This document shows positions 1 through 64,000 of a stretch of 64,000 nt of DNA, piece after piece. Source of the stretch: Vulcanimicrobiota bacterium (GTDB lineage: Bacteria > Vulcanimicrobiota > Vulcanimicrobiia > Vulcanimicrobiales > Vulcanimicrobiaceae); contig PMOS01000002.1 in the NCBI GenBank assembly GCA_003161435.1, positions 28,383 to 92,382 of the forward strand. The letters run 5' to 3'. The notes beneath the pieces are model-generated. The model had not been told where the DNA came from. It was given only the letters and a program-made list of their open reading frames with translations, and made no database searches. The first letter of the stretch is position 1. The number at the start of each line of letters is the position of its first letter. Made by a program: the position numbers and the translations under genes.

Positions 1-1
1 C

Positions 2-628
2 CTGCTCTGCGTCGGCATCGCCGCGCTGAGCCTGTGGGCGTACGCCGCGATGTTCGGCATGGCCGATGCGGCCTGGGAGCGCGGGACGGCGACCATCGCC
101 GACGGGAACGCCGCATTCCGCGCGCGCGGCGGCGCATTGTTGGTGGCGGTGATCGGGCTGATCGGCGTCGGTATCGTCGCGTTGATCCTTGCGCTGCCGA
201 CGCTGTTCATCGCGCTGCTCGCGTTTCCGCTGTTCACGATGTACGTGATTCCGGCCGTGGTCAGCGGTCGCCGCGGCGGCTTCGAAGCGATCGGCGATTC
301 GTTCCGTTTGGTGCGCGCGTTCTTCTTGCCGTCGCTGATTGCGTTCGTGGTGCTGTTCGGGATTTCGTACGGGATCAGCTTTATCGGCGCTATTCCGATC
401 GTGCCGTTGGAACTCGCGACGATGCCGGGCGCCGGAGAGACGGCGATGCGTATCCCGTCGATCCCGCTCATTATCTTCGGGGGGATCGGCTATCTCGTTG
501 CAATCGCCTTGCAGCTCGCGTACGCCGGCTTCTACGCGATCGCGCTCGTCGGTCTGTATCGTTCCCTCGTCGTGCCGCGGCCGGTCCCGCCGCCCGCCCC
601 GGCGGCCGGCGAGATCGTCGCGACCTAA
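2..628 (+). CDS. multi-pass membrane protein, 5' end truncated by window
   Basis: Open frame continues from the window edge (LLCVGIAALSLWAYAAMFGM...); several hydrophobic segments; stop at 628. Confidence 0.6.
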   Translation: MLCVGIAALSLWAYAAMFGMADAAWERGTATIADGNAAFRARGGALLVAVIGLIGVGIVALILALPTLFIALLAFPLFTMYVIPAVVSGRRGGFEAIGDSFRLVRAFFLPSLIAFVVLFGISYGISFIGAIPIVPLELATMPGAGETAMRIPSIPLIIFGGIGYLVAIALQLAYAGFYAIALVGLYRSLVVPRPVPPPAPAAGEIVAT

Positions 629-1320
629 CTCGGCGCTGCGGCGTTCTCGAACGCCGCGGCACTGCGTCCGACGTCGAACACGCGCTCGTCGCCCTGCGCG
701 TCGAGAAAGCCGCGCACGATCACGGTCCCGGCGCTGCGGATCCCGAGCGCGCGCGAGAGCCGAATCGTGCCCGTTGCGTCGCGCAGCCGCGGCGTGCCGC
801 CGTCGACGTAGGGGTCGCCGGCGATCGTGATGACCGCGCCGGGCTTGGTCTGCAGCGCCTGGGCGATCGTCTCCGGCGGATCGAACGCGATCGTCTTGTC
901 GACCACCACTCCGAAGTTCGTCCCCAGCATCGCGACGCGCACCGTATAGGTGCCGGGGGCGAGCGCGCGCCGGTCGTCGGTGGTCGAGTCGACGATCACT
1001 TGCGCGAGGCGCAGCAACCCCGGCGGGACGTCGAGTTGGCGCGTGATCGGGATCGGTTTGTGACCGGTCACCGACGACCACACCGGCGCGTCATCGTGCA
1101 GGACGTCGACCCGAAAGAGGTCCGCGGTCGGGAAGCGCAGCCGCACCATGTGACCTGTTGCATTGTGGAGCGCGATCGCGACGGTGAACGGCGCGAGCAG
1201 GGCGGTCCCCTCGCGATCGAGCGTGACATCGGCCCAGACGCTGCGCGGCGAGGCCGACGGCGCCGGATGCCGCGTCGCGGTCGCGGCCAGTACTGCCGCG
1301 ATCAGCTCAGCGCGAGTCAC
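625..1320 (-). CDS. BsuPI-like (intracellular proteinase inhibitor-type) domain protein, hypothetical
   Basis: ORF; beta-rich pattern 'FTVAIALHNATGHMVRLRFPTADLFRVDVLHDDAPVWSS' resembles the BsuPI fold; family call is by eye. Confidence 0.5.
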   Translation of the reverse strand: MTRAELIAAVLAATATRHPAPSASPRSVWADVTLDREGTALLAPFTVAIALHNATGHMVRLRFPTADLFRVDVLHDDAPVWSSVTGHKPIPITRQLDVPPGLLRLAQVIVDSTTDDRRALAPGTYTVRVAMLGTNFGVVVDKTIAFDPPETIAQALQTKPGAVITIAGDPYVDGGTPRLRDATGTIRLSRALGIRSAGTVIVRGFLDAQGDERVFDVGRSAAAFENAAAPS

Positions 1321-1357
1321 AGCCTACCAGTTGCGCGCCGCGCGGACGAAGTCCGCC

Positions 1358-2938
1358 TTACCGGCCGTTGCGCAGCACGCGGCCCGGCCGAGCGCCGGTC
1401 ATCTGCCCGTCGCGCAAAACGGCGCTCCCGTTGACGAACACGTCGCGAATCCCGTCGGGCGGCGCGAACGGCTGCTCGTAGGTCGCACGATCGACGATGC
1501 GCTCGGCATCGAACACGACCAGATCGGCGTGCTTGCCGATCGCAATGATCCCGCGGTCGCGCAGGCCGAACTGCGCCGCCGGCAGCGACGTCATCCGGCG
1601 CACGGCCTCAGCGGCGTCGAACACATGGCGCTGGCGAACGTAGCGCCCGAAGACGCGCGGAAAAGTCCCGTACGTGCGTGGGTGCGGCACGCCCCGCGCG
1701 GTGATCCCGCTGAACGCGCGCGCCGACGCATCGCTGCCCACGCAGCAGAATTCCGCGCTGTAAACCGTTGCCACGTCGTCTTCGCTCATCGAGAAGAAGA
1801 CGGACTCGACCCGCATCTCCTCTTCGATCAGGAGGCGAATCGCCGCGCGCGCCGGCGTCGTTCGCCAGCGCGCCGCCAGCGCGTCGATCCGCATCCCGGC
1901 GAGGTCCTCGTTGCGCGAGCTGCCGACGCCGGTGATCAGCACCGTGTCCCACCCGTCGCCGCCGAACTGCGGATCCCGCGCGAGCTCCATCACGAGCGCG
2001 GCCGCCGTCGCTTGATCCGGATCGCGCAACCGCGCGAGCGCCGCGTCGTCGCCACCTTCGCGAACGCGCGGCGGCAGCACGGTGGCGAGTTCGGTCCACG
2101 AGGCGACGTACGGATAGGCGTCGCACGCGACGCCTATCCCGCGCGTGCGCGCATGGTCGATCGCGGCGAGCGTGCGGTGAACCTTGCCCCAGTTGCGCCG
2201 GCCGGCGGCCTTGTGATGCGAGCACTGCACCGCGACCTCGGCGCCCTCGCCCACCGCGATCGCTTCGGCGATCGCCGCCTCGACGTCGTCGCCTTCGTCG
2301 CGAACGTGCGACGCGTAGAGCGCTGCTCCGGCGTCGCGTGCGGCACCGGCGCAAGCGATGAGCTCATCGAGATCGGCATAGCGGCCAGGTTCGTAGATCA
2401 AGCCGCTCGATACGCCGAGTGCCCCCTCTTCGACCGCCGCGCGAATCAAACGATTCTGCGCCTCGATCTCTTCGCGCACGAGCCGCCGCGCGTCGGGACC
2501 GGCCACGCACAATCGTGTCGTTCCAAGTCCCACCAGCGACGCTACGTTGAGGGCGACGCGCTCCTGCTCGACCAGCGTGAAGAACGCGTCGAACGACGTC
2601 CACTGCACGTCGAGCCGGTACTCGGCGGCGTCGCGCCGTTTCTTCATAAGCGCGGAACCGCTCAATGGTGCGATCGACGTGCCGCAGTTGCCGCCGACCT
2701 CGGTCGTCACACCTTGGCGAATCTTTCCTTCACAACGCGGATCGACGAGCCAAAGCTCGTCGGAATGGGAATGAACGTCGATGAATCCCGGTGCGAGCGC
2801 GAGCCCGGCGCAGGGTATGCGCTCGTGCGCATCGCGCTCGGAGAGATCCCCGATAGCGACGATTCTGCCGTCGGCTACGGCAACGTCGGTGATGTACGGC
2901 GCGGCGCCGAGTCCGTCGTAGACCCGGGGGCGCTCCAA
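1358..2938 (-). CDS. N-acyl-D-amino-acid deacylase (D-aminoacylase) / amidohydrolase
   Basis: PGFIDVHSHSD metal motif, GVTTEVGGNCG, SHHKAAGRRNWG, YASHVRDEGD typical of D-aminoacylases. Confidence 0.85.
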   Translation of the reverse strand: MERPRVYDGLGAAPYITDVAVADGRIVAIGDLSERDAHERIPCAGLALAPGFIDVHSHSDELWLVDPRCEGKIRQGVTTEVGGNCGTSIAPLSGSALMKKRRDAAEYRLDVQWTSFDAFFTLVEQERVALNVASLVGLGTTRLCVAGPDARRLVREEIEAQNRLIRAAVEEGALGVSSGLIYEPGRYADLDELIACAGAARDAGAALYASHVRDEGDDVEAAIAEAIAVGEGAEVAVQCSHHKAAGRRNWGKVHRTLAAIDHARTRGIGVACDAYPYVASWTELATVLPPRVREGGDDAALARLRDPDQATAAALVMELARDPQFGGDGWDTVLITGVGSSRNEDLAGMRIDALAARWRTTPARAAIRLLIEEEMRVESVFFSMSEDDVATVYSAEFCCVGSDASARAFSGITARGVPHPRTYGTFPRVFGRYVRQRHVFDAAEAVRRMTSLPAAQFGLRDRGIIAIGKHADLVVFDAERIVDRATYEQPFAPPDGIRDVFVNGSAVLRDGQMTGARPGRVLRNGR

Positions 2939-2954
2939 GATCGTCCGGAGCAGC

Positions 2955-2979
2955 GTTTAACCTAGCTTCCGCTGGGTAC
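2955..2979 (+). promoter_or_regulatory. sigma-B-like promoter GTTTAA-N13-GGGTAC
   Basis: Matches B. subtilis SigB consensus GTTTAA-N12-14-GGGTAT in 11 of 12 positions with legal spacing, about 43 nt upstream of the KGG-protein ATG. Confidence 0.5.
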
Positions 2980-3022
2980 AGAGCAGTCGGTGGGCCGACA
3001 GCTCAGGGGGATGATTCCAACA

Positions 3023-3253
3023 ATGGCGAGCAACGAAAATCTGACGACGACGACGGGCGGCGGCATGAGTGTCCGCGAGGCGGGCAAACGCGGCGGCGAT
3101 CGCGTCAAAGCGAAGTACGGCTCCGAGTTCTACGAAGCCATCGGACGCAAAGGCGGCGAGGCGACGAAGAGCAAGTACGGACCGACGTTCTACGAAGAGA
3201 TCGGCGCCAAGGGCGGCCAGAAGCTGAAACGCACGACGAAAACGGCCGGCTGA
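3023..3253 (+). CDS. KGG/Em-like (LEA group 1-like) stress repeat protein, two repeats
   Basis: 20-residue motif GG(D/E)xxKxKYGxxFYExIGxK repeated; ATG at 3023 more plausible than ORF-track start 2990. Confidence 0.85.
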   Translation: MASNENLTTTTGGGMSVREAGKRGGDRVKAKYGSEFYEAIGRKGGEATKSKYGPTFYEEIGAKGGQKLKRTTKTAG

Positions 3254-3256
3254 CGC

Positions 3257-3583
3257 ATGGCCGACCCCAAGCAGGCCGAGGTCAAGGAGCGGACGGAAAA
3301 GGTCGACGGGGAGATGTCGGTTCGAGAAGCCGGCAAAAAGGGTGGCGATACGGTTCGTGACCGATACGGTTCGGGATTCTACGAAGAGATCGGACGCAAA
3401 GGCGGACAAGCAACGCGCGAGCGCCACGGTGCGGAGTTCTACGAGGCGATCGGTCAAAAAGGCGGCAAGGTCGTCAAAGAAAAGTACGGCCCGAACTTCT
3501 ACGAGCAGATCGGTCACAAGGGTGGTCAAAAGGTCAAGAAGCTGATCGCCGACGCGAAAAAGGCCTTGCAGGGCGAAACGTAG
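3257..3583 (+). CDS. KGG/Em-like (LEA group 1-like) stress repeat protein, three repeats
   Basis: Three consecutive 20-mers: GGDTVRDRYGSGFYEEIGRK / GGQATRERHGAEFYEAIGQK / GGKVVKEKYGPNFYEQIGHK. Confidence 0.9.
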   Translation: MADPKQAEVKERTEKVDGEMSVREAGKKGGDTVRDRYGSGFYEEIGRKGGQATRERHGAEFYEAIGQKGGKVVKEKYGPNFYEQIGHKGGQKVKKLIADAKKALQGET

Positions 3584-3607
3584 CGCCCGACCGACCTGAT
3601 TCCGAAA

Positions 3608-3645
3608 CCGCGTGGCGTCGCCGCAACGACGCCGCGCGGTTTTTT
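3608..3645 (+). terminator. Rho-independent terminator
   Basis: 13-bp stem CCGCGTGGCGTCG/CGACGCCGCGCGG (one G.U), 6-nt loop, then TTTTTT. Confidence 0.9.
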
Positions 3646-3666
3646 GTTCGGCGCACCCGATGCGCA

Positions 3667-4203
3667 TCACGGCTTGACGCCCTCGATGCGTCCGAAAGAC
3701 GAGTCACCGGTGCGGAAGTTGATCGTCATCTTCGCGACCGTTACGGTCGCGCCGCTGTCGGTGACCGTCGACGGGTGGTCCAAGTTGAGAACGTGCGACG
3801 AGCCGTTGTACAACGCGCCGGTGCTCTGAAACGTGCGCTTGCGCGCACCACCCTCGTCCTCGATGAACGTCACCGGCCCGGCGACGGTCAGATCGTTGGT
3901 CGCCGTATTGACGGTGACGCCGTCACCTCTCATCAAGATATCGGGTTTGCCGGCGCGGTGGATGCGGCCGTCGCGGACGTGCGCGATCGTGACCAACGTG
4001 CCGTCGGGGCTCATGGTGAGCTTGTCGTAGTCGAGGGACCACGCGCGCCGGTCGATGCGTTTGCCCTGTACGCTGCCGTTGATCAGCGTGTCGGGGCCGG
4101 CCGAGCGCGCGTATTGCACGTCGCTACCGGCGCGCCCGATCTCGAAGCCGACCCAGCCTAAAAACGCGAGCGCAATGACCGACAGCACGATGCGCCAACT
4201 CAT
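3667..4203 (-). CDS. lptC: LptC-like LPS-export periplasmic/membrane-anchored protein
   Basis: N-terminal TM anchor MSWRIVLSVIALAFLGWVGFEIG followed by OstA/LptC-like beta repeats; ATGA overlap with lnt (true start 4203, not 4500). Confidence 0.65.
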   Translation of the reverse strand: MSWRIVLSVIALAFLGWVGFEIGRAGSDVQYARSAGPDTLINGSVQGKRIDRRAWSLDYDKLTMSPDGTLVTIAHVRDGRIHRAGKPDILMRGDGVTVNTATNDLTVAGPVTFIEDEGGARKRTFQSTGALYNGSSHVLNLDHPSTVTDSGATVTVAKMTINFRTGDSSFGRIEGVKP

Positions 4204-5774
4204 CGCGCGCGCCGCCCGCGCACTCGCGCCACGATGAACGGCAGCACGACGATCGCCGTCATCGCGAGGCCGATCGGCGCCGGGCCGAGCGTCGCGTACG
4301 GGCCTGGAGCTGCCACGCCGACATCGCCGACGATCGTCGCCACGCTCCCCAACGTGCTGCGCTGCGTCCACGTTCCGTCGGGCGCGACGATCCCGCTGAT
4401 TCCGGTCGCCCCGGCGCGCAGCACCCAGCGACCGGTCTCGACGGCGCGTAGGGTCGCCGCCTGCGCATGCTCGTAGGGCCCTTCGGTCGTGCCGAACCAC
4501 GCGTCATCGGTCGCGATCAGGATCAAGCTCGGATCGTCTTTGAGGCGCGCGTGCGCGATGTCGCCGAACAGCGATTCCCAACAGATCAGCGCGGTCGCAC
4601 CCGCGTACGTCTCGACCGGGTTCGTGCCGGGTTGAAAGGCCCCGATCTGGTTCGCGTACGGGAGCGAGCGCAGCCATCCCGGTCCGGGGATGTACTCGGC
4701 GAACGGCACCAGCTGCTCCTTGACGTACAGCACGGCGACGTCATGCTGGTTGACGCGCGGGTCGAAGATCAGCAGCGCGTTCTCGTACTTCTTTCCGTTG
4801 TCCCAGAAACCACCGGCATAGAGCGTTGCGCCGAGTGAGACCGCGAGCCGCGCGAAGCGCGTCCGCAGCGGCGGCGAGGCCAGTAGATCGGTCGTGATCA
4901 CCGTCTCGGGCCACAGCACGAGCGTCGGGTGCTGCGCGCGCAGCGCGACGGTCATCGTGGTGTAACGGTCGAGCGCGAGCGCGAGCCCGGCGTCGCTGCG
5001 CTTGATAGTCTGCGTGATCCCGCCTTGCACGGCGGCGACACGCCGCGCAGGCGGCGCGTAGTGACGCGCCGGCCAGACCGCGTACGCGAGGGCGGCGCAC
5101 ACCGCGACGCCGGCCCACACCACGATCGCCGTGCGCGCCCGTCGGGCATCATCGCGGTCGACCAGCCACCAGCCGAGCGCTGCACCGAGCAGCGTGGTGG
5201 CGAACGTCAGACCGTATCCGCCGGCGAAGGCGGCGAGCGGACGCAGCGGCGAGTCGACCATGGTCGTGCCGAGTTGTTCGAGCGGCACCCCGAACGCCGA
5301 CGTCGAGCGGACTTGCTCGCCCAGCGTGAATGCCGCGGCCGCCACGAACGGGACCACGCGCGCGTCGCAGCGCCGAGCTGCGAACGACGTAACGGCTGCC
5401 GCGAACGCAAACGCCAGGGCTTCGAAGATCGCCGGCCCCAGATCGAGGACCGGCGCGGCCGGCCCGATCAAGGCGCCCGCGGTTTCGCCGAACCACGCGA
5501 AACCGAGCGTGAAAAACAGGAGCCCGCTCGCATATCCGACGAGCGCGGCCGCACGCGGCGGCAAGCTGCTCCAGGCCCATACCAGGCCTGCGATGGAGAA
5601 TGGAGCGAGCCACCACCACGTTGTCAGTGGGAAGGCGAGATGCAGCGCGAACGCGCACAACAGCGCGACGGCCGTGCTGCGTGCGGTCGCGGAGGAGACG
5701 ATGGTGCGTCGGCTGGTTACGGCAGTGGTTGTCGCGGCGATGATGGTGCTACCCGGATGTGGACGCCAGGTCAC
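4200..5774 (-). CDS. lnt: apolipoprotein N-acyltransferase
   Basis: Multi-TM N-terminus plus nitrilase-like domain (LVLWPETVI, KEQLVPFAEYIPG, ICWESLFGD); N-terminal end uncertain because it overlaps the divergent lipoprotein gene. Confidence 0.9.
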   Translation of the reverse strand: MTWRPHPGSTIIAATTTAVTSRRTIVSSATARSTAVALLCAFALHLAFPLTTWWWLAPFSIAGLVWAWSSLPPRAAALVGYASGLLFFTLGFAWFGETAGALIGPAAPVLDLGPAIFEALAFAFAAAVTSFAARRCDARVVPFVAAAAFTLGEQVRSTSAFGVPLEQLGTTMVDSPLRPLAAFAGGYGLTFATTLLGAALGWWLVDRDDARRARTAIVVWAGVAVCAALAYAVWPARHYAPPARRVAAVQGGITQTIKRSDAGLALALDRYTTMTVALRAQHPTLVLWPETVITTDLLASPPLRTRFARLAVSLGATLYAGGFWDNGKKYENALLIFDPRVNQHDVAVLYVKEQLVPFAEYIPGPGWLRSLPYANQIGAFQPGTNPVETYAGATALICWESLFGDIAHARLKDDPSLILIATDDAWFGTTEGPYEHAQAATLRAVETGRWVLRAGATGISGIVAPDGTWTQRSTLGSVATIVGDVGVAAPGPYATLGPAPIGLAMTAIVVLPFIVARVRGRRAR

Positions 5775-6453
5775 CGGATTGAACGTGACCGGGAACGGGA
5801 TCGTTCAGTCCGGACAGACCCTGATCCGCTTCGAGACGGCCGGGCAGCTCGACTTTCAGAACGTCAGCTACCTGATGGTCTTCAACACCAGCGGGAACCA
5901 GAATCAGCCCTACGCTCAGGGCTTCAACACGAACTACGCGAACTGGTCGGTCTACTTCATCGTCGGCGGCGGTTCGACGTACGCCAACGCCCCGGGGCTC
6001 GAGCAAGTCTACCTGAACCCCGCGAACAACGCCGCCTCGGCATTCAACGTCACCTACCCGACCTCGATCGTGAACTTCCAGCCGTCGATTCCCAGCGGCA
6101 ACGCGCAGTACGGCTTCCAGATCACCTTCAACCGCTGCGTGTTCGACTTGTCGCCGCCGACGAGCAACCCGTCCGTGCCGGCCACCGCGAACGGTATCTG
6201 CCCTCCATTTGCCAACGCCGGCATCGGAAACATCTGGAACGTCAGCCTGTTCACGCTCGACCGAACGCTGACGCCGATCGACTCGCTCAGCGTGAACGGC
6301 CCGTCGGCGACCGATTACACCGTGTCGTTCGACGTCACGCAGGTGATTCCGGGGAACGGCAACAGCGGTCAGCGCTTCAAGCCCGCGAACAACGCTAGCG
6401 TTTCGAATCCCGCCGCTCAGATTACCGGGATCGAGATCTTCAACACGCCGTAG
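5701..6453 (+). CDS. lipoprotein of unknown function
   Basis: Signal peptide with lipobox MVRRLVTAVVVAAMMVLPGC; GGAGG RBS upstream of ATG 5701. Confidence 0.75.
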   Translation: MVRRLVTAVVVAAMMVLPGCGRQVTGLNVTGNGIVQSGQTLIRFETAGQLDFQNVSYLMVFNTSGNQNQPYAQGFNTNYANWSVYFIVGGGSTYANAPGLEQVYLNPANNAASAFNVTYPTSIVNFQPSIPSGNAQYGFQITFNRCVFDLSPPTSNPSVPATANGICPPFANAGIGNIWNVSLFTLDRTLTPIDSLSVNGPSATDYTVSFDVTQVIPGNGNSGQRFKPANNASVSNPAAQITGIEIFNTP

Positions 6454-6486
6454 AGCATCGCGCAGAATCCCGCATATCCCACCCTA

Positions 6487-6687
6487 GCATTCCCGCGCGC
6501 GAAATCTTGCCGGAGGCGGGGGAGCAGTAGTGCTGCGCAGGGGCGTTTCGCAGCGAGCGGCGCCCGGAGGGCGAGGAGCGAGCGGAGAACCGAGCTGCGT
6601 TTGCGCCACGACGGCGCAAACACAGCGTCCCCGGCGCAGCACTACTGCTCCCCCGCCTCCACGCCATTAGCCCCGGCGCGGGAATGC
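6487..6687. repeat. concentric inverted-repeat (fold-back) element
   Basis: Outer perfect 12-bp arms 6487-6498/6676-6687 (GCATTCCCGCGC), inner perfect 27-bp arms 6512-6538/6634-6660 (GGAGGCGGGGGAGCAGTAGTGCTGCGC), apical hairpin TTTGCGCC-ACGAC-GGCGCAAA at 6600-6620. Confidence 0.85.
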
Positions 6688-6691
6688 GCCC

Positions 6692-6859
6692 CTATTCCGT
6701 GTCGCAGGGTGGGTGGCCGCAGGCGCACGTTGTTTCGTTCTCTTCGTCGGTCGAATCGCGGCTTTCGCAGATTTCGCTGCAGTACGCTGCGCCTTCGAGG
6801 CCGCCGGTGACGGTGCAGTTGCACTCTTGGTATTCGCAGGGCTGGGTGTAGGTACTCAC
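6692..6859 (-). CDS. small bacterial metallothionein-like protein (55 aa)
   Basis: GTG start with AAGGAG SD; MSTYTQPCEYQECNCTVTGGLEGAAYCSEICESRDSTDEENETTCACGHPPCDTE; C..C.C...YCSE.C...C.CGH..C pattern of prokaryotic metallothioneins (SmtA/BmtA type); absent from the supplied ORF track. Confidence 0.8.
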   Translation of the reverse strand: MSTYTQPCEYQECNCTVTGGLEGAAYCSEICESRDSTDEENETTCACGHPPCDTE

Positions 6860-6897
6860 GCGTTCTCCTTACCCCGAAACGAAGCGGCGGTCGGCGC

Positions 6898-9426
6898 TCA
6901 GGGGATCCCGCTGCCGCTGGTGAACGCCGACGAGGCGAAGCTTTGCGGGATGATCGAGCTGAGCGACGTCTGACCCAGACCGAAGTTCAGCGCGTGTGAC
7001 GGGAAGGCGAGGATGTCGACGGTTCCCGTGAACTGCTTGAGATCTTCGTTGTAGGCCAGCCGGACCTCGTAGCACTCGCCGATGACGTGACGGTAGTAGA
7101 TGTTCTTGCTCACGAGGCGGCCGCGAGCTTTCCAGTTGATGAAGGTCGCGAACTGCAGGTCGCTCTCGTAGCCGAACGGCGTCGAGAATTGCACGTTGGT
7201 TTGGTCGAAGCCGTTGCCGGGCCCGGGCGTGAAGTTGCCGCCGACGGTGACCGTCGAGCGCGGCGACGGGCGCGAGGTGAGCTGGTAGCCGACGGCCTGC
7301 GCCTGGCGGTTGAAGAACGTCGTCGCGGTCAGTGCCAGCGAGTAGATGTCGCGGTTGAAGATGGTCAGCACGTCGTTGGCTTGTTTCGTTCCGTCGCCGA
7401 GCACGTCGATCGACTTGAACGGTTCGGCGAGCGGGCCGTTCACGTGCGATGCGTTGTACGAGATCACGTTGATGACGTGTCCGAAGAGCGGCGTGGTGAA
7501 CGTCGCCTCCTGTCCGATCTGCGCTTTGAGATCGCCCGTACCATAAGCGTCCTGCTGCACGGTGATCTGGCCCGAGAAGTCGCTGCCGAAGAAGTGCGCC
7601 AGGCCCGGGCCGATCTGAATGCGCGCTTCTGCGCGCGACGTGCGCAGTCCGGTCGGAGGCCCGTTGGGCGCCGCTTGCGGATCGTCGTAGATGCCCAACG
7701 TGTACTGCGCGGTGATCGGAATCGCTTTGAAGCCCGGGATCAATGCGTCGTGCGGCCGGATCGCGAGCTCGGGTTCTTTCTGCACGTTGGTCGGCGTGCT
7801 GGTATCGTAGCGGTCGAAGGTCAGGTCATAGTCGTACGACCTTCCCGAGTAGTGCGTCAGCGTCTCGTAGTGCAGCGTCGTCGTACCCGGAAAGCCGACG
7901 TTCTGGCTGGTCGTGTACGAGACGGTCGTGTCGTTGGTGAAGGTGTTCGAGAACTGGCGGTGATCGCTCGCGCCGTAGTCGTCGGTCGACGCCTGCGATC
8001 CGGTCGACGAACGGTGGAAGCTGTAATTCTGCCGGTCGCCCTTTGCATCGCCGTGGTCGACGGCGGCGGTGAGGTCGTACTGCGCCGGGAGCGAGACGAG
8101 CGGACCGTAATTGTCCGTGTAGTTCAACCCGAACTGCCCGTGCAGCGAGCGCGAGAACGCCTCTTGATCTTGAATCGAAAGGTTGCTGTTGCTGCCGCCG
8201 CCGGTCTTGCTGTTCAGATGGTAGAAGTTGATGTCGGTCTGCCGTCGCCCGTCCTTTCGGCGGATCGTGCCGACGTATCCCAGGCCGAGGCCGATGCGCG
8301 TGTACTCTTCGACGCGGTAGTAGCCGTAATAATAGTCGCTCGGCGAGAACCCGATCCGCGCCTTGATGTAGAACCCCTCGGCGGAATCGTATCCGATCAG
8401 CGGCAGGAAACCCGGGTTTCGGCGCGACCCGGGCTCGTCCTGACGCAGTGAGATGATGGCGATCGGCAAGTAGAAGACCGCCAGCGCGCCGAGGAACAGG
8501 ACCGCCGAGTGCGCGACGGCCTTGTCGCCCGGATAAACGTCGAGCGTCTTGGACTCGAGGTGATAGCCGCCGCGAGGGTTTTCGCAGGTCGTAATGTTGG
8601 CGCGCTCGACGTGCGTCACGCCGTTGCGGTCTGTCACCATCGACGTGCCGGCGAAGTGGAGCCGCCCTTGCTCGACGCCTTGCGTCGACTCGCCGTGGCC
8701 GCGCAGGAGCGTCGCCTTCTGGGTCGTCGCGTCGAAGCGGATCGCGTCGGCGAACAGTCGCGTGTCGCCCGCGCGATTGATGACGAACGTGTGTCCGGTG
8801 ACGTCGATGTAGCGCTGGCCGTCGTAGTGAGCGTGGTCGCCGCCGAGCACGCCGTCCTGATAGAAGACGTTGACGTTGCCGTCGAGGTCGAACGGTTGCC
8901 CCGGCTTGTCGACGCCGGTCAGCTTGTCACCCAGGATCGCGTAGGTGTTCGGGTCGAGGATCTCGCCGGCGGCGGGCGACGGTGACGGTGACGGCGAGGT
9001 CAAGCCGATCGGTCCGGCGCTCGCGCTCGAGGCCGGGATCGGCGAGACGGCGGGCGGCGCGGTCTGCTGGTTGATCATCATCGGCCCGGGCGATCCGCTC
9101 GGACCGACCGAAGGCGAGGGGGCCGGCGGCGGCGTCACACCGGGCGACTGCGAGGCGGGCGGCGGGATGAGGATTTGCGGACCGGTCGGGGCACGCGGCG
9201 GCCCGACGTACGGCGCGAGCGTCGGCGAGGCGCTCGTCACCGGCGACGCGACCGGCTCGGGCGACTCCGTGACCTGGGCGATCGGCGTGCCGCAGCTTTG
9301 CTGCATCAGGGCGAGCGCGTGCGCGGTGTCGGCGTCGTCGTCGGCCCAGGCGAGCGAAGGAAGCGCAGATAGCGCAAACGAGAGCGCGACGGCGGTCACG
9401 CTCGCGCGCTGGACCAGGCGGCTCAT
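6898..9426 (-). CDS. lptD: LptD/OstA-like outer-membrane LPS assembly protein
   Basis: Signal peptide, Pro/Ser-rich linker, OstA-like domain (DGNVNVFYQDGVLGGDHAHYDG), long beta-barrel-like C-terminus; ATGA overlap with LptF/G-like gene. Confidence 0.7.
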   Translation of the reverse strand: MSRLVQRASVTAVALSFALSALPSLAWADDDADTAHALALMQQSCGTPIAQVTESPEPVASPVTSASPTLAPYVGPPRAPTGPQILIPPPASQSPGVTPPPAPSPSVGPSGSPGPMMINQQTAPPAVSPIPASSASAGPIGLTSPSPSPSPAAGEILDPNTYAILGDKLTGVDKPGQPFDLDGNVNVFYQDGVLGGDHAHYDGQRYIDVTGHTFVINRAGDTRLFADAIRFDATTQKATLLRGHGESTQGVEQGRLHFAGTSMVTDRNGVTHVERANITTCENPRGGYHLESKTLDVYPGDKAVAHSAVLFLGALAVFYLPIAIISLRQDEPGSRRNPGFLPLIGYDSAEGFYIKARIGFSPSDYYYGYYRVEEYTRIGLGLGYVGTIRRKDGRRQTDINFYHLNSKTGGGSNSNLSIQDQEAFSRSLHGQFGLNYTDNYGPLVSLPAQYDLTAAVDHGDAKGDRQNYSFHRSSTGSQASTDDYGASDHRQFSNTFTNDTTVSYTTSQNVGFPGTTTLHYETLTHYSGRSYDYDLTFDRYDTSTPTNVQKEPELAIRPHDALIPGFKAIPITAQYTLGIYDDPQAAPNGPPTGLRTSRAEARIQIGPGLAHFFGSDFSGQITVQQDAYGTGDLKAQIGQEATFTTPLFGHVINVISYNASHVNGPLAEPFKSIDVLGDGTKQANDVLTIFNRDIYSLALTATTFFNRQAQAVGYQLTSRPSPRSTVTVGGNFTPGPGNGFDQTNVQFSTPFGYESDLQFATFINWKARGRLVSKNIYYRHVIGECYEVRLAYNEDLKQFTGTVDILAFPSHALNFGLGQTSLSSIIPQSFASSAFTSGSGIP

Positions 9427-10589
9427 CGGTCCTCTTGCCAGATCAGAAAGCCGCCGGCGGCCGCCGTGATGATGTTCGGCAACCAGGCGGCCAGGTATGG
9501 ATCGAGCGCGCCGTTCTTTCCGAACGCGCCGGCGATCGCGACCATCGCGTAGTACACGAACAGGCCGACGATCGAAAGCACGATCCCGAGCGTGCGGCCT
9601 TTCTTGCCGAAGCGCACCGCCAGCGGCACCGCCAGGATCACGGCGATGAAGGCTGCGAACGGGTACGCGTACTTCGTCCCGAGCGTCAGCTCGCGCACGG
9701 CGAGATCGGTGCCGCCCTGGCCGGTCTGCTTGCGAAACTTGATGTCGCGCGCCAATTGCGTGGTGTTCATCGTGTACGTGTCATTGAACGAGCTGCTCAG
9801 AAAGTTCTGACCGTTGTCGCCCATCGGCAGCGAGATTCGCACCTCGCTCGCCATGATCGAGACGGCGCTGACTTGACCCTCGGCGTTGATGCGCGTTTGG
9901 ACCGCGTGCTCGAGCACGATTTGCGTCCCATCGATGCGCGCTGTCTTCGCCGCAAGGATCTGCGGGAACGGCGACGTGCGACCGGGCTGGTAGATCTCGA
10001 CGTTCTGCATCGTCTTGCCGTCGGCGGAGACGGAGCCGATGTAGAACTCGTCACCGGTCGACGGATCGGCGCGGAAGATGTTCGGCTCGATCGGCAGCGT
10101 CTGCGAGCGATACAGGATCTGATAGAAGCTGCGCGTGGACAGATCGGTCGCGACCGGCGCAACGTGCTCGTTGATCAGAAACGAACCGATCGCGACCGCG
10201 GCGCCCGCGAACAGCGGTAGCCGGATGATGCGGAAGAACGACACGCCCGACGTGCGCATCGCGTTGATCTCGTTGTCCGCCGCGAGCCGGCCGAAGCCCA
10301 GCAGCGTACCGAACAGGCAAGCGAACGGGAACGCGAGCGGTGTCGCCTGTGGGACACGGAACACCAAAAAGCGCAGCACGAGGAACACCGGCGCGCCCTT
10401 GTTGACCAGATAGTCCGCCGCGAGCACGAAGATGTTCGCGAACCAGAACAGGAAGAACGCGGCTAAGGCAAAGGCGAACGGCCCGGTGACTTCCTTGAGC
10501 ACGTACGAATCGAGGATGCGCAGCCCCGGAACGCGAGGCGGCGCGGCGCGGGCGAACGTCGGTCTGCCCACGCCTGAATAGGCCGCCAC
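9423..10589 (-). CDS. LptF/LptG-family permease (YjgP/YjgQ)
   Basis: ILDSYVLKEVTGPFAFALAAFFLFWF N-terminus, six TM topology, MRTSGVSFFRI. Confidence 0.85.
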   Translation of the reverse strand: MAAYSGVGRPTFARAAPPRVPGLRILDSYVLKEVTGPFAFALAAFFLFWFANIFVLAADYLVNKGAPVFLVLRFLVFRVPQATPLAFPFACLFGTLLGFGRLAADNEINAMRTSGVSFFRIIRLPLFAGAAVAIGSFLINEHVAPVATDLSTRSFYQILYRSQTLPIEPNIFRADPSTGDEFYIGSVSADGKTMQNVEIYQPGRTSPFPQILAAKTARIDGTQIVLEHAVQTRINAEGQVSAVSIMASEVRISLPMGDNGQNFLSSSFNDTYTMNTTQLARDIKFRKQTGQGGTDLAVRELTLGTKYAYPFAAFIAVILAVPLAVRFGKKGRTLGIVLSIVGLFVYYAMVAIAGAFGKNGALDPYLAAWLPNIITAAAGGFLIWQEDR

Positions 10590-10593
10590 TTAC

Positions 10594-11121
10594 CTACCGC
10601 AGGCCGGCGACGACGCGATCGACGTACGCGCGCGTCTCGGCATACGGCGGGATGCCGTGCGCCGCATCGACGGCGCCGGGTCCGGCGTTGTACGCAGCGA
10701 CCGCGAGCCGAACGTTTCCTTTATAGCGCCGTAGCAAATCGCGCAGATAGCGCGTCCCTCCGTCGACGTTCTGATAGGGATCGAACGGGTTGCCGACACC
10801 GTACATTGAGGCGGTTCCGGGCATGAGCTGCATCAGTCCCTGGGCTCCGACGCGCGAGACGGCGCTCGGGTCGCCGTGCGACTCCGCGTCGATGACCGAA
10901 GCAACGAGCCGGCGGTCCACCGAGTTCGCCTGCGAGTACTGGCGCACGATCGAATCGAGTTGGGCCGGGGCGAGGGCGTGCGGACCGCCGGGCATGAAGC
11001 CGCCGCCGCTGCAGCCATTCAGACCGGCGAACACGAGGGCAAACATAAACCAGAGGCCGCGCGACGACACGTCATGTTGCGATTCGCCGCGGCGCGCACC
11101 CCGCCTTGTCATTGCCAGCAC
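10594..11121 (-). CDS. lytic transglycosylase (SLT domain) lipoprotein
   Basis: VIDAESHGDPSAVSRVGAQGLMQLMPGTA, AVAAYNAGPGAVD; lipobox LNGC. Confidence 0.9.
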   Translation of the reverse strand: MLAMTRRGARRGESQHDVSSRGLWFMFALVFAGLNGCSGGGFMPGGPHALAPAQLDSIVRQYSQANSVDRRLVASVIDAESHGDPSAVSRVGAQGLMQLMPGTASMYGVGNPFDPYQNVDGGTRYLRDLLRRYKGNVRLAVAAYNAGPGAVDAAHGIPPYAETRAYVDRVVAGLR

Positions 11122-11153
11122 TCTATAAGAGTGATCGGCGGGGCTGCGCTGAG

Positions 11154-11987
11154 TCAGGGAGTGAGGCTAATTCCCGGCAGCGCCGCCGCGCAGAGTTTGA
11201 GGGAACCGTGGCCCGCCGCGATCACCGACCGCCAGAACGTGCACAGCTCGGCGAGTTGGGCATCGCTCGTTTGCATGCGCGCCGTACCGGTCGTCAAGCC
11301 GGCGATAACGACGTCAGCGCCGTTGAGTTGCGGCAGGGCCCCGCTGGCGCGCAGCGCCCGCAGCGCGGGCTCGGTCGAGGCGGCCGGATCCTGGCCGTAG
11401 CGGAACAAGTTGAGCGCACGGCTCTGTTGCCAGCCGTTGAAGATCGCGACGACGACGTGCTGCGAGGTGCCCCCCTCCAATCGCATGTCCCCGGCGGCGG
11501 CCTGCAGCGCGCCCATGGGGTCTGAGCCGGTCACGCCGCGTTCGAGCTGCGGCAGCCGGTCGAACGCGGCGCCCGTCTTGACCACGAAGGTGCGCAGGTC
11601 AGAGCGGTATCGCAGCGGGTTCACCGCGTTTTGGCCGGTCGGTGCGGGAACCTCGCCGGCGAAGAGCGGGAGCTCCGTCAACGAATCGGCGGTGATCGGG
11701 CGCAGGGTCATCGTCGCGCCGACGCCGGCGCAGCCGGCGACTTCGGCCGCCATCGCGCGGTAGGCCGGCCACCGGCTGGCCGGGATCGTGTCGCCGGCGG
11801 CCACGAGCAACTCGACCGACGATGCGGCGTGCAACTCCCCGCTCAGCCAGGGACTCGGGCAACTGCGCGCCGCAGCCGACGGTTCGGCGGCCGAGGCGTC
11901 GGCCAAGCCCGCGCAGCCGGCCAGCGGGGCCACGCCCGCCAAGGCGACCGCGAGTCCGAGCGGGGCGGCGAGACGAGCGACGCGCAC
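11154..11987 (-). CDS. hypothetical lipoprotein
   Basis: GTG 11987: VRVARLAAPLGLAVALAGVAPLAGC lipobox; the ORF-track start at 12068 would overlap the upstream gene. Confidence 0.55.
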   Translation of the reverse strand: MRVARLAAPLGLAVALAGVAPLAGCAGLADASAAEPSAAARSCPSPWLSGELHAASSVELLVAAGDTIPASRWPAYRAMAAEVAGCAGVGATMTLRPITADSLTELPLFAGEVPAPTGQNAVNPLRYRSDLRTFVVKTGAAFDRLPQLERGVTGSDPMGALQAAAGDMRLEGGTSQHVVVAIFNGWQQSRALNLFRYGQDPAASTEPALRALRASGALPQLNGADVVIAGLTTGTARMQTSDAQLAELCTFWRSVIAAGHGSLKLCAAALPGISLTP

Positions 11988-11994
11988 GAAGCGT

Positions 11995-12834
11995 CTATCC
12001 GCTGTGGATGACGCCGTTGCCGGAGGCGGGTGCCGCCGGTTGCGGCGCGGCGGTCTGCGACGTGTCACTCGAGACGGTCGGCACCCGGACGGAGCCGAAA
12101 TCCTGGCCGGCGACGCTCGCTGCGCGTTCGACGGCGGCCAGCTCGTGCTCCGTCGACGCCAAGTGCAGCTCGTTCGTGCGCAGCGCCGCGCGCAGGCGCG
12201 AGAGCCGGTGGCGCAGCGCCAGCGAGTCGAACGACTCGCGGTGGTAGCCCGCAGTGAAGGCGATCACGATCCCGATGAACGCGAGGGTCGTCAGCGCCGC
12301 GGCTTGCACCACCGGGCCGATCGCCGAGGTCACGCCGTCGCTCGACGCCTGCGCGTAGCCCATCCGCAGCTCGAAGCCGACGGCGAGGAACGCGGTGACC
12401 GCGAGCGCGGCGAGCCCGAAACAGACCCCGTCCAGGAATGTGTGCTGCTGCGGTATGCGGTATCGCCGCGCCAGCTCACCGAGCAAGAGGCCCAGCAAGA
12501 AGCCGCCGGCGGCGAACGCGCAGGTCAAGGCGACGAGCTCGACCGCCGTGGCAAAGAAGAAGACCAGGCTCATCATCCGTGCCGGATACCATTCCAGCAC
12601 GATCGCGAGGAGCGCGAGGACCCCGATCAACTCGAGCATCCAGCCGCGGTCGTAGGCCGGGAGCGCGTCGAACCGCGTCTGCGCGGCGCGAATCTGCGCC
12701 TCGCCCGCGGCGCACCGTTGTTCGAGCTCGGCGACCCGCAACTGCGCGCGGTGCACCTTATCGAGGATGGCGGCGTGATCGTCGTTACGATACGCGCGCT
12801 GCTGATACGTGGGAGAGGCCATGTCGGTCACCAC
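11995..12834 (-). CDS. membrane protein with coiled-coil flanks, hypothetical
   Basis: ORF with four hydrophobic segments and predicted coiled-coil ends. Confidence 0.6.
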   Translation of the reverse strand: MVTDMASPTYQQRAYRNDDHAAILDKVHRAQLRVAELEQRCAAGEAQIRAAQTRFDALPAYDRGWMLELIGVLALLAIVLEWYPARMMSLVFFFATAVELVALTCAFAAGGFLLGLLLGELARRYRIPQQHTFLDGVCFGLAALAVTAFLAVGFELRMGYAQASSDGVTSAIGPVVQAAALTTLAFIGIVIAFTAGYHRESFDSLALRHRLSRLRAALRTNELHLASTEHELAAVERAASVAGQDFGSVRVPTVSSDTSQTAAPQPAAPASGNGVIHSG

Positions 12835-13070
12835 CTCCGGTGAGACGTATCACGATGTGGAAGACGATGTTTCGGCCTCGGCGCGTTCGGATTTCGACCG
12901 GGGTCAAGCAAGGGGGTCCACGTTCGATCAAGCCAGGTCCGGGACCCCGCGGCTAACGTCCTAACGCAAACAGGTTCGCGAGTACCACTGCGATCATCGC
13001 GCTACTCTTCGAACGTGTGTTCGGTTTCGTCGTTAGCGCGACGTGAATTCCTCACCCGCTTCTGTTGCCG

Positions 13071-13120
13071 TGTGGTGGTGGGTGGGATATAGTGGTTGGA
13101 GATGGAGCGTTGGGGAGCAC
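13071..13120 (+). promoter_or_regulatory. candidate MraZ-binding G-rich repeats
   Basis: GTGGTGGTGGGTGGG...TGGTTGG...TGGAGCGTTGGGG array immediately upstream of mraZ, comparable to TGGG repeats bound by MraZ. Confidence 0.4.
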
Positions 13121-13136
13121 GGTGGTGATCCCTGTG

Positions 13137-13574
13137 ATGGATCGTCCGCTGTTCACAGGATTGGTCGAGCACAGCCTTGACGACAAGGGGCGCCTTGTCG
13201 TGCCCTCCCGTTTTCGGGCTCAACTCGGTAGCAGCTTCTTTTTGACCATCCTTCAGCCCGACGGGTGTCTGGAACTCTGCCCCGCGGTGGAGATGCTGGA
13301 CGTGCGCGGCCGGATCGAAGCTGCGACGAAGCGGGACGAAAACTTTCGCACCGTTCGACGGCATCTATTCTCGAACACCGACGAGGTCAGCTGCGACGAG
13401 CAAGGCCGCATCATGATCCCGCCGGCGTTGCGCGTGTGGGCCGACCTGCAAAAGCAGGTCGTGTCGATCGGCGCGATGTCGCGCGTCGAGGTGTGGGCGA
13501 AGGAGCGCTACGAGCGCCATCTGCTCGATCGCGGCGATCTCGGCGACTACACCTCGGAATTGGGACTCTCTTGA
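13137..13574 (+). CDS. mraZ: transcriptional regulator MraZ
   Basis: FTGLVEHSLDDKGRLVVPSRFR, DEQGRIMIPPALR duplicated SpoVT/AbrB-like motif; followed by rsmH. Confidence 0.95.
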   Translation: MDRPLFTGLVEHSLDDKGRLVVPSRFRAQLGSSFFLTILQPDGCLELCPAVEMLDVRGRIEAATKRDENFRTVRRHLFSNTDEVSCDEQGRIMIPPALRVWADLQKQVVSIGAMSRVEVWAKERYERHLLDRGDLGDYTSELGLS

Positions 13575-14447
13575 GTGGCGCACGTCGCGGTTCTCGCCCG
13601 AGAGTCGCTCGACGCGCTCGATGTGCGCGCCGGCGGGACCTACGTCGATGCGACGTTCGGGGCGGGCGGACATGCCGCGCTCATCTTGGACGCGCTCGGC
13701 ACGGCGGGCCGGCTGATCGCGTTCGACGCGGACCCCACCGCGAGCGCGCGCGCGATCGACGATCCTCGCTTCACGCTGCTGCACGCGAACTTCCGCGACT
13801 TGGCGTCGCACCTCGACGCGATCGGAGTCGCGAGCGTGGACGGCGTGCTGTTCGACTTGGGGGTCAGCTCGATGCAGCTCGATGAAGGCGAACGCGGCTT
13901 CTCGTTCCGCGCCGCCGCGCCGCTGGACATGCGGCTCGATCCGAGTTCCGGCGAGAGTGTGGCCGAGTTCCTGGCCACCCGCGACGAGCACGAGATCGCC
14001 GATGTCATCTACCGTTACGGCGAGGAGCGAGCGTCGCGTCGGATCGCGCGCGCCATCGTCGCCCTGCGCGACGCCGGCACGCCGGTTCGCGACACGCTCG
14101 ACCTGGCCGGCGTCATCGCGCGCGCGGCGCGCGCGCCCGCCCATCAGCGCATCCATCCCGCGACGCGGACGTTTCAGGCGCTCCGCATCGCCGTCAACGA
14201 CGAGCTCGGCGCGTTGCGCGACGGGCTCGACGCTGCGCTCGCCCGCACCGCACCCGGCGGCCGCGTCGCCGTCATCAGCTTCCACTCGCTCGAGGATCGC
14301 ATCGTGAAGAACACGTTTCGTGAGGACTCCCGCGTGCGCGTCCTCACGCGCAAACCGCTCGTCGCCGGCGACGACGAGGTCGCGGCGAACCCGCGCGCGC
14401 GCAGCGCGAAGCTGCGCGTCGCCGAGCGTGTCGAGGTCGCGGCGTGA
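13575..14447 (+). CDS. rsmH: 16S rRNA (cytosine1402-N4)-methyltransferase
   Basis: GGTYVDATFGAGGHAALIL, DGVLFDLGVSSMQLDEGERGFSFR, HPATRTFQALRIAVNDEL. Confidence 0.97.
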   Translation: MAHVAVLARESLDALDVRAGGTYVDATFGAGGHAALILDALGTAGRLIAFDADPTASARAIDDPRFTLLHANFRDLASHLDAIGVASVDGVLFDLGVSSMQLDEGERGFSFRAAAPLDMRLDPSSGESVAEFLATRDEHEIADVIYRYGEERASRRIARAIVALRDAGTPVRDTLDLAGVIARAARAPAHQRIHPATRTFQALRIAVNDELGALRDGLDAALARTAPGGRVAVISFHSLEDRIVKNTFREDSRVRVLTRKPLVAGDDEVAANPRARSAKLRVAERVEVAA

Positions 14448-14857
14448 TCGCGGCGCAACGCGTGGTCGCCGAGCCTCGCATCGAGCGCGCTCGCACCGCT
14501 ACCCGGCAGCGCACGCGGCGCACGCGGCGCCGGCTGCACGCACCGGTGCACGCCGTCGTCACGCTGGCGATCGTGTTGCTCGTGCCGCTGCTCGGCTATG
14601 TCACGCTGACCGCCAACCTCACCTCGCTCAACTACTCGCTTGCACGCGCCGAACGCGATCGCACCGCGCTGCTCGGCGACGCGCAGCGGCGCGACGAACA
14701 GATCGCGCGGCTCGAGTCGCCCGACCGTCTGGCGGCGGTCGCCGGAGCGTTGCAAATGCACGATCCGCATGTCTACGCCGTCGTGCGGATTCTCGAACCG
14801 AAACCGCAACCCAAACCGGCCGGGCTCGCCGTCTTCGCGTGGTTTAACGCGCGATAA
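14444..14857 (+). CDS. ftsL: FtsL-like cell division protein
   Basis: Single TM plus coiled-coil between rsmH and ftsI; GTGA overlap. Confidence 0.75.
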   Translation: MIAAQRVVAEPRIERARTATRQRTRRTRRRLHAPVHAVVTLAIVLLVPLLGYVTLTANLTSLNYSLARAERDRTALLGDAQRRDEQIARLESPDRLAAVAGALQMHDPHVYAVVRILEPKPQPKPAGLAVFAWFNAR

Positions 14858-16623
14858 TGGCGGCGCGTGCCTTCGCGCGCGTCGCACCGGTACGGGCGAA
14901 GTTCTCGCTCGTCGCGGTCGTCGCGCTGGCCCTGGTCCTGGCCTGGCGGCTCGGCGACGTGCAGGTGCGCCAAGGACCGTGGCTGGCGCGCACCGCGCTG
15001 GCGCAGCACGACGAAGCGGTCGAATCGTTCGCCAAACGCGGCGCGATCCTCGATCGCGACGGCGGCGTGCTGGTTCGGTCGCTGCCGTCGGAGTCGATCT
15101 ATGCGGTGCCGGCCGAAGTGACCGACCCCCACGGCGAAGCGCTCAAGCTCGCGCCGGTGCTCAATGCACCGGCCGCCGGCATCGAAGCGACGCTGCGCGC
15201 GAAGGCCGGGTTCCGCTGGCTCGCGCGCAAGGTGCGGCACGCGGTCGCCGAGCGCGTCCACGCGCTGGCTTTGGCGGGGATCGACACGAAGGGCGAGGAC
15301 ACCGGCCTGCGTTACGTCGCTTCGGGGCGGCTAGCCTCGACCGTCGTCGGCTTCACCGGCACCGACGAGAACGGCCTCGACGGCTTGGAGTACTCGCTCG
15401 ACACGCTGCTGCGCGGCAAACCGGGGCGGATGCTGATCGAAGCCGACCTGTACGGCCACGCCATGCCGTTCGGTCAGGTCCAGGTTGTCGATCGCGCCGT
15501 CGCAGGCCGCACGATCGTGACGACGATCGATCCGTATCTGCAGTTCGAGGCCGAGCGGCTGTTGCGCGCGAGCCTCAAGAAGTGGAACGCCCGCAGCGCG
15601 ACCGCGATCGTGATGGATCCGTGGACCGGCGAGTTGCTGGCGGTTGCGAACCTGCCCGACTTCGATCCCGGCCGCTTCGCAGCGTTCTCGCCGGATAGCT
15701 GGCGCGACCGGGCGATCAGCGACGCATACGAACCCGGCTCGACGTTCAAGCTGATCACGGCGGCCGCCGCGTTGGAGAGTGGGCGCTTTTCGACCGCGTC
15801 GCGGCTTCCGGCGCGCGATTCGATCCAAGCCGGCGGGCGCACGATCTACAACGCCGAGGACGGGATGATGGCTGCGAACCTCGGCAGCGAGACGATCGAG
15901 GATATCATCGCCTACTCGCACAACGTCGGCGCGGCCGAGGTGGGCATGGCGACCGGACCGTCCGCGATGTACCGGATGATTCGGAAATTCGGCTTCGGCG
16001 ACCCGACCTACATCGAGCTGCCGGGTGAGAATTCTGGGATCGTCAACGCGCCGTCGGAATGGAGCGGCTCGTCGCTGGCGACGATCTCGTTCGGGCACAG
16101 CATCTCGATCACGCCGCTCGCGCTCGTGCGCGCATACGCCGCGATCGCCAACGGCGGGCTGCTGTTGCGGCCGCGGATCGTCGATGCGATCGAGGACGGC
16201 GACGGCCGGCTCGTCTACCGGTACGGCCGCGAGGTGGAGCGGCGCGTGATCGCGCCGGCGACCGCCGCGACGTTGCAGCACTTTTTGCGCGCCGTCGTCC
16301 TGCGCGGCACGGGCAACCCGACCGCGCGCGTCGCGGGCTACACGACGGCCGGCAAGACCGGCACCGCGCAGGTCGTCGAGAACGGCCGCTACCTGCCGGG
16401 TGCATACATCGCCTCGTTCGTCGGGATGATACCGGCCGAGCACCCGCGCTACGTCATCCTGGTGAAGGTCGACCGGCCGCGCGGTTCGATCTACGGCTCG
16501 CAGGTCGCCGCACCGGTCTTCGCCGAGCTCGCGCGCGACGCGATGCTGCACGCCGGCGTGATGCCGGCCAGCCCGCCGGCGCGCTTGGTCCGGGCGGGCC
16601 GAGCCCCGAAGGCGAGACGTTGA
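14857..16623 (+). CDS. ftsI: penicillin-binding protein (FtsI/PBP2-type transpeptidase)
   Basis: AYEPGSTFKLITAAAALE (SxxK), YSHNVG, TAGKTGTAQ (KTG). Confidence 0.95.
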   Translation: MAARAFARVAPVRAKFSLVAVVALALVLAWRLGDVQVRQGPWLARTALAQHDEAVESFAKRGAILDRDGGVLVRSLPSESIYAVPAEVTDPHGEALKLAPVLNAPAAGIEATLRAKAGFRWLARKVRHAVAERVHALALAGIDTKGEDTGLRYVASGRLASTVVGFTGTDENGLDGLEYSLDTLLRGKPGRMLIEADLYGHAMPFGQVQVVDRAVAGRTIVTTIDPYLQFEAERLLRASLKKWNARSATAIVMDPWTGELLAVANLPDFDPGRFAAFSPDSWRDRAISDAYEPGSTFKLITAAAALESGRFSTASRLPARDSIQAGGRTIYNAEDGMMAANLGSETIEDIIAYSHNVGAAEVGMATGPSAMYRMIRKFGFGDPTYIELPGENSGIVNAPSEWSGSSLATISFGHSISITPLALVRAYAAIANGGLLLRPRIVDAIEDGDGRLVYRYGREVERRVIAPATAATLQHFLRAVVLRGTGNPTARVAGYTTAGKTGTAQVVENGRYLPGAYIASFVGMIPAEHPRYVILVKVDRPRGSIYGSQVAAPVFAELARDAMLHAGVMPASPPARLVRAGRAPKARR

Positions 16624-18080
16624 TGCGAGAGACTGCCGGCCTCGTCGCGATCCTCGAGGGCGCCCGGGTCGCCGGCTCGCTGCCCGCCTCGGTCGACGCC
16701 GTGGCGAGCGACTCGCGCTCGGTGCGGCCCGGGACGCTGTTCGTCGCGTTGCGCGGCGAGCGCGCCGACGGGCACGACTTCGTGCGCGACGCGGTCGCCC
16801 GCGGCGCGTCCGTCGTCGTCGTCGACGCGCTGGCGAACGTCGCGCCGGCCGGCGTTCCGCTGGTGATCGTCCCCGACACGCGGGTGGCCGCGTCGGCGCT
16901 CGCCGACGCGTTCTACGATCGCCCGTCGCAGGCGCTGATCGTGGTCGGCATCACCGGCACCAATGGCAAGACGACCACGACGCACTTGGTGCGCGACGTC
17001 CTCGAGGCCGCCGGGATCCCGTGCGGGATCATCGGCACGCTGGGCGGTCAGTTTCGCGAGCAGCGCTGGGCACTCTCGAACACGACGCCGCTGGCCGTCG
17101 AGCTGCACGGGCTGCTCGCCGCGCAGCGCGACGCGGGGGCGCGCGCGGTGGCGATGGAGGTTTCGTCCCACGCGCTCGCGCTGCGCCGCGTCGATCACGT
17201 CCGGTTCCGCGTCGGCGCGCTGACCAACCTGACCCGCGATCACCTCGACTTTCACGGTACGTTCGAACGCTACGCCGCAGCGAAGCGGCGTCTGTTCGAG
17301 CTGGCGCGCGACGCGGTGATCAACGTCGACGATCAGTGGGGTGCCGAGCTCGCGCGCAGCCGCTTCGCCGCCGCCTTGCCGACGGTACCGTATTCGATCG
17401 ACGTCGACGCACCCGGCGGCTTGCGCGCGACCGATCTGGAGCTCGCCGGCGACGGCTCGATGTTTCGCGCCGGCGGTGCCGTGTTCACCATCAACCTGCC
17501 TGGGCGCTTCAACGTGCGCAACGCGCTGGCCGCGCTCGGCATCGCGACGATGCTGGGGATCGGCGTCGACGACATTCGGCGCGGGCTTGCCGCCACGCGC
17601 GCGGTGCCCGGCCGGATGGAACGGATCGGCGCGTTCGGGATCAACGCGATCGTCGACTACGCGCACACGCCCGACGCCCTCGAGAACGTGCTGCACGCCG
17701 CGCGCGAGACGACCAAACGCGATCTGATCGTCGTGTTCGGCTGCGGCGGTGACCGCGATCCCGGCAAGCGCATGCAGATGGGCGAGATCGCCGCGCGGCT
17801 CGCCGACCGCGTGATCGTGACGTCGGACAACCCGCGCGGCGAGGATCCGATGGAGATCGCGCTGGCAGTGGCCAACGGCTTCGAGCGCACCGAGATCGAG
17901 CTCGACCGGCGACGCGCGATCCGCCGCGCGATCGACGGCGCCGAGGCCGGCGATACGATCGTCGTCGCCGGCAAAGGTCACGAGACGTATCAGATCGTCG
18001 GGCACGAGCGGCGCTCGTTCGACGACCGCGATGAGGTGCGCATCGCCTTCGGCAAGCGCGCGGAGTCGGTCCGGCGATGA
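16623..18080 (+). CDS. murE: UDP-N-acetylmuramoyl-tripeptide synthetase, likely meso-DAP adding
   Basis: GITGTNGKTTTTHL; DNPRGEDP motif characteristic of meso-DAP MurE; TGATG junction with ftsI. Confidence 0.95.
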   Translation: MRETAGLVAILEGARVAGSLPASVDAVASDSRSVRPGTLFVALRGERADGHDFVRDAVARGASVVVVDALANVAPAGVPLVIVPDTRVAASALADAFYDRPSQALIVVGITGTNGKTTTTHLVRDVLEAAGIPCGIIGTLGGQFREQRWALSNTTPLAVELHGLLAAQRDAGARAVAMEVSSHALALRRVDHVRFRVGALTNLTRDHLDFHGTFERYAAAKRRLFELARDAVINVDDQWGAELARSRFAAALPTVPYSIDVDAPGGLRATDLELAGDGSMFRAGGAVFTINLPGRFNVRNALAALGIATMLGIGVDDIRRGLAATRAVPGRMERIGAFGINAIVDYAHTPDALENVLHAARETTKRDLIVVFGCGGDRDPGKRMQMGEIAARLADRVIVTSDNPRGEDPMEIALAVANGFERTEIELDRRRAIRRAIDGAEAGDTIVVAGKGHETYQIVGHERRSFDDRDEVRIAFGKRAESVRR

Positions 18081-19462
18081 AGTTTCCGGTGCACGACGCG
18101 ATCGAAGCGACACACGCTTGCGCGATCGATCACGCCGCGTTGCCCGACGAGCTTGCGGTTCGCACCGATACGCGTGCGCTCGAGCGCGGAGTGACCTTCC
18201 TTGCGCTGCGCGGCGAACGGTTCGACGGACACGCGTACGTCGCCGAGGCGTTCGCGCGCGGCGCGGCGTGCGCGATCGTCGAGGATCCCGGCGTCGTGCC
18301 CGCCGGCCGCCCCGCGCTCATCGTATCGAGCACCCTGCAGGCGTATCTCGATCTCGCCGGCTTGGCGCGCGCGCGCATTCGCGGCACGGTGGTCGGCATC
18401 ACCGGCAGCACCGGCAAAACGACGACCAAGCAGTTCTTGCTCGGACTGCTGCGCGGCGCGGGGATCGCAGCCGTCGCCACGCCGGAGAATGAGAACAACG
18501 AGGTCGGCGTCGCCAAGTTCCTGTGCGGTCTCGACGACGGTGACGAGCGCGTCGCGATCGCCGAGATGGGCGCGCGCAAGCACCGCGATCTCGACGTCCT
18601 CGTCGGCGCGGCGCGGCCCGATGTCGGGCTCCTGACCAACGTCGGCGAAGCGCACCTGGAGATCATGGGGACGCGCGAGCGCATCGCCGACACGAAGTGG
18701 GCGCTGCCGGCCGGCTCGCGCCGCGCGGTGCTGAGCATCGGCGACGAAGTCTCGCGTTCGCGCGCGGCATCGCTGATCGCGCCGGCAATCTGGTACGGCA
18801 TCGACGGCGAACGGCCGCCGGCCGGCGAACGCGCGGTGGTGATCGAGCCCGACGCCGTCTGGACGATCGCCGCCGATGGCAGCACGCAAACGCACCGCAT
18901 CGCGATCGGCTTCCCCGGCGATCACAACCGGCGCAACCTCGCCGGCGCTTTCGCCGCCGCTCTGTTGTGCGCCGACGGTGCATGGGGGAGCGCCGATCCG
19001 GCACGGTTCGCCGGCGCGGTCGCGTCGCTCGTGCTGCCGCACGGCCGGTACGAGATCGTCGAGCTGGCCGACGGCGTGCGGGTCGTGTTCGACGCCTACA
19101 ACGCGTCGCTGTCGGGGACGCTGGCGACGCTGGGCACGTTCGCGCGCGAGAGCGCGTCGCGCAAGATCGCGGTGCTGGGCAGCATGGCGGAGCTCGGCGG
19201 CGACGCGCCCGCCATGCATCAGAAGATCGGCGAGCTGGCCGGCCGGCTCGACGTGGTGCTCGCCGGAGGCACCTTTGCGGCCGACACCGCGCGCGGTGTC
19301 GAGAGCGTCGGTGGCGCGGTCGTGCGGTACGCGTCGAACGTCGACGCGGTCGCCTGGCTGCGCGCGAACGTCCGCTCGGGTGATGCGATACTGCTCAAGG
19401 GTTCGCGCGTGTACAAGATGGAGCAGATCGCCGAAGCGCTCGGCGCGGAGGTCTTCGCGTGA
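18077..19462 (+). CDS. murF: UDP-N-acetylmuramoyl-tripeptide--D-alanyl-D-alanine ligase
   Basis: GITGSTGKTTTKQFL; ATGA overlap with murE. Confidence 0.93.
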   Translation: MKFPVHDAIEATHACAIDHAALPDELAVRTDTRALERGVTFLALRGERFDGHAYVAEAFARGAACAIVEDPGVVPAGRPALIVSSTLQAYLDLAGLARARIRGTVVGITGSTGKTTTKQFLLGLLRGAGIAAVATPENENNEVGVAKFLCGLDDGDERVAIAEMGARKHRDLDVLVGAARPDVGLLTNVGEAHLEIMGTRERIADTKWALPAGSRRAVLSIGDEVSRSRAASLIAPAIWYGIDGERPPAGERAVVIEPDAVWTIAADGSTQTHRIAIGFPGDHNRRNLAGAFAAALLCADGAWGSADPARFAGAVASLVLPHGRYEIVELADGVRVVFDAYNASLSGTLATLGTFARESASRKIAVLGSMAELGGDAPAMHQKIGELAGRLDVVLAGGTFAADTARGVESVGGAVVRYASNVDAVAWLRANVRSGDAILLKGSRVYKMEQIAEALGAEVFA

Positions 19463-20154
19463 TCCCGGTCGCCGTTCGCGAAGCCGGATTGCCCGAAGGG
19501 TTGGTCGCGATCCCGGTGCGCACGCGGCTCGTCATTCCGGGCGACGATCTCGCCGCGCTCGTCGGCGGGGCCGTGCGCGGGATCGCGCGTCCGGGCGATG
19601 TCGTCGCGATCGCGGAGACCGCCGTCGCGATCGCGCAGTCGCGCTTCATCGCCGCCGAGGCGATTCGTCCGTCGCGGCTGGCGCTGATGCTCTCGCGGCA
19701 CGCCGGCGCGCTGGCGACGATGAGCCAGCCCGAGTCGCTGCAACTGGTGATCGATCAGGCCGGCGTGCCCAAGGTGCTCTGGGCAACGGTCGCCCACGTC
19801 GCCGGACGACTGCGCGGCAAACGCGGTGTGTTCTACGAAGTTCTCGGCGAAGCGATCGCGGCGATCGACGGTTACACCGGGACGCTGCCGCCATACGAGC
19901 GGGCGATCGTGTTGGGACCGGCCGAGCCGGATCGCGTCGCGACCGAGCTGGCCGCGGCGCTCGGCGTGCACGTCGCGATCGTCGACGCCAACGACCTGCG
20001 CCGCACCAAGGCGCTCGGCGCTTCGCCGCAGCTCGACCGCGCCGGCGTCGAGCGCGCGCTCCTCGGTAACCCGCACGGAAACGGCGACGAGCAGACGCCG
20101 CTGGTCGTGCTCGCATGGCGCGGCACCGGCCCGCATCCGCTGGTGACGCCGTGA
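19459..20154 (+). CDS. coenzyme F420-0:L-glutamate ligase-like (CofE/F420_ligase family) protein
   Basis: PVRTRLVIPGDDLAALVGG...PGDVVAIAETAVAIAQSRFI...RPSRLALMLSRHAG resembles F420 gamma-glutamyl ligase N-domain; GTGA overlaps with murF and mraY. Confidence 0.7.
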   Translation: MIPVAVREAGLPEGLVAIPVRTRLVIPGDDLAALVGGAVRGIARPGDVVAIAETAVAIAQSRFIAAEAIRPSRLALMLSRHAGALATMSQPESLQLVIDQAGVPKVLWATVAHVAGRLRGKRGVFYEVLGEAIAAIDGYTGTLPPYERAIVLGPAEPDRVATELAAALGVHVAIVDANDLRRTKALGASPQLDRAGVERALLGNPHGNGDEQTPLVVLAWRGTGPHPLVTP

Positions 20155-21173
20155 GCGACATCGACTTTCGCATGCCGTGGTACGCCATACCGGTCTTCGT
20201 CGTGCTGTCGTGGCCGTACGGCCTGGGCCTGATGGCGATCGCGCTCGTCGTCGCCGGGCTGCCGGCGTTTGCGGTGACCGCGCTGCTCGGCCGCCCGCTG
20301 ATCGACGCGTTGCGCCGCCGAGCGGCGCGCCAAACCGCCTACGAAGACGCGCCGCGAAGCCACCAGGCCAAGACGGGGACACCGACGATGGGCGGGCTCC
20401 TGTTCGCGGTCGCGCCGCTCATCGCGCTGCTGTTGCATCCACGGCGCGACACGTTCGCGCTCGCGCTGCTCGTCTTCGGTTGCATGGCGATCGGCGCATG
20501 GGACGATCTGATGGGGATCCGGCAGCAGAAGAATCGCGGGTTGCGCGCGCTACCGAAATTCGCGCTGACCGCGGTCGTCGCGCTGGCGTTCTTCGTCGTC
20601 GCCGGCCCGCAGCCGATGGTGCTGTTCCCGTTCGGCCTCGTCCCGGCGTGGTTATGGTACGGTCTCTCGCTGTGCGTGGTGCTCGCGACGACCCACGCGG
20701 TCAACCTGACCGACGGCCTCGACGGCCTGGCCGGCGGCACGATACTGCCGCCGCTTCTGGTGCTGATCTGCGCCTGCCATTTCACCAGCGCATCGATCGG
20801 CGTCCCGTTCTTCGGCGCGGCGACGGTTGGAACCGTGCTCGGCTTTCTGCTCTACAACCGCCATCCCGCGCGCGTGTTCATGGGCGACACCGGATCGCTC
20901 GCGCTCGGTGCTGCGCTCGCCGGCATCGCCATCCTGACCGGGATGCAACTGCTGTTGTTGATCGTCGGCGGCGTGTTCGCAGCCGAGACGCTCAGCGTGA
21001 TCATCCAGGTCGCGTCGTACAAGACGACGCGGCGGCGCGTCTTTCGCATGGCGCCGCTGCACCACCACTTCGAGCTCGCAGGCTGGCCGGAATCGGTCGT
21101 CACGACGCGCTTCTGGATCGCCTCCCTCGTTCTCTCCGCCTTGGGTTTCGTCGCCCTGATACGGGTCGTATGA
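20151..21173 (+). CDS. mraY: phospho-N-acetylmuramoyl-pentapeptide transferase
   Basis: SHQAKTGTPTMGGLLF, NLTDGLDGLAGG, VFMGDTGSLALG, HHHFE; GTG 20151. Confidence 0.97.
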   Translation: MSDIDFRMPWYAIPVFVVLSWPYGLGLMAIALVVAGLPAFAVTALLGRPLIDALRRRAARQTAYEDAPRSHQAKTGTPTMGGLLFAVAPLIALLLHPRRDTFALALLVFGCMAIGAWDDLMGIRQQKNRGLRALPKFALTAVVALAFFVVAGPQPMVLFPFGLVPAWLWYGLSLCVVLATTHAVNLTDGLDGLAGGTILPPLLVLICACHFTSASIGVPFFGAATVGTVLGFLLYNRHPARVFMGDTGSLALGAALAGIAILTGMQLLLLIVGGVFAAETLSVIIQVASYKTTRRRVFRMAPLHHHFELAGWPESVVTTRFWIASLVLSALGFVALIRVV

Positions 21174-22582
21174 TCGAATCAACCAGCGGTCGCTTCGACC
21201 GCACCGACCACGCCCTCGTCATCGGCCTCGGCCTTAGCGGACGCGCCAGCGTCGAGGTGTTGCGCTCGCGGCTAGGCTCGGTCGTCGCGACCGACGAGGC
21301 GCCACCCGACAAGATCGCCGAAGCGCTCGACGAGCTGCGTACCGCCGGCGTCGCGTTCGTGCCGCCCGACGTGCTCGACGCGGCGCTCGAGCACGTCACG
21401 GTCGCGGTGCTCTCGCCGGGGATCGCGCTCAACAACCCGTTGGTGCGCCGCGTCCAGGCCAAGGGGATTCCGGTGTTCAGCGAGGTCGAGGTCGCCTATC
21501 GGCTGTGCCGCGCGCCGATCGTCGCGGTGACCGGGACGAAAGGCAAGACGACGACCACGGCACTGGTCGGCGCGTTGTTCACCGCCGCCGGGCGCAAGGT
21601 GCGCGTCGGCGGAAACATCGGCAACGCGCTGATTCGCGAAACCGCGCAGGCCGACGCCGACGATTGGGTGATCGCCGAGGTTTCCTCGTTTCAACTCGAG
21701 TCGATCCGCTCGTTCAAGCCGCGCATCAGCTTGATCCTCAACATCACCCCGGACCACCTCGACCGCTACCACTCGATGGAAGAGTACGCCGAAGCGAAGT
21801 TCCGCATCTTCGCCAACCAGGGTCCGGGCGACGCGTTCGTGGGGAACCTCGACGACCCGATCGTCGCCGCGGCACCCGGCGAAGACGGTAACCGCATCAA
21901 GACGCGCACGTATTGGTTCGCCGGCGAACCCCATCGCAACACGACCCTGTATCTGCGCAACGGCACGACGATCGTGTACGCGCCGCCGACCGGCGATCCG
22001 CGACCGATCGACATCCTCGGGGTGGACGAAGTTCCGCTGCTCGGTCGCCACAACGTCGAGAACGTGATGGGCGCGGTGCTCGTCGCGCTCGCAGCGGGGC
22101 TGCCGATCGAGGCGATCCGCGAAGGCGTGCGCGGGTTCCGCCCGCTCGGACATCGGCTCGAGCCCGTCGCCGAGATCGAGGGTGCGCGGTACGTCGACGA
22201 TTCCAAGGCGACCAATCCCGGATCCGTGATCGCCGCGATGCGCGCGTTCGACCGGCCGATCGTGCTGATCGCAGGCGGCAAGGCGAAAGGGACCGACTTC
22301 GCCGAGATGGGCAAGGTGGTGTCGTCGCGCGCCAAAGCCGTCGTGCTGATCGGCGAGGCCGCCGGCGACATCGCGGCGGTCGTGAAGCGGGCAAAGGTCG
22401 AGCACGCGTCCTCGATGGAGGACGCGGTCGCGCGCGCGCGCGATCTCGCCGAGCCCGGCGACGTCGTGCTGCTCTCGCCCGGTTGCGCGTCGTTCGACAT
22501 GTTCCAGTCGGCCGAGCATCGCGGCGAGGTCTTTGCGAATGCCGTGCGCGCGCTGCAGAACCCGGTCGTGCATGTTCGCTGA
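21170..22582 (+). CDS. murD: UDP-N-acetylmuramoyl-L-alanine--D-glutamate ligase
   Basis: VTGTKGKTTTTALVGAL, SSFQLE, ITPDHLDRY; ATGA overlap with mraY. Confidence 0.96.
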   Translation: MIESTSGRFDRTDHALVIGLGLSGRASVEVLRSRLGSVVATDEAPPDKIAEALDELRTAGVAFVPPDVLDAALEHVTVAVLSPGIALNNPLVRRVQAKGIPVFSEVEVAYRLCRAPIVAVTGTKGKTTTTALVGALFTAAGRKVRVGGNIGNALIRETAQADADDWVIAEVSSFQLESIRSFKPRISLILNITPDHLDRYHSMEEYAEAKFRIFANQGPGDAFVGNLDDPIVAAAPGEDGNRIKTRTYWFAGEPHRNTTLYLRNGTTIVYAPPTGDPRPIDILGVDEVPLLGRHNVENVMGAVLVALAAGLPIEAIREGVRGFRPLGHRLEPVAEIEGARYVDDSKATNPGSVIAAMRAFDRPIVLIAGGKAKGTDFAEMGKVVSSRAKAVVLIGEAAGDIAAVVKRAKVEHASSMEDAVARARDLAEPGDVVLLSPGCASFDMFQSAEHRGEVFANAVRALQNPVVHVR

Positions 22583-23729
22583 CGGCCTGCGCGGCAACGC
22601 ACCACGCCCCTCCGCGCAGCCGCACGTCCGCCGCGCGACGCTCAAGCCGCCCGACGCGCTGCTACTCGGCTCGGTAGCCTTTTTGCTCGCGCTCGGACTG
22701 GTGATGGTGTTCAGCGCGTCGAGCGCGACGGCGTACTCGGCGTATCACGACACGGCGTATTTTCTCAAGCGCCAGGTCGCGTTTCTGCTGGTCGGTCTGG
22801 TCCTGGCCTACGCCGCGTACCGCGTCGACTACCGCAAGCTCCCGGCGGTCGCGCCGGCCGTCGTCATCCTGACGGTGGTCCTGTTAGTCCTCACGCTGAT
22901 CCCGCACATCGGTTTCGCCAGCGGCGGCGCGCGCCGCTGGATCGGCTTGCGCGCGCTCTCGTTTCAGCCGTCCGAGTTCGGTAAGCTCACGCTCGTGCTG
23001 TTCTTGGCCGCAAAGCTCGCGTCGCTGGGCGAGCGCGTGCAATCGCTCTCGAAGGGCGTTTGGCCGGTCTTGTTCATCACCCTCCTGCTGTCGATCCCGG
23101 TCTTCCTCGAGCCCGACATGGGTACCGCGTCGCTCTACGTCTTCACCGCGTTCGCGCTGCTGTTCACCGCCGGAGCGCGCATCGAGCACCTGATCATGTG
23201 CGGGTTGGCCATGCTTCCGGCGATCGCGATCGCGGTCGGCTCGTCGGCGTACAAGCGGGCCCGCGTGTTCGCCTTCCTCCATCCGTGGAAGGATCCGCAG
23301 AACACGGGCTTCCACATCGTGCAGTCGCTGCTCGCGCTGGGCAGCGGCGGGGTCTTCGGGTTGGGGTTGGGCGCCTCACGCCAGAAATATTTCTATCTCC
23401 CCGAGGCGCACACCGACTTCATCTTCGCGGTGCTCGGCGAGGAGTTGGGGCTGCTGGGCTGCCTGACGGTGATCGCGCTGTTCGTGCTGTTCGCGATCCG
23501 CGCCGTGACCCTCGCCCTCAAAGCGCCCGATCGCTTCGGGATGCTGCTCGCGATGGGCTGCACGTTCCTGATCGTCATCCAAGCGTTCATCAACGTCGGC
23601 GTCGTCACGTCGTCGTGGCCGGTCACCGGCGTTCCGCTGCCCTTCATCTCGTTCGGCGGCAGCTCGCTGATCGTCTCGTTGATCGCGGTCGCGTTGATCG
23701 CGAACGTCGGCCGTCACCGAACGGTCTAG
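22572..23729 (+). CDS. ftsW: lipid II polymerase / cell division protein FtsW
   Basis: SEDS family: GLVMVFSASSATAY, KRQVAFLLVG, AHTDFIFAVLGEELGLLG, VTGVPLPFISFGGSS. Confidence 0.95.
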   Translation: MFADGLRGNAPRPSAQPHVRRATLKPPDALLLGSVAFLLALGLVMVFSASSATAYSAYHDTAYFLKRQVAFLLVGLVLAYAAYRVDYRKLPAVAPAVVILTVVLLVLTLIPHIGFASGGARRWIGLRALSFQPSEFGKLTLVLFLAAKLASLGERVQSLSKGVWPVLFITLLLSIPVFLEPDMGTASLYVFTAFALLFTAGARIEHLIMCGLAMLPAIAIAVGSSAYKRARVFAFLHPWKDPQNTGFHIVQSLLALGSGGVFGLGLGASRQKYFYLPEAHTDFIFAVLGEELGLLGCLTVIALFVLFAIRAVTLALKAPDRFGMLLAMGCTFLIVIQAFINVGVVTSSWPVTGVPLPFISFGGSSLIVSLIAVALIANVGRHRTV

Positions 23730-23734
23730 CACCG

Positions 23735-24340
23735 ATGTTCGCCGAACCTCACCGGCCACCGATGAACGACGTCGTCCTTGCCGGGGCCGTGTGCCGGCTG
23801 CGTCCGTACCGTCTGTCCGACGTCGAAGGGCTGCGCGCGACCGCCGACGATCCGCTGGTGTCGCGCTGGCTGACGGCGACGTTTCCAAGCCCGTACACGC
23901 GCACCGATGCGCGCGAATGGGTGGCGCGGGTCATCGCCGATCCGGTCCCGCAACATTTCGTGGTCGAAGTCGGTGGGTCGTTCGCCGGTGCCGCCGGCGT
24001 GATGGCGCTCCACGGCGAGCACCGTGGTGTCGCCACGTTCGGCTACTGGCTCGGCCGCGCGTTTTGGGGTCGCGGGATCGCGACCGACGCCGCTCGCACG
24101 CTGGCGCGTCACGCTTTGGGAGCGGGCGGATTTCGCCGGCTCGAGGCCGCGGTGTTCGGCCCCAACGTCGCGTCGGTGCGCGTGCTCGAGAAGTGCGGCT
24201 TCACGCTCGAAGCGCGGATGCGCGACAGCTACGTGCAGCGCGACGGCTCGATCTGTGACGGCCTGTTCTATGCGCGCCTCTCGTGGGACCCCGAACCGCC
24301 GCCCAACTCGCCGCAACTCGTCGCGCCGCGCGCTCCGTGA
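23735..24340 (+). CDS. GNAT family (RimJ/RimL-like) N-acetyltransferase
   Basis: FGYWLGRAFWGRGIATDAARTLARHAL, NVASVRVLEKCGFTLEARMRDSYVQRDG. Confidence 0.85.
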   Translation: MFAEPHRPPMNDVVLAGAVCRLRPYRLSDVEGLRATADDPLVSRWLTATFPSPYTRTDAREWVARVIADPVPQHFVVEVGGSFAGAAGVMALHGEHRGVATFGYWLGRAFWGRGIATDAARTLARHALGAGGFRRLEAAVFGPNVASVRVLEKCGFTLEARMRDSYVQRDGSICDGLFYARLSWDPEPPPNSPQLVAPRAP

Positions 24341-25524
24341 AGCTCCGGATCGCGTTCACCGGTGGCGGGACCGGCGGTCACGTCTATCCGGCGCTCGCGA
24401 TCGACGACGCGGTTCGCGAGCGACACCCCGGCGACGACTACGAACCGCGGTTCTTCGGCAACGCGCACGGGCTCGAAGCAACGCTGGTCACGACGATCCC
24501 GTTGACGTTCGTGCCCAGCGCGCCGCTTCAGCGCTCGTTCTCGCTCGGCACGCTGCAAACGGTCGTCGCGAACGGCGCCGGGATCATCGCCGCGTTCGCC
24601 GCGCTGGCGCGCTTCAAGCCGCAGATGGTCGTGGCGACCGGCGGTTACGTCTGCTTTCCCGTCGTCGTCGCCGCGCGGATCCTGCGCACGCTGCGGATCG
24701 TGCGCTGCCGGATCGCGCTGCTCGAGATCAACGTCACGCCCGGGTTGACGAACCGGTTGCTGGCGCCGCTGGTCGACGAGGTGTGGACGACCTACGCTGC
24801 CTCGGAACGCTCGTTCGGATCGAAGACGGCCGTCACCGGCGCGCCCGTGCGCGCGACGCTGCGGATCGTCAAGGATGCTGCCAGTGCCCGCGAGCGCCTC
24901 GGGCTCGACGCCGAAGGCACCACGATCGTCGCGATGGGCGGAAGCCAGGGCGCGCGTTCGATCAACGAAGCGGTCGCGGCGCTGGTGACGCGACGCACGC
25001 TGGGCGAGGGCTGGCAAGTGTTGCACGTCAGCGGTGAACGCGACTTCGCATACATGCAGGCCGAAGAGCGGACGCTCGCGGTGGGGAACCGCGTCCTCCT
25101 CGTACCGTATCTCGCCGATCCCGCCGACGCGTACGCGGCGGCGGACGTCGTCATCGCACGCGCCGGCGCTTCGACGCTCGCCGAGCTGGCGGTGACCGGT
25201 ACACCATCGATCCTGATCCCGTATCCGCACGCCGCCGACCAGCACCAAGCGCACAACGCGGCCTTGTTCGAGACGGCCGGAGCGGCGGTGGTGCTCCCCG
25301 ATGCTGCGGTCGACGGCGACCGGCTCTGGTGGACGTTGCGCGAGGTGCTCGAACCGGACCGCAACGCCGCGCTCCGGAGAGCCGCCCGCTCACTCGCGCC
25401 GCGCAACGCTGCGGCGACGATCGCGGACCGGATCGACGCCGCGGTGTTCGGTGCGGCCGGCCGAGCGCCGACGGAAGTCGCACGGGTGACCCGCGGCGCG
25501 GACGCGAACGACGAACGACCGTGA
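24337..25524 (+). CDS. murG: UDP-N-acetylglucosamine--LPS/lipid N-acetylglucosamine transferase MurG
   Basis: FTGGGTGGHVYPALAI, VATGGYVCFPVVVAAR, GGSQGARSINEAV, GASTLAELAVTGTPSILIPYPHAADQHQAHNA. Confidence 0.97.
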   Translation: MKLRIAFTGGGTGGHVYPALAIDDAVRERHPGDDYEPRFFGNAHGLEATLVTTIPLTFVPSAPLQRSFSLGTLQTVVANGAGIIAAFAALARFKPQMVVATGGYVCFPVVVAARILRTLRIVRCRIALLEINVTPGLTNRLLAPLVDEVWTTYAASERSFGSKTAVTGAPVRATLRIVKDAASARERLGLDAEGTTIVAMGGSQGARSINEAVAALVTRRTLGEGWQVLHVSGERDFAYMQAEERTLAVGNRVLLVPYLADPADAYAAADVVIARAGASTLAELAVTGTPSILIPYPHAADQHQAHNAALFETAGAAVVLPDAAVDGDRLWWTLREVLEPDRNAALRRAARSLAPRNAAATIADRIDAAVFGAAGRAPTEVARVTRGADANDERP

Positions 25525-26894
25525 CGGACATCGCGTACCATCTCGTCGGCGTCGGCGGGATCGGCATGAGCGCGATCGCGCGGCTGCTCCTCGCCCGCGG
25601 CGCGCGAGTCAGCGGTTCGGACGTTCGCCGCAGCCCGCTCGTCGAGCAGCTCGAGGCCGAGGGCGTTCGCGTGGCGATCGGACACCGTGCCGAGCACCTC
25701 GGCGATGCAACGGTCGTCGTCGTTTCGTCGGCGATCGCACAGGACAACGCGGAGTTCGTCGCCGCGGTCGAACGCAAGCTCGACGTGGTCACGCGTGGTG
25801 CGATGCTCGCCGAGCTCGCCCGCGGCCACAAGCTCGTCGCCGTCGCCGGGACGCACGGCAAGACGACGACGACCGCGATGCTGGCGACGATCTTCGAAGC
25901 GGCCGGGTTGGATCCGACGGTCGCGGTCGGCGGCGTGCGCGTCGATACCGGTTCCAACGCGCGCGCCGGCGCCGGGGGCTGGTTCATCACCGAAAGCGAC
26001 GAGTCCGACGGTTCGTTTCTGTGCCTGAGCCCGACGATCGCGGTGGTGAACAACATCGAGAACGATCACGTCGCGTCCGACGACGACCTGCCGCGGCTGC
26101 TCGAGCAATTCACCCAGTTCGTCAACCGGGTCCCGGCCAGCGGCTGCGTGATCGTCGGCAACGACAACCGCGGCAGCCGGGTCGTCGCCGGTCAGGCGTT
26201 CGCGCCGGTGACGACGTTCGCGACGCGCACCGACGCCGATCTCGTCGTCACCGACCTGCGCTACGCCGACCTGGGCTCGCGTTTCGTCGTGTGCGATCGC
26301 GGTGTCGAGCTCGGCGAGGTCTCGCTGCACGTCCCGGGTGAGATCAACGTGATGAACGCGCTCGGTGCGATCGGCGCGGCACGCGCCGCTGGGATTCGCT
26401 TCGACGGCGCTGCCGCCGGGCTCGCGCAGTTCCACGGGGTGCAGCGGCGATTCGAGATCGTCGGCCGCGGCGCGCTGACCGTCGTCGACGATTACGCGCA
26501 CCATCCCACGGCGATCGCGCAGACGATTGCGGCGGCGCGCGAATACGCGCAGGACCGTCCGGTCGTCGTCGCGTTCCAGCCGCATCGCTACAGCCGGACC
26601 AACTACCTCAAGGAACTCTTCGCTCGCGCGCTGCACGGCGCGGACCGCGTGATCCTCACCCCCGTCTACGCGGCCGCCGAGAAGCCGATCGACGGCGTGA
26701 CCGAACGCAGCATCGGCGAACCGCTCGCCGCGCTGGGCACGCCCGTCAGCTACGTCGCCGACGTCGAAGATCTGCTCGACGCGGTACCGCGCGAAGCTCC
26801 CGACGGCGCGCTCGTTCTCATGCTCGGCGCAGGGTCGATCACCTCGATCGCCCACCGCCTCGGCGAACGCGTCGCCGCCGCCATGGCTCGCTGA
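25521..26894 (+). CDS. murC: UDP-N-acetylmuramate--L-alanine ligase
   Basis: HLVGVGGIGMSAIARLL, VAGTHGKTTTTAML, YAHHPTAIAQTIAAAR. Confidence 0.97.
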   Translation: MTDIAYHLVGVGGIGMSAIARLLLARGARVSGSDVRRSPLVEQLEAEGVRVAIGHRAEHLGDATVVVVSSAIAQDNAEFVAAVERKLDVVTRGAMLAELARGHKLVAVAGTHGKTTTTAMLATIFEAAGLDPTVAVGGVRVDTGSNARAGAGGWFITESDESDGSFLCLSPTIAVVNNIENDHVASDDDLPRLLEQFTQFVNRVPASGCVIVGNDNRGSRVVAGQAFAPVTTFATRTDADLVVTDLRYADLGSRFVVCDRGVELGEVSLHVPGEINVMNALGAIGAARAAGIRFDGAAAGLAQFHGVQRRFEIVGRGALTVVDDYAHHPTAIAQTIAAAREYAQDRPVVVAFQPHRYSRTNYLKELFARALHGADRVILTPVYAAAEKPIDGVTERSIGEPLAALGTPVSYVADVEDLLDAVPREAPDGALVLMLGAGSITSIAHRLGERVAAAMAR

Positions 26895-26897
26895 CCC

Positions 26898-27842
26898 GTG
26901 AAGTCGGTTCCGCTGCTCGACGAAACCGATCGCGTTGCGCTGCGCGAGCGCTTCGGCGAGCGTGCGCGCTTCGGCGAGGCGCTCGCACCGTTCACCTGGT
27001 GGAAGATCGGCGGCCCGGCCGACGCGCTGATCGACGCGCGCAGCACCGACGAGCTCGCGTTCGTGCTGCAGCGCGTCTTCAAACGCCGGTTGCCGATGTT
27101 CGTGCTCGGCTCGGGCTCGAATCTGCTCGTCGGCGACGGCGGGATCCGCGGGATCGTCCTGCGCCTGGAAGGCGACTTTACCGCGCTCGACGTGCGCACG
27201 GAGGACGCCGTAATCGTCGATGCCGGCGGCAGCGCCTCGCTGCCCGCGCTGTGCACGAAGGTCGCTACGCTCGGCGGGATCGGGATCGACGGGCTGGCCG
27301 GGATTCCGGCGACCGTCGGCGGGTCGATCCGGATGAACGCCGGGACCGACCGTGAGATCGGCGAGTTCGCGCGCGAGGTGTTGGTGCAGACGCCGGCGCG
27401 GCCCGAGCCGCATGCCATCGACGTGGCCTGGCACTACCGCCGGACGACGATTCCGCGCGACGCGATCGTGGCGCGCGCGACGCTGCGCTTCGAGCGCGGC
27501 GATCCGGCCGCGATCCGCGAGCGCCTGCAGTCGCGGCTGGTGCGCCGCAAGGCGACCCAGCCCGTTGCGGTCCCGAACTCCGGCTCGTGCTTTCGCAACC
27601 CGGAGGGCGATCACGCTGGACGGCTGATCGAGGCCGTCGGGGCCAAGGGCTGGCGCGAAGGCGGGGCCGAAGTGTCCCCCTTGCACGCGAACTTCATCGT
27701 CAACACCGGCGGTGCGTCGGCCCAAAACGTCGCAACCCTCCTGGCCCGGGTTCGGCGAGCGGTCGAAGAGCGCTTCGGCGTCGAACTGCAGCTCGAAGTC
27801 CACCTGGTCGGAGAATTTACGGACACCGAATGCCCAGTTTGA
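26898..27842 (+). CDS. murB: UDP-N-acetylenolpyruvoylglucosamine reductase
   Basis: TWWKIGGPADALID, LGSGSNLLVGDGGIRGIVLRL, PNSGSCFRNPEGDHAGRLIE. Confidence 0.96.
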   Translation: MKSVPLLDETDRVALRERFGERARFGEALAPFTWWKIGGPADALIDARSTDELAFVLQRVFKRRLPMFVLGSGSNLLVGDGGIRGIVLRLEGDFTALDVRTEDAVIVDAGGSASLPALCTKVATLGGIGIDGLAGIPATVGGSIRMNAGTDREIGEFAREVLVQTPARPEPHAIDVAWHYRRTTIPRDAIVARATLRFERGDPAAIRERLQSRLVRRKATQPVAVPNSGSCFRNPEGDHAGRLIEAVGAKGWREGGAEVSPLHANFIVNTGGASAQNVATLLARVRRAVEERFGVELQLEVHLVGEFTDTECPV

Positions 27843-28762
27843 AAGTCGCCGTGGTCATGGGCGGTCCGAGCGCGGAACGCGAGGTCTCGATCGAGAGCGG
27901 TACGTGCGTGATGCGCGCGCTCACGGCGCTGGGCCACGACGCGCAGTCGCTGGACTTCGACGCGCGCTTCGTCGACGCGATTCGCGAGATCGCGCCGGAC
28001 GCGGTGTTCAACGCGCTGCACGGACGCGGCGGCGAGGACGGAACGATTCAAGGCGTGCTCGAGTGGCTCGGGATCCCGTACACCGGCAGCGGCGTCGCGG
28101 CGTGCGCGCTCGCGATGGACAAGCACCTGACCAAGAAACTGCTCGCTGCCGAAGGCCTGCCGACGCCGGCTTGGGATACGTTCGACTTGATGGGCGGAAC
28201 GTTGCCGCTGCTACCCGGGAGTTTGAATTTGCCGCTGGTAGCGAAACCGCGCGGCAGCGGATCGAGCGCCGGCGTCGTGATCGTCAAGACGCACGAGGAG
28301 TGGACCAAAGCGATGATCGGTGCGTCGTCGCGCACGCCGGAGATCCTCGCCGAGGAGTACGTTCCCGGACGCGAGTTCTCGTGCGGCGTGCTGGGCGAAG
28401 AGGCGCTCCCGGTGGTGGAGATCGTCTCGACCGACGAGTTCTACAGCTACGATGCGAAATACAAACCGGGTGGCTCGCGACACCTGATCCCCGCGCCGAT
28501 CGACCACGACCTGACGTCGCGGCTGCAGACGCTCGCGCTGTCGGTGCACCGCCTGGTCGGCTTGCGCGACTACTCGCGCACCGACTTCATCGTGACCGAC
28601 CACGGCCGCCCGACGATCCTCGAGGTCAACGCGCTGCCCGGGATGACCCCGCAGAGCCTGCTACCCGACGAAGCCGCACACGCGGGGATTTCCTACGAAG
28701 CGCTGGTCGATCGGCTCGTCCACTACGCCCTCGCTCGAGGCGCCCAGGTTTCCGTAGGCTAG
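27830..28762 (+). CDS. ddl: D-alanine--D-alanine ligase
   Basis: VVMGGPSAEREVSIESG, KPRGSGSSAGV, EVNALPGMTPQSLLP. Confidence 0.97.
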   Translation: MPSLKVAVVMGGPSAEREVSIESGTCVMRALTALGHDAQSLDFDARFVDAIREIAPDAVFNALHGRGGEDGTIQGVLEWLGIPYTGSGVAACALAMDKHLTKKLLAAEGLPTPAWDTFDLMGGTLPLLPGSLNLPLVAKPRGSGSSAGVVIVKTHEEWTKAMIGASSRTPEILAEEYVPGREFSCGVLGEEALPVVEIVSTDEFYSYDAKYKPGGSRHLIPAPIDHDLTSRLQTLALSVHRLVGLRDYSRTDFIVTDHGRPTILEVNALPGMTPQSLLPDEAAHAGISYEALVDRLVHYALARGAQVSVG

Positions 28763-28791
28763 CTTCGCCACGTACCGCGCCGGACGTTCGG

Positions 28792-29001
28792 TCAAACGTT
28801 GGGGTGGCAATCGGGGCAGCGCGAGCCTTGCAGGTACGTGCCGGTGTTCGAGTATTTCAGGCCGCAGGCGCGACACACGAGCGTCGGCAGGGGGCGGTCG
28901 ACCTCGCTGTCGGCGAGGGCGCGCATCGCCACGTCGAGCGCATCGCGCTGACTGGCGGGAGCCGCTTTCGGGCTCTTCGGGCTACCGAACAGCTTCCACA
29001 T
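28792..29001 (-). CDS. small zinc-ribbon-like protein (69 aa)
   Basis: CRACGLKYSNTGTYLQGSRCPDC two CxxC motifs. Confidence 0.6.
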   Translation of the reverse strand: MWKLFGSPKSPKAAPASQRDALDVAMRALADSEVDRPLPTLVCRACGLKYSNTGTYLQGSRCPDCHPNV

Positions 29002-29067
29002 CGTCCGATCTCTCCGTGCTCGAGTCGTTCGCGGACCCGAGTCTAGACATGTCGCCCATCCTCCACT

Positions 29068-29090
29068 AGATCGGCGAAATGAGCCGATCT
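29068..29090. repeat. inverted repeat AGATCGGC-N7-GCCGATCT
   Basis: Perfect 8-bp arms in intergenic region. Confidence 0.7.
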
Positions 29091-29202
29091 CGTAAGCAGC
29101 CTGCCCTCGGCTGCCCGCTTTCAGGTGCCCTTTCGGCCCGAAAATCGCCCCACTCCGGCTTCGCCGAGGGCGATCCGCCCCTTCCCGGTCGATAAGTTCG
29201 AC

Positions 29203-29232
29203 GATGACCTAGGTCATTAAACCCAGGTCATC
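29203..29232. promoter_or_regulatory. palindrome ATGACCTAGGTCAT plus third AGGTCA half-site
   Basis: Perfect 14-bp palindrome 29204-29217; GATGACCT/AGGTCATC 8-bp arms 29203-29210/29225-29232. Confidence 0.6.
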
Positions 29233-29289
29233 TCGGCGCCGCAAGACGTCGTCGGGCCGATCGGCGAGTAACGCTAGCGGATCGCCGGC

Positions 29290-30948
29290 TTGGGCGGCGA
29301 AGCGCTCGACTACGGTGGCCGGCGTGCAACCTCGCACATCCCGACCCACCGAGCCCGCCGTCTGGGAGCGAAGGCCGTTCCGAATCAGCGTACTCTCGGG
29401 GGCCAGCGAGCCACGTTCTCGTCAGCGCGGCAGGCCTTTCTCGACGGAGACTTCGAGCAGTGCCTGGCAGCGTGCGACGCCATCGCCCTGCACGACGATA
29501 CCATCCGGTACGACGTGGCGCTGCTCCGCGCTCGCGTGCTGCTGCGCTTGGGCCGCGCTGACAAGGCCATCGACGCTTTGCGGGCATGCGCGTACACGCC
29601 GACGTCATTGGATCCGTACGTGACGGCGCAGATGCTCCTGGGGGCCTCGTACGTTCGTCTCGGACAAGTCGAGCGCGGCGAAGCCCTGCTGGCCGAAGCC
29701 TCCACGATGGCGCACAGTGCCCATCCGACCATCCGGGCCGAGCTCGCGGTGAATCTCGGGATCGCGCGCTTTCAGCTGCACCGCTACGAAGAAGCCGAGG
29801 CGCAGCTGTCGGCGGTCGATCCCGCTTCGGACATCATCCATGCACGCGCCGTGCAGTACCTGGCGTGGGTGTCGTTCGCCCGCGGCGACTTCGCCGTCGC
29901 GGCCGAGCGTTTTCGCAGCTCGCTCCGCGCGCTGGCCGCCTGCAAGCACCACGACCGTTACGTCGAGGCCAACGTGCTGCAGGGCCTCACGGCGCTCTCG
30001 GCCGAGTTGCTTCAGGCCGAAGGATGGCCGTCGCTGCAGAGGAGCATCCGCGCGTTTGACTGGACGCGCGACGGGCTCGCGCGCCCGCGGTTCTGGGTCG
30101 CCATTTTCGCGTCGATCATGTGCGAGATCAGCGGCGACGCCGCCGGTGCTCGCACGTGGGCGCGCGACGCCGAGTCGGCTGCCGCAACGACGGCCTATCG
30201 CATCCTCGCGCAGTGCCGCATGGCCGGGGTGTTCCGCGGGTTGCAGGAGTGGGGAGCGCACCGCGAGTTCGTCGATCGCGCGAAAGAGCTGCACGCGACG
30301 CTGAGCGTCGTGGACCTCGGCGACGATCAGAAGCAGCTCCCGCTGTTCCTCGCCGAAGAGATGGCGCATGCCGGGATGGATGAGGGCGCGGCGCTTCTCA
30401 TGTCCCAATATCGAGACGTGATCGCGCCGACGCTCCGCGCCTCGCCCGGCGACGAGCGCTACGCCGCCGTCGAGAGCGGCGTCGAAGGATTCGTGCGCGA
30501 AGCCGCGGGCGACTACAAGGCGGCGATCCGGCTCTTCTCGTCGGCGTTGCGCTTGCTCAAGAAGGCGCGGTACCGCCGGCGCGCAAGCGAGATCGCGCTG
30601 CGTCTTGCTCGCCTCACCGGCGCGAAGCGCTATGTCGACTACGCGACCAAGACGCTCGAAGGCGTCAACGCGTCGTATTGGATGGTCGTGCAACTCCGCG
30701 AGCTCGAGTCGTCGCGCGGTCCGAGCTTGACCGAAACCGAGAAGGCGATCCTCACGCTGTTGGTGCGTGGCCGAGCGTACAAAGAGATCGCCGCCGCGCG
30801 ACGCAGCTCGTGGAAGACCGTCGCCAACCACGTCCAGATGCTGTTCCGCAAGTTCGACGTCAACAGCCGCGGTCAGTTGGCGGCCGAAGCGCTGCGCCTC
30901 GGTCTGGTCGCCTTGCACGATGGGACGGAATCGAACCGTGGTACTTAG
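29290..30948 (+). CDS. TPR-containing LuxR-type transcriptional regulator
   Basis: TPR-like helices; C-terminal LTETEKAILTLLVRGRAYKEIAAARRSSWKTVANHVQMLFRKFDVNSRGQL; start uncertain. Confidence 0.8.
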   Translation: MGGEALDYGGRRATSHIPTHRARRLGAKAVPNQRTLGGQRATFSSARQAFLDGDFEQCLAACDAIALHDDTIRYDVALLRARVLLRLGRADKAIDALRACAYTPTSLDPYVTAQMLLGASYVRLGQVERGEALLAEASTMAHSAHPTIRAELAVNLGIARFQLHRYEEAEAQLSAVDPASDIIHARAVQYLAWVSFARGDFAVAAERFRSSLRALAACKHHDRYVEANVLQGLTALSAELLQAEGWPSLQRSIRAFDWTRDGLARPRFWVAIFASIMCEISGDAAGARTWARDAESAAATTAYRILAQCRMAGVFRGLQEWGAHREFVDRAKELHATLSVVDLGDDQKQLPLFLAEEMAHAGMDEGAALLMSQYRDVIAPTLRASPGDERYAAVESGVEGFVREAAGDYKAAIRLFSSALRLLKKARYRRRASEIALRLARLTGAKRYVDYATKTLEGVNASYWMVVQLRELESSRGPSLTETEKAILTLLVRGRAYKEIAAARRSSWKTVANHVQMLFRKFDVNSRGQLAAEALRLGLVALHDGTESNRGT

Positions 30949-31104
30949 GGCATTTCGCAGGCTGTACGTAGACTGAGGCAGGTCGCATCATCGGACGGGG
31001 CCGCCGTCGTCGTTCCTGCGCGCTGAGATGTCCCGCCACACCGGGACCGTCTCGCGCGCCCACACCCCAGGAACGGCGGCGGTGCGCTCACCTCGTGCCA
31101 GCCG

Positions 31105-31878
31105 CTAGATGCAGCGGCCGCCGTCGACTTCGAGTGCGACGCCGGTGATGAACGACGCTTCGTCGGATGCCAGAAATGCCACCGCGTTCGCGATGTCGCG
31201 CGGTTGCGAGAGGCGTCCGAGCGGAACGCTGGCGGCGAACTTCGCGCGCAGTTCCGGGGTGTCGCCACCCATGAACTCGGCGAGCAGCGGCGTCTCGCCC
31301 GCGACCGGGCAGACCGCGTTCACGCGGATGTTGTCCGGCGCGAACTCGACCGCCATCGACTTGGAGAACAGGATCGCCGCCCCCTTGGACGCGTTGTACA
31401 CCGTCAAGCCGGGGCGCGGCCGGATCCCCGCCGTCGACGCGATGTTGACGATCGCCCCGCCGCCCTGCGCGCGGAAAACGGGTACCAGCTCGAGCGCCGA
31501 GAGGTACAGCGCCTTGACGTTGACGGCGAAGATACGGTCGAACCAGTCCTCGCTCACCTCGAGCATCGGCGCGTTGCGGTGCGTGACCCCCGCGTTGTTG
31601 ACGTAGACGTCGATCCGCTCGTCGGCTTCGACGATACGTCGCACCGCGCCGGCGACGTCGTCGCGAAGGCTGACGTCGCAGTGGAGAAAGCGCGCGCTCC
31701 GCGGCCGGTGCGCGTTGATCTCCTCGACCACGCGACCGCCGCCCGCGTCGTCGACGTCGAGCACGGTCAGTGACGCGCCTTCCTGCGCGAGCTTCTTCCC
31801 GATCTCCGCGCCGAAGCCCGAGCCGCCGCCGGTGACGACGGCGATCTTCCCCTGCAGGGACCCGTAGCGCAGGCTCAC
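31105..31878 (-). CDS. SDR family oxidoreductase (FabG-like)
   Basis: VVTGGGSGFGAEIG, NNAGVTHRNAP, YNASKGA; GTGA overlap with ALDH. Confidence 0.93.
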   Translation of the reverse strand: MSLRYGSLQGKIAVVTGGGSGFGAEIGKKLAQEGASLTVLDVDDAGGGRVVEEINAHRPRSARFLHCDVSLRDDVAGAVRRIVEADERIDVYVNNAGVTHRNAPMLEVSEDWFDRIFAVNVKALYLSALELVPVFRAQGGGAIVNIASTAGIRPRPGLTVYNASKGAAILFSKSMAVEFAPDNIRVNAVCPVAGETPLLAEFMGGDTPELRAKFAASVPLGRLSQPRDIANAVAFLASDEASFITGVALEVDGGRCI

Positions 31879-33326
31879 GCGAATTTCTGGGTGATCGTCT
31901 GCAAAGTGCTGAACTCGTGCATCGCCGCGAAACCTTTGCCGCGGCCGTGGCCGCTCTTGCGGAAACCGCCGAACGGCAACTCGATTCCGCCGCCCGCACC
32001 GTAGCAGTTGATGAAAACCTGACCGACCCGCAGCGCGCGCGACACGCGCGTCTGCCGGCTGCCGTTCTCCGTCCACACGCCCGCGACCAAACCGTACTGC
32101 GTCGCGTTCGCCAACCGAATGGCGTCACGCTCGTCGGCGAAGCCCAGCGCCGAGAGCACCGGCCCGAACACTTCTTCGCACGCCAGCTCGTGGCGCTCGT
32201 GCACCGGTCCGAAGAGCATCGGCTCGACGTAGAAGCCGCCGGCCGGCAGATCGTCGGGCCGCGCGCTGCGCGCCAGAACGGCAACCGCATCGCGCTTGGC
32301 GCGATCGACGTACCCGCGCACGCGCGCGAACTGCGCGCCGTTGATCAGCGGTCCGACGTCGGGATCGGTCGACGGCAGCCCGACTCGCAGTAGCGCGAAT
32401 GCTGCGGCGAGCCGTTCCGTGACCCGTTCGAACGCCGAAGCTTCGATGAGCACGCGGCTGCCGGCCGAGCATGTCTGGCCGCCGTTCTGTACGATCGCGC
32501 GCACGATCGCCGGAACCGCAGCGTCGAGATCCGCGTCGGCGAAGACGATCTGCGCCGACTTGCCGCCCAACTCGAGGATGCAGCGCGCGTGGTGCTGCGC
32601 GGCCGCGGCCTGCACGAGCGTCCCGACTTCCGGCGAGCCGGTGAACCCGAGCACGTCGACGCCGGGATGCCGCGCCAGCGCGTCGCCGGCCGTCTCGCCG
32701 AGCCCGGTGACGACGTTGATCGCGCCGGCGGGAAAGCCGGCCTCGCTCGCGAGCTTCGCCAGCTCGACGATCGATTGCGACGCGTCCTCGGAGGGTTTGA
32801 TCACCGTCGCGTTACCGACCGCGAGCGACGGCGCGAGCGACCGCGCGAACATCTGCGTCGGGTAGTTCCACGGAATGATATGGCCGGTGACGCCGACCGG
32901 GACGCGCAACACTTGCACCGCGAAGCCGGGAAGGTACGGGATCGTGTCGCCGTGCAGCTTGTCCGCTCCGCCGGCGTAATACTCGAAATAGCGCACCGTC
33001 GCCGCGAGGTCGGCGCGGGCTTGCGAGATCGGCTTGCCCGTGTCCAGCGATTCGATCTGCGCGAGCCGCTCTGCGTGCTGCGCGATCGTGGCGCTGAAGC
33101 GCGCCAACAGCCGCCCGCGATCCGCCGCGCCGAGCCGTCCCCATTCGCCTTCGAAGGCGGCGGTCGCGCCGCGCACCGCGCGGTCGACGTCGTGCGCGCC
33201 GCCCGCGGAGATCGCGCCGATCGTGCTCCCGGTCGCCGGATCGATGACCGGCAGCGTGTCGCCGGAAGCAGCCGGCTCGAACTCCCCGTTCACGAACAGC
33301 GTCCTGGCTAGCGTCGAAACCGTCAT
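31875..33326 (-). CDS. aldehyde dehydrogenase family protein
   Basis: ELGGKSAQIVFADAD, NGGQTCSAGSR, LACEEVFGPVLSAL, PFGGFRKSGHGRGKG. Confidence 0.95.
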   Translation of the reverse strand: MTVSTLARTLFVNGEFEPAASGDTLPVIDPATGSTIGAISAGGAHDVDRAVRGATAAFEGEWGRLGAADRGRLLARFSATIAQHAERLAQIESLDTGKPISQARADLAATVRYFEYYAGGADKLHGDTIPYLPGFAVQVLRVPVGVTGHIIPWNYPTQMFARSLAPSLAVGNATVIKPSEDASQSIVELAKLASEAGFPAGAINVVTGLGETAGDALARHPGVDVLGFTGSPEVGTLVQAAAAQHHARCILELGGKSAQIVFADADLDAAVPAIVRAIVQNGGQTCSAGSRVLIEASAFERVTERLAAAFALLRVGLPSTDPDVGPLINGAQFARVRGYVDRAKRDAVAVLARSARPDDLPAGGFYVEPMLFGPVHERHELACEEVFGPVLSALGFADERDAIRLANATQYGLVAGVWTENGSRQTRVSRALRVGQVFINCYGAGGGIELPFGGFRKSGHGRGKGFAAMHEFSTLQTITQKFA

Positions 33327-33411
33327 CGGCCGTCTTTTCGCGCCTCTGCGTCGCAGCCCGCTCTCGGCCGGGAGCGCGACTGACCGGCGGTCGACCTTTC
33401 ATCCACAATGT

Positions 33412-33455
33412 CTTTGTGTTACAAAGTCTCCAACTAAGAACTTTGCGATGCAAAG
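33412..33455. promoter_or_regulatory. tandem operator-like palindromes CTTTGT-GTT-ACAAAG and CTTTGC-GAT-GCAAAG
   Basis: 33412-33426 and 33441-33455, each with 6-bp arms and 3-nt centre; second ends 2 nt before the ATG. Confidence 0.65.
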
Positions 33456-33457
33456 AT

Positions 33458-34663
33458 ATGCTACTGCGCTTGGCCGGGGTCGTCCTCGTTCTGGCCGCCG
33501 CCACGGTCGGCTGGCTCATTCTGGGTGCGACGATCGGGGTCCGAACCGGCTCCTCCGATCTCTCCCAGCGCGAGCAGCTGGCCGCGATTTGGGGCGCGGA
33601 GCAGGCCCAACCGGCTCCCAGTTTCACCTACGAAACCAGTCACATCGATAAAAAAGGGCGCACGACCATCGACCGCAGCTCGGTGGTCCCCGCGTCGTCG
33701 CGCGTCAACGTCGACCTGGCGTTGGACCCGCGCCAAAAGGGGCTGCTGTGGTACAACACCTACGCGGTGCGCTTCGCGGCGACGTACCGCGTCGTGAATC
33801 CCGGGGCGTCCACGCGGCTGCAGGTCGCGTTTCCCTTTCCGTCCGACAGCGCGACGTATGACGACTTCACGCTCGACGTCGACGGCGTCCGAATCCCGGT
33901 GACCAGCGCGAGCGGCACCATCGCCGCTTCGGTGCCGGAATCGCGCGGCCGGACATCCACGCTAACGGTCGCGTACCGCTCGCACGGGATCGGCATCTGG
34001 AGCTATCGCTTCGGCGACGGTGTGGTCGCGGTGCGCGACTTCACGCTCGTCGTGCGCACGAACTTTCGGGCAATCGATTTCCCGCCGCGCACCCTCGCCC
34101 CGACGACGGAGCAACAGATCCCGGGCGGCTGGCAGCTGACCTGGCGTTACCGGAACCTGGTCGGCGGATTCGGCGTCGGCATGACGTTTCCGCCTCGGCT
34201 CCAGCCCGGCCCGCTCGCCGAACGGATCACGCTGTGGGCGCCGCTCTCGCTCGCGTTCTACGTCTTCGTGATGCTGGTGATCACGACGCTGCGCCGCATC
34301 GACTTGCATCCGATCAACTACTTCTTCCTGGCAGCGGCGTTCTTCGCGTTTCACCTCCTGTTCGCGTACACGGTCGATCGCATGCCGATCGGCTGGGCGT
34401 TCATCCTCTGCTCGGTCGTTTCGATGTTCCTGACGGTCTCATACCTGCGTCTGGTCGTCGGCTTGCGCTTCGCCGCCGTCGAAGCCGCGCTCGCGCAGTT
34501 CTTCTACCTGATCCTGTTTTCGTACGCGCTTTTCGACGAAGGCTATAGCGGGTTGTCGATCACCATCGGTGCGATCGTGACGTTGTTCATCACGATGCAG
34601 GTTACCGGCCGAATCGACTGGTCCGAGCGCTTTGCCGCCAAGCCGAAAGCGGCAGCGGCCTAG
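33458..34663 (+). CDS. CreD-like inner membrane protein
   Basis: Large periplasmic domain then clustered C-terminal TMs (HPINYFFLAAAFFAFHLLFAY) as in CreD family. Confidence 0.65.
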   Translation: MLLRLAGVVLVLAAATVGWLILGATIGVRTGSSDLSQREQLAAIWGAEQAQPAPSFTYETSHIDKKGRTTIDRSSVVPASSRVNVDLALDPRQKGLLWYNTYAVRFAATYRVVNPGASTRLQVAFPFPSDSATYDDFTLDVDGVRIPVTSASGTIAASVPESRGRTSTLTVAYRSHGIGIWSYRFGDGVVAVRDFTLVVRTNFRAIDFPPRTLAPTTEQQIPGGWQLTWRYRNLVGGFGVGMTFPPRLQPGPLAERITLWAPLSLAFYVFVMLVITTLRRIDLHPINYFFLAAAFFAFHLLFAYTVDRMPIGWAFILCSVVSMFLTVSYLRLVVGLRFAAVEAALAQFFYLILFSYALFDEGYSGLSITIGAIVTLFITMQVTGRIDWSERFAAKPKAAAA

Positions 34664-34835
34664 CAGGGTGCTAAGGCACCAGGAGGCGCCGGCTCCGGTT
34701 CCCCCTAAATCACGCTGCCTCGATATGTTCCATCCCGTGCTTTCGCACGACGCGATCGCGCTCGGCGAACCGCCGCCGTTGCGCGGCTAGGGCCGGCGTC
34801 CGCGACCGGTGCGCATACCCGCGCGACGCCCTGCG

Positions 34836-35705
34836 ATGCCGCTCGTGTTCGAGCGGCGGTCCTCCGAGATCGAGCAGAGCTATCGTCGCTGTCGTGAGAT
34901 CACCAAGACGTGCTCGAAGACGTTTTACTTCGCCTCGCTGTTCTTGCCGCCCGACAAGCGCAAGGCGATTTGGGCGATCTACGCGTTGTGCCGGACCGCC
35001 GACGACATCGCCGACACATCCGATTCCCCCGAGATGCGCCTTGCCAAGCTGAACGCGTGGCAGCATGAGCTCGTCGCGGCCTTCTCAGGCCGGCCCAAAC
35101 AGCCGGCGATGGTGGCGGTCGCCGATACGGCGCGCCGCTACGACGTCTCGATCCGGCCGGCTTTGCAACTGCTCGAAGGTGCGCGCAAAGACATCACGGT
35201 GCAGCGCTACGACACGTACGAAGAGTTGCTCGAGTACTGCTATTTGGTGGCGTCGACCGTCGGGTTGCTGGTCAGCCCGATCCTCGGTTACGAGCCGGGC
35301 GCGCTCGAGTACGGGGTCGCGCTCGGGCGGGCGATGCAGATGACCAACATCCTGCGGGACGTCGGCGAGGACGCGCGCATGGGCCGGATCTATCTCCCCG
35401 CCGAGGATATGCGCCGGTTCGGGTACACCGAGCACAAGTTGCTGCGGGGCGTGGTCGACGCGGAATTCATCGCTTTGATGTCATTTCAGATCGCACGCGT
35501 GCGCGAGCTGTACCGGTCGGCGGCGCCGGGGATCGCCCTGCTCTCGCCGGAGAGCCGCTACACGGTCCGTCTCGCGCTCGCGCTCTACGGCCGCATTCTC
35601 GACCGGATCGAAGCAAACGGCTACGACGTGTTCACGCGCCGCGCGTACGTTCCACTGCGCACGAAGGCCGTCATCGCGCTGGCGACCGCGTTCGGGCGCA
35701 AGTAG
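34836..35705 (+). CDS. phytoene/squalene synthase family protein
   Basis: IYALCRTADDIAD and GRAMQMTNILRDVGEDARMGRIYLP Asp-rich motifs. Confidence 0.92.
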   Translation: MPLVFERRSSEIEQSYRRCREITKTCSKTFYFASLFLPPDKRKAIWAIYALCRTADDIADTSDSPEMRLAKLNAWQHELVAAFSGRPKQPAMVAVADTARRYDVSIRPALQLLEGARKDITVQRYDTYEELLEYCYLVASTVGLLVSPILGYEPGALEYGVALGRAMQMTNILRDVGEDARMGRIYLPAEDMRRFGYTEHKLLRGVVDAEFIALMSFQIARVRELYRSAAPGIALLSPESRYTVRLALALYGRILDRIEANGYDVFTRRAYVPLRTKAVIALATAFGRK

Positions 35706-35706
35706 C

Positions 35707-35728
35707 CATTCGACGGGCTCAGGATGAC
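35707..35728 (-). repeat. dispersed intergenic repeat copy A (GTCATCCTGAGCCCGTCGAATG)
   Basis: Near-identical inverted copy at 41785-41806; translations of this family give the familiar SFDELRMT-type artefact peptides. Confidence 0.65.
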
Positions 35729-35749
35729 ACGGCCTGGGGGCATGGGGCG

Positions 35750-37384
35750 TTGGCCGACGAACAGCGGCCGGGGATGACGACGACTATCTTTCGCGCGCGG
35801 CGGATCGTCACAATGACCGGCGATGCGCCCGGAGCGTTGGCGACCGAGGGCGAGTATGTCGCCGCCACCGGAACGGTCGATGCGTTGCGCGAGCGCTACC
35901 CCGCTGCGGAGATCGTCGATTTCGGCGACGCGGTGATCGTGCCCGGGTTCAACGACGCGCACGCGCACCTCGCCGTCGCGGCCGAGGACATGCTGCACCT
36001 CGACCTCTCGATCGACGCCGTCTCGTCGCTGGCCGAGATCGACGCGAAATTGCGGGCCGAGCTCGCGCGAACCCGGCCCGGCGGTTGGATTCGGGGCAGC
36101 CGCTACGACGACGCGAAGATGGCCGAAGGCCGCGTGCTCACCCGCTGGGATCTCGACGACGTGAGCCGCGATCACCCGATCATGGTGCTGCAGATCGCCG
36201 GGCACTGGGGCGTCGTCAACTCCAAGGCGCTGGAGTTGGGCGGCCTCGACGAGTCGAGCGAAGATCCGCCGGGCGGCCGGTTCGGGCGCGACGCCGGCGG
36301 CCGGCTCAACGGCATCCTGTTCGAGACGGCGATCTTCGACTTCGCGTATCCGCAGGCGACGCGGCTGCCGCAGACGATCGCGCCGGCGAGCACGCCCGAA
36401 GACCGGCTGCGCGGCCTCGGTCTGGCGATGCAGGCCTTTCACGCAGCCGGAATCACGTCGGTCACCGACGCGATGTGTGGTCCCGACGACATCACGCTCT
36501 TCGAAACGGCGCAACGGCGCGAGCAGCTCTCGATGCGCGTCAACATGCTGCTCCACTTCGAGCATTACGGGCTGCTCGCGCAGCGCGAGATCCGCACCGG
36601 TTCGGGCGACCGCCGCCTGCGGCTGGGCGGAATCAAGGCCTTCGTCGACGGCGCGATCGGCGGGCGCACCTGTCTGATGGACGAGCCGTTCGAGGGGACG
36701 ACCGACGACTTCGGCATGCAGACGCTCTCCGACGCGATCTTGAGCGACGTCGTGCGCATGGCGCATCAGGACGGCAACCGCGTCTGCGTGCACGCCAACG
36801 GGGACCGCGCGATCGGCAAGCTGCTCGACCAGGTGGAGGCCGCGCAGCGTGAGCAGCCCAAGCCCGACCTTCATCATCGCATCGAGCACTGCAGCATCGT
36901 CAACGACGAGATCCTGCGGCGGATGAAGAACGTCGGCGCGATCGCGGCTCCGTTCGGGAGCTACGTCCACTATCACGGCGGAAAGCTGCTCGAGTGGTAC
37001 GGGCCCAAGCGGATCGAGCGAATGTTCGCGCACCGTTCGTTTATCGACCACGGCGTCGCCGTCGCCGGGTCGTCGGACTACCCGTGCGGCCCGTTCCAGC
37101 CGCTGCTCGCGCTGCAGTCGTGCGTCACGCGCACCGGCTACGACGGCACGCCGCTGGGACTCTCGCAGCGCATCACGCCGTACGAAGCGCTCTCGCTGTA
37201 CACGACGAACGCCGCGTACGCGTCGGGTGAAGACGACGTCAAAGGCCGGCTCGCGCCCGGCTACCTGGCTGACTTCGTCGCGCTCGACGACGACCCGTTG
37301 ACGGTCGATCCCGCGACGCTCGGGGCGGTAGGCGTGCGCGCGACCTACGTCGGCGGCGCGAAAGTGTGGGACCGCGCGGCCTGA
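35750..37384 (+). CDS. YtcJ-like amidohydrolase
   Basis: PGFNDAHAHL, GGIKAFVDGAIGGRTCLM, HHRIEHCSIV, GSSDYPCGPFQPLLALQSCVTR. Confidence 0.88.
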   Translation: MADEQRPGMTTTIFRARRIVTMTGDAPGALATEGEYVAATGTVDALRERYPAAEIVDFGDAVIVPGFNDAHAHLAVAAEDMLHLDLSIDAVSSLAEIDAKLRAELARTRPGGWIRGSRYDDAKMAEGRVLTRWDLDDVSRDHPIMVLQIAGHWGVVNSKALELGGLDESSEDPPGGRFGRDAGGRLNGILFETAIFDFAYPQATRLPQTIAPASTPEDRLRGLGLAMQAFHAAGITSVTDAMCGPDDITLFETAQRREQLSMRVNMLLHFEHYGLLAQREIRTGSGDRRLRLGGIKAFVDGAIGGRTCLMDEPFEGTTDDFGMQTLSDAILSDVVRMAHQDGNRVCVHANGDRAIGKLLDQVEAAQREQPKPDLHHRIEHCSIVNDEILRRMKNVGAIAAPFGSYVHYHGGKLLEWYGPKRIERMFAHRSFIDHGVAVAGSSDYPCGPFQPLLALQSCVTRTGYDGTPLGLSQRITPYEALSLYTTNAAYASGEDDVKGRLAPGYLADFVALDDDPLTVDPATLGAVGVRATYVGGAKVWDRAA

Positions 37385-38244
37385 TGTCGGGCCTGGTCGA
37401 GATCCAGCTGCTCAACGGGATCGTCCAAGGGATGATCTACGCGCTCGTCGCCGCCGGCCTCACGCTGATCTTCGGGATGCTCGACATCCCCAACTTCGCG
37501 CACGGCGCGTTCTACGCCCTCGGCGCGTACGTTGCGTTCACCGTCGTCGCGGCGACCGGCAATTTTTGGCTGGCGATCGCGGTCGTTCCGCTCGTCGTCG
37601 CGGGGCTGGGATTGGTCGTCGACGCGTTTGCGATGCGGCGACTGGCGCGCGCGGGCCACGTCTATCAGATATTGTTCACCCTGGGGCTGGTGCTGATCGC
37701 GCAAGAAGCGATCGTGCTGATTTGGGGAGCGAACCCGACCAGCGTCGACGTCCCGCGCGCGCTCGACGGCGGTGTACCGCTGGGCGTGGTCAGCTTCCCG
37801 TACTACCGGCTGTTCTTGGTCGCCGCCTCGGCGCTGGTGATCGGCGCGGTGTGGTTGGCGCTCGAACGCACCAAGTACGGCGCGATCATCCGAGCGGGGA
37901 TCGACGATCCCGAGATGGTCGCCTGCATCGGCATCGACGTGCAGCTGCTGTTCACCATCGTGTTCGGGATCGGCGTCGGGCTGGCCGGGCTGGCCGGCGC
38001 GCTGATCCTGCCGATTCGCGGCGGGCAGCCGGCGATGGGGAACGAGTTGATGGCGACCAGCTTCGCCGTCGTCGTGATCGGCGGGCTCGGCAGCTATCTC
38101 GGGGCGGTCGTCGGCGGGATCTTCGTCGGGCTGACGCAGGCGATCATGACGATCCTGTATCCGGCGGCGTCGGAGGTCGCGATCTTCGCGGCGATGGCGC
38201 TCGTCATCCTGATCCGGCCGCAGGGGCTGTTCGGCAAGCGATGA
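37384..38244 (+). CDS. livH: branched-chain amino acid-type ABC transporter permease LivH
   Basis: NGIVQGMIYALVAAGLTLIFGMLDIPNFAHGAFYALGAY. Confidence 0.93.
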   Translation: MSGLVEIQLLNGIVQGMIYALVAAGLTLIFGMLDIPNFAHGAFYALGAYVAFTVVAATGNFWLAIAVVPLVVAGLGLVVDAFAMRRLARAGHVYQILFTLGLVLIAQEAIVLIWGANPTSVDVPRALDGGVPLGVVSFPYYRLFLVAASALVIGAVWLALERTKYGAIIRAGIDDPEMVACIGIDVQLLFTIVFGIGVGLAGLAGALILPIRGGQPAMGNELMATSFAVVVIGGLGSYLGAVVGGIFVGLTQAIMTILYPAASEVAIFAAMALVILIRPQGLFGKR

Positions 38245-39158
38245 CGCGCTTCGCCGTGCTGGTCGTCGTCGTCGCGCTCGCGCCGCTCGTGTTGCACTAT
38301 CCCGAGCTCGAGACGCAGATCCTCACCTTCGGGCTGCTGGCCGTCGCGTTCAACCTGCTGCTGGGCGAGATGGGATTTCTCTCGTTCGGGCAGGCGACGT
38401 TCAACGGCGTCGGCGCGTACGTCGCAGCCAACGCGCTGATCGCCGCGCATGCGGCGCTCCCGCTCGCGCTGCTCGCCGGGCTCGTCGCCGGCGGTGCTTC
38501 CGCCGCGGTGATCGGCGCGCTCGCGATTACCGGGCGCGGCGTCTATGGCGTGATGCTCACCTTCGCGTTCAACGAGATGGCGTACTATATCGCGTTCCAG
38601 TGGCGCGACGTCACCGGCGGCGACAACGGTTTGCGGGGCATCCCGAGCCCGGCGCTGTTCGGCCTTTCGCTCGACGACGCGACGCGCTACTACTATTTCA
38701 CCGCCGTCGTCGTGCTGCTGGCCTTCGCGGCGCTGCTGCGCATCATCGACTCGCCGTTCGGCGCCGTGCTGCGCGCGATCCGCGAGAACGAGGACCGCGC
38801 GCGGGCGATCGGCTTTCGCGTGCGCCGCTACAAGATCGCCGCGTTCGCGATCTCGGGCGCGCTGTCGGGGCTGGCCGGCGGGCTGTACGCCGAGCTGTTT
38901 CGTTTCGTCCCGCTGCAAGCGATCGACCTCGACACGTCGACCAACGTCGTCATCGCAACGCTGCTGGGCGGGATCGGATCGCCGTACGGCCCGCTGCTCG
39001 GTGCGGCGATCTTCACCGTGCTGTCGAACTCGCTCAGCCACGTCTGGTCGCATTGGCCGCTCGTGTTCGGGCTGATCTTCTGCGCCGTCGTGCTGTTCTT
39101 CCGCGGCGGGTTGTGGGGGATCGCCGATCGTTGGGGACGCCGTGCTGCGCACGCGTGA
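38241..39158 (+). CDS. livM: branched-chain amino acid-type ABC transporter permease LivM
   Basis: LAVAFNLLLGEMGFLSFGQATFNGVGAY; ATGA overlap. Confidence 0.93.
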   Translation: MTRFAVLVVVVALAPLVLHYPELETQILTFGLLAVAFNLLLGEMGFLSFGQATFNGVGAYVAANALIAAHAALPLALLAGLVAGGASAAVIGALAITGRGVYGVMLTFAFNEMAYYIAFQWRDVTGGDNGLRGIPSPALFGLSLDDATRYYYFTAVVVLLAFAALLRIIDSPFGAVLRAIRENEDRARAIGFRVRRYKIAAFAISGALSGLAGGLYAELFRFVPLQAIDLDTSTNVVIATLLGGIGSPYGPLLGAAIFTVLSNSLSHVWSHWPLVFGLIFCAVVLFFRGGLWGIADRWGRRAAHA

Positions 39159-39879
39159 GCTGACCAAGCGCTTCGGCGCGCACGTCGCGGTCGACGCGGT
39201 CGACATCGACGTGCGGCCGGGAACCTTGCACGCGATCATCGGCCCCAACGGCGCCGGCAAAACGACGTTGTTCAACCTGCTCAGCGGCGAGTTGCGCCCG
39301 AGCGGCGGGTCGATCGAGTTCGCCGATTGCGACGTGACGCGGCTGGACGCAACGAGCCGCTCGCACCTGGGGATGGGCCGCTCGTTCCAGCGCACCAACG
39401 TGTTCCCGAAACTGACGGTGTTCGAGAACGTCCGCTTGGCGGCGCAGTCACGCACCGACCAGAGCTTCGCGCTCTGGCGAACCGCGGCGTCGCTGCCCGC
39501 GGTGAACGCGCGAGCCGAAGCCGCGCTCGAAGAGATCGGCCTGCTCGGGCATCGCGCGCAGCTCGCGAGCGAGCTCGCCGGCGGCGACCAGCGGCTGCTC
39601 GAGCTGGCGATCACGCTCGCGACCGATCCGGTGCTGCTGCTGCTCGACGAACCCTCGCAGGGGCTCTCGCCCGAGGACGCGCGACGGTTGATCGATCGCA
39701 TCGGCGCGTTGGCCGCGCGCTACACGATCGTGCTGATCGAGCACAATATGCCGCTGGTGATGGGACTCTCCGACGAGATCACGGTGATGAACTTCGGCCG
39801 CATCCTGGCGCACGGGACGCCGGCGGAGATTCGCGCCGATCCCGCTGTCCGCGCAGCGTATCTCGGGAAGACCGCCTAG
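39142..39879 (+). CDS. livG: ABC transporter ATP-binding protein LivG
   Basis: GPNGAGKTTLFNLLSG Walker A; LAGGDQRLLELAITLATDPVLLLLDEPSQGL. Confidence 0.93.
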   Translation: MLRTRELTKRFGAHVAVDAVDIDVRPGTLHAIIGPNGAGKTTLFNLLSGELRPSGGSIEFADCDVTRLDATSRSHLGMGRSFQRTNVFPKLTVFENVRLAAQSRTDQSFALWRTAASLPAVNARAEAALEEIGLLGHRAQLASELAGGDQRLLELAITLATDPVLLLLDEPSQGLSPEDARRLIDRIGALAARYTIVLIEHNMPLVMGLSDEITVMNFGRILAHGTPAEIRADPAVRAAYLGKTA

Positions 39880-40571
39880 TGCTCGAACTGTCCGGCGTCG
39901 ACACGTATTACGGCGCGAGCTGGATCCTCAAGGGCGTCTCGCTGCGCGTCCCCGACGGCGGCGTCGTCGCGCTGTTGGGTCGCAACGGCGCCGGGAAATC
40001 GACCACCCTGAAAACGATCGTCGGACTGGTTGCGCCACGGGCGGGTTCGGTGTGCTTCGACGGCTCGGAGATCGGCGGCGCAGCGCCGCACGTCGTGAAC
40101 CGGCGCGGCATCGCTTACGTCCCCGAAGAGCGCCGCATCTTCAAGGACCTGACGGTCGACGAGCACCTGGCGATCGCGACCCGCGGCAACGCATGGCCGC
40201 GCAAGCGCGTGTTCGGGCTGTTCCCCGCGCTGGCGCCGTTGCGCGACCGGCGCGGCCGCTACCTGAGCGGCGGCGAACAGCAGATGCTGGCGATCGCCCG
40301 GGCGCTGGTGACCGGGCCGCGGCTGCTGCTCCTCGACGAGCCCTCGCAGGGCCTGGCGCCGGTGATCGTCGATGCGGTCATCTCGTCGATCGAGGCGATG
40401 CGCGACGAGGGACTGGCGATCTTGCTGGTGGAGCAGAACGTCGAGCTCGCCCTGGGCGTCGCCGATCGTGCCGCCGTCATCGACCAAGGCACGATCGTCT
40501 TCGATGGGACGGCCGCCGAGCTGCGCGCGCGCGGCGATCTCCAAGCGACCTATTTGGGCGTCGGAACGTGA
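39879..40571 (+). CDS. livF: ABC transporter ATP-binding protein LivF
   Basis: GRNGAGKSTTLKTIVGL; YLSGGEQQMLAIARALVTGPRLLLLDEPSQGLAP; GTG 39879 overlapping livG stop. Confidence 0.93.
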   Translation: MLELSGVDTYYGASWILKGVSLRVPDGGVVALLGRNGAGKSTTLKTIVGLVAPRAGSVCFDGSEIGGAAPHVVNRRGIAYVPEERRIFKDLTVDEHLAIATRGNAWPRKRVFGLFPALAPLRDRRGRYLSGGEQQMLAIARALVTGPRLLLLDEPSQGLAPVIVDAVISSIEAMRDEGLAILLVEQNVELALGVADRAAVIDQGTIVFDGTAAELRARGDLQATYLGVGT

Positions 40572-40583
40572 AAGGAACGAACC

Positions 40584-41777
40584 ATGCAACGGAACCACTT
40601 TCTCGCAACGACCGGCGGCGCGGCCGCCGCGCTGCTGGCCGGAGTCCCGGCCCGCGCGGCGGACGATGAGGTCGTCTTCGCCGGGATCTACTCGTCGACC
40701 GGCGCGTACGCGGCGTTCGGACGCGACACCGACCGCGGCTTCTCGCTCGCCGTCAATGAGGTCAAGAAGTCCGTCGCCGGCCACCCGATCAAGTACATCA
40801 CCCGCGACGACCAGACCAAGCCCGACGTCGGGCAGCAGCAGGCTACCGACGCCTTCGAGCACGACGGTGCACGGTTCTTCGCCGGCTGCGCGTCGAGCGC
40901 GGTGGCGCTGGCGATCGCGCAGGTCGTCAAGGACAAGCACGCGCTGTTCTGGACCAGCGTCGGCGCCGACGAGATCACCGGCAAAGACTGCAACGCGTAC
41001 ACGTTCCGCTGGTCGGTCCCGGCCTACGGCGCGGTGCGTGCCGCGATGTATCCGTTCATCCAGAAGTATCCGAACGCGAAGAAGTGGTACACGATCACGC
41101 CGTCCTACGTGTTCGGCGAATCGCTGCTCACCAACGTCAAAGAAGTCGCTCAGGAGAAGGGCCTCACCTTGATCGGCAACGACTACCACCCGCTCGGCGC
41201 GACCGAGTTCTCGAACTACATTGCCAAGGCGGCCGAAGCCAAGCCCGACGTCCTGTGCCTGCTCAACTTCGGCGGCGACGCGATCAAAGCGCTCAAGACC
41301 GCCAACAGCTACGGGCTCAAGAAGACGACCAAGATCCTCTACGTCTGGAGCGGCGGGCTACTCGACTTCTCGGGGATCGGCGCCGACGATCTCGACGGCG
41401 TGTACGCCGGCTGCCAGTACTGGCACGACGCGACGCCGGCGACGCGCAAAGCCAGCGAAGCATACAAGACCGCCTACGGCGAGCCCCTCGGCTACGTCGG
41501 CGCATCGGCATACATCGAGGCGAAGCTCACGTTCGACGGCATCGCGCGCGCGAAGTCGATCGACCCTGCTCACGCTGCGAAAGCGCTCGAGGGCTATAAG
41601 TATGCCGGTCCTACGGGCCCCGAAGAGGTTCGCGCGTTCGATCACCAAGTGATCAAGCCGTATTACCTGCTCGTCGGCAAACCCAAGAGCGCGATGAAGG
41701 ATCAATGGGACTACGTCGACACCGTCGCGTCCGGCTCGTATCCGGTCCCGCAGGGCCGGAGTCTTTGTAAGTTGTGA
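40584..41777 (+). CDS. ABC transporter substrate-binding protein (LivJ-like)
   Basis: Signal peptide; DEVVFAGIYSSTGAYAAFGRDTDRGFSLAVNEV periplasmic-binding fold type I. Confidence 0.92.
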   Translation: MQRNHFLATTGGAAAALLAGVPARAADDEVVFAGIYSSTGAYAAFGRDTDRGFSLAVNEVKKSVAGHPIKYITRDDQTKPDVGQQQATDAFEHDGARFFAGCASSAVALAIAQVVKDKHALFWTSVGADEITGKDCNAYTFRWSVPAYGAVRAAMYPFIQKYPNAKKWYTITPSYVFGESLLTNVKEVAQEKGLTLIGNDYHPLGATEFSNYIAKAAEAKPDVLCLLNFGGDAIKALKTANSYGLKKTTKILYVWSGGLLDFSGIGADDLDGVYAGCQYWHDATPATRKASEAYKTAYGEPLGYVGASAYIEAKLTFDGIARAKSIDPAHAAKALEGYKYAGPTGPEEVRAFDHQVIKPYYLLVGKPKSAMKDQWDYVDTVASGSYPVPQGRSLCKL

Positions 41778-41784
41778 CGATCGA

Positions 41785-41806
41785 GTCATCCTGAGTTCGT
41801 CGAAGG
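41785..41806 (+). repeat. dispersed intergenic repeat copy B (GTCATCCTGAGTTCGTCGAAGG)
   Basis: Matches reverse complement of 35707-35728 except three positions. Confidence 0.65.
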
Positions 41807-41839
41807 ATCGCCTCGGCTTGCGCAATCGGGCCTTGTAGT

Positions 41840-42700
41840 CTAGTCCGTGTGTTCGCGAAGCGAGCCGACTTCGCGAGCGTAGACGTGCGTGAACTCCGCG
41901 CCGAGTAAGAACAGATACGACGAGTAGTAGAGCCAGAGCAGGACGACGATCACGGATGCCGCGCTGCCGTAGGTCCACGGCAGGTTTTCGGTGGCGAGAT
42001 AGATCCCGATCGCCGATTGCGCTAGCGCGAAGCCGAAGGCGGTGGTGAGCGCGCCGATCCAGACATCGGTCCAAGCCAGATGGGTACCGGGAAGCCACTT
42101 GAACAGCGCGGCGACGATCGGCGCGAGGATCAGCGCACCGATCAGGCCGACGCCGAGATGAATCCCGATCGTCGCGCCGAGCCCGCGCGCGCCGGCGGCG
42201 TGGACGGCGGCTTCGAACGCCGCGCTGCCGAAGACGACGAGTGTCATGCCGCCGATGACGCACACCGACAAAGCGCCGGCCGCGAGGAACGCGACGAACG
42301 TGCGCATCAGCCCGTTGCGATGTTGCACCGGCGTGTTCCACATCGCGTGCAGGGCGCGCTGCAGCGCGTAGAAGAGCCGCGAGCCGGCGAACAGCGCGAT
42401 GACGATCGACAGCGTGGTGGCGAGCGCGCTGCCGTGCGGCGAGCGGGCTTGGCTGGAGATCACGCCGTTGAGGGCGCGGACTCCGCCATGGCCGACGATC
42501 GGGTCGATCACCAGGGCCAACCCATGCAGCACCGCGCGCTCGTCGCCGAACGTCTCGGCGACGTGCAGCGCGATGAGCAGCAGCGGCGCGAGCGCGAGCG
42601 CGGCGAACGCCGCCATCGCGGCGGCGTAGAGCCAGCCGTCGTCGCGGCTCCACTGCGCGTACGTCTCGCGGGTCAGCCGGCCGAGTACCGCCGCGGTCAT
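41840..42700 (-). CDS. YihY/BrkB family membrane protein
   Basis: DDGWLYAAAMAAFAALALAPLLLIAL..., FKWLPGTHLAWTDVWIGAL, GSAASVIVVLLWLYYSSYLFLLGAEFTHVYARE. Confidence 0.9.
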   Translation of the reverse strand: MTAAVLGRLTRETYAQWSRDDGWLYAAAMAAFAALALAPLLLIALHVAETFGDERAVLHGLALVIDPIVGHGGVRALNGVISSQARSPHGSALATTLSIVIALFAGSRLFYALQRALHAMWNTPVQHRNGLMRTFVAFLAAGALSVCVIGGMTLVVFGSAAFEAAVHAAGARGLGATIGIHLGVGLIGALILAPIVAALFKWLPGTHLAWTDVWIGALTTAFGFALAQSAIGIYLATENLPWTYGSAASVIVVLLWLYYSSYLFLLGAEFTHVYAREVGSLREHTD

Positions 42701-42716
42701 CGCGGACGTGCTCCTG

Positions 42717-43598
42717 TCAGTCGACGTCGATCGTGGTGACGCGGCGCAGGTCGCGGCGCTGGTTCGCTTCGTCGAACGCCAGGCCGCGGTGCATCGTGCA
42801 GCGGTTGTCCCAGATCACGAAGTCGCCGGCGCGCCAGGTGTGCCGGTAGACGAACTGCGGCAGCGTCGCGAGCGCGAGCAGCTCGCGCAGCAGCAGCCGC
42901 CCGTCGGGGACGGGCCAGCCGACGATGTGCTCGGCGTGGGATGCGACGTATACGCTCTTGCGGTGCGAGCCGGGGTGCACGCGCACCAGCGGCTGTTCCG
43001 CGCCGGGGAACTTGGCGCGCTCCGCTTCGCTGAACTCGGTGAAGCCGATCGTCGAGCGCGAGTAGATGATCGAGTGGAACGCGCGCAGATCTTCGATCTG
43101 CGCTTTGAGGGCGTCGGGGAATGCGTCGTACGCGGCGCGCATGTCGGCGTATTCCGTCTCGCCGCCCGTGGCGGGGACTTCTTTTGCCGAGAGCATCGAA
43201 TAGCGCGCCGGCGGGTTCTGGAACGAGGAATCGGAGTGCCACAGGCGGTTGCCGAGCGCGTACATGCGCCGGCGGTCCGCCAGATCCATGATCTCGCCGT
43301 TCTCGTCGAGGTTCGAGATGTCGGTGAGCGCCGGATCGGCGGAGCGTGCGGCCGGGTTGATCACGCGAAGTCCGACGGTCGTCACCAGTTGTCCGCCGAG
43401 CCGTCGGGCGAAGGCGGCTTGCGCTTCGTCGGTGATCTCCTGGTTGCGGATCACCAGCACCGCATAGCGGTCCATCAGCGCGCGCACGCCGTCGAGCGCC
43501 GCGTCGTCGAGCGCGCGCAGATCGGTGCCGGTGAGCTCGCCGGCGAACAGCGGGTGCAGCTGTTCCGCCGGAGCGTGAGCGGTGGTCATGGCGCTCAC
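42717..43598 (-). CDS. TauD/TfdA family Fe(II)/2-oxoglutarate-dependent dioxygenase
   Basis: WHSDSSF...; GDFVIWDNRCTMHRGLAFD; GTGA overlap with upstream oxidoreductase. Confidence 0.92.
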   Translation of the reverse strand: MSAMTTAHAPAEQLHPLFAGELTGTDLRALDDAALDGVRALMDRYAVLVIRNQEITDEAQAAFARRLGGQLVTTVGLRVINPAARSADPALTDISNLDENGEIMDLADRRRMYALGNRLWHSDSSFQNPPARYSMLSAKEVPATGGETEYADMRAAYDAFPDALKAQIEDLRAFHSIIYSRSTIGFTEFSEAERAKFPGAEQPLVRVHPGSHRKSVYVASHAEHIVGWPVPDGRLLLRELLALATLPQFVYRHTWRAGDFVIWDNRCTMHRGLAFDEANQRRDLRRVTTIDVD

Positions 43599-44476
43599 GA
43601 CGCGGGCGGCTCCTCGTAGAGTTGCATGAGCGCGCCGGGGCCGCCCGGCGGCCGGCCTTGCGCGACGAAGAGGCGATAGAGCGTCGTCGCGGCGGCCGTG
43701 AGGGGCATCGGCGCTTTGTTCGCGCGCGCGACGTCGTCGATGATGTCGAGGTCTTTGAGCATGATGAAGGTCGGCGTGCGCCTGAAGCGACCGGCGACCA
43801 GATCGTGACCGTGAACGCGGCGGATCTCCGAGTCGGCCCAGCCGCCGGCGAGCGCGTCGACCAGCAAGTCCGGGTCGAGCCCGGCGCGGCGCGCGTACGC
43901 GATCACCTCGGCCCACAGCGCGATGCTGGCGGCGACGACGGCTTGATTGCACGACTTCGCGGCTTCACCGCTCCCGACCGGGCCCATGTGCGTGACGTTG
44001 CGCGCATACGCGGCGAGCCACGGCGTCACGCGCGCGACGTCGGCGTCGTCGCCGCCGAGGAAGACCGACAATGTGCCGGCCTTGGCGCCGACCGCGCCGC
44101 CGGAGACCGGCGCGTCGACCCAAGCGACGCCGTTGCCGCGCAGCCGCCGCGACGCGAGGCGCGCGGTCTCCGGGTGGATCGTCGAGTGGTCGATCACGAT
44201 GCTGCCGCGCCGCGCTCCCTCGGCGACGCCCTTGGCGCCGAACACGACCTCTTCGACCGCGTCGCCGTCGGTCACGCAGAGGAACACCGCGTCGCAGGCC
44301 GCGGCCAGCTCGGCGGGCGACGCAACGGCGGTCGCGCCGGCGTCGAGCGCGGGCTGCAGCTTTTCCGGCGTGCGGCCCCAGACGTGGACGCGATGCCCCG
44401 CCGCGATCAGCTGCAAGCACATCGGCTTCCCGATGTCGCCGAGGCCGATCCAACCGAACGCGTTCGTGCTCTCCAT
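43595..44476 (-). CDS. NAD(P)-dependent 3-hydroxyisobutyrate dehydrogenase-like oxidoreductase
   Basis: FGWIGLGDIGKPMCLQLIAAGHRVHVWGRTPEK; DAPVSGGAVGAKAGTLSVFLGG. Confidence 0.93.
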   Translation of the reverse strand: MESTNAFGWIGLGDIGKPMCLQLIAAGHRVHVWGRTPEKLQPALDAGATAVASPAELAAACDAVFLCVTDGDAVEEVVFGAKGVAEGARRGSIVIDHSTIHPETARLASRRLRGNGVAWVDAPVSGGAVGAKAGTLSVFLGGDDADVARVTPWLAAYARNVTHMGPVGSGEAAKSCNQAVVAASIALWAEVIAYARRAGLDPDLLVDALAGGWADSEIRRVHGHDLVAGRFRRTPTFIMLKDLDIIDDVARANKAPMPLTAAATTLYRLFVAQGRPPGGPGALMQLYEEPPAS

Positions 44477-44532
44477 GCGCTCCGCTTCGCGCACGGACCG
44501 CGTGAACCGTTTCCGCCCGCCCGCGCACCCTG

Positions 44533-45981
44533 CTAGGGGGTGACGATCGCGGCGCGCAGGTCGACGAACGGTCCGCCTTCCTTCGCGTTGGCGAGATCGG
44601 GCTCGAGCCGAATCTCGTGCGGACCGCTCGTCGGCCAGCGCCAGGCAAAGAGAAGGGTGCCGGGTAGCGCGCGGCCGGCGCTCGATTTGTTCTGCCAGAT
44701 CCCGGTGCGGTCGACCGGCTCGCGACCGTCGATCAGCAGCCGCGCACGGCCGAGCTCGCAGCAGCGTTCGCCCAGCGTGCCCAGCAGTGCGAAGCCCGAG
44801 CCGGTGAACCGGAACGTTTGCGGCAGCGCGGCGCCGTGCGCGATGGTCGTCGTCGGTGCTTCGCGCCAGGGGGCGCTGGGTTCCGCGCGTTCGTCGGGCG
44901 CCAGCGCGCCGGCGGCGATCTCGAGTGCGAGGCCACCGTTCGACTGCCAAGCGGTGACGATTGCGGCCGGCGGCGGGCCGTCGAAGAAACGCCCGTACGC
45001 GCCGTCGGCGTCGCGCCGCGCGTGCGCCGCGGTCGCCGCGTTGTGGAGAATCCAGTCTCGTGCGAACGCGTCGCCGCCGCGCGCGAGTTGCAGCATCGCG
45101 AGCACGAGCGGCTCGACGACGTCGTTCTCGGCCTGGAAGTCGGTGAAGATTCCGCGTTCGTCGTCGAGCGCGCGGATCGCGTGCGCAGTGGAACGCGCCT
45201 CGCGCCCGTATCGTTCGACGTGCGTCGCCCGCGCCAGCTCGAGGGCAGCCTCGATCATCACGCCATTGACGGAGGCGAAGAAGCGGTGCGGCAGCGGTTT
45301 GCACGACCGCCCATCGTCGAACACGTAGACCGTGTAGAGCCCGAGCTGGGGATCGAGGAACCAGCGGCGGATCGCGTCGTAGCGGCGCTGTGCCTGATCG
45401 AGGTAGTCGACGCGCTGCGTGCGCTCGGCGAGCAACACGGCGGCCAGCGTCGCGTTCGCATCGGTTTCGAGCGTCTTGAGGCCCCCGCTCTCCGCGTGCG
45501 GGCGCTGGTAGTCGATCTCGGGGCAGGCACCGCGCGCGTAGACGTCTGACTCCGCGACGGCCGCGTACGCGGCTTGCGCGTTGCGCAGGGCCGCGTCGTC
45601 GTGGGTGATGTCGTAGGTGCGCAGCGCCGCGACCGCGTCCCACATCGGCACATCGCTCCAGTTGTCGCATTGCGGCGCGCGGCACGGACCATACTGCGGT
45701 TCCGTCGCTTCGAGCGCGCGGAAGATCGGGAGCAGCGCGTCCCCGGCGCCGAGCAGACGACGCTCGTACAGCACGCCTGTGAGGCTGTCGCTGGCCCAGT
45801 CGATGTTCCCCGCGCCGCAGCTCGGATCGAGACATGAGCGCCAGCGGCCGTCGCCGGCGTAGAAGCGCGTGGTCAGCGTCGTCGTCGCGTCGTCGGCGAG
45901 CTGCCGAAACGTCGCCGGCGCAGAGCTATCGAGCGGAGACGCCAGCGCGACGGCGACCAACGCGGCGGCGAGCGCCTTCAG
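44533..45981 (-). CDS. secreted glycosidase-like protein (GH76-like alpha/alpha toroid)
   Basis: Signal-peptide-like N-terminus; WASDSLTGVLYE, CDNWSDVPMWDAVAAL; start ambiguous (CTG 45981 overlapping LivF stop, or TTG 45957). Confidence 0.55.
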   Translation of the reverse strand: MKALAAALVAVALASPLDSSAPATFRQLADDATTTLTTRFYAGDGRWRSCLDPSCGAGNIDWASDSLTGVLYERRLLGAGDALLPIFRALEATEPQYGPCRAPQCDNWSDVPMWDAVAALRTYDITHDDAALRNAQAAYAAVAESDVYARGACPEIDYQRPHAESGGLKTLETDANATLAAVLLAERTQRVDYLDQAQRRYDAIRRWFLDPQLGLYTVYVFDDGRSCKPLPHRFFASVNGVMIEAALELARATHVERYGREARSTAHAIRALDDERGIFTDFQAENDVVEPLVLAMLQLARGGDAFARDWILHNAATAAHARRDADGAYGRFFDGPPPAAIVTAWQSNGGLALEIAAGALAPDERAEPSAPWREAPTTTIAHGAALPQTFRFTGSGFALLGTLGERCCELGRARLLIDGREPVDRTGIWQNKSSAGRALPGTLLFAWRWPTSGPHEIRLEPDLANAKEGGPFVDLRAAIVTP

Positions 45982-46697
45982 CGTGCCGCGACCTCGAGTC
46001 CCATCAGCGTGCGGATGCGATCTCGATCGGCGGCCAGCTCGGCGGCCAGACCCGCGTGCACGACGCGCCCGCTGTCGAGCACGTACGCGCGATCGGCGAT
46101 CTTGAGGGCCAGCAACGCGTTCTGCTCGACCAGCAGAATCGCGACGCCGGTCTGCTTGAGCTCGCCCAGGATGCGATAGACGTCCTCGACGATCAGCGGC
46201 GCGAGGCCTTGCGAGGGCTCGTCGATCAGCAACAAGCGCGGGTTGGAGACGAGCGCGCGGCCGATCGCGAGCATCTCCTGCTCGCCGCCGGAAAGACGAC
46301 CGGCTTTTCGCGAGCGCAGCTCGGCCAGTTTCGGCAGATGCTCGAGCACGCGCGGGATCGTCCATTCGCCGCCGCGTCCGTTCTCGGCGAGCTGCAGGTT
46401 CTCCAACGTGCTGAGATCCTTGAACATCCGCCGGCCTTCGGGGACGTATCCGACGCCTAGCCGTGCGATCTTGTACGCCGGCCACGCGGTGATGTCGTTG
46501 CCGTCGTAGCGGATCTTTCCGGCGCGCGCCGCGGTGAGGCCCAGGATGCTGCGCAACGTCGTCGTCTTGCCGGCGCCGTTGAGGCCGAGCAGCGCGACGA
46601 CCTCGCCCTCTCCGACGCTCAGCGTGACGTCGCGCAAGATGCTGATCTTGCCGTAATTGGTGCATAGGCCGTCGACGTCGAGCAGCGGCTCAGACAT
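45978..46697 (-). CDS. livF: ABC transporter ATP-binding protein LivF (second operon)
   Basis: GLNGAGKTTTLRSILGL; LSGGEQEMLAIGRALVSNPRLLLIDEPSQGLAP. Confidence 0.93.
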   Translation of the reverse strand: MSEPLLDVDGLCTNYGKISILRDVTLSVGEGEVVALLGLNGAGKTTTLRSILGLTAARAGKIRYDGNDITAWPAYKIARLGVGYVPEGRRMFKDLSTLENLQLAENGRGGEWTIPRVLEHLPKLAELRSRKAGRLSGGEQEMLAIGRALVSNPRLLLIDEPSQGLAPLIVEDVYRILGELKQTGVAILLVEQNALLALKIADRAYVLDSGRVVHAGLAAELAADRDRIRTLMGLEVAAR

Positions 46698-47466
46698 GCT
46701 CGAGCACCCCTTCGCCCAAGTACGCGTCGCGCACCGACTCGTCGGCGGCGATCTCCGCGGGAGTTCCTTCGGCCAGCAGCTTCCCGCGGTCGAGGACCGT
46801 GATCCGATCGGCGAGGCTCAGCACCACGCGCATATTGTGCTCGACGAACAGCACGGTCAGCCCGAGCCGCGTGCGCAGGTCGCGAATCACGCCGACGATG
46901 CGGTCGGTTTCCGCTTCGGCGAGCCCGGCCATCGGCTCGTCGAGTAGCACCAGCACCGGGTCCGTCGACAGGCTCATCGCGATCTCGACGAGGCGCTGCG
47001 AACCGTGGGCGAGCTCGGCAACCAGCCGGTCGCGCTGCGCAGCGAGGTTCACGAAGCGAAGGAGCTCGTCGACACGCGCATCGACCGCGGCAGCGGCGGC
47101 GCCGCGCGGTGTCCGCAAACGGAAGGCTTGCCCGGCATGCGCACGCACACCCAAGCGCACGTTCTCGTCGACGGTCAGCTCGGGAAAGACGCTCGGCGTT
47201 TGGAACGTGCGCCCCATCCCCATTGCGACACGCTTCCAGTTCAGCGCGCGCGTAACGTCCTTGCCGCGAAACGACACGTGTCCGCTCTCCGGCATCGCGT
47301 AGCCGGAAACGGCGTTGAAGAACGTCGTCTTGCCGGCACCGTTCGGCCCGATCAGCGCGTGAATGGTCCCTTCGCGGACCTGCATCGAAACGTCGTCCAC
47401 CGCGCGGACGCCGCCGAAGACTTTCGAGACGTGGCTCGCGTCGAGCAGGATCGTCTCAGGGGCCAA
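46690..47466 (-). CDS. livG: ABC transporter ATP-binding protein LivG (second operon)
   Basis: GPNGAGKTTFFNAVSGY; LAHGSQRLVEIAMSLSTDPVLVLLDEPMAGL. Confidence 0.93.
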   Translation of the reverse strand: MAPETILLDASHVSKVFGGVRAVDDVSMQVREGTIHALIGPNGAGKTTFFNAVSGYAMPESGHVSFRGKDVTRALNWKRVAMGMGRTFQTPSVFPELTVDENVRLGVRAHAGQAFRLRTPRGAAAAAVDARVDELLRFVNLAAQRDRLVAELAHGSQRLVEIAMSLSTDPVLVLLDEPMAGLAEAETDRIVGVIRDLRTRLGLTVLFVEHNMRVVLSLADRITVLDRGKLLAEGTPAEIAADESVRDAYLGEGVLEHV

Positions 47467-48472
47467 CGTTCACCTCCGACGGAGTATGCGCGTCGAAGGT
47501 GGCGTTCGGGTCGACGCCGGCCGGCGCGCTCGATCGCGCCAAGAGCGCGGCCAGCGAGCCGAGGATTCCCCGCGGGAAACCGAGGACGCACGCGACGAAC
47601 AGCGCGCCCAGGAAGATCTGCCACAGCGGCGTTATCGTCGAGATGATGTCCTTACCGATCACGTAGATGAACGCGCCCGCCAGAGATCCCCAAACCGTTC
47701 CGGCGCCGCCCAGGATCATGCTCAGCACGAAGTAGCCGGACTGGTGCCAGTCGAGCTCCAGCGGATACGCGAAGTTGATCAAAAGGGCGAACAGCGCGCC
47801 GCTCACGCCGGCCATCGTCGCGGATATCAACAGCGCGACGAAGATGAAGCGGTCGGAGTTGAGGCCCAGGAACCGCACGCGCGCCTCGTTCTGCCGGATC
47901 GCGACGAGCGTGCGCCCGAACGGCGATCGTACGACGCTGCGAAACGCGATCAGCGCGAGGACGAACGCGACGAGCGCGATATAGTAGAACGAGAGCTCGT
48001 GGATCGCGACGTGAGCCGGTGGAATGCCGAAGTACGGGCGCGTGATCGTCATTCCGTCCTCGCCGCCCGTCAGGTCGGTGTCGCGGTAGGCGATGAAGTA
48101 GAAGACTTGCCCGAACGCGATCGAGAGCAGCCCGAAATAGATGCCGCGACGGCGCAGCAAGAATGGCGCGAGGATCAGCCCGCCAACGAACGCCAAGGCC
48201 GTTCCGACCAGGATCGCCTCGATGAAATGGAAGCCGAGGTATTGCACCGAGAGCGCCGCCCCGTAGGCGCCGAGGCCGAAGTACGCCGCGTTGCCAAAGG
48301 CGGGCAGCCCGGTGTACCCGAGCAAGAGGTTGACGCTCATCACCGCGATCGCGGTGACGAGCACTTCGCTGACGATCGAGATGTCGAGATGCACCAGCGG
48401 CGCGAGATACGGCGCCGCGGCAAACAGCGCCACGACGGCTGACGCGGCGAGCAGTTCGGTCCGTGCCTTCAC
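47456..48472 (-). CDS. livM: ABC transporter permease LivM (second operon)
   Basis: VNLLLGYTGLPAFGNAAYFGLGAY; GRTLVAIRQNEARVRFLG. Confidence 0.92.
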   Translation of the reverse strand: MKARTELLAASAVVALFAAAPYLAPLVHLDISIVSEVLVTAIAVMSVNLLLGYTGLPAFGNAAYFGLGAYGAALSVQYLGFHFIEAILVGTALAFVGGLILAPFLLRRRGIYFGLLSIAFGQVFYFIAYRDTDLTGGEDGMTITRPYFGIPPAHVAIHELSFYYIALVAFVLALIAFRSVVRSPFGRTLVAIRQNEARVRFLGLNSDRFIFVALLISATMAGVSGALFALLINFAYPLELDWHQSGYFVLSMILGGAGTVWGSLAGAFIYVIGKDIISTITPLWQIFLGALFVACVLGFPRGILGSLAALLARSSAPAGVDPNATFDAHTPSEVNVGP

Positions 48473-49341
48473 CCGAAGATGCCTTCTTCCCCGAAGAGGC
48501 CGCGGGGACGGACCATGAGGACGAGGGCCATGAGGACGTACATCGAGACCTCGCTCGCCGCCGGAATCCAGAGGGTAGTCAGCGAGATCGCCATCCCGAT
48601 CAGCAGCCCACCGACGATGCTGCCGAACAGGCTGCCCATCCCACCGATGATGACGGTGACGAAGGCCGGCATCAGCAATGCGTTGCCGCTGGTCGGCGAA
48701 AGACCGAGCATCCCGGCGGCGAGCACCCCCGCGATCCCGGCCAGGAAGATGCCCAGGCCGAAGTTCACGGCGTAGAGCAGTTGGGTGTTGGTGCCCAGCG
48801 CGGCGATCATCTCCGTGTCCTGGACGGCCGCCCGCAAGCGTAGCCCGAAACGCGTGCGCGTCAGGAACAGGGCCAAGCCGATCATCGCGATGACGAGCAC
48901 GATCACGATGAAGATGCGGAACTTCGGAAAGCTCATGAAACCGAGCGACACGGCGCTGGCCAAGCCGGGCGGCGGCGAGAACGGGACAGCGTTGGCTCCC
49001 CAGATCAGGCGGTAGATCTCCTCCGCCATGAGCGAGAGCCCGAAGGTCATGAGCAGGCTGTAGAACGGCTCGCGTTTGTAGAGCGGACGCACCAGCGTCC
49101 GCTCTACGACGATCCCCACCACGACCGCGATCAGCGGCGCGGCGATGAGGGCAAACCAGAACGACGTACCGCGCGAGACCATCGTGAAGGCCAGGTATCC
49201 CGCCAGCGTCATGAAGCTCCCGTGCGCCATGTTTATGGTGCCCGTGAGGTTCATGATCAGCGAGAGCCCGATCCCGACGATCGCGTAGAACGCGCCGAGG
49301 ACTAGCCCGTTGAAGATCTGAGGCGCGAGATCGTGGATCAT
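48469..49341 (-). CDS. livH: ABC transporter permease LivH (second operon)
   Basis: NGLVLGAFYAIVGIGLSLIMNLTGTINMAHGSFMTLAGYL. Confidence 0.92.
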   Translation of the reverse strand: MIHDLAPQIFNGLVLGAFYAIVGIGLSLIMNLTGTINMAHGSFMTLAGYLAFTMVSRGTSFWFALIAAPLIAVVVGIVVERTLVRPLYKREPFYSLLMTFGLSLMAEEIYRLIWGANAVPFSPPPGLASAVSLGFMSFPKFRIFIVIVLVIAMIGLALFLTRTRFGLRLRAAVQDTEMIAALGTNTQLLYAVNFGLGIFLAGIAGVLAAGMLGLSPTSGNALLMPAFVTVIIGGMGSLFGSIVGGLLIGMAISLTTLWIPAASEVSMYVLMALVLMVRPRGLFGEEGIFG

Positions 49342-49342
49342 G

Positions 49343-50608
49343 TTACGGATAGCCGAGTTTGCAAACTTTTTCTTTCTCGGCGATCGTCTGCTCGATGCTC
49401 TCCGCCGGCTGCATGTCGATGACGTCGAAGAGGTCGTACTTGTCGCCGGGAGTTCCGTTCGGCCGGATCTGCGCGAGCCACATCGGCCACATCAGCTGGT
49501 GGTCTTCCTTACGATAATACGCCGGCCCGTTGAAGATCGACGTGAAGCGAGCACCTTCGATCGCGTGCGCGATCTTGACGGCGTCGAGCGACTTCGCCTC
49601 GGCGATCCCCGTCAGCATCCGGTCGATCGTGACGTAGCCGAAGCAATTGCGCGCCGTCGGAGGTTTGCCGAACTGCTTGGTGCTCTGCGCGACGAACTCG
49701 TGCGCAACGGTGTTGCCCTTGCCTAGGGTCAAATCGCTCTTGTAGTACCATTCGATGCCCCAGTATCCGGCACGCGAATCGGGCGCGAGACCCAGCAGCG
49801 GCTCGATCTCCACCTGCGGTCCGCCGACCGGATACTTCTTGAGCAAGCCGAACTGGTTCATCTGCTTGAGGCAGTTCGTGTAGTCGTCACCCTGCACGAG
49901 CACGATCACGAGGTCGGGCTTGGCGGCATCGATCTTGGTGAGGTACGAGCTGAAATCGGTGGTGCCGAGCGGTGTGAGCTCGTTGCCGACGATCGTTCCG
50001 CCGACCTTCGCGAGGACGTCCTTGTACCCGGTTTCGAGCGCATGGCCGAATGCATAGTCGGGCGTGATCAAGAACCAGCGCTTGCCGAATTTCTTCGCGA
50101 GCGAATACCCGGTGGCATGGGTTTCCATCCAGGTGCTGTGGCAGGTTCGAAAGACGTTCCAGTGGCAGCTCGCGCCGGTGACAGCGTCACTGTGCCCGCC
50201 GGAATCGATGAAGAGCATCCCGGCGCTGTTCGCCACGCCGGCGACCGAGAGTGAGACGGCGCTGTTGACCGTGCCGCCGAGGGCGGCGACCTTGTCCTGG
50301 TTGATCAGCTTGTGCGCCTTCTGCGCGGCGACGCCTGGATCGTTCTGGCAGTCTTCCTTGACGAGTTCGACCTTGCGGCCCATCACGCCACCGCGCCTGT
50401 TCCAGGCGTCGACGGCCATTTGGAACCCAGCGGTTTCGTTCTCCGCCGGTCCCGCGTATACGCCGGTGTATTCTTCGACGATTCCGATCTTGAGCGTGTC
50501 GGCGGCCTCGCCGATGCGCGGCAGATAGGCGGGGATACCGAAGGCCGCAGCGGTGCCGGCCCCGGCAAGTGTGACAAACGTGCGACGATTGATGGATGGT
50601 CGGCTCAT
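49343..50608 (-). CDS. ABC transporter substrate-binding protein (LivJ-like, Tat-like signal)
   Basis: NRRTFVTLAGAGTAAAFG; LKIGIVEEYTGVYAGPAENETAGFQMAVD. Confidence 0.92.
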   Translation of the reverse strand: MSRPSINRRTFVTLAGAGTAAAFGIPAYLPRIGEAADTLKIGIVEEYTGVYAGPAENETAGFQMAVDAWNRRGGVMGRKVELVKEDCQNDPGVAAQKAHKLINQDKVAALGGTVNSAVSLSVAGVANSAGMLFIDSGGHSDAVTGASCHWNVFRTCHSTWMETHATGYSLAKKFGKRWFLITPDYAFGHALETGYKDVLAKVGGTIVGNELTPLGTTDFSSYLTKIDAAKPDLVIVLVQGDDYTNCLKQMNQFGLLKKYPVGGPQVEIEPLLGLAPDSRAGYWGIEWYYKSDLTLGKGNTVAHEFVAQSTKQFGKPPTARNCFGYVTIDRMLTGIAEAKSLDAVKIAHAIEGARFTSIFNGPAYYRKEDHQLMWPMWLAQIRPNGTPGDKYDLFDVIDMQPAESIEQTIAEKEKVCKLGYP

Positions 50609-50772
50609 GGAAGCTCCTCTCGAACGCCGTTTCGGGTCGTGGTGGCCCGTGGCTAGGGGGAGCCCATTAAGACTTATGTCGTCTCCCCCCCTGCGGAACG
50701 CAAGAAAAGTCGCGGCGCGTTCCCGATCAGTCCGTGGGGAGAAGGGCCGGACATCGAGAATCTTGGCACGTT

Positions 50773-51969
50773 ATGCCGTCCACCGTGGTCAACCCGGGTC
50801 TCGAAGGGATCGTCGTCGGCGAGACCGTGCTTAGCAACGTCGAGGGGGAGGTTGGGCGGCTCACGTACCGCGGCTACGACATCCACGACCTCGCGGAGCG
50901 CGCCAACTACGAAGAGGTCGTCCACCTGCTGCTCTTCGGCCGGCTGCCGACGCACGAGGAGCTCGACGCGCTCAACGCGCGTTTGGCGGCGCGCCGCGCG
51001 CTGCCGAACGGGCTGCTCGCGATGATGCACGCGATCCCGCGCGACGCCTGGCCGATGGACGTGCTGCGCACCGGCGTCTCCGCCATCGCGCACTTCGTCC
51101 CTCACCGCCCCGACGGCTCGCATGAGACCTCGGTCGACACCGCGATCGACCTGATCGCGAAGGTGCCGACGATCGTGGCGACGTGGGATCGCATGCGTCG
51201 CCGCCTCGAACCGATCGCGCCCGATCCCAAGCTCACGACCGCTGCGAACTTCCTCTACATGCGGACCGGCGAACAGCCCATTCCCGAGGCGGAGAAGGCG
51301 CTCGACACCTATCTGATCCTGCTCGCCGATCATTCGTACAACGCGTCGACCTTCTCGGCGCGGGTGACCGCCTCGACCGGCGCCGACATCTACTGCTCGA
51401 TCACCGCGGCGGTCGCGACGCTCGCCGGCGACCTGCACGGCGGCGCGCCGAGCAAGGTCATGACGATGCTCGAGGAGATCGGTCTGCCCGAGAAGGCCGA
51501 ACCGTACGTGCGCGATCTGCTGGCGCGGCACGAGAAGATCATGGGGATGGGGCACCGCGAGTACAAGATTCGCGATCCGCGCGCCGCGCAGCTCGAGCAG
51601 ATGGCCAAGAACCTCACCGAGAAGTCGCACACGAAGTGGTATCTGATCGCGCGCGCACTCGAGGACGCGTCGCAAACGGTGCTGCACGAGCAGAAACCCG
51701 GCAAGCGCATCTACGCGAACGTCGAGTTCTATACGGCGCCCACGCTGTCGAGCCTCGGCATTCCGTCCGACGAGTTCACCTGCATGTTCGCTTGCGGGCG
51801 GATCTCCGGGTGGGCGGCGCACGTCCTCGAGCAATTCGCGCACAACCGGCTGATCCGACCGCAAGCGACCTACGTGGGACCGGACGTTCACCCGTATGAG
51901 CCGATCGCGCAGCGCCACGCCCAACCGGGCCCGAACGGCAACGGCGCCGCGACGCCGGCGACCGGCTGA
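50773..51969 (+). CDS. citrate synthase family protein
   Basis: GLEGIVVGETVLSNVEGEVGRLTYRGYDI; GMGHREYKIRDPRA; NVEFYTAPTLSSLGIP. Confidence 0.93.
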   Translation: MPSTVVNPGLEGIVVGETVLSNVEGEVGRLTYRGYDIHDLAERANYEEVVHLLLFGRLPTHEELDALNARLAARRALPNGLLAMMHAIPRDAWPMDVLRTGVSAIAHFVPHRPDGSHETSVDTAIDLIAKVPTIVATWDRMRRRLEPIAPDPKLTTAANFLYMRTGEQPIPEAEKALDTYLILLADHSYNASTFSARVTASTGADIYCSITAAVATLAGDLHGGAPSKVMTMLEEIGLPEKAEPYVRDLLARHEKIMGMGHREYKIRDPRAAQLEQMAKNLTEKSHTKWYLIARALEDASQTVLHEQKPGKRIYANVEFYTAPTLSSLGIPSDEFTCMFACGRISGWAAHVLEQFAHNRLIRPQATYVGPDVHPYEPIAQRHAQPGPNGNGAATPATG

Positions 51970-51976
51970 GCACACC

Positions 51977-52576
51977 ATGACGGCTGAGCGGCGCGCGCAC
52001 GTTCGGCGCGAGACGAAGGAGACGCGGATCGATTTGCGGCTCGCGCTCGACGGCGGACCGGTTTCGATCGAAACCGACGTCGACTTCTTCGATCACATGC
52101 TCGGCGCGCTCGCGACGCACGCGGGCCTCGGTTTCGAGCTCGTCGCGCACGGCGACGGGATGGACCATCACCATCTCGTCGAGGATGTCGGAATCGCGCT
52201 CGGCCGCGCCGTCGACGAAGCGCTCGGCGACAAACGAGGCATCGTGCGGTTCGGCTCGATCGCCGTTCCGCTCGACGACGCGCTCGTGCAGTGCGCGGTC
52301 GATCTGAGCGGCCGTTCGTGGCTGAACTACGACGTGCCGCTGTCGGTTCCGTCGCTCGGTGCGCTGCCCACCGAGCTCGTCCCGCACTTCTTTCGCAGCG
52401 TCGTCGAGCACGGCAAGTTCAACCTGCACCTGCTGCGCTGGGCCGGGACCAACAACCATCACCTGTGCGAGGCGACGTTCAAAGCGTTCGCGCGCGCGTT
52501 CGCCCAAGCCAAGGTCGTCACGAGCTCCGACCAGATCCCGTCGACGAAAGGCGCGTTGACCGAAGGAGCGGCTTAG
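51977..52576 (+). CDS. hisB: imidazoleglycerol-phosphate dehydratase
   Basis: RRETKETRIDLRLALDG, FFDHMLGALATHAG, HHHLVEDVGIALG, NNHHLCEATFKAFARA. Confidence 0.97.
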   Translation: MTAERRAHVRRETKETRIDLRLALDGGPVSIETDVDFFDHMLGALATHAGLGFELVAHGDGMDHHHLVEDVGIALGRAVDEALGDKRGIVRFGSIAVPLDDALVQCAVDLSGRSWLNYDVPLSVPSLGALPTELVPHFFRSVVEHGKFNLHLLRWAGTNNHHLCEATFKAFARAFAQAKVVTSSDQIPSTKGALTEGAA

Positions 52577-52608
52577 TGTGTGTTCGGCCCTTCGGGCCGA
52601 GCCACACT
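52575..52608. terminator. hairpin between convergent genes
   Basis: AGTGTG(T)GTTCGGCCC-TTC-GGGCCGAGCCACACT near-perfect stem; no clear U-tract. Confidence 0.5.
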
Positions 52609-52618
52609 CGCGTTCGGC

Positions 52619-53218
52619 TTACGGCCGATCCGCAGTATTGCTGCGCGCGGCCTCGGTGTCGCGGACTGCGCGCAAGAGCATGAAGCCGAACGTCACGAAG
52701 AGCCCGCCGACGACGACCGCATAGGCGCCGAACACGTAGAGGATCCCGACGATGCTCAAGTCGGTCCAGTCGAGCACCGCGATCCCCGCGCAACACGAGA
52801 GCAGCCCGACGGCGCCGATCATCCAGGCCAGCGCGGGGACGCGCGGCATCAGCACGGCGGCGCCGATCTCGAGCACGCCGGTGGCGATCGCCCAATTCGA
52901 GACGATGACGATCAGCGTCGCGGTGGTCGGCGCCCAGACGATAAGGGCGAAGGCGACGATCGCGTCGACCAAACCGTCGGCGCCGAACAGCACGCGCGAG
53001 CGGCGCGGGATCGAAAGGGTGAAGGCGAGTGTGACCGCGAGCAGGCCGTCGAGGACCAAGTAGCCGACCAGCAGCGCTTTGCCGACCGCCGCCGAGATCG
53101 TCACCGCCGCGATCCCCGCTGCGACGGCGATGAGCCCGCGCAGCATCAGGGCATACCAGCGGCGCCGGCCGGTGGGCGTGAATCCCAATCCCATGCCGCC
53201 GGGAGTTCGCGCCGTCAC
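52619..53218 (-). CDS. HdeD family acid-resistance-type membrane protein
   Basis: Six-TM HdeD/DUF308-like pattern; GTG 53218 overlaps stop of the SpoIIE gene. Confidence 0.75.
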   Translation of the reverse strand: MTARTPGGMGLGFTPTGRRRWYALMLRGLIAVAAGIAAVTISAAVGKALLVGYLVLDGLLAVTLAFTLSIPRRSRVLFGADGLVDAIVAFALIVWAPTTATLIVIVSNWAIATGVLEIGAAVLMPRVPALAWMIGAVGLLSCCAGIAVLDWTDLSIVGILYVFGAYAVVVGGLFVTFGFMLLRAVRDTEAARSNTADRP

Positions 53219-55575
53219 GCCGCGCGCGCCTTGCGGGTCACCGGCAGGACCGCGCGCACGTGGGTGCCCTGACGCGACGCGTTGACGTTGACCCGGCGAG
53301 AGAGCGCGTCGACGATGAAGAAGCCGCGTCCGTTCTCGCTCATGCCGTCCTCGGGGAGGTGCAGCGACGGCGCGAATCCCCGCCCGCGGTCGAGCACGTG
53401 CAGCACCAGGTCGGAACCCTGCCATTCGGCGCGCATCTCGATCGGACCGGGCGCGTGGCGTACGACGTTGCCGACGAGCTCACCGAAGATCACCGTCGCG
53501 CTGTACACGTCGCCGTCGGCGACGTTCTCGAGCCAGCGGCCGAACGCGCCGCGGGCCGGTTCGGCTTCCATCGCGTCGGGCGCTTCGAACGTCCAGCCTT
53601 CGCGGCGTCCGAACGCCAGCGTGATCACCGCGACGTCGTCGTGCACGCGGCGGCCGGCCAGCACCGCGTCGCGCAGATAGCGTGCCGGGTTGGTCGATGC
53701 GTACGCCGCTTCATCGCGCAGCGCTTCGAGGATCAGCCGCTCGCCCTCGATCGGATCGCGGTCGAACTCGGTCAAACCGTCGGTGTACATCGCGATCAGC
53801 GAACCGTAGGCCAGCGGCGCCGCTTCGACGCGGGGCAGCGTGTTGGCGGGCCACGTTCCGAGCGGCGGCGCAGGCTCGACGTTGAGCAGCCGGGTGCGTC
53901 CGGACAGCGGCAGCCGCAACGCGGCCGGCGGATGGCCGGCGCTCGCATACCGAATGCGCGATTCGCGGATGTCCATGATCGCCACGAACGCGGTCGCCGT
54001 GAGATCGGGGTTCTCTGCTTTGAGCGCGGCGTCGACGGCTTTGAGGATCTCGGCCGGCTCCTGTCCGCGTTGCGCGGCGAAGCGAATTCCATGACGGATC
54101 AGCGACATCGTCGCCGCAGCGTTCACGCCTTTGCCGATCACGTCACCGACCGAGAGCACGAGACGCCATGGCGAGATCTCGAATGCGTCGTACCAGTCGC
54201 CGCCGACGTTGACGCCGACTTCGGCAGCCTGATAGATCGCCTTGATCTCGATCCCCGGTGGCGCGGGGAGACGGCTCGGCAGTGCCGATGCCTGAAACGT
54301 CTCGGCCAGGCGGCGTTCGCTCTCGCGCGTCTGCGCGCCGTCCATCGCCCCGGAGAGCCGGCCGGCGAGCAGTTGCGCCGTGCGCAGGTCTTGCGCGTCG
54401 AACGGCCGGCTGCTGTCGTAACGCGCGAGGTGGAGTGCGCCGAAGGCCTGCCCGCGCGCGCTGAGTGGTGCGATGATGACCGAGCTCGTGCCGAGCCGAT
54501 CGAGCAACGCGAGGTGGCCTTCGTCCTGTGCGATCGCAGCCCGCTCGGCGTCGGCGACGTGCTCGATCAAGCGCGCTTCGTCGCGGGTCATCACCACGCG
54601 CACCGGATCCGTCGCGCGCGGCGGATAGCGCCGGAGCATCGGCCGAATCGTGCGCTCGCGCTCGGCGTCGCGCGAGCCCAGCACCGAGATCTCCATGCGC
54701 CCGTCGGCGCCCGGGCGATAGATCGTGCACGTCTCGGCCAGCTCGCGCACGGCGAGCTCGCTGACCGCGGCGAGGGTCGCGTCGATCTCGCGTTCGCTCG
54801 CGATGATCGCGGTCGCGTCGAGCAAGAGCGCCATCGCGTCCTCGGAGCGCTTGCGCTCTTCGATGTCGGTCGCGCTGCCGAACCAGCGAATCGGCGTTCC
54901 GCCGGCGTCGCGCATCGGCTCGGCGCGCGCGAGGTACCAGCGATATGCACCGTCGTGCCGGCGCAGCCGGTACTGGAACTCGAAGCTCGTGCCGTGGGCG
55001 AGCGCGTACGCGTACGCGTCGCGCGCCGGCGACGCGTCGTCGGGATGCAGGACGCGCGCCCAGTCGATCCCGGTCTGAGGGTCGGGCGTGACGCCGGTGA
55101 AGTCGATCATCCGCCGGTTCCAGAACTCGACCAAACCGTCGGGACGCGACACCCAGATCAGCTGCGGTGCCGTCTCCACGAAGCCGCGCATCCACTCCGC
55201 ACTCTCGCGCAAGCCGTCGATGTCGACGCCGGTTCCGACCCAGCGCGTGACGGCGCCCGCGGCATCGTGCAGCGGCGCGATGCGCCCCAAGAACCAGCGG
55301 TAGCGATCGTCGCGGCCGCGCAGCCGGAACTCCACCTCGCACGGCTCTTTCGTTGCGAACGCTGCGTTCCAGCGCGCCGTCACGGCGTCGCGGTCGTCGG
55401 GATGAACGAGGGCCACGCGATGCTCGTTCGCGAGCGCTTGCTCTTCGCTCAACCCCGTATAGTCGCGGAACTGCTGGTTGTTGTACTCGATGCTGCCGTC
55501 GGCGCGAACGACCCAGACGTGGTACGGCACGCCTTCGGCGATGGTTGCCGCCAGATCGGTGGGGTCGGTCGTCAC
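53215..55575 (-). CDS. PAS-PAS-GAF-SpoIIE(PP2C)-HATPase regulatory phosphatase/kinase fusion
   Basis: Two PAS (RWFGSATDIEERK), GAF, PP2C (VGGDWYDAFEI, SVGDVIGKGVNAAATMS, YTDGLTEFDR) and C-terminal HATPase (FGELVGNVVRHAPG, DRGRGF). Confidence 0.92.
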   Translation of the reverse strand: MTTDPTDLAATIAEGVPYHVWVVRADGSIEYNNQQFRDYTGLSEEQALANEHRVALVHPDDRDAVTARWNAAFATKEPCEVEFRLRGRDDRYRWFLGRIAPLHDAAGAVTRWVGTGVDIDGLRESAEWMRGFVETAPQLIWVSRPDGLVEFWNRRMIDFTGVTPDPQTGIDWARVLHPDDASPARDAYAYALAHGTSFEFQYRLRRHDGAYRWYLARAEPMRDAGGTPIRWFGSATDIEERKRSEDAMALLLDATAIIASEREIDATLAAVSELAVRELAETCTIYRPGADGRMEISVLGSRDAERERTIRPMLRRYPPRATDPVRVVMTRDEARLIEHVADAERAAIAQDEGHLALLDRLGTSSVIIAPLSARGQAFGALHLARYDSSRPFDAQDLRTAQLLAGRLSGAMDGAQTRESERRLAETFQASALPSRLPAPPGIEIKAIYQAAEVGVNVGGDWYDAFEISPWRLVLSVGDVIGKGVNAAATMSLIRHGIRFAAQRGQEPAEILKAVDAALKAENPDLTATAFVAIMDIRESRIRYASAGHPPAALRLPLSGRTRLLNVEPAPPLGTWPANTLPRVEAAPLAYGSLIAMYTDGLTEFDRDPIEGERLILEALRDEAAYASTNPARYLRDAVLAGRRVHDDVAVITLAFGRREGWTFEAPDAMEAEPARGAFGRWLENVADGDVYSATVIFGELVGNVVRHAPGPIEMRAEWQGSDLVLHVLDRGRGFAPSLHLPEDGMSENGRGFFIVDALSRRVNVNASRQGTHVRAVLPVTRKARAA

Positions 55576-55622
55576 GGCGACTCTCTTATCGCCGCCCCGC
55601 CGAAGCGCCTACGCGTCCCCCG

Positions 55623-55901
55623 TCAGCCGAGCTCCTCACGCTTGGTGACGATACGGAACGACGTGCTGAACCCGACGATCTCGAGCGTCCGGCGAACGTT
55701 GGGCGACGCGACCACCAGCGCGACGGTGCCGACCCGGCGACGCAGCAAAGCCAGCTCGTTCAAAGCAGTGGAGTCGAGATAGGTCACGTCTGAAAGATCG
55801 ACCACGGCCGGGCCGTCGATCGACGCAAACTTCGCCCGCAAGCTCGAAACGTTGCTGAGGTCGAGCTCGCCGGCGAGACGCACCGACGCGAGACTCTCCA
55901 T
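55623..55901 (-). CDS. STAS-domain anti-sigma-factor antagonist
   Basis: VRLAGELDLSNVSSL...VVDLSDVTYLDSTALNELALLRRR. Confidence 0.9.
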   Translation of the reverse strand: MESLASVRLAGELDLSNVSSLRAKFASIDGPAVVDLSDVTYLDSTALNELALLRRRVGTVALVVASPNVRRTLEIVGFSTSFRIVTKREELG

Positions 55902-55929
55902 ACGAAGTCCTCTCCCCGATTGGGCCGAT

Positions 55930-55958
55930 ATCGTACCATCGGAGCACCGGCTTGTCAG
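55930..55958 (-). promoter_or_regulatory. sigma-70-like promoter CTGACA-N17-TACGAT
   Basis: On minus strand upstream of the STAS gene; 17-nt spacer. Confidence 0.5.
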
Positions 55959-56007
55959 TGCGATATGACGCACTTCTCATTTGGATTGCACAGCAACCCA
56001 ATGGAGG

Positions 56008-56861
56008 CTACGCGCAGGCGCGGTAGTAGCGGCGGGCTCGGCTCAGAATCTCGCCGGCGTAGTCCGGCAAGTTGTTGCGCAGCCAGAGAATGACGGCCTC
56101 GCCGCGCGGGACGACCCCCACGACGGCCGGTAGTTCGCTTTCATCAACGGGCGCAGCCCGTCGGCCCGGGTACCGAGAACGTCGGCCATCGCACGCTCGA
56201 TCGCGCTCTCGAGGTTCTGTTCGCCCCCGGTCGGCACGAGGTGCGTGTGCGCGCAAAGCACCTGGTCGATTCCGGCGACGTGAAAGTCGTCGCCGAACAC
56301 GTCGATCGGATAGGCGCAGTAGAGCTCGAGCCGCTCCTCGGCGAGAAGCTCGTTCCACAGCCCCTCGAGCGCGATCGCGGCGGATTCGTGACCGGCCTGC
56401 CACAAAACTCCGACCATCTCGCCGTAGGCGCGGATCGAACCCCCGTCACTCCGGACGCTCGCCAGTGCCCCATTGACGGTTTCACGGAACAGTCCGGGAT
56501 CCGGCCTGCCGGCGACGAGAAAACGAGCAAGCGTATCGTGCGCATCGAGCAGCAACAACCGAGCGTCGCGAACCGCCGCTCCGGAGTCGACGCCCAGGCG
56601 TTCGAGCTCCGCGGCGAAGGCTGCCGCGTGCGCGCCGCTGGCGATGACGACCAACCCGTCACCCCGTTGCCATCCTTCGTGCAGATAGCGTCCAACGCTG
56701 CGCGCCAGAGACAACTCATCCGCGTCGTAGAGTTGGACGAAGTGAGACGGCGCGGGCACCTGCGGCGCCGTTCCCGAGGTCAGGAGCTGGGACAAGGGCT
56801 CTCTCGCTTGGGACTGGTCGCCGCGTACGCAGCGGCGACGCTCACAGGAAACGTTGCCCAT
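56008..56861 (-). CDS. MEDS-domain (DcmR sensory) protein with apparent frameshift
   Basis: HFVQLYDADELSLARSVGRYLHEGWQRGDGLVVIA...; reading continues sensibly in another frame after C5 run 56115-56119 (GVVPRGEAVILWLRNNLPDYAGEILSRARRYYRACA). Confidence 0.7.
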
Positions 56862-56916
56862 TCTACCAGCACTTTCACGCGAGTGCCAAGAAAATCTCAG
56901 AAGAGCCTAGCAAGCC

Positions 56917-58065
56917 TCAGCGCTGGGGTCGAATGCGGTAGATCGCGCCGGCCTGGTCCTCGCTGACGAACAGCGAGCCGTCGGTCCCGACGGCGACGCC
57001 GGTCGGGCGACACGTACGCGAGCCGTCGGCGTTCTGGCAGCCGCCCAGAAACTCGGTCCACTGTGCCGCTGGGTTCGACCAGTCGACCGGTTTGGCGGGG
57101 TCCGCGCCGCTGAACGGCAAGAACGCGACCCGCGGCGGCACCAGCGGCGTGTGCCAGGAACCGTGCAGCGCGACAAAGGCGCCGCCCCGGTATTTGGCCG
57201 GGAACACGTAGGGCCCGTGCGCGTCGAGCGGATAGAACGCGGCACCGATCGGCGTCTCGTAGGCCGGGAACACCGCCCGCGGCACGACGACGTTCGCGCA
57301 GCTCGCGGTGCCGATCGGCTTGCGGTCATCGTAGCAGATGAGCCAGCCGTAGTCGGGCGTTCCGGCGTGCGCCGTCACGTCGTCGAAGATCTCGTAGGGA
57401 TGACCGTGCTGGAGCTCGTCGCGGCCCGCGACACCGGCCCACACCGCGCCCGTCCCGGGCTGCACTGCGAGCGCGATCGCGTTGCGAATGTCGATTGCGC
57501 GTGCGTGCATGTTCGAACCGTCGGGTGCCATCGCTTGAATCGTCGCGCGAGTCGGGTCCTTCTCGGCGCACGCGTTGCACGATGAGCCGACGCTCGCGTA
57601 CAGCGTCCCTTTGCTGAGCACGACGGTTGTGGTCGAATGTCCGCCGCCGCCCCCGGTGCGGACGCTCGCGATCTTCTGCGGTTTCTCGCGCGCCGCACGG
57701 TCGCCGGTGCGATACGGCACGCGGTACACGCCGAACTGTCCGCCGGCATACAGCGTGTCGGCGCTCAGATAGACGCTCGCGACCGGTCGATCGTCGAACG
57801 TTGCGAACGTCTGCGGTGTGCCCGGGCTACCCTGCGCGTCGGGGACGACCACGATCGTGTTGCCCGACGTTCCGACGAACACGTCGCCGTTCGGCGCGAC
57901 GGCGAGCTCGCGCGCGCCGTGAACGGTTGCGATGCGCTGTGCGGTGAAGCCCGCCGGAACCTTGGCGCTCGTGTCCGCCGACGCGGCCGGTCGCACGAAC
58001 GACGACGCGAACACCGTGCCGCCGCCGATCGCTACGGCGAGCGCAACGAGCGCGCCCCGTGTCAA
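56917..58065 (-). CDS. secreted PQQ-type sugar (sorbosone) dehydrogenase-like beta-propeller protein
   Basis: GARELAVAPNGDVFVGT, GTGAVWAGVAGRDELQHGHPYE, GVAVGTDGSLFVSEDQAGAIYRI; start approximate (TTG 58065). Confidence 0.75.
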   Translation of the reverse strand: MTRGALVALAVAIGGGTVFASSFVRPAASADTSAKVPAGFTAQRIATVHGARELAVAPNGDVFVGTSGNTIVVVPDAQGSPGTPQTFATFDDRPVASVYLSADTLYAGGQFGVYRVPYRTGDRAAREKPQKIASVRTGGGGGHSTTTVVLSKGTLYASVGSSCNACAEKDPTRATIQAMAPDGSNMHARAIDIRNAIALAVQPGTGAVWAGVAGRDELQHGHPYEIFDDVTAHAGTPDYGWLICYDDRKPIGTASCANVVVPRAVFPAYETPIGAAFYPLDAHGPYVFPAKYRGGAFVALHGSWHTPLVPPRVAFLPFSGADPAKPVDWSNPAAQWTEFLGGCQNADGSRTCRPTGVAVGTDGSLFVSEDQAGAIYRIRPQR

Positions 58066-58066
58066 C

Positions 58067-59404
58067 TCACCGCCGGTGAACCGCGCTGGTCGCCGTCGAG
58101 CTGGGACGGATGCGCAGAATCCATCCGTTCTGGTCGTCCGCGACGAACAGGCTTCCCTGCGATCCGACCGCGACGCCGGTGACGCGCGCGACGCGGCTGC
58201 CGGAGCTCGTTTGAAAGCCGGTGAGGAAGTCGTTCCACTGCGCGGACGGATTGCTCCAGTTGACCGCGGTCGCGGGGGCGCTGCCGCTGAAGGGAACGAA
58301 CGCGACGTGCGGCGGGTCGATCGGGATCGGGCCGTTGGAGTGCCACGATCCGTGCATTCCCACGAACAGCCCGCCGTGCCAGCTCGCAGGGAACGCGTAT
58401 GCGCCGCCTTGCGACGCGGGATAGAACGCGGCGCCGATGATCGTCGAGTAGGCGGGAAACTCGAGCGCCGGCGCGACGACGGCGCTGCAGTTCGCGCCCG
58501 ACGTGTACGCGACATGGTTCTCCTCGCACACCGGCCAACCGTAGTCGGCCGGCGCCGCGTGCGACGCAACCGGGTCCATGAACTCGTACGGGTGGCCGGA
58601 CGGCAAATTGTCCTGACCGGCGCCACCGGCCCACACCGTTCCGGTCGACGGATCGGTGGCGACCGCGATCGCGTTGCGCAGGCGCGTCGCCTGCGTCGTC
58701 ATCCCGGTGCCGTCGATCGCCATGCGCTGCACGGTCGCGCGGGTGGGATCGACTTCCGCGCACGCGTTGCACGACGACCCGACGCCGACATACAGGGTCG
58801 AACCGCTGACCCCAACGGAGCTGGTGGTGTGCACGTCGCCGTCGGAGTTCGGCGCGATCGCGCCGGTTCGCACGGATGCGATCTTCGCCGGCGTTCCGCT
58901 CTGCGCGCCGGCCGTATAGGCGATGCGATAGACGCCGTGCTGCGTCGCCACGAAGACGAAGCCGGCGCCGAAGGCGACGCCTTGCGCGGGCGAGTCGGGT
59001 AGCGTCGCGAACGTCGCGGGCGTGCCGGCTGCGCCGGCGCTCTCCGCGTTCGGAACGATCGCGATCGACGAACCCAACGTGCCGACGATCAGATCGCCGT
59101 TCGGCAGCGCGGCCAACTCACGGGCTCCGCCGACCGTCGCGATGTGGCTCACCAAGAAGCCTTGCGGGGCGCGAATCGCGGCGTTGGCCGGCGCCGCGCT
59201 CGGCCCCGGCGTGGGCGTCGCGCTCGGCGTCGCGCTCGGAATCGTCGACGGCTGCGTGACCGGGGTCGGCGTCGAAACCGGGGCGACTCCGGCGCCCGGC
59301 GGACCGCCGCCGGCGTTCGACGACGCCGTCGTCGAGCCGCCGCCGGCGCACGCGGCGAACGCGACGGCAAGCAACGCGCAGCCGGCGAGCGAACGGAGGC
59401 GACG
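58067..59404 (-). CDS. sorbosone dehydrogenase-like lipoprotein, tandem paralogue
   Basis: Lipobox-like VAFAACAGG; shared VGSSCNACAE.DPTRATVQ and GVAVGSQGSLFVADDQNGWILRI; start codon not resolved. Confidence 0.7.
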   Translation of the reverse strand, partial: RRLRSLAGCALLAVAFAACAGGGSTTASSNAGGGPPGAGVAPVSTPTPVTQPSTIPSATPSATPTPGPSAAPANAAIRAPQGFLVSHIATVGGARELAALPNGDLIVGTLGSSIAIVPNAESAGAAGTPATFATLPDSPAQGVAFGAGFVFVATQHGVYRIAYTAGAQSGTPAKIASVRTGAIAPNSDGDVHTTSSVGVSGSTLYVGVGSSCNACAEVDPTRATVQRMAIDGTGMTTQATRLRNAIAVATDPSTGTVWAGGAGQDNLPSGHPYEFMDPVASHAAPADYGWPVCEENHVAYTSGANCSAVVAPALEFPAYSTIIGAAFYPASQGGAYAFPASWHGGLFVGMHGSWHSNGPIPIDPPHVAFVPFSGSAPATAVNWSNPSAQWNDFLTGFQTSSGSRVARVTGVAVGSQGSLFVADDQNGWILRIRPSSTATSAVHRR

Positions 59405-60019
59405 ATGACGGCTCGGACGATTGCGGTGATCGATTACGGTGGCGGCAACGTCGGCTCGCTGGTCGCGGCCCTCGAGCGCCGCGGCGCGCCGTTCGTGCTC
59501 ACCGAGAACCCGCGCGACGTCGAGCGGGCCGGAGCGGCGATCCTGCCGGGTGACGGTGCTTTCGGCGCGACGGTCGATGCGCTGCGACAACGGGGCTTCG
59601 AAGAAGCGATCCGGGATACGATCGCCGCAGGACGCCCGTTCCTCGGGATCTGTGTCGGAATGCAAGTGCTGTTCGACTCCAGCGATGAGTTCGGCGGTGC
59701 CGCCGGCTTGGGTGTCTTACCCGGCGAAGTCCGCCGCTTCACCAGCGCACCGCGGGTCCCGCACATGGGCTGGAACGACCTGGTGATCGAGCGTGCTCAT
59801 CCTTTCGTCGAGGGGATCGCCGACGGTGCGTGGGCCTATTTCCTCCATTCGTATCGCGTCGCCGACACCGAGACGCTCGTGGCGTCGTGCGAGTACGGCG
59901 AGCGCTTTGCTGCTGTAGTCGCGCGGGACAACGTCATGGCGACGCAGTTTCACCCGGAGAAGAGCCGCGCGACCGGCGGCCTGCTGCTCGACAACTTCCT
60001 GCGCATCGCGCGTGGCTGA
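59405..60019 (+). CDS. hisH: imidazole glycerol phosphate synthase subunit HisH
   Basis: IDYGGGNVGSLVAAL, PFLGICVGMQVLFDSS, VMATQFHPEKS. Confidence 0.97.
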   Translation: MTARTIAVIDYGGGNVGSLVAALERRGAPFVLTENPRDVERAGAAILPGDGAFGATVDALRQRGFEEAIRDTIAAGRPFLGICVGMQVLFDSSDEFGGAAGLGVLPGEVRRFTSAPRVPHMGWNDLVIERAHPFVEGIADGAWAYFLHSYRVADTETLVASCEYGERFAAVVARDNVMATQFHPEKSRATGGLLLDNFLRIARG

Positions 60020-60746
60020 CCGCGCGCTGACGCTCTACCCCGCGATCGACCTGCGCGGCGGCTACGCCGTGCGCCTCGAACGCGGCGATCCGGCTCGCGA
60101 GACGCGGTACGATGCCGATCCGGTGGCGCGCGCGCGCGCGTTCGTCGCGCAGGGAGCGCGCGCGCTGCATGTCGTCGATCTCGACGGCGCGTTCGGCACC
60201 GGCGAGAACCAGGCGGCGCTGCGCGCGATCTGCGGTGCGGCCGGTATCCCGGTGCAGACCGGCGGCGGGATCCGCAGTGCCGGCGACGTCGAGGTTCGCT
60301 TGGCGGCCGGCGCGCAGGCGGTCGTGATCGGCACGTTGCTCGTCGAACGGCCCGACGACGCGCGGGCTATCGTCGAACGCTGGGGCGATCGGATCGTGGC
60401 TGGGATCGACGCGCGCGGAGATCGCGTCGCGACGCGCGGTTGGCGGGCCGAGAGCGCAACTTCGCGCGACGAGCTCGTGCGCACCGTCGCCGGCTGGGGC
60501 GTCACGCGCGTCGTCTACACCGAGATCGCGCGCGACGGCATGGGTGCGGGCTACGACGTCGACGCGCTCGCGCACGTCGCGGCGTTGGCGCCGTTGCGGA
60601 TCACCGCCAGCGGCGGCGCGCGGACGCTCGCCGATCTGCGCGCGCTGCGCGACGGGACGCCGGCCAACGTCGATGCCGCGATCGTCGGGCGCGCGCTCTA
60701 CGAAGGGACGCTCGATCTCGGCGAAGCGTTGGCCGCGCTGCGCTGA
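60012..60746 (+). CDS. hisA: HisA (ProFAR isomerase)
   Basis: LYPAIDLRGGYAVRLERGD, VQTGGGIRSAGDVE, VVYTEIARDGMGAGYD. Confidence 0.96.
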   Translation: MADRALTLYPAIDLRGGYAVRLERGDPARETRYDADPVARARAFVAQGARALHVVDLDGAFGTGENQAALRAICGAAGIPVQTGGGIRSAGDVEVRLAAGAQAVVIGTLLVERPDDARAIVERWGDRIVAGIDARGDRVATRGWRAESATSRDELVRTVAGWGVTRVVYTEIARDGMGAGYDVDALAHVAALAPLRITASGGARTLADLRALRDGTPANVDAAIVGRALYEGTLDLGEALAALR

Positions 60747-60750
60747 ACGC

Positions 60751-60767
60751 CGGCGCGCCGCGCGCCG
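60751..60767. terminator. GC-rich hairpin between convergent hisA and alr
   Basis: CGGCGCG-CCG-CGCGCCG perfect 7-bp stem. Confidence 0.4.
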
Positions 60768-60768
60768 A

Positions 60769-61887
60769 TTACGTCGTGGCGTTCGTGTACGTGCGCGGAA
60801 CGTGCGCGGGCAACCGTGCGACGATCTCGTAGCCGATCGTCCCGCAGGCCTCGCCGAGATCGTCGGCGGTGATCTGTTCGTCACCGTCACGGCCGATCAG
60901 TGTCACCGCGTCGCCGACCGCGACGTCGCGCACGGTGGTGACGTCGAGAAACGCCATGTCCATGCAGATGCGCCCGACGACGGGGACGCGCGTCGCACGC
61001 ACCAACGCCTGTGCACTGTTGCCGGCGCTGCGCGGTAAACCTTCGGCGTATCCGATCGGCAACGTGGCGATCCGCGACGGCCGCGCCGCGTACCAGGTGC
61101 GCCCGTACCCGACGGTTGCTCCCGCTTCGACGTCGTGCAGCGCGACGATGCGCGTTCGCCACTGCAGGGCGGGCTCGAGTGCGAGGCCGCGCTCGCGCAT
61201 CAGCGCCTCGCTCTGCTCGCTGGGCCAGATGCCGTACAGACCGATACCGCAACGAACCGCATCCAGCCGCGTCTCCGGCCACAGGATCGCGGCCGCCGTC
61301 GCGGCGACGTGCCGTTCTACATGCGCGTCGAGCGCGTGCGTCGCGGACGAGAAGCGCGCGAGCTGCTCGCGGGTGAACGTCGAGTCGATCTCTTCGGCGG
61401 CAGCCAAGTGCGTGAACGCGCCGATCAATTCGTACTCGGGCGTTTGCGCATATCGTGCCAACGCCTCGGGGGCTTCGGCGACGTCGAGGCCGAGCCGCAC
61501 GACGCCGGTGTCGATCTTGGCGTGCAACGCGACGCGATCCCCGCGGCGGCGCGCGATGGCCGCGACGTCATCCGCGTAGCCGCCGCGATCCCACAAGGTC
61601 AGTTGTACGCCGGCCGTCTGCGCGGCCGCGAGCTCGGCGGCGGCGACCGGGCCCATCACGTGGATCGCGCTCGTGATGCCGGCGGCGCGCAGCGCGAGCG
61701 CCTCATCCAGCTCGTACACGCACAGGCGCGCCGAGTGCGGTGCGAGCGCGCGAGCCACCGGGACGAGCCCATGACCGTATGCGTTGGCCTTGACGACGGC
61801 GGTCAGCCGGGCGGGTGCGACCAACGCGGCGAGGGACTCGGCGTTGCGGACGATCGCGCCCAGGTCGACCGCGATCTCCGCGTCCAC
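60769..61887 (-). CDS. alr: alanine racemase
   Basis: LTAVVKANAYGHGLVPVARAL PLP-lysine motif; ALQWRTRIVALHDVEAGATVGYGRTW; GRICMDMAFLDVT. Confidence 0.97.
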   Translation of the reverse strand: MDAEIAVDLGAIVRNAESLAALVAPARLTAVVKANAYGHGLVPVARALAPHSARLCVYELDEALALRAAGITSAIHVMGPVAAAELAAAQTAGVQLTLWDRGGYADDVAAIARRRGDRVALHAKIDTGVVRLGLDVAEAPEALARYAQTPEYELIGAFTHLAAAEEIDSTFTREQLARFSSATHALDAHVERHVAATAAAILWPETRLDAVRCGIGLYGIWPSEQSEALMRERGLALEPALQWRTRIVALHDVEAGATVGYGRTWYAARPSRIATLPIGYAEGLPRSAGNSAQALVRATRVPVVGRICMDMAFLDVTTVRDVAVGDAVTLIGRDGDEQITADDLGEACGTIGYEIVARLPAHVPRTYTNATT

Positions 61888-62361
61888 CTACGGCTTCCGC
61901 AGGCGGCTGAAGGACGAGACGATCAGCGCGACCGGGATCCCATAGAACACGAGATGACCGATCAGCTCCTTCCCGAGCAGGTCGGGCGTCGGCCGGTGGT
62001 AGAGCCCGGCGGTCAGCAGTGCGATCTGGGTGAAGATGTAGATGATCACGCCGAACACCGCGCCGGACACGAACGGCCGGGTGACCAGCTGCGGCTGCGA
62101 GCGTGCGAGGTAGACGTAGCCGAGCGCCCAACCGATCGCCAGAACGAAGATGAGCCCGACCCCGATCGCTGCCGCCGCGGGGTTGGCGTAGGCCGCGGGC
62201 CCGAGCATTGCGACCGCCGCGAAGGTGAAGAAAGCAGCCGGCGGTGGGGCCGCGCCGTCCCATTGCAGCACGAAGAGGAAGAGGACGATCAAGAGCGCGG
62301 CGCCGGCGCCGGCCACGATCCCGGCGGCGAGCCGGCCGCGCAGCGTCAGGGTGCGATCCAC
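61888..62361 (-). CDS. membrane protein of unknown function
   Basis: Four to five hydrophobic segments; GTG 62361. Confidence 0.55.
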   Translation of the reverse strand: MDRTLTLRGRLAAGIVAGAGAALLIVLFLFVLQWDGAAPPPAAFFTFAAVAMLGPAAYANPAAAAIGVGLIFVLAIGWALGYVYLARSQPQLVTRPFVSGAVFGVIIYIFTQIALLTAGLYHRPTPDLLGKELIGHLVFYGIPVALIVSSFSRLRKP

Positions 62362-62390
62362 GGCAGACGCCTTCGCGACCGCTGGTGTCC

Positions 62391-62954
62391 TCAGCCTCCG
62401 GGCGACTCCGGCGCCTCCGGCGCTGCCGCGTCCCTGCGCATTTGCGTCTCGAACGCGAGCTCGCGCGCCTCGAGCGCGTCGCCGATCCGCTTGATCAGGT
62501 CGCGCATCGTCGCTTCCGCGATCCGGTGGCCGATCACCGCGTCGAACACCACGCCGGGAGCGCCGAACGGCGGCCGGTAGGCCCCCTCGAACGTGAGCCG
62601 GGTCGTCTCGACCGAGGCGATCCTGAGGCGCAACGTCCCGTGGAAGTCCGGGAACAGCCGTGTCCCGGCGCGCCACTCGATCATCATCGCGTCGTGGCCG
62701 CGCCCGGTTTCGGTGTCGTCTGGATGAAGGGCGAAGACCAGCTTGACCGGCTCGTGTGCCTGACCGGGCAGCGAGTGCACGAAGTCTCGCAACGGAACCC
62801 GGACCTCGACCTCGCGCTCGGCGTCCCGCAAGAACTCCTCGGCGTAGTCGTGAGCGACCGAGAACGGGCACCGGACGACGCGTTCGACCAGGACGCGGGT
62901 GATGGCGGGCACGGTTAAGTTCTCGTACCCTCGGAGCGCCTTTTCCTCTTGCAC
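62391..62954 (-). CDS. hypothetical protein, possibly SRPBCC-like
   Basis: Long ORF with normal composition; fold guess only. Confidence 0.55.
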   Translation of the reverse strand: MQEEKALRGYENLTVPAITRVLVERVVRCPFSVAHDYAEEFLRDAEREVEVRVPLRDFVHSLPGQAHEPVKLVFALHPDDTETGRGHDAMMIEWRAGTRLFPDFHGTLRLRIASVETTRLTFEGAYRPPFGAPGVVFDAVIGHRIAEATMRDLIKRIGDALEARELAFETQMRRDAAAPEAPESPGG

Positions 62955-62987
62955 TCCGCCCCTGAGTCTGCTAACGTAAATCTCCGG

Positions 62988-63014
62988 CTGGCACTCTCAT
63001 GCTAGAAGTGCCAA
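62988..63014. promoter_or_regulatory. CIRCE-like HrcA operator
   Basis: CTGGCACTC-TCATGCTAG-AAGTGCCAA (9-nt spacer) upstream of groES. Confidence 0.85.
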
Positions 63015-63067
63015 GCCCATGTCCCCTCTCTGTACCGTCAGCAGCAAGCTTTCGGAGGATGGTTTTC

Positions 63068-64000
<933 letters not shown>

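Follow-up and report, generated by a model that had tools for sequence, protein, structure and literature searches.

A conserved SigB-type promoter and a SigB/F/G-family sigma factor very probably control KGG genes across a class of Vulcanimicrobiota

Results

A two-gene KGG operon follows a SigB-type site

The window analyzed here, a 64,000-nt stretch from the genome of a soil-dwelling member of the Vulcanimicrobiota, carries near its start two small forward-strand genes that were assigned from their open reading frames and Pfam matches. KGG protein 1 (KGG1, 76 aa; 3023..3253) belongs to PF10685, and KGG protein 2 (KGG2, 108 aa; 3257..3583) matches both PF10685 and the LEA_5/Em-like family PF00477. 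Against PF10685 they score 32.5 and 48.0 bits, respectively, above the Pfam gathering score of 20.4, and KGG2 lies above the LEA_5 (Em protein) cut-off as well. An intrinsic terminator follows on the same strand at 3604..3647, comprising a 17-bp GC-rich hairpin and then a T-run (-35.7 kcal/mol, z -5.25), while the region upstream of the genes is short and lies between divergent genes.

Sequence inspection and cross-locus comparison place a -35 element GTTTAA (2955..2960, +) and a -10 element GGGTAC (2974..2979, +) in this region. Positions 2955-2979 (+) read GTTTAA CCTAGCTTCCGCT GGGTAC, with an N13 spacer, and 43 nt separate the end of the -10 hexamer from the KGG1 ATG at 3023. The site is one base off GTTTAA/GGGTAT, exactly as the original prediction had described it. 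SigB promoters of B. subtilis have the form GTTTAA-N12..17-GGGTAT, and gsiB, which the prediction had invoked as a SigB-dependent gene, is indeed among the listed SigB genes and carries a near-consensus motif (PMC9847131); SigB-family promoters of Streptomyces coelicolor are of the GTTT..GGGTAC type (PMC8346170). The KGG site follows the SigB-dependent promoter pattern GTTTWW-N12..17-GGGWAW upstream of a start codon, apart from the last base of its -10 element, a C that departs from W as it does in several Streptomyces promoters.

When the site is laid out with the geometry of S. aureus SigB, transcription would start at ~2986-2990, near 2988, and produce a KGG leader of ~35 nt. Within this leader, an AGGGGG-type stretch at 3004..3010 (+), conserved genus-wide, is the likely ribosome binding site. 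We also searched the region for a sigma-70-type promoter for the KGG operon; none was found, and such a promoter was rejected as its driver. The window holds two matches to GTTTN{13,17}GGGWA versus 0.65 expected from shuffling, and the single site, taken alone, is weak evidence.

The motif is conserved before KGG genes across genera

KGG2 relatives were detected in 55 of 60 related genomes. When the 30 best KGG2-relative loci were compared, GTTT-N14..16-GGGWA was present upstream in 29 of these 30 orthologous KGG loci and in 20 of 21 genera. At some loci the operon is reduced to a single gene, and there the motif precedes the remaining KGG gene. A second set, made up of named Candidatus Eremiobacterota / Vulcanimicrobiota genomes and overlapping the first, carried the motif within 400 nt upstream at 59 of 78 loci, versus 2 of 444 windows drawn from these loci as controls; the reversed pattern matched at 2 of 78 (Fisher p ~2e-58 for 59/78 against the controls, a value that overstates independence since the loci are related). 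At some KGG loci of the named set, such as those of genomes G026 and G031, a strict motif match is absent.

The distance from GTTT to GGGWA is 15 in 56 of 65 pairs; control distances are flat. These 56 main-spacing sites comprise 36 distinct 24-mers, with a purine after GTTT in every one (36/36) and a T before GGG in 28/36, neither position having been used for selection. The flanks and most spacer positions hold ~0.1-0.5 bits each in the across-genera alignment; within the genus of the window genome, the spacer of the KGG promoter is conserved too. In one closed 3.5-Mb genome (G005), GTTTA-N13..15-GGGTA occurs only twice, once before the KGG operon and once within what we take to be 16S rRNA sequence. 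Since the motif is found at 59/78 loci versus 2/444 windows, keeps one main spacing and sits among diverged spacers and flanks, chance does not account for it. The comparison turns a weak single site into a strong case for a conserved KGG promoter. The SigB-type site as promoter of a two-gene KGG operon, which the terminator would close, is well supported.

A second, unlinked KGG gene (G000:C13:97-384) is present in most relatives. No SigB-type motif was found upstream of it in its own family (f1), and it was rejected as a SigB target there; since the motif is absent, the gene probably is regulated differently in this family. In some class-level relatives (G041, G044, G045 and G048) the second KGG gene does carry the motif. 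KGG loci also occur in records titled Rhodospirillales, Proteobacteria, Armatimonadetes and Actinomycetota (L232, L269, L270 and L271). Of these, at least the Rhodospirillales-titled record (L232) contains a locus of the Eremiobacterota type, which may reflect a wrong title or a mixed bin.

The genome encodes one full SigB/F/G-family sigma factor beside RsbV- and RsbW-like partners

The genome to which the window belongs is a 3.83-Mb MAG, 83% complete, with 16 matches to sigma region 2. The product of C8:11931-12755 is its sole full SigB/SigF/SigG-family sigma factor, scoring 286.5 bits against TIGR02980, above the curated cut-off of 234.35; it misses the cut-off of the Bacillus SigB equivalog TIGR02941 (226.8 versus 315 bits). 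The C8 sigma factor is a member of the SigB/F/G subfamily that is not filed as a Bacillus SigB equivalog. Its gene (L043 8932-9759) is directly preceded by an RsbV-like STAS gene (L043 8154-8498) and an RsbW-like HATPase_c_2 gene (L043 ~8495-8929), both identified by profile matches, in the order rsbV-rsbW-sigB and on a contig other than that of the KGG window. Also upstream are a YtxH-like gene and another that weakly matches DUF948. Relatives of the C8 sigma factor (E <= 1e-40) are found in 58 of 59 genomes. A sigma factor of the SigB/SigF type and an RsbW-like kinase, both of which the original prediction had asked for, are present in one operon.

The sigB operon is preceded by the motif in G018, G021, G029 and G041. 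In the genus of the window genome, the sequence covered ahead of the sigB operon contained no SigB-type motif, and sigB autoregulation was rejected for this genus on the absence of a recognizable SigB-type promoter.

A motif-bearing PP2C-HATPase gene is a candidate regulator

The motif lies upstream of a PP2C-HATPase gene (C10:4133) in 9/9 genus orthologues found, as well as in G017 and G040, which stand for a further genus and a further family. It is kept in 8/9 before the divergent gene, which encodes a HAMP-repeat kinase, and a hemerythrin gene has it in three close orthologues and in G016. The spacing from GTTT to GGG is 15 in the KGG set, 16 in the PP2C set and mostly 17 in the hemerythrin set, all covered by the SigB spacing range (PMC9847131). 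An unusual trait of this genus is that the predicted SigB-type promoter belongs to a putative regulator of the sigma factor and not to the sigma operon. A STAS gene on C22 was rejected as a regulon member, the motif not being kept in relatives; the match before it is probably chance.

Several further observations concern this set of sites. Between the HAMP-repeat kinase and PP2C-HATPase genes (L279 2400-4140, G000:C10), SigB-type motifs stand back to back and are genus-conserved; the HAMP repeats of the C10 kinase show runs of N. The motif was also seen upstream of genes for recQ-like helicases, both within the own genus and in a second family of the class (G000, G007, G008 and the f3 genomes G045 and G049; loci L036 1501-1525 of G000:C34, L082 and L359), and ahead of a small CsbD/LEA-like gene, at a distance of 43 nt (L360, G048:C36). 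The window contains a 55-aa Cys-rich, metallothionein-like ORF at 6692-6859 (-) with CNC and CACGHPPC and with no Pfam match; on contig C13, a motif match is followed by a comparable Cys-rich ORF (L024).

The original prediction had pointed to a different regulator, the putative partner-switch module at 53215..56861 (-) of the window. Domain matches identify its MEDS, STAS and PAS/PAS/GAF/PP2C/HATPase genes, the last encoding a single protein that joins phosphatase and kinase-like domains. The PP2C, HATPase and STAS domains are the right parts for partner switching, but the module holds just one of the 12 full PP2C genes of the genome, which also has 16 HATPase_c_2 stretches over cut-off. A scan of the window gave no SigB-type motif upstream of or near the module, and the module is not linked to sigB. 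By contrast, the HATPase of C10 PP2C-HATPase scores 96.0 bits, like that of the C8 RsbW (94.2 bits), with the next at 57.5. These results leave the proposed role of the module unsupported, and it is unlikely to be the specific switch of the C8 sigma factor. Because it combines an upstream motif with a HATPase score near that of the C8 RsbW, C10 PP2C-HATPase would be the better candidate partner or regulator.

Promoter and sigma factor fit each other residue by base

The best solved relative of the C8 sigma factor is S. aureus SigB on its promoter (PDB 8X6G), with which it shares 95 of 221 aligned residues. In that protein, S235, Q236, M237 and R241 read GTTT, and R97, R100 and R110 read GGG (PMC11156646). 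All seven base-reading residues are identical in the C8 sigma factor and in 28/28 readable orthologues of the first set; in a more distant set they are complete in 16/18, and the two exceptions differ at S235 only. While every base-specific contact to GTTT and GGG is kept, the C8 sigma factor differs from S. aureus SigB by F79->R and F86->Y in the -11A pocket and by R244->Q at a backbone contact.

Several group-3 sigma factors are present in the genome, and the promoter could be real and yet be read by another of them, either L016 or a WhiG/FliA-like factor. L016, a diverged SigBFG-like protein encoded on contig C9, falls short of the SigBFG cut-off of 234 bits with a score of 147.9 bits, and it is without three of the seven readers, having H for R97, S for M237 and K for R241. 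The WhiG-like factor and L014 miss more of these residues than L016, and RpoD also differs at several of the seven, whereas orthologues of the C8 sigma factor retain the readers across motif-bearing genomes. Reading by another group-3 sigma factor is therefore very unlikely. Because the seven contact residues are identical in the C8 protein and differ in the other group-3 sigma factors and in RpoD, the promoter and the C8 sigma factor appear matched residue by base. For the original proposal that a general-stress sigma factor controls the KGG genes, the family sigma factor, its contact residues and the conserved promoter all stand, and on sequence grounds the control itself is well supported.

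The set of strict SigB-type promoters is small

Genome-wide counts, of the kind proposed with the original prediction, put motif frequency at background. The own genome gave 26 matches to GTTTN{13,17}GGGTA versus 31 for the reversed pattern, and motif counts over 52 genomes of the class were 145 versus 165, with no excess in either case; the own genus showed a mild excess (33 versus 16), and the controls for these bulk counts were uneven in four genomes. On these background-level counts, bulk enrichment was dropped as evidence, and a large SigB regulon is not supported. Since a genome-wide excess is absent, the set of strict promoters would be small, with conserved motifs at several genes: KGG, PP2C-HATPase, HAMP kinase and hemerythrin, and the sigB operon in some lineages. 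The background counts, the short region between divergent genes and the spacer conservation within the genus would also suit a motif that is chance, or is kept by overlapping coding sequence or by a protein-binding site unrelated to sigma, but this is scarcely credible and largely refuted by the locus counts and spacing conservation, as GTTTR and TGGGWA hold at one spacing across genera in which spacer and flanks vary, and the motif remains just ahead of the first KGG gene despite loss of one operon gene.

Discussion

Our results make it highly likely that the KGG operon is read by the C8 SigB/F/G sigma factor, under partner-switch control and as part of a small regulon. More broadly, a stress sigma factor and a SigB-type promoter very probably control the KGG genes, with the wiring conserved across the class. 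From promoter conservation, the sigma factor and its partner genes, contact-residue identity and the motif at other genes, we infer the following mechanism. In the unstressed cell, the RsbW-like kinase, encoded just before the sigma factor, presumably holds it. A PP2C phosphatase, acting upon an inducing stress, would remove the phosphate from the RsbV-like STAS protein, and the latter would then take RsbW off the sigma factor. The released C8 sigma factor, with RNA polymerase, would bind the SigB-type site as the KGG operon promoter, and transcription of the operon would run from ~2988 as far as the terminator at ~3645. The products would be small, hydrophilic KGG/LEA-like proteins with a protective, seed-protein-like role. 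The same sigma factor would drive the PP2C-HATPase, divergent HAMP-repeat kinase and hemerythrin genes, and may in this way provide feedback to a regulator of the switch that controls it. Tentatively, and with the balance slightly against it, we suggest that in the own genus the sigma factor drives the fused PP2C-HATPase (phosphatase-kinase) and HAMP-repeat sensor kinase genes, from SigB-type promoters set back to back, and not its own operon.

The system is of a known kind. It resembles the B. subtilis SigB regulon in promoter type, in the rsbV-rsbW-sigB order and in having a KGG-repeat gene as a target (gsiB there). It differs in that rsbX was not seen beside sigB, sigB of the own genus is not recognizably autoregulated, strict promoters are few and a fused PP2C-HATPase gene appears to be under the same promoter type. 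The GC-rich genome, the GTTT..GGGTAC promoters and the 12 PP2C genes recall Streptomyces coelicolor. Streptomyces genomes carry many PP2C/HATPase genes. S. coelicolor has nine SigB-family sigma paralogues (PMC8346170), versus one full member here.

Eremiobacterota (Vulcanimicrobiota, WPS-2) is a little-studied phylum that is widespread in oligotrophic soils. Our literature search on it found no paper on sigma-factor regulation and no earlier description of such a system, and the paper on the first Eremiobacterota isolate mentions neither sigma factors nor stress. What the analysis yields is testable in cultivated species: the promoter, the sigma factor with its likely antagonists, and a short list of targets. 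It points, outside Bacillus, to a SigB-type control of KGG proteins that is conserved across the class. If the suggested feedback is true, it would run via the regulator and not the sigma factor, and would represent a rewired general stress switch of the Eremiobacterota.
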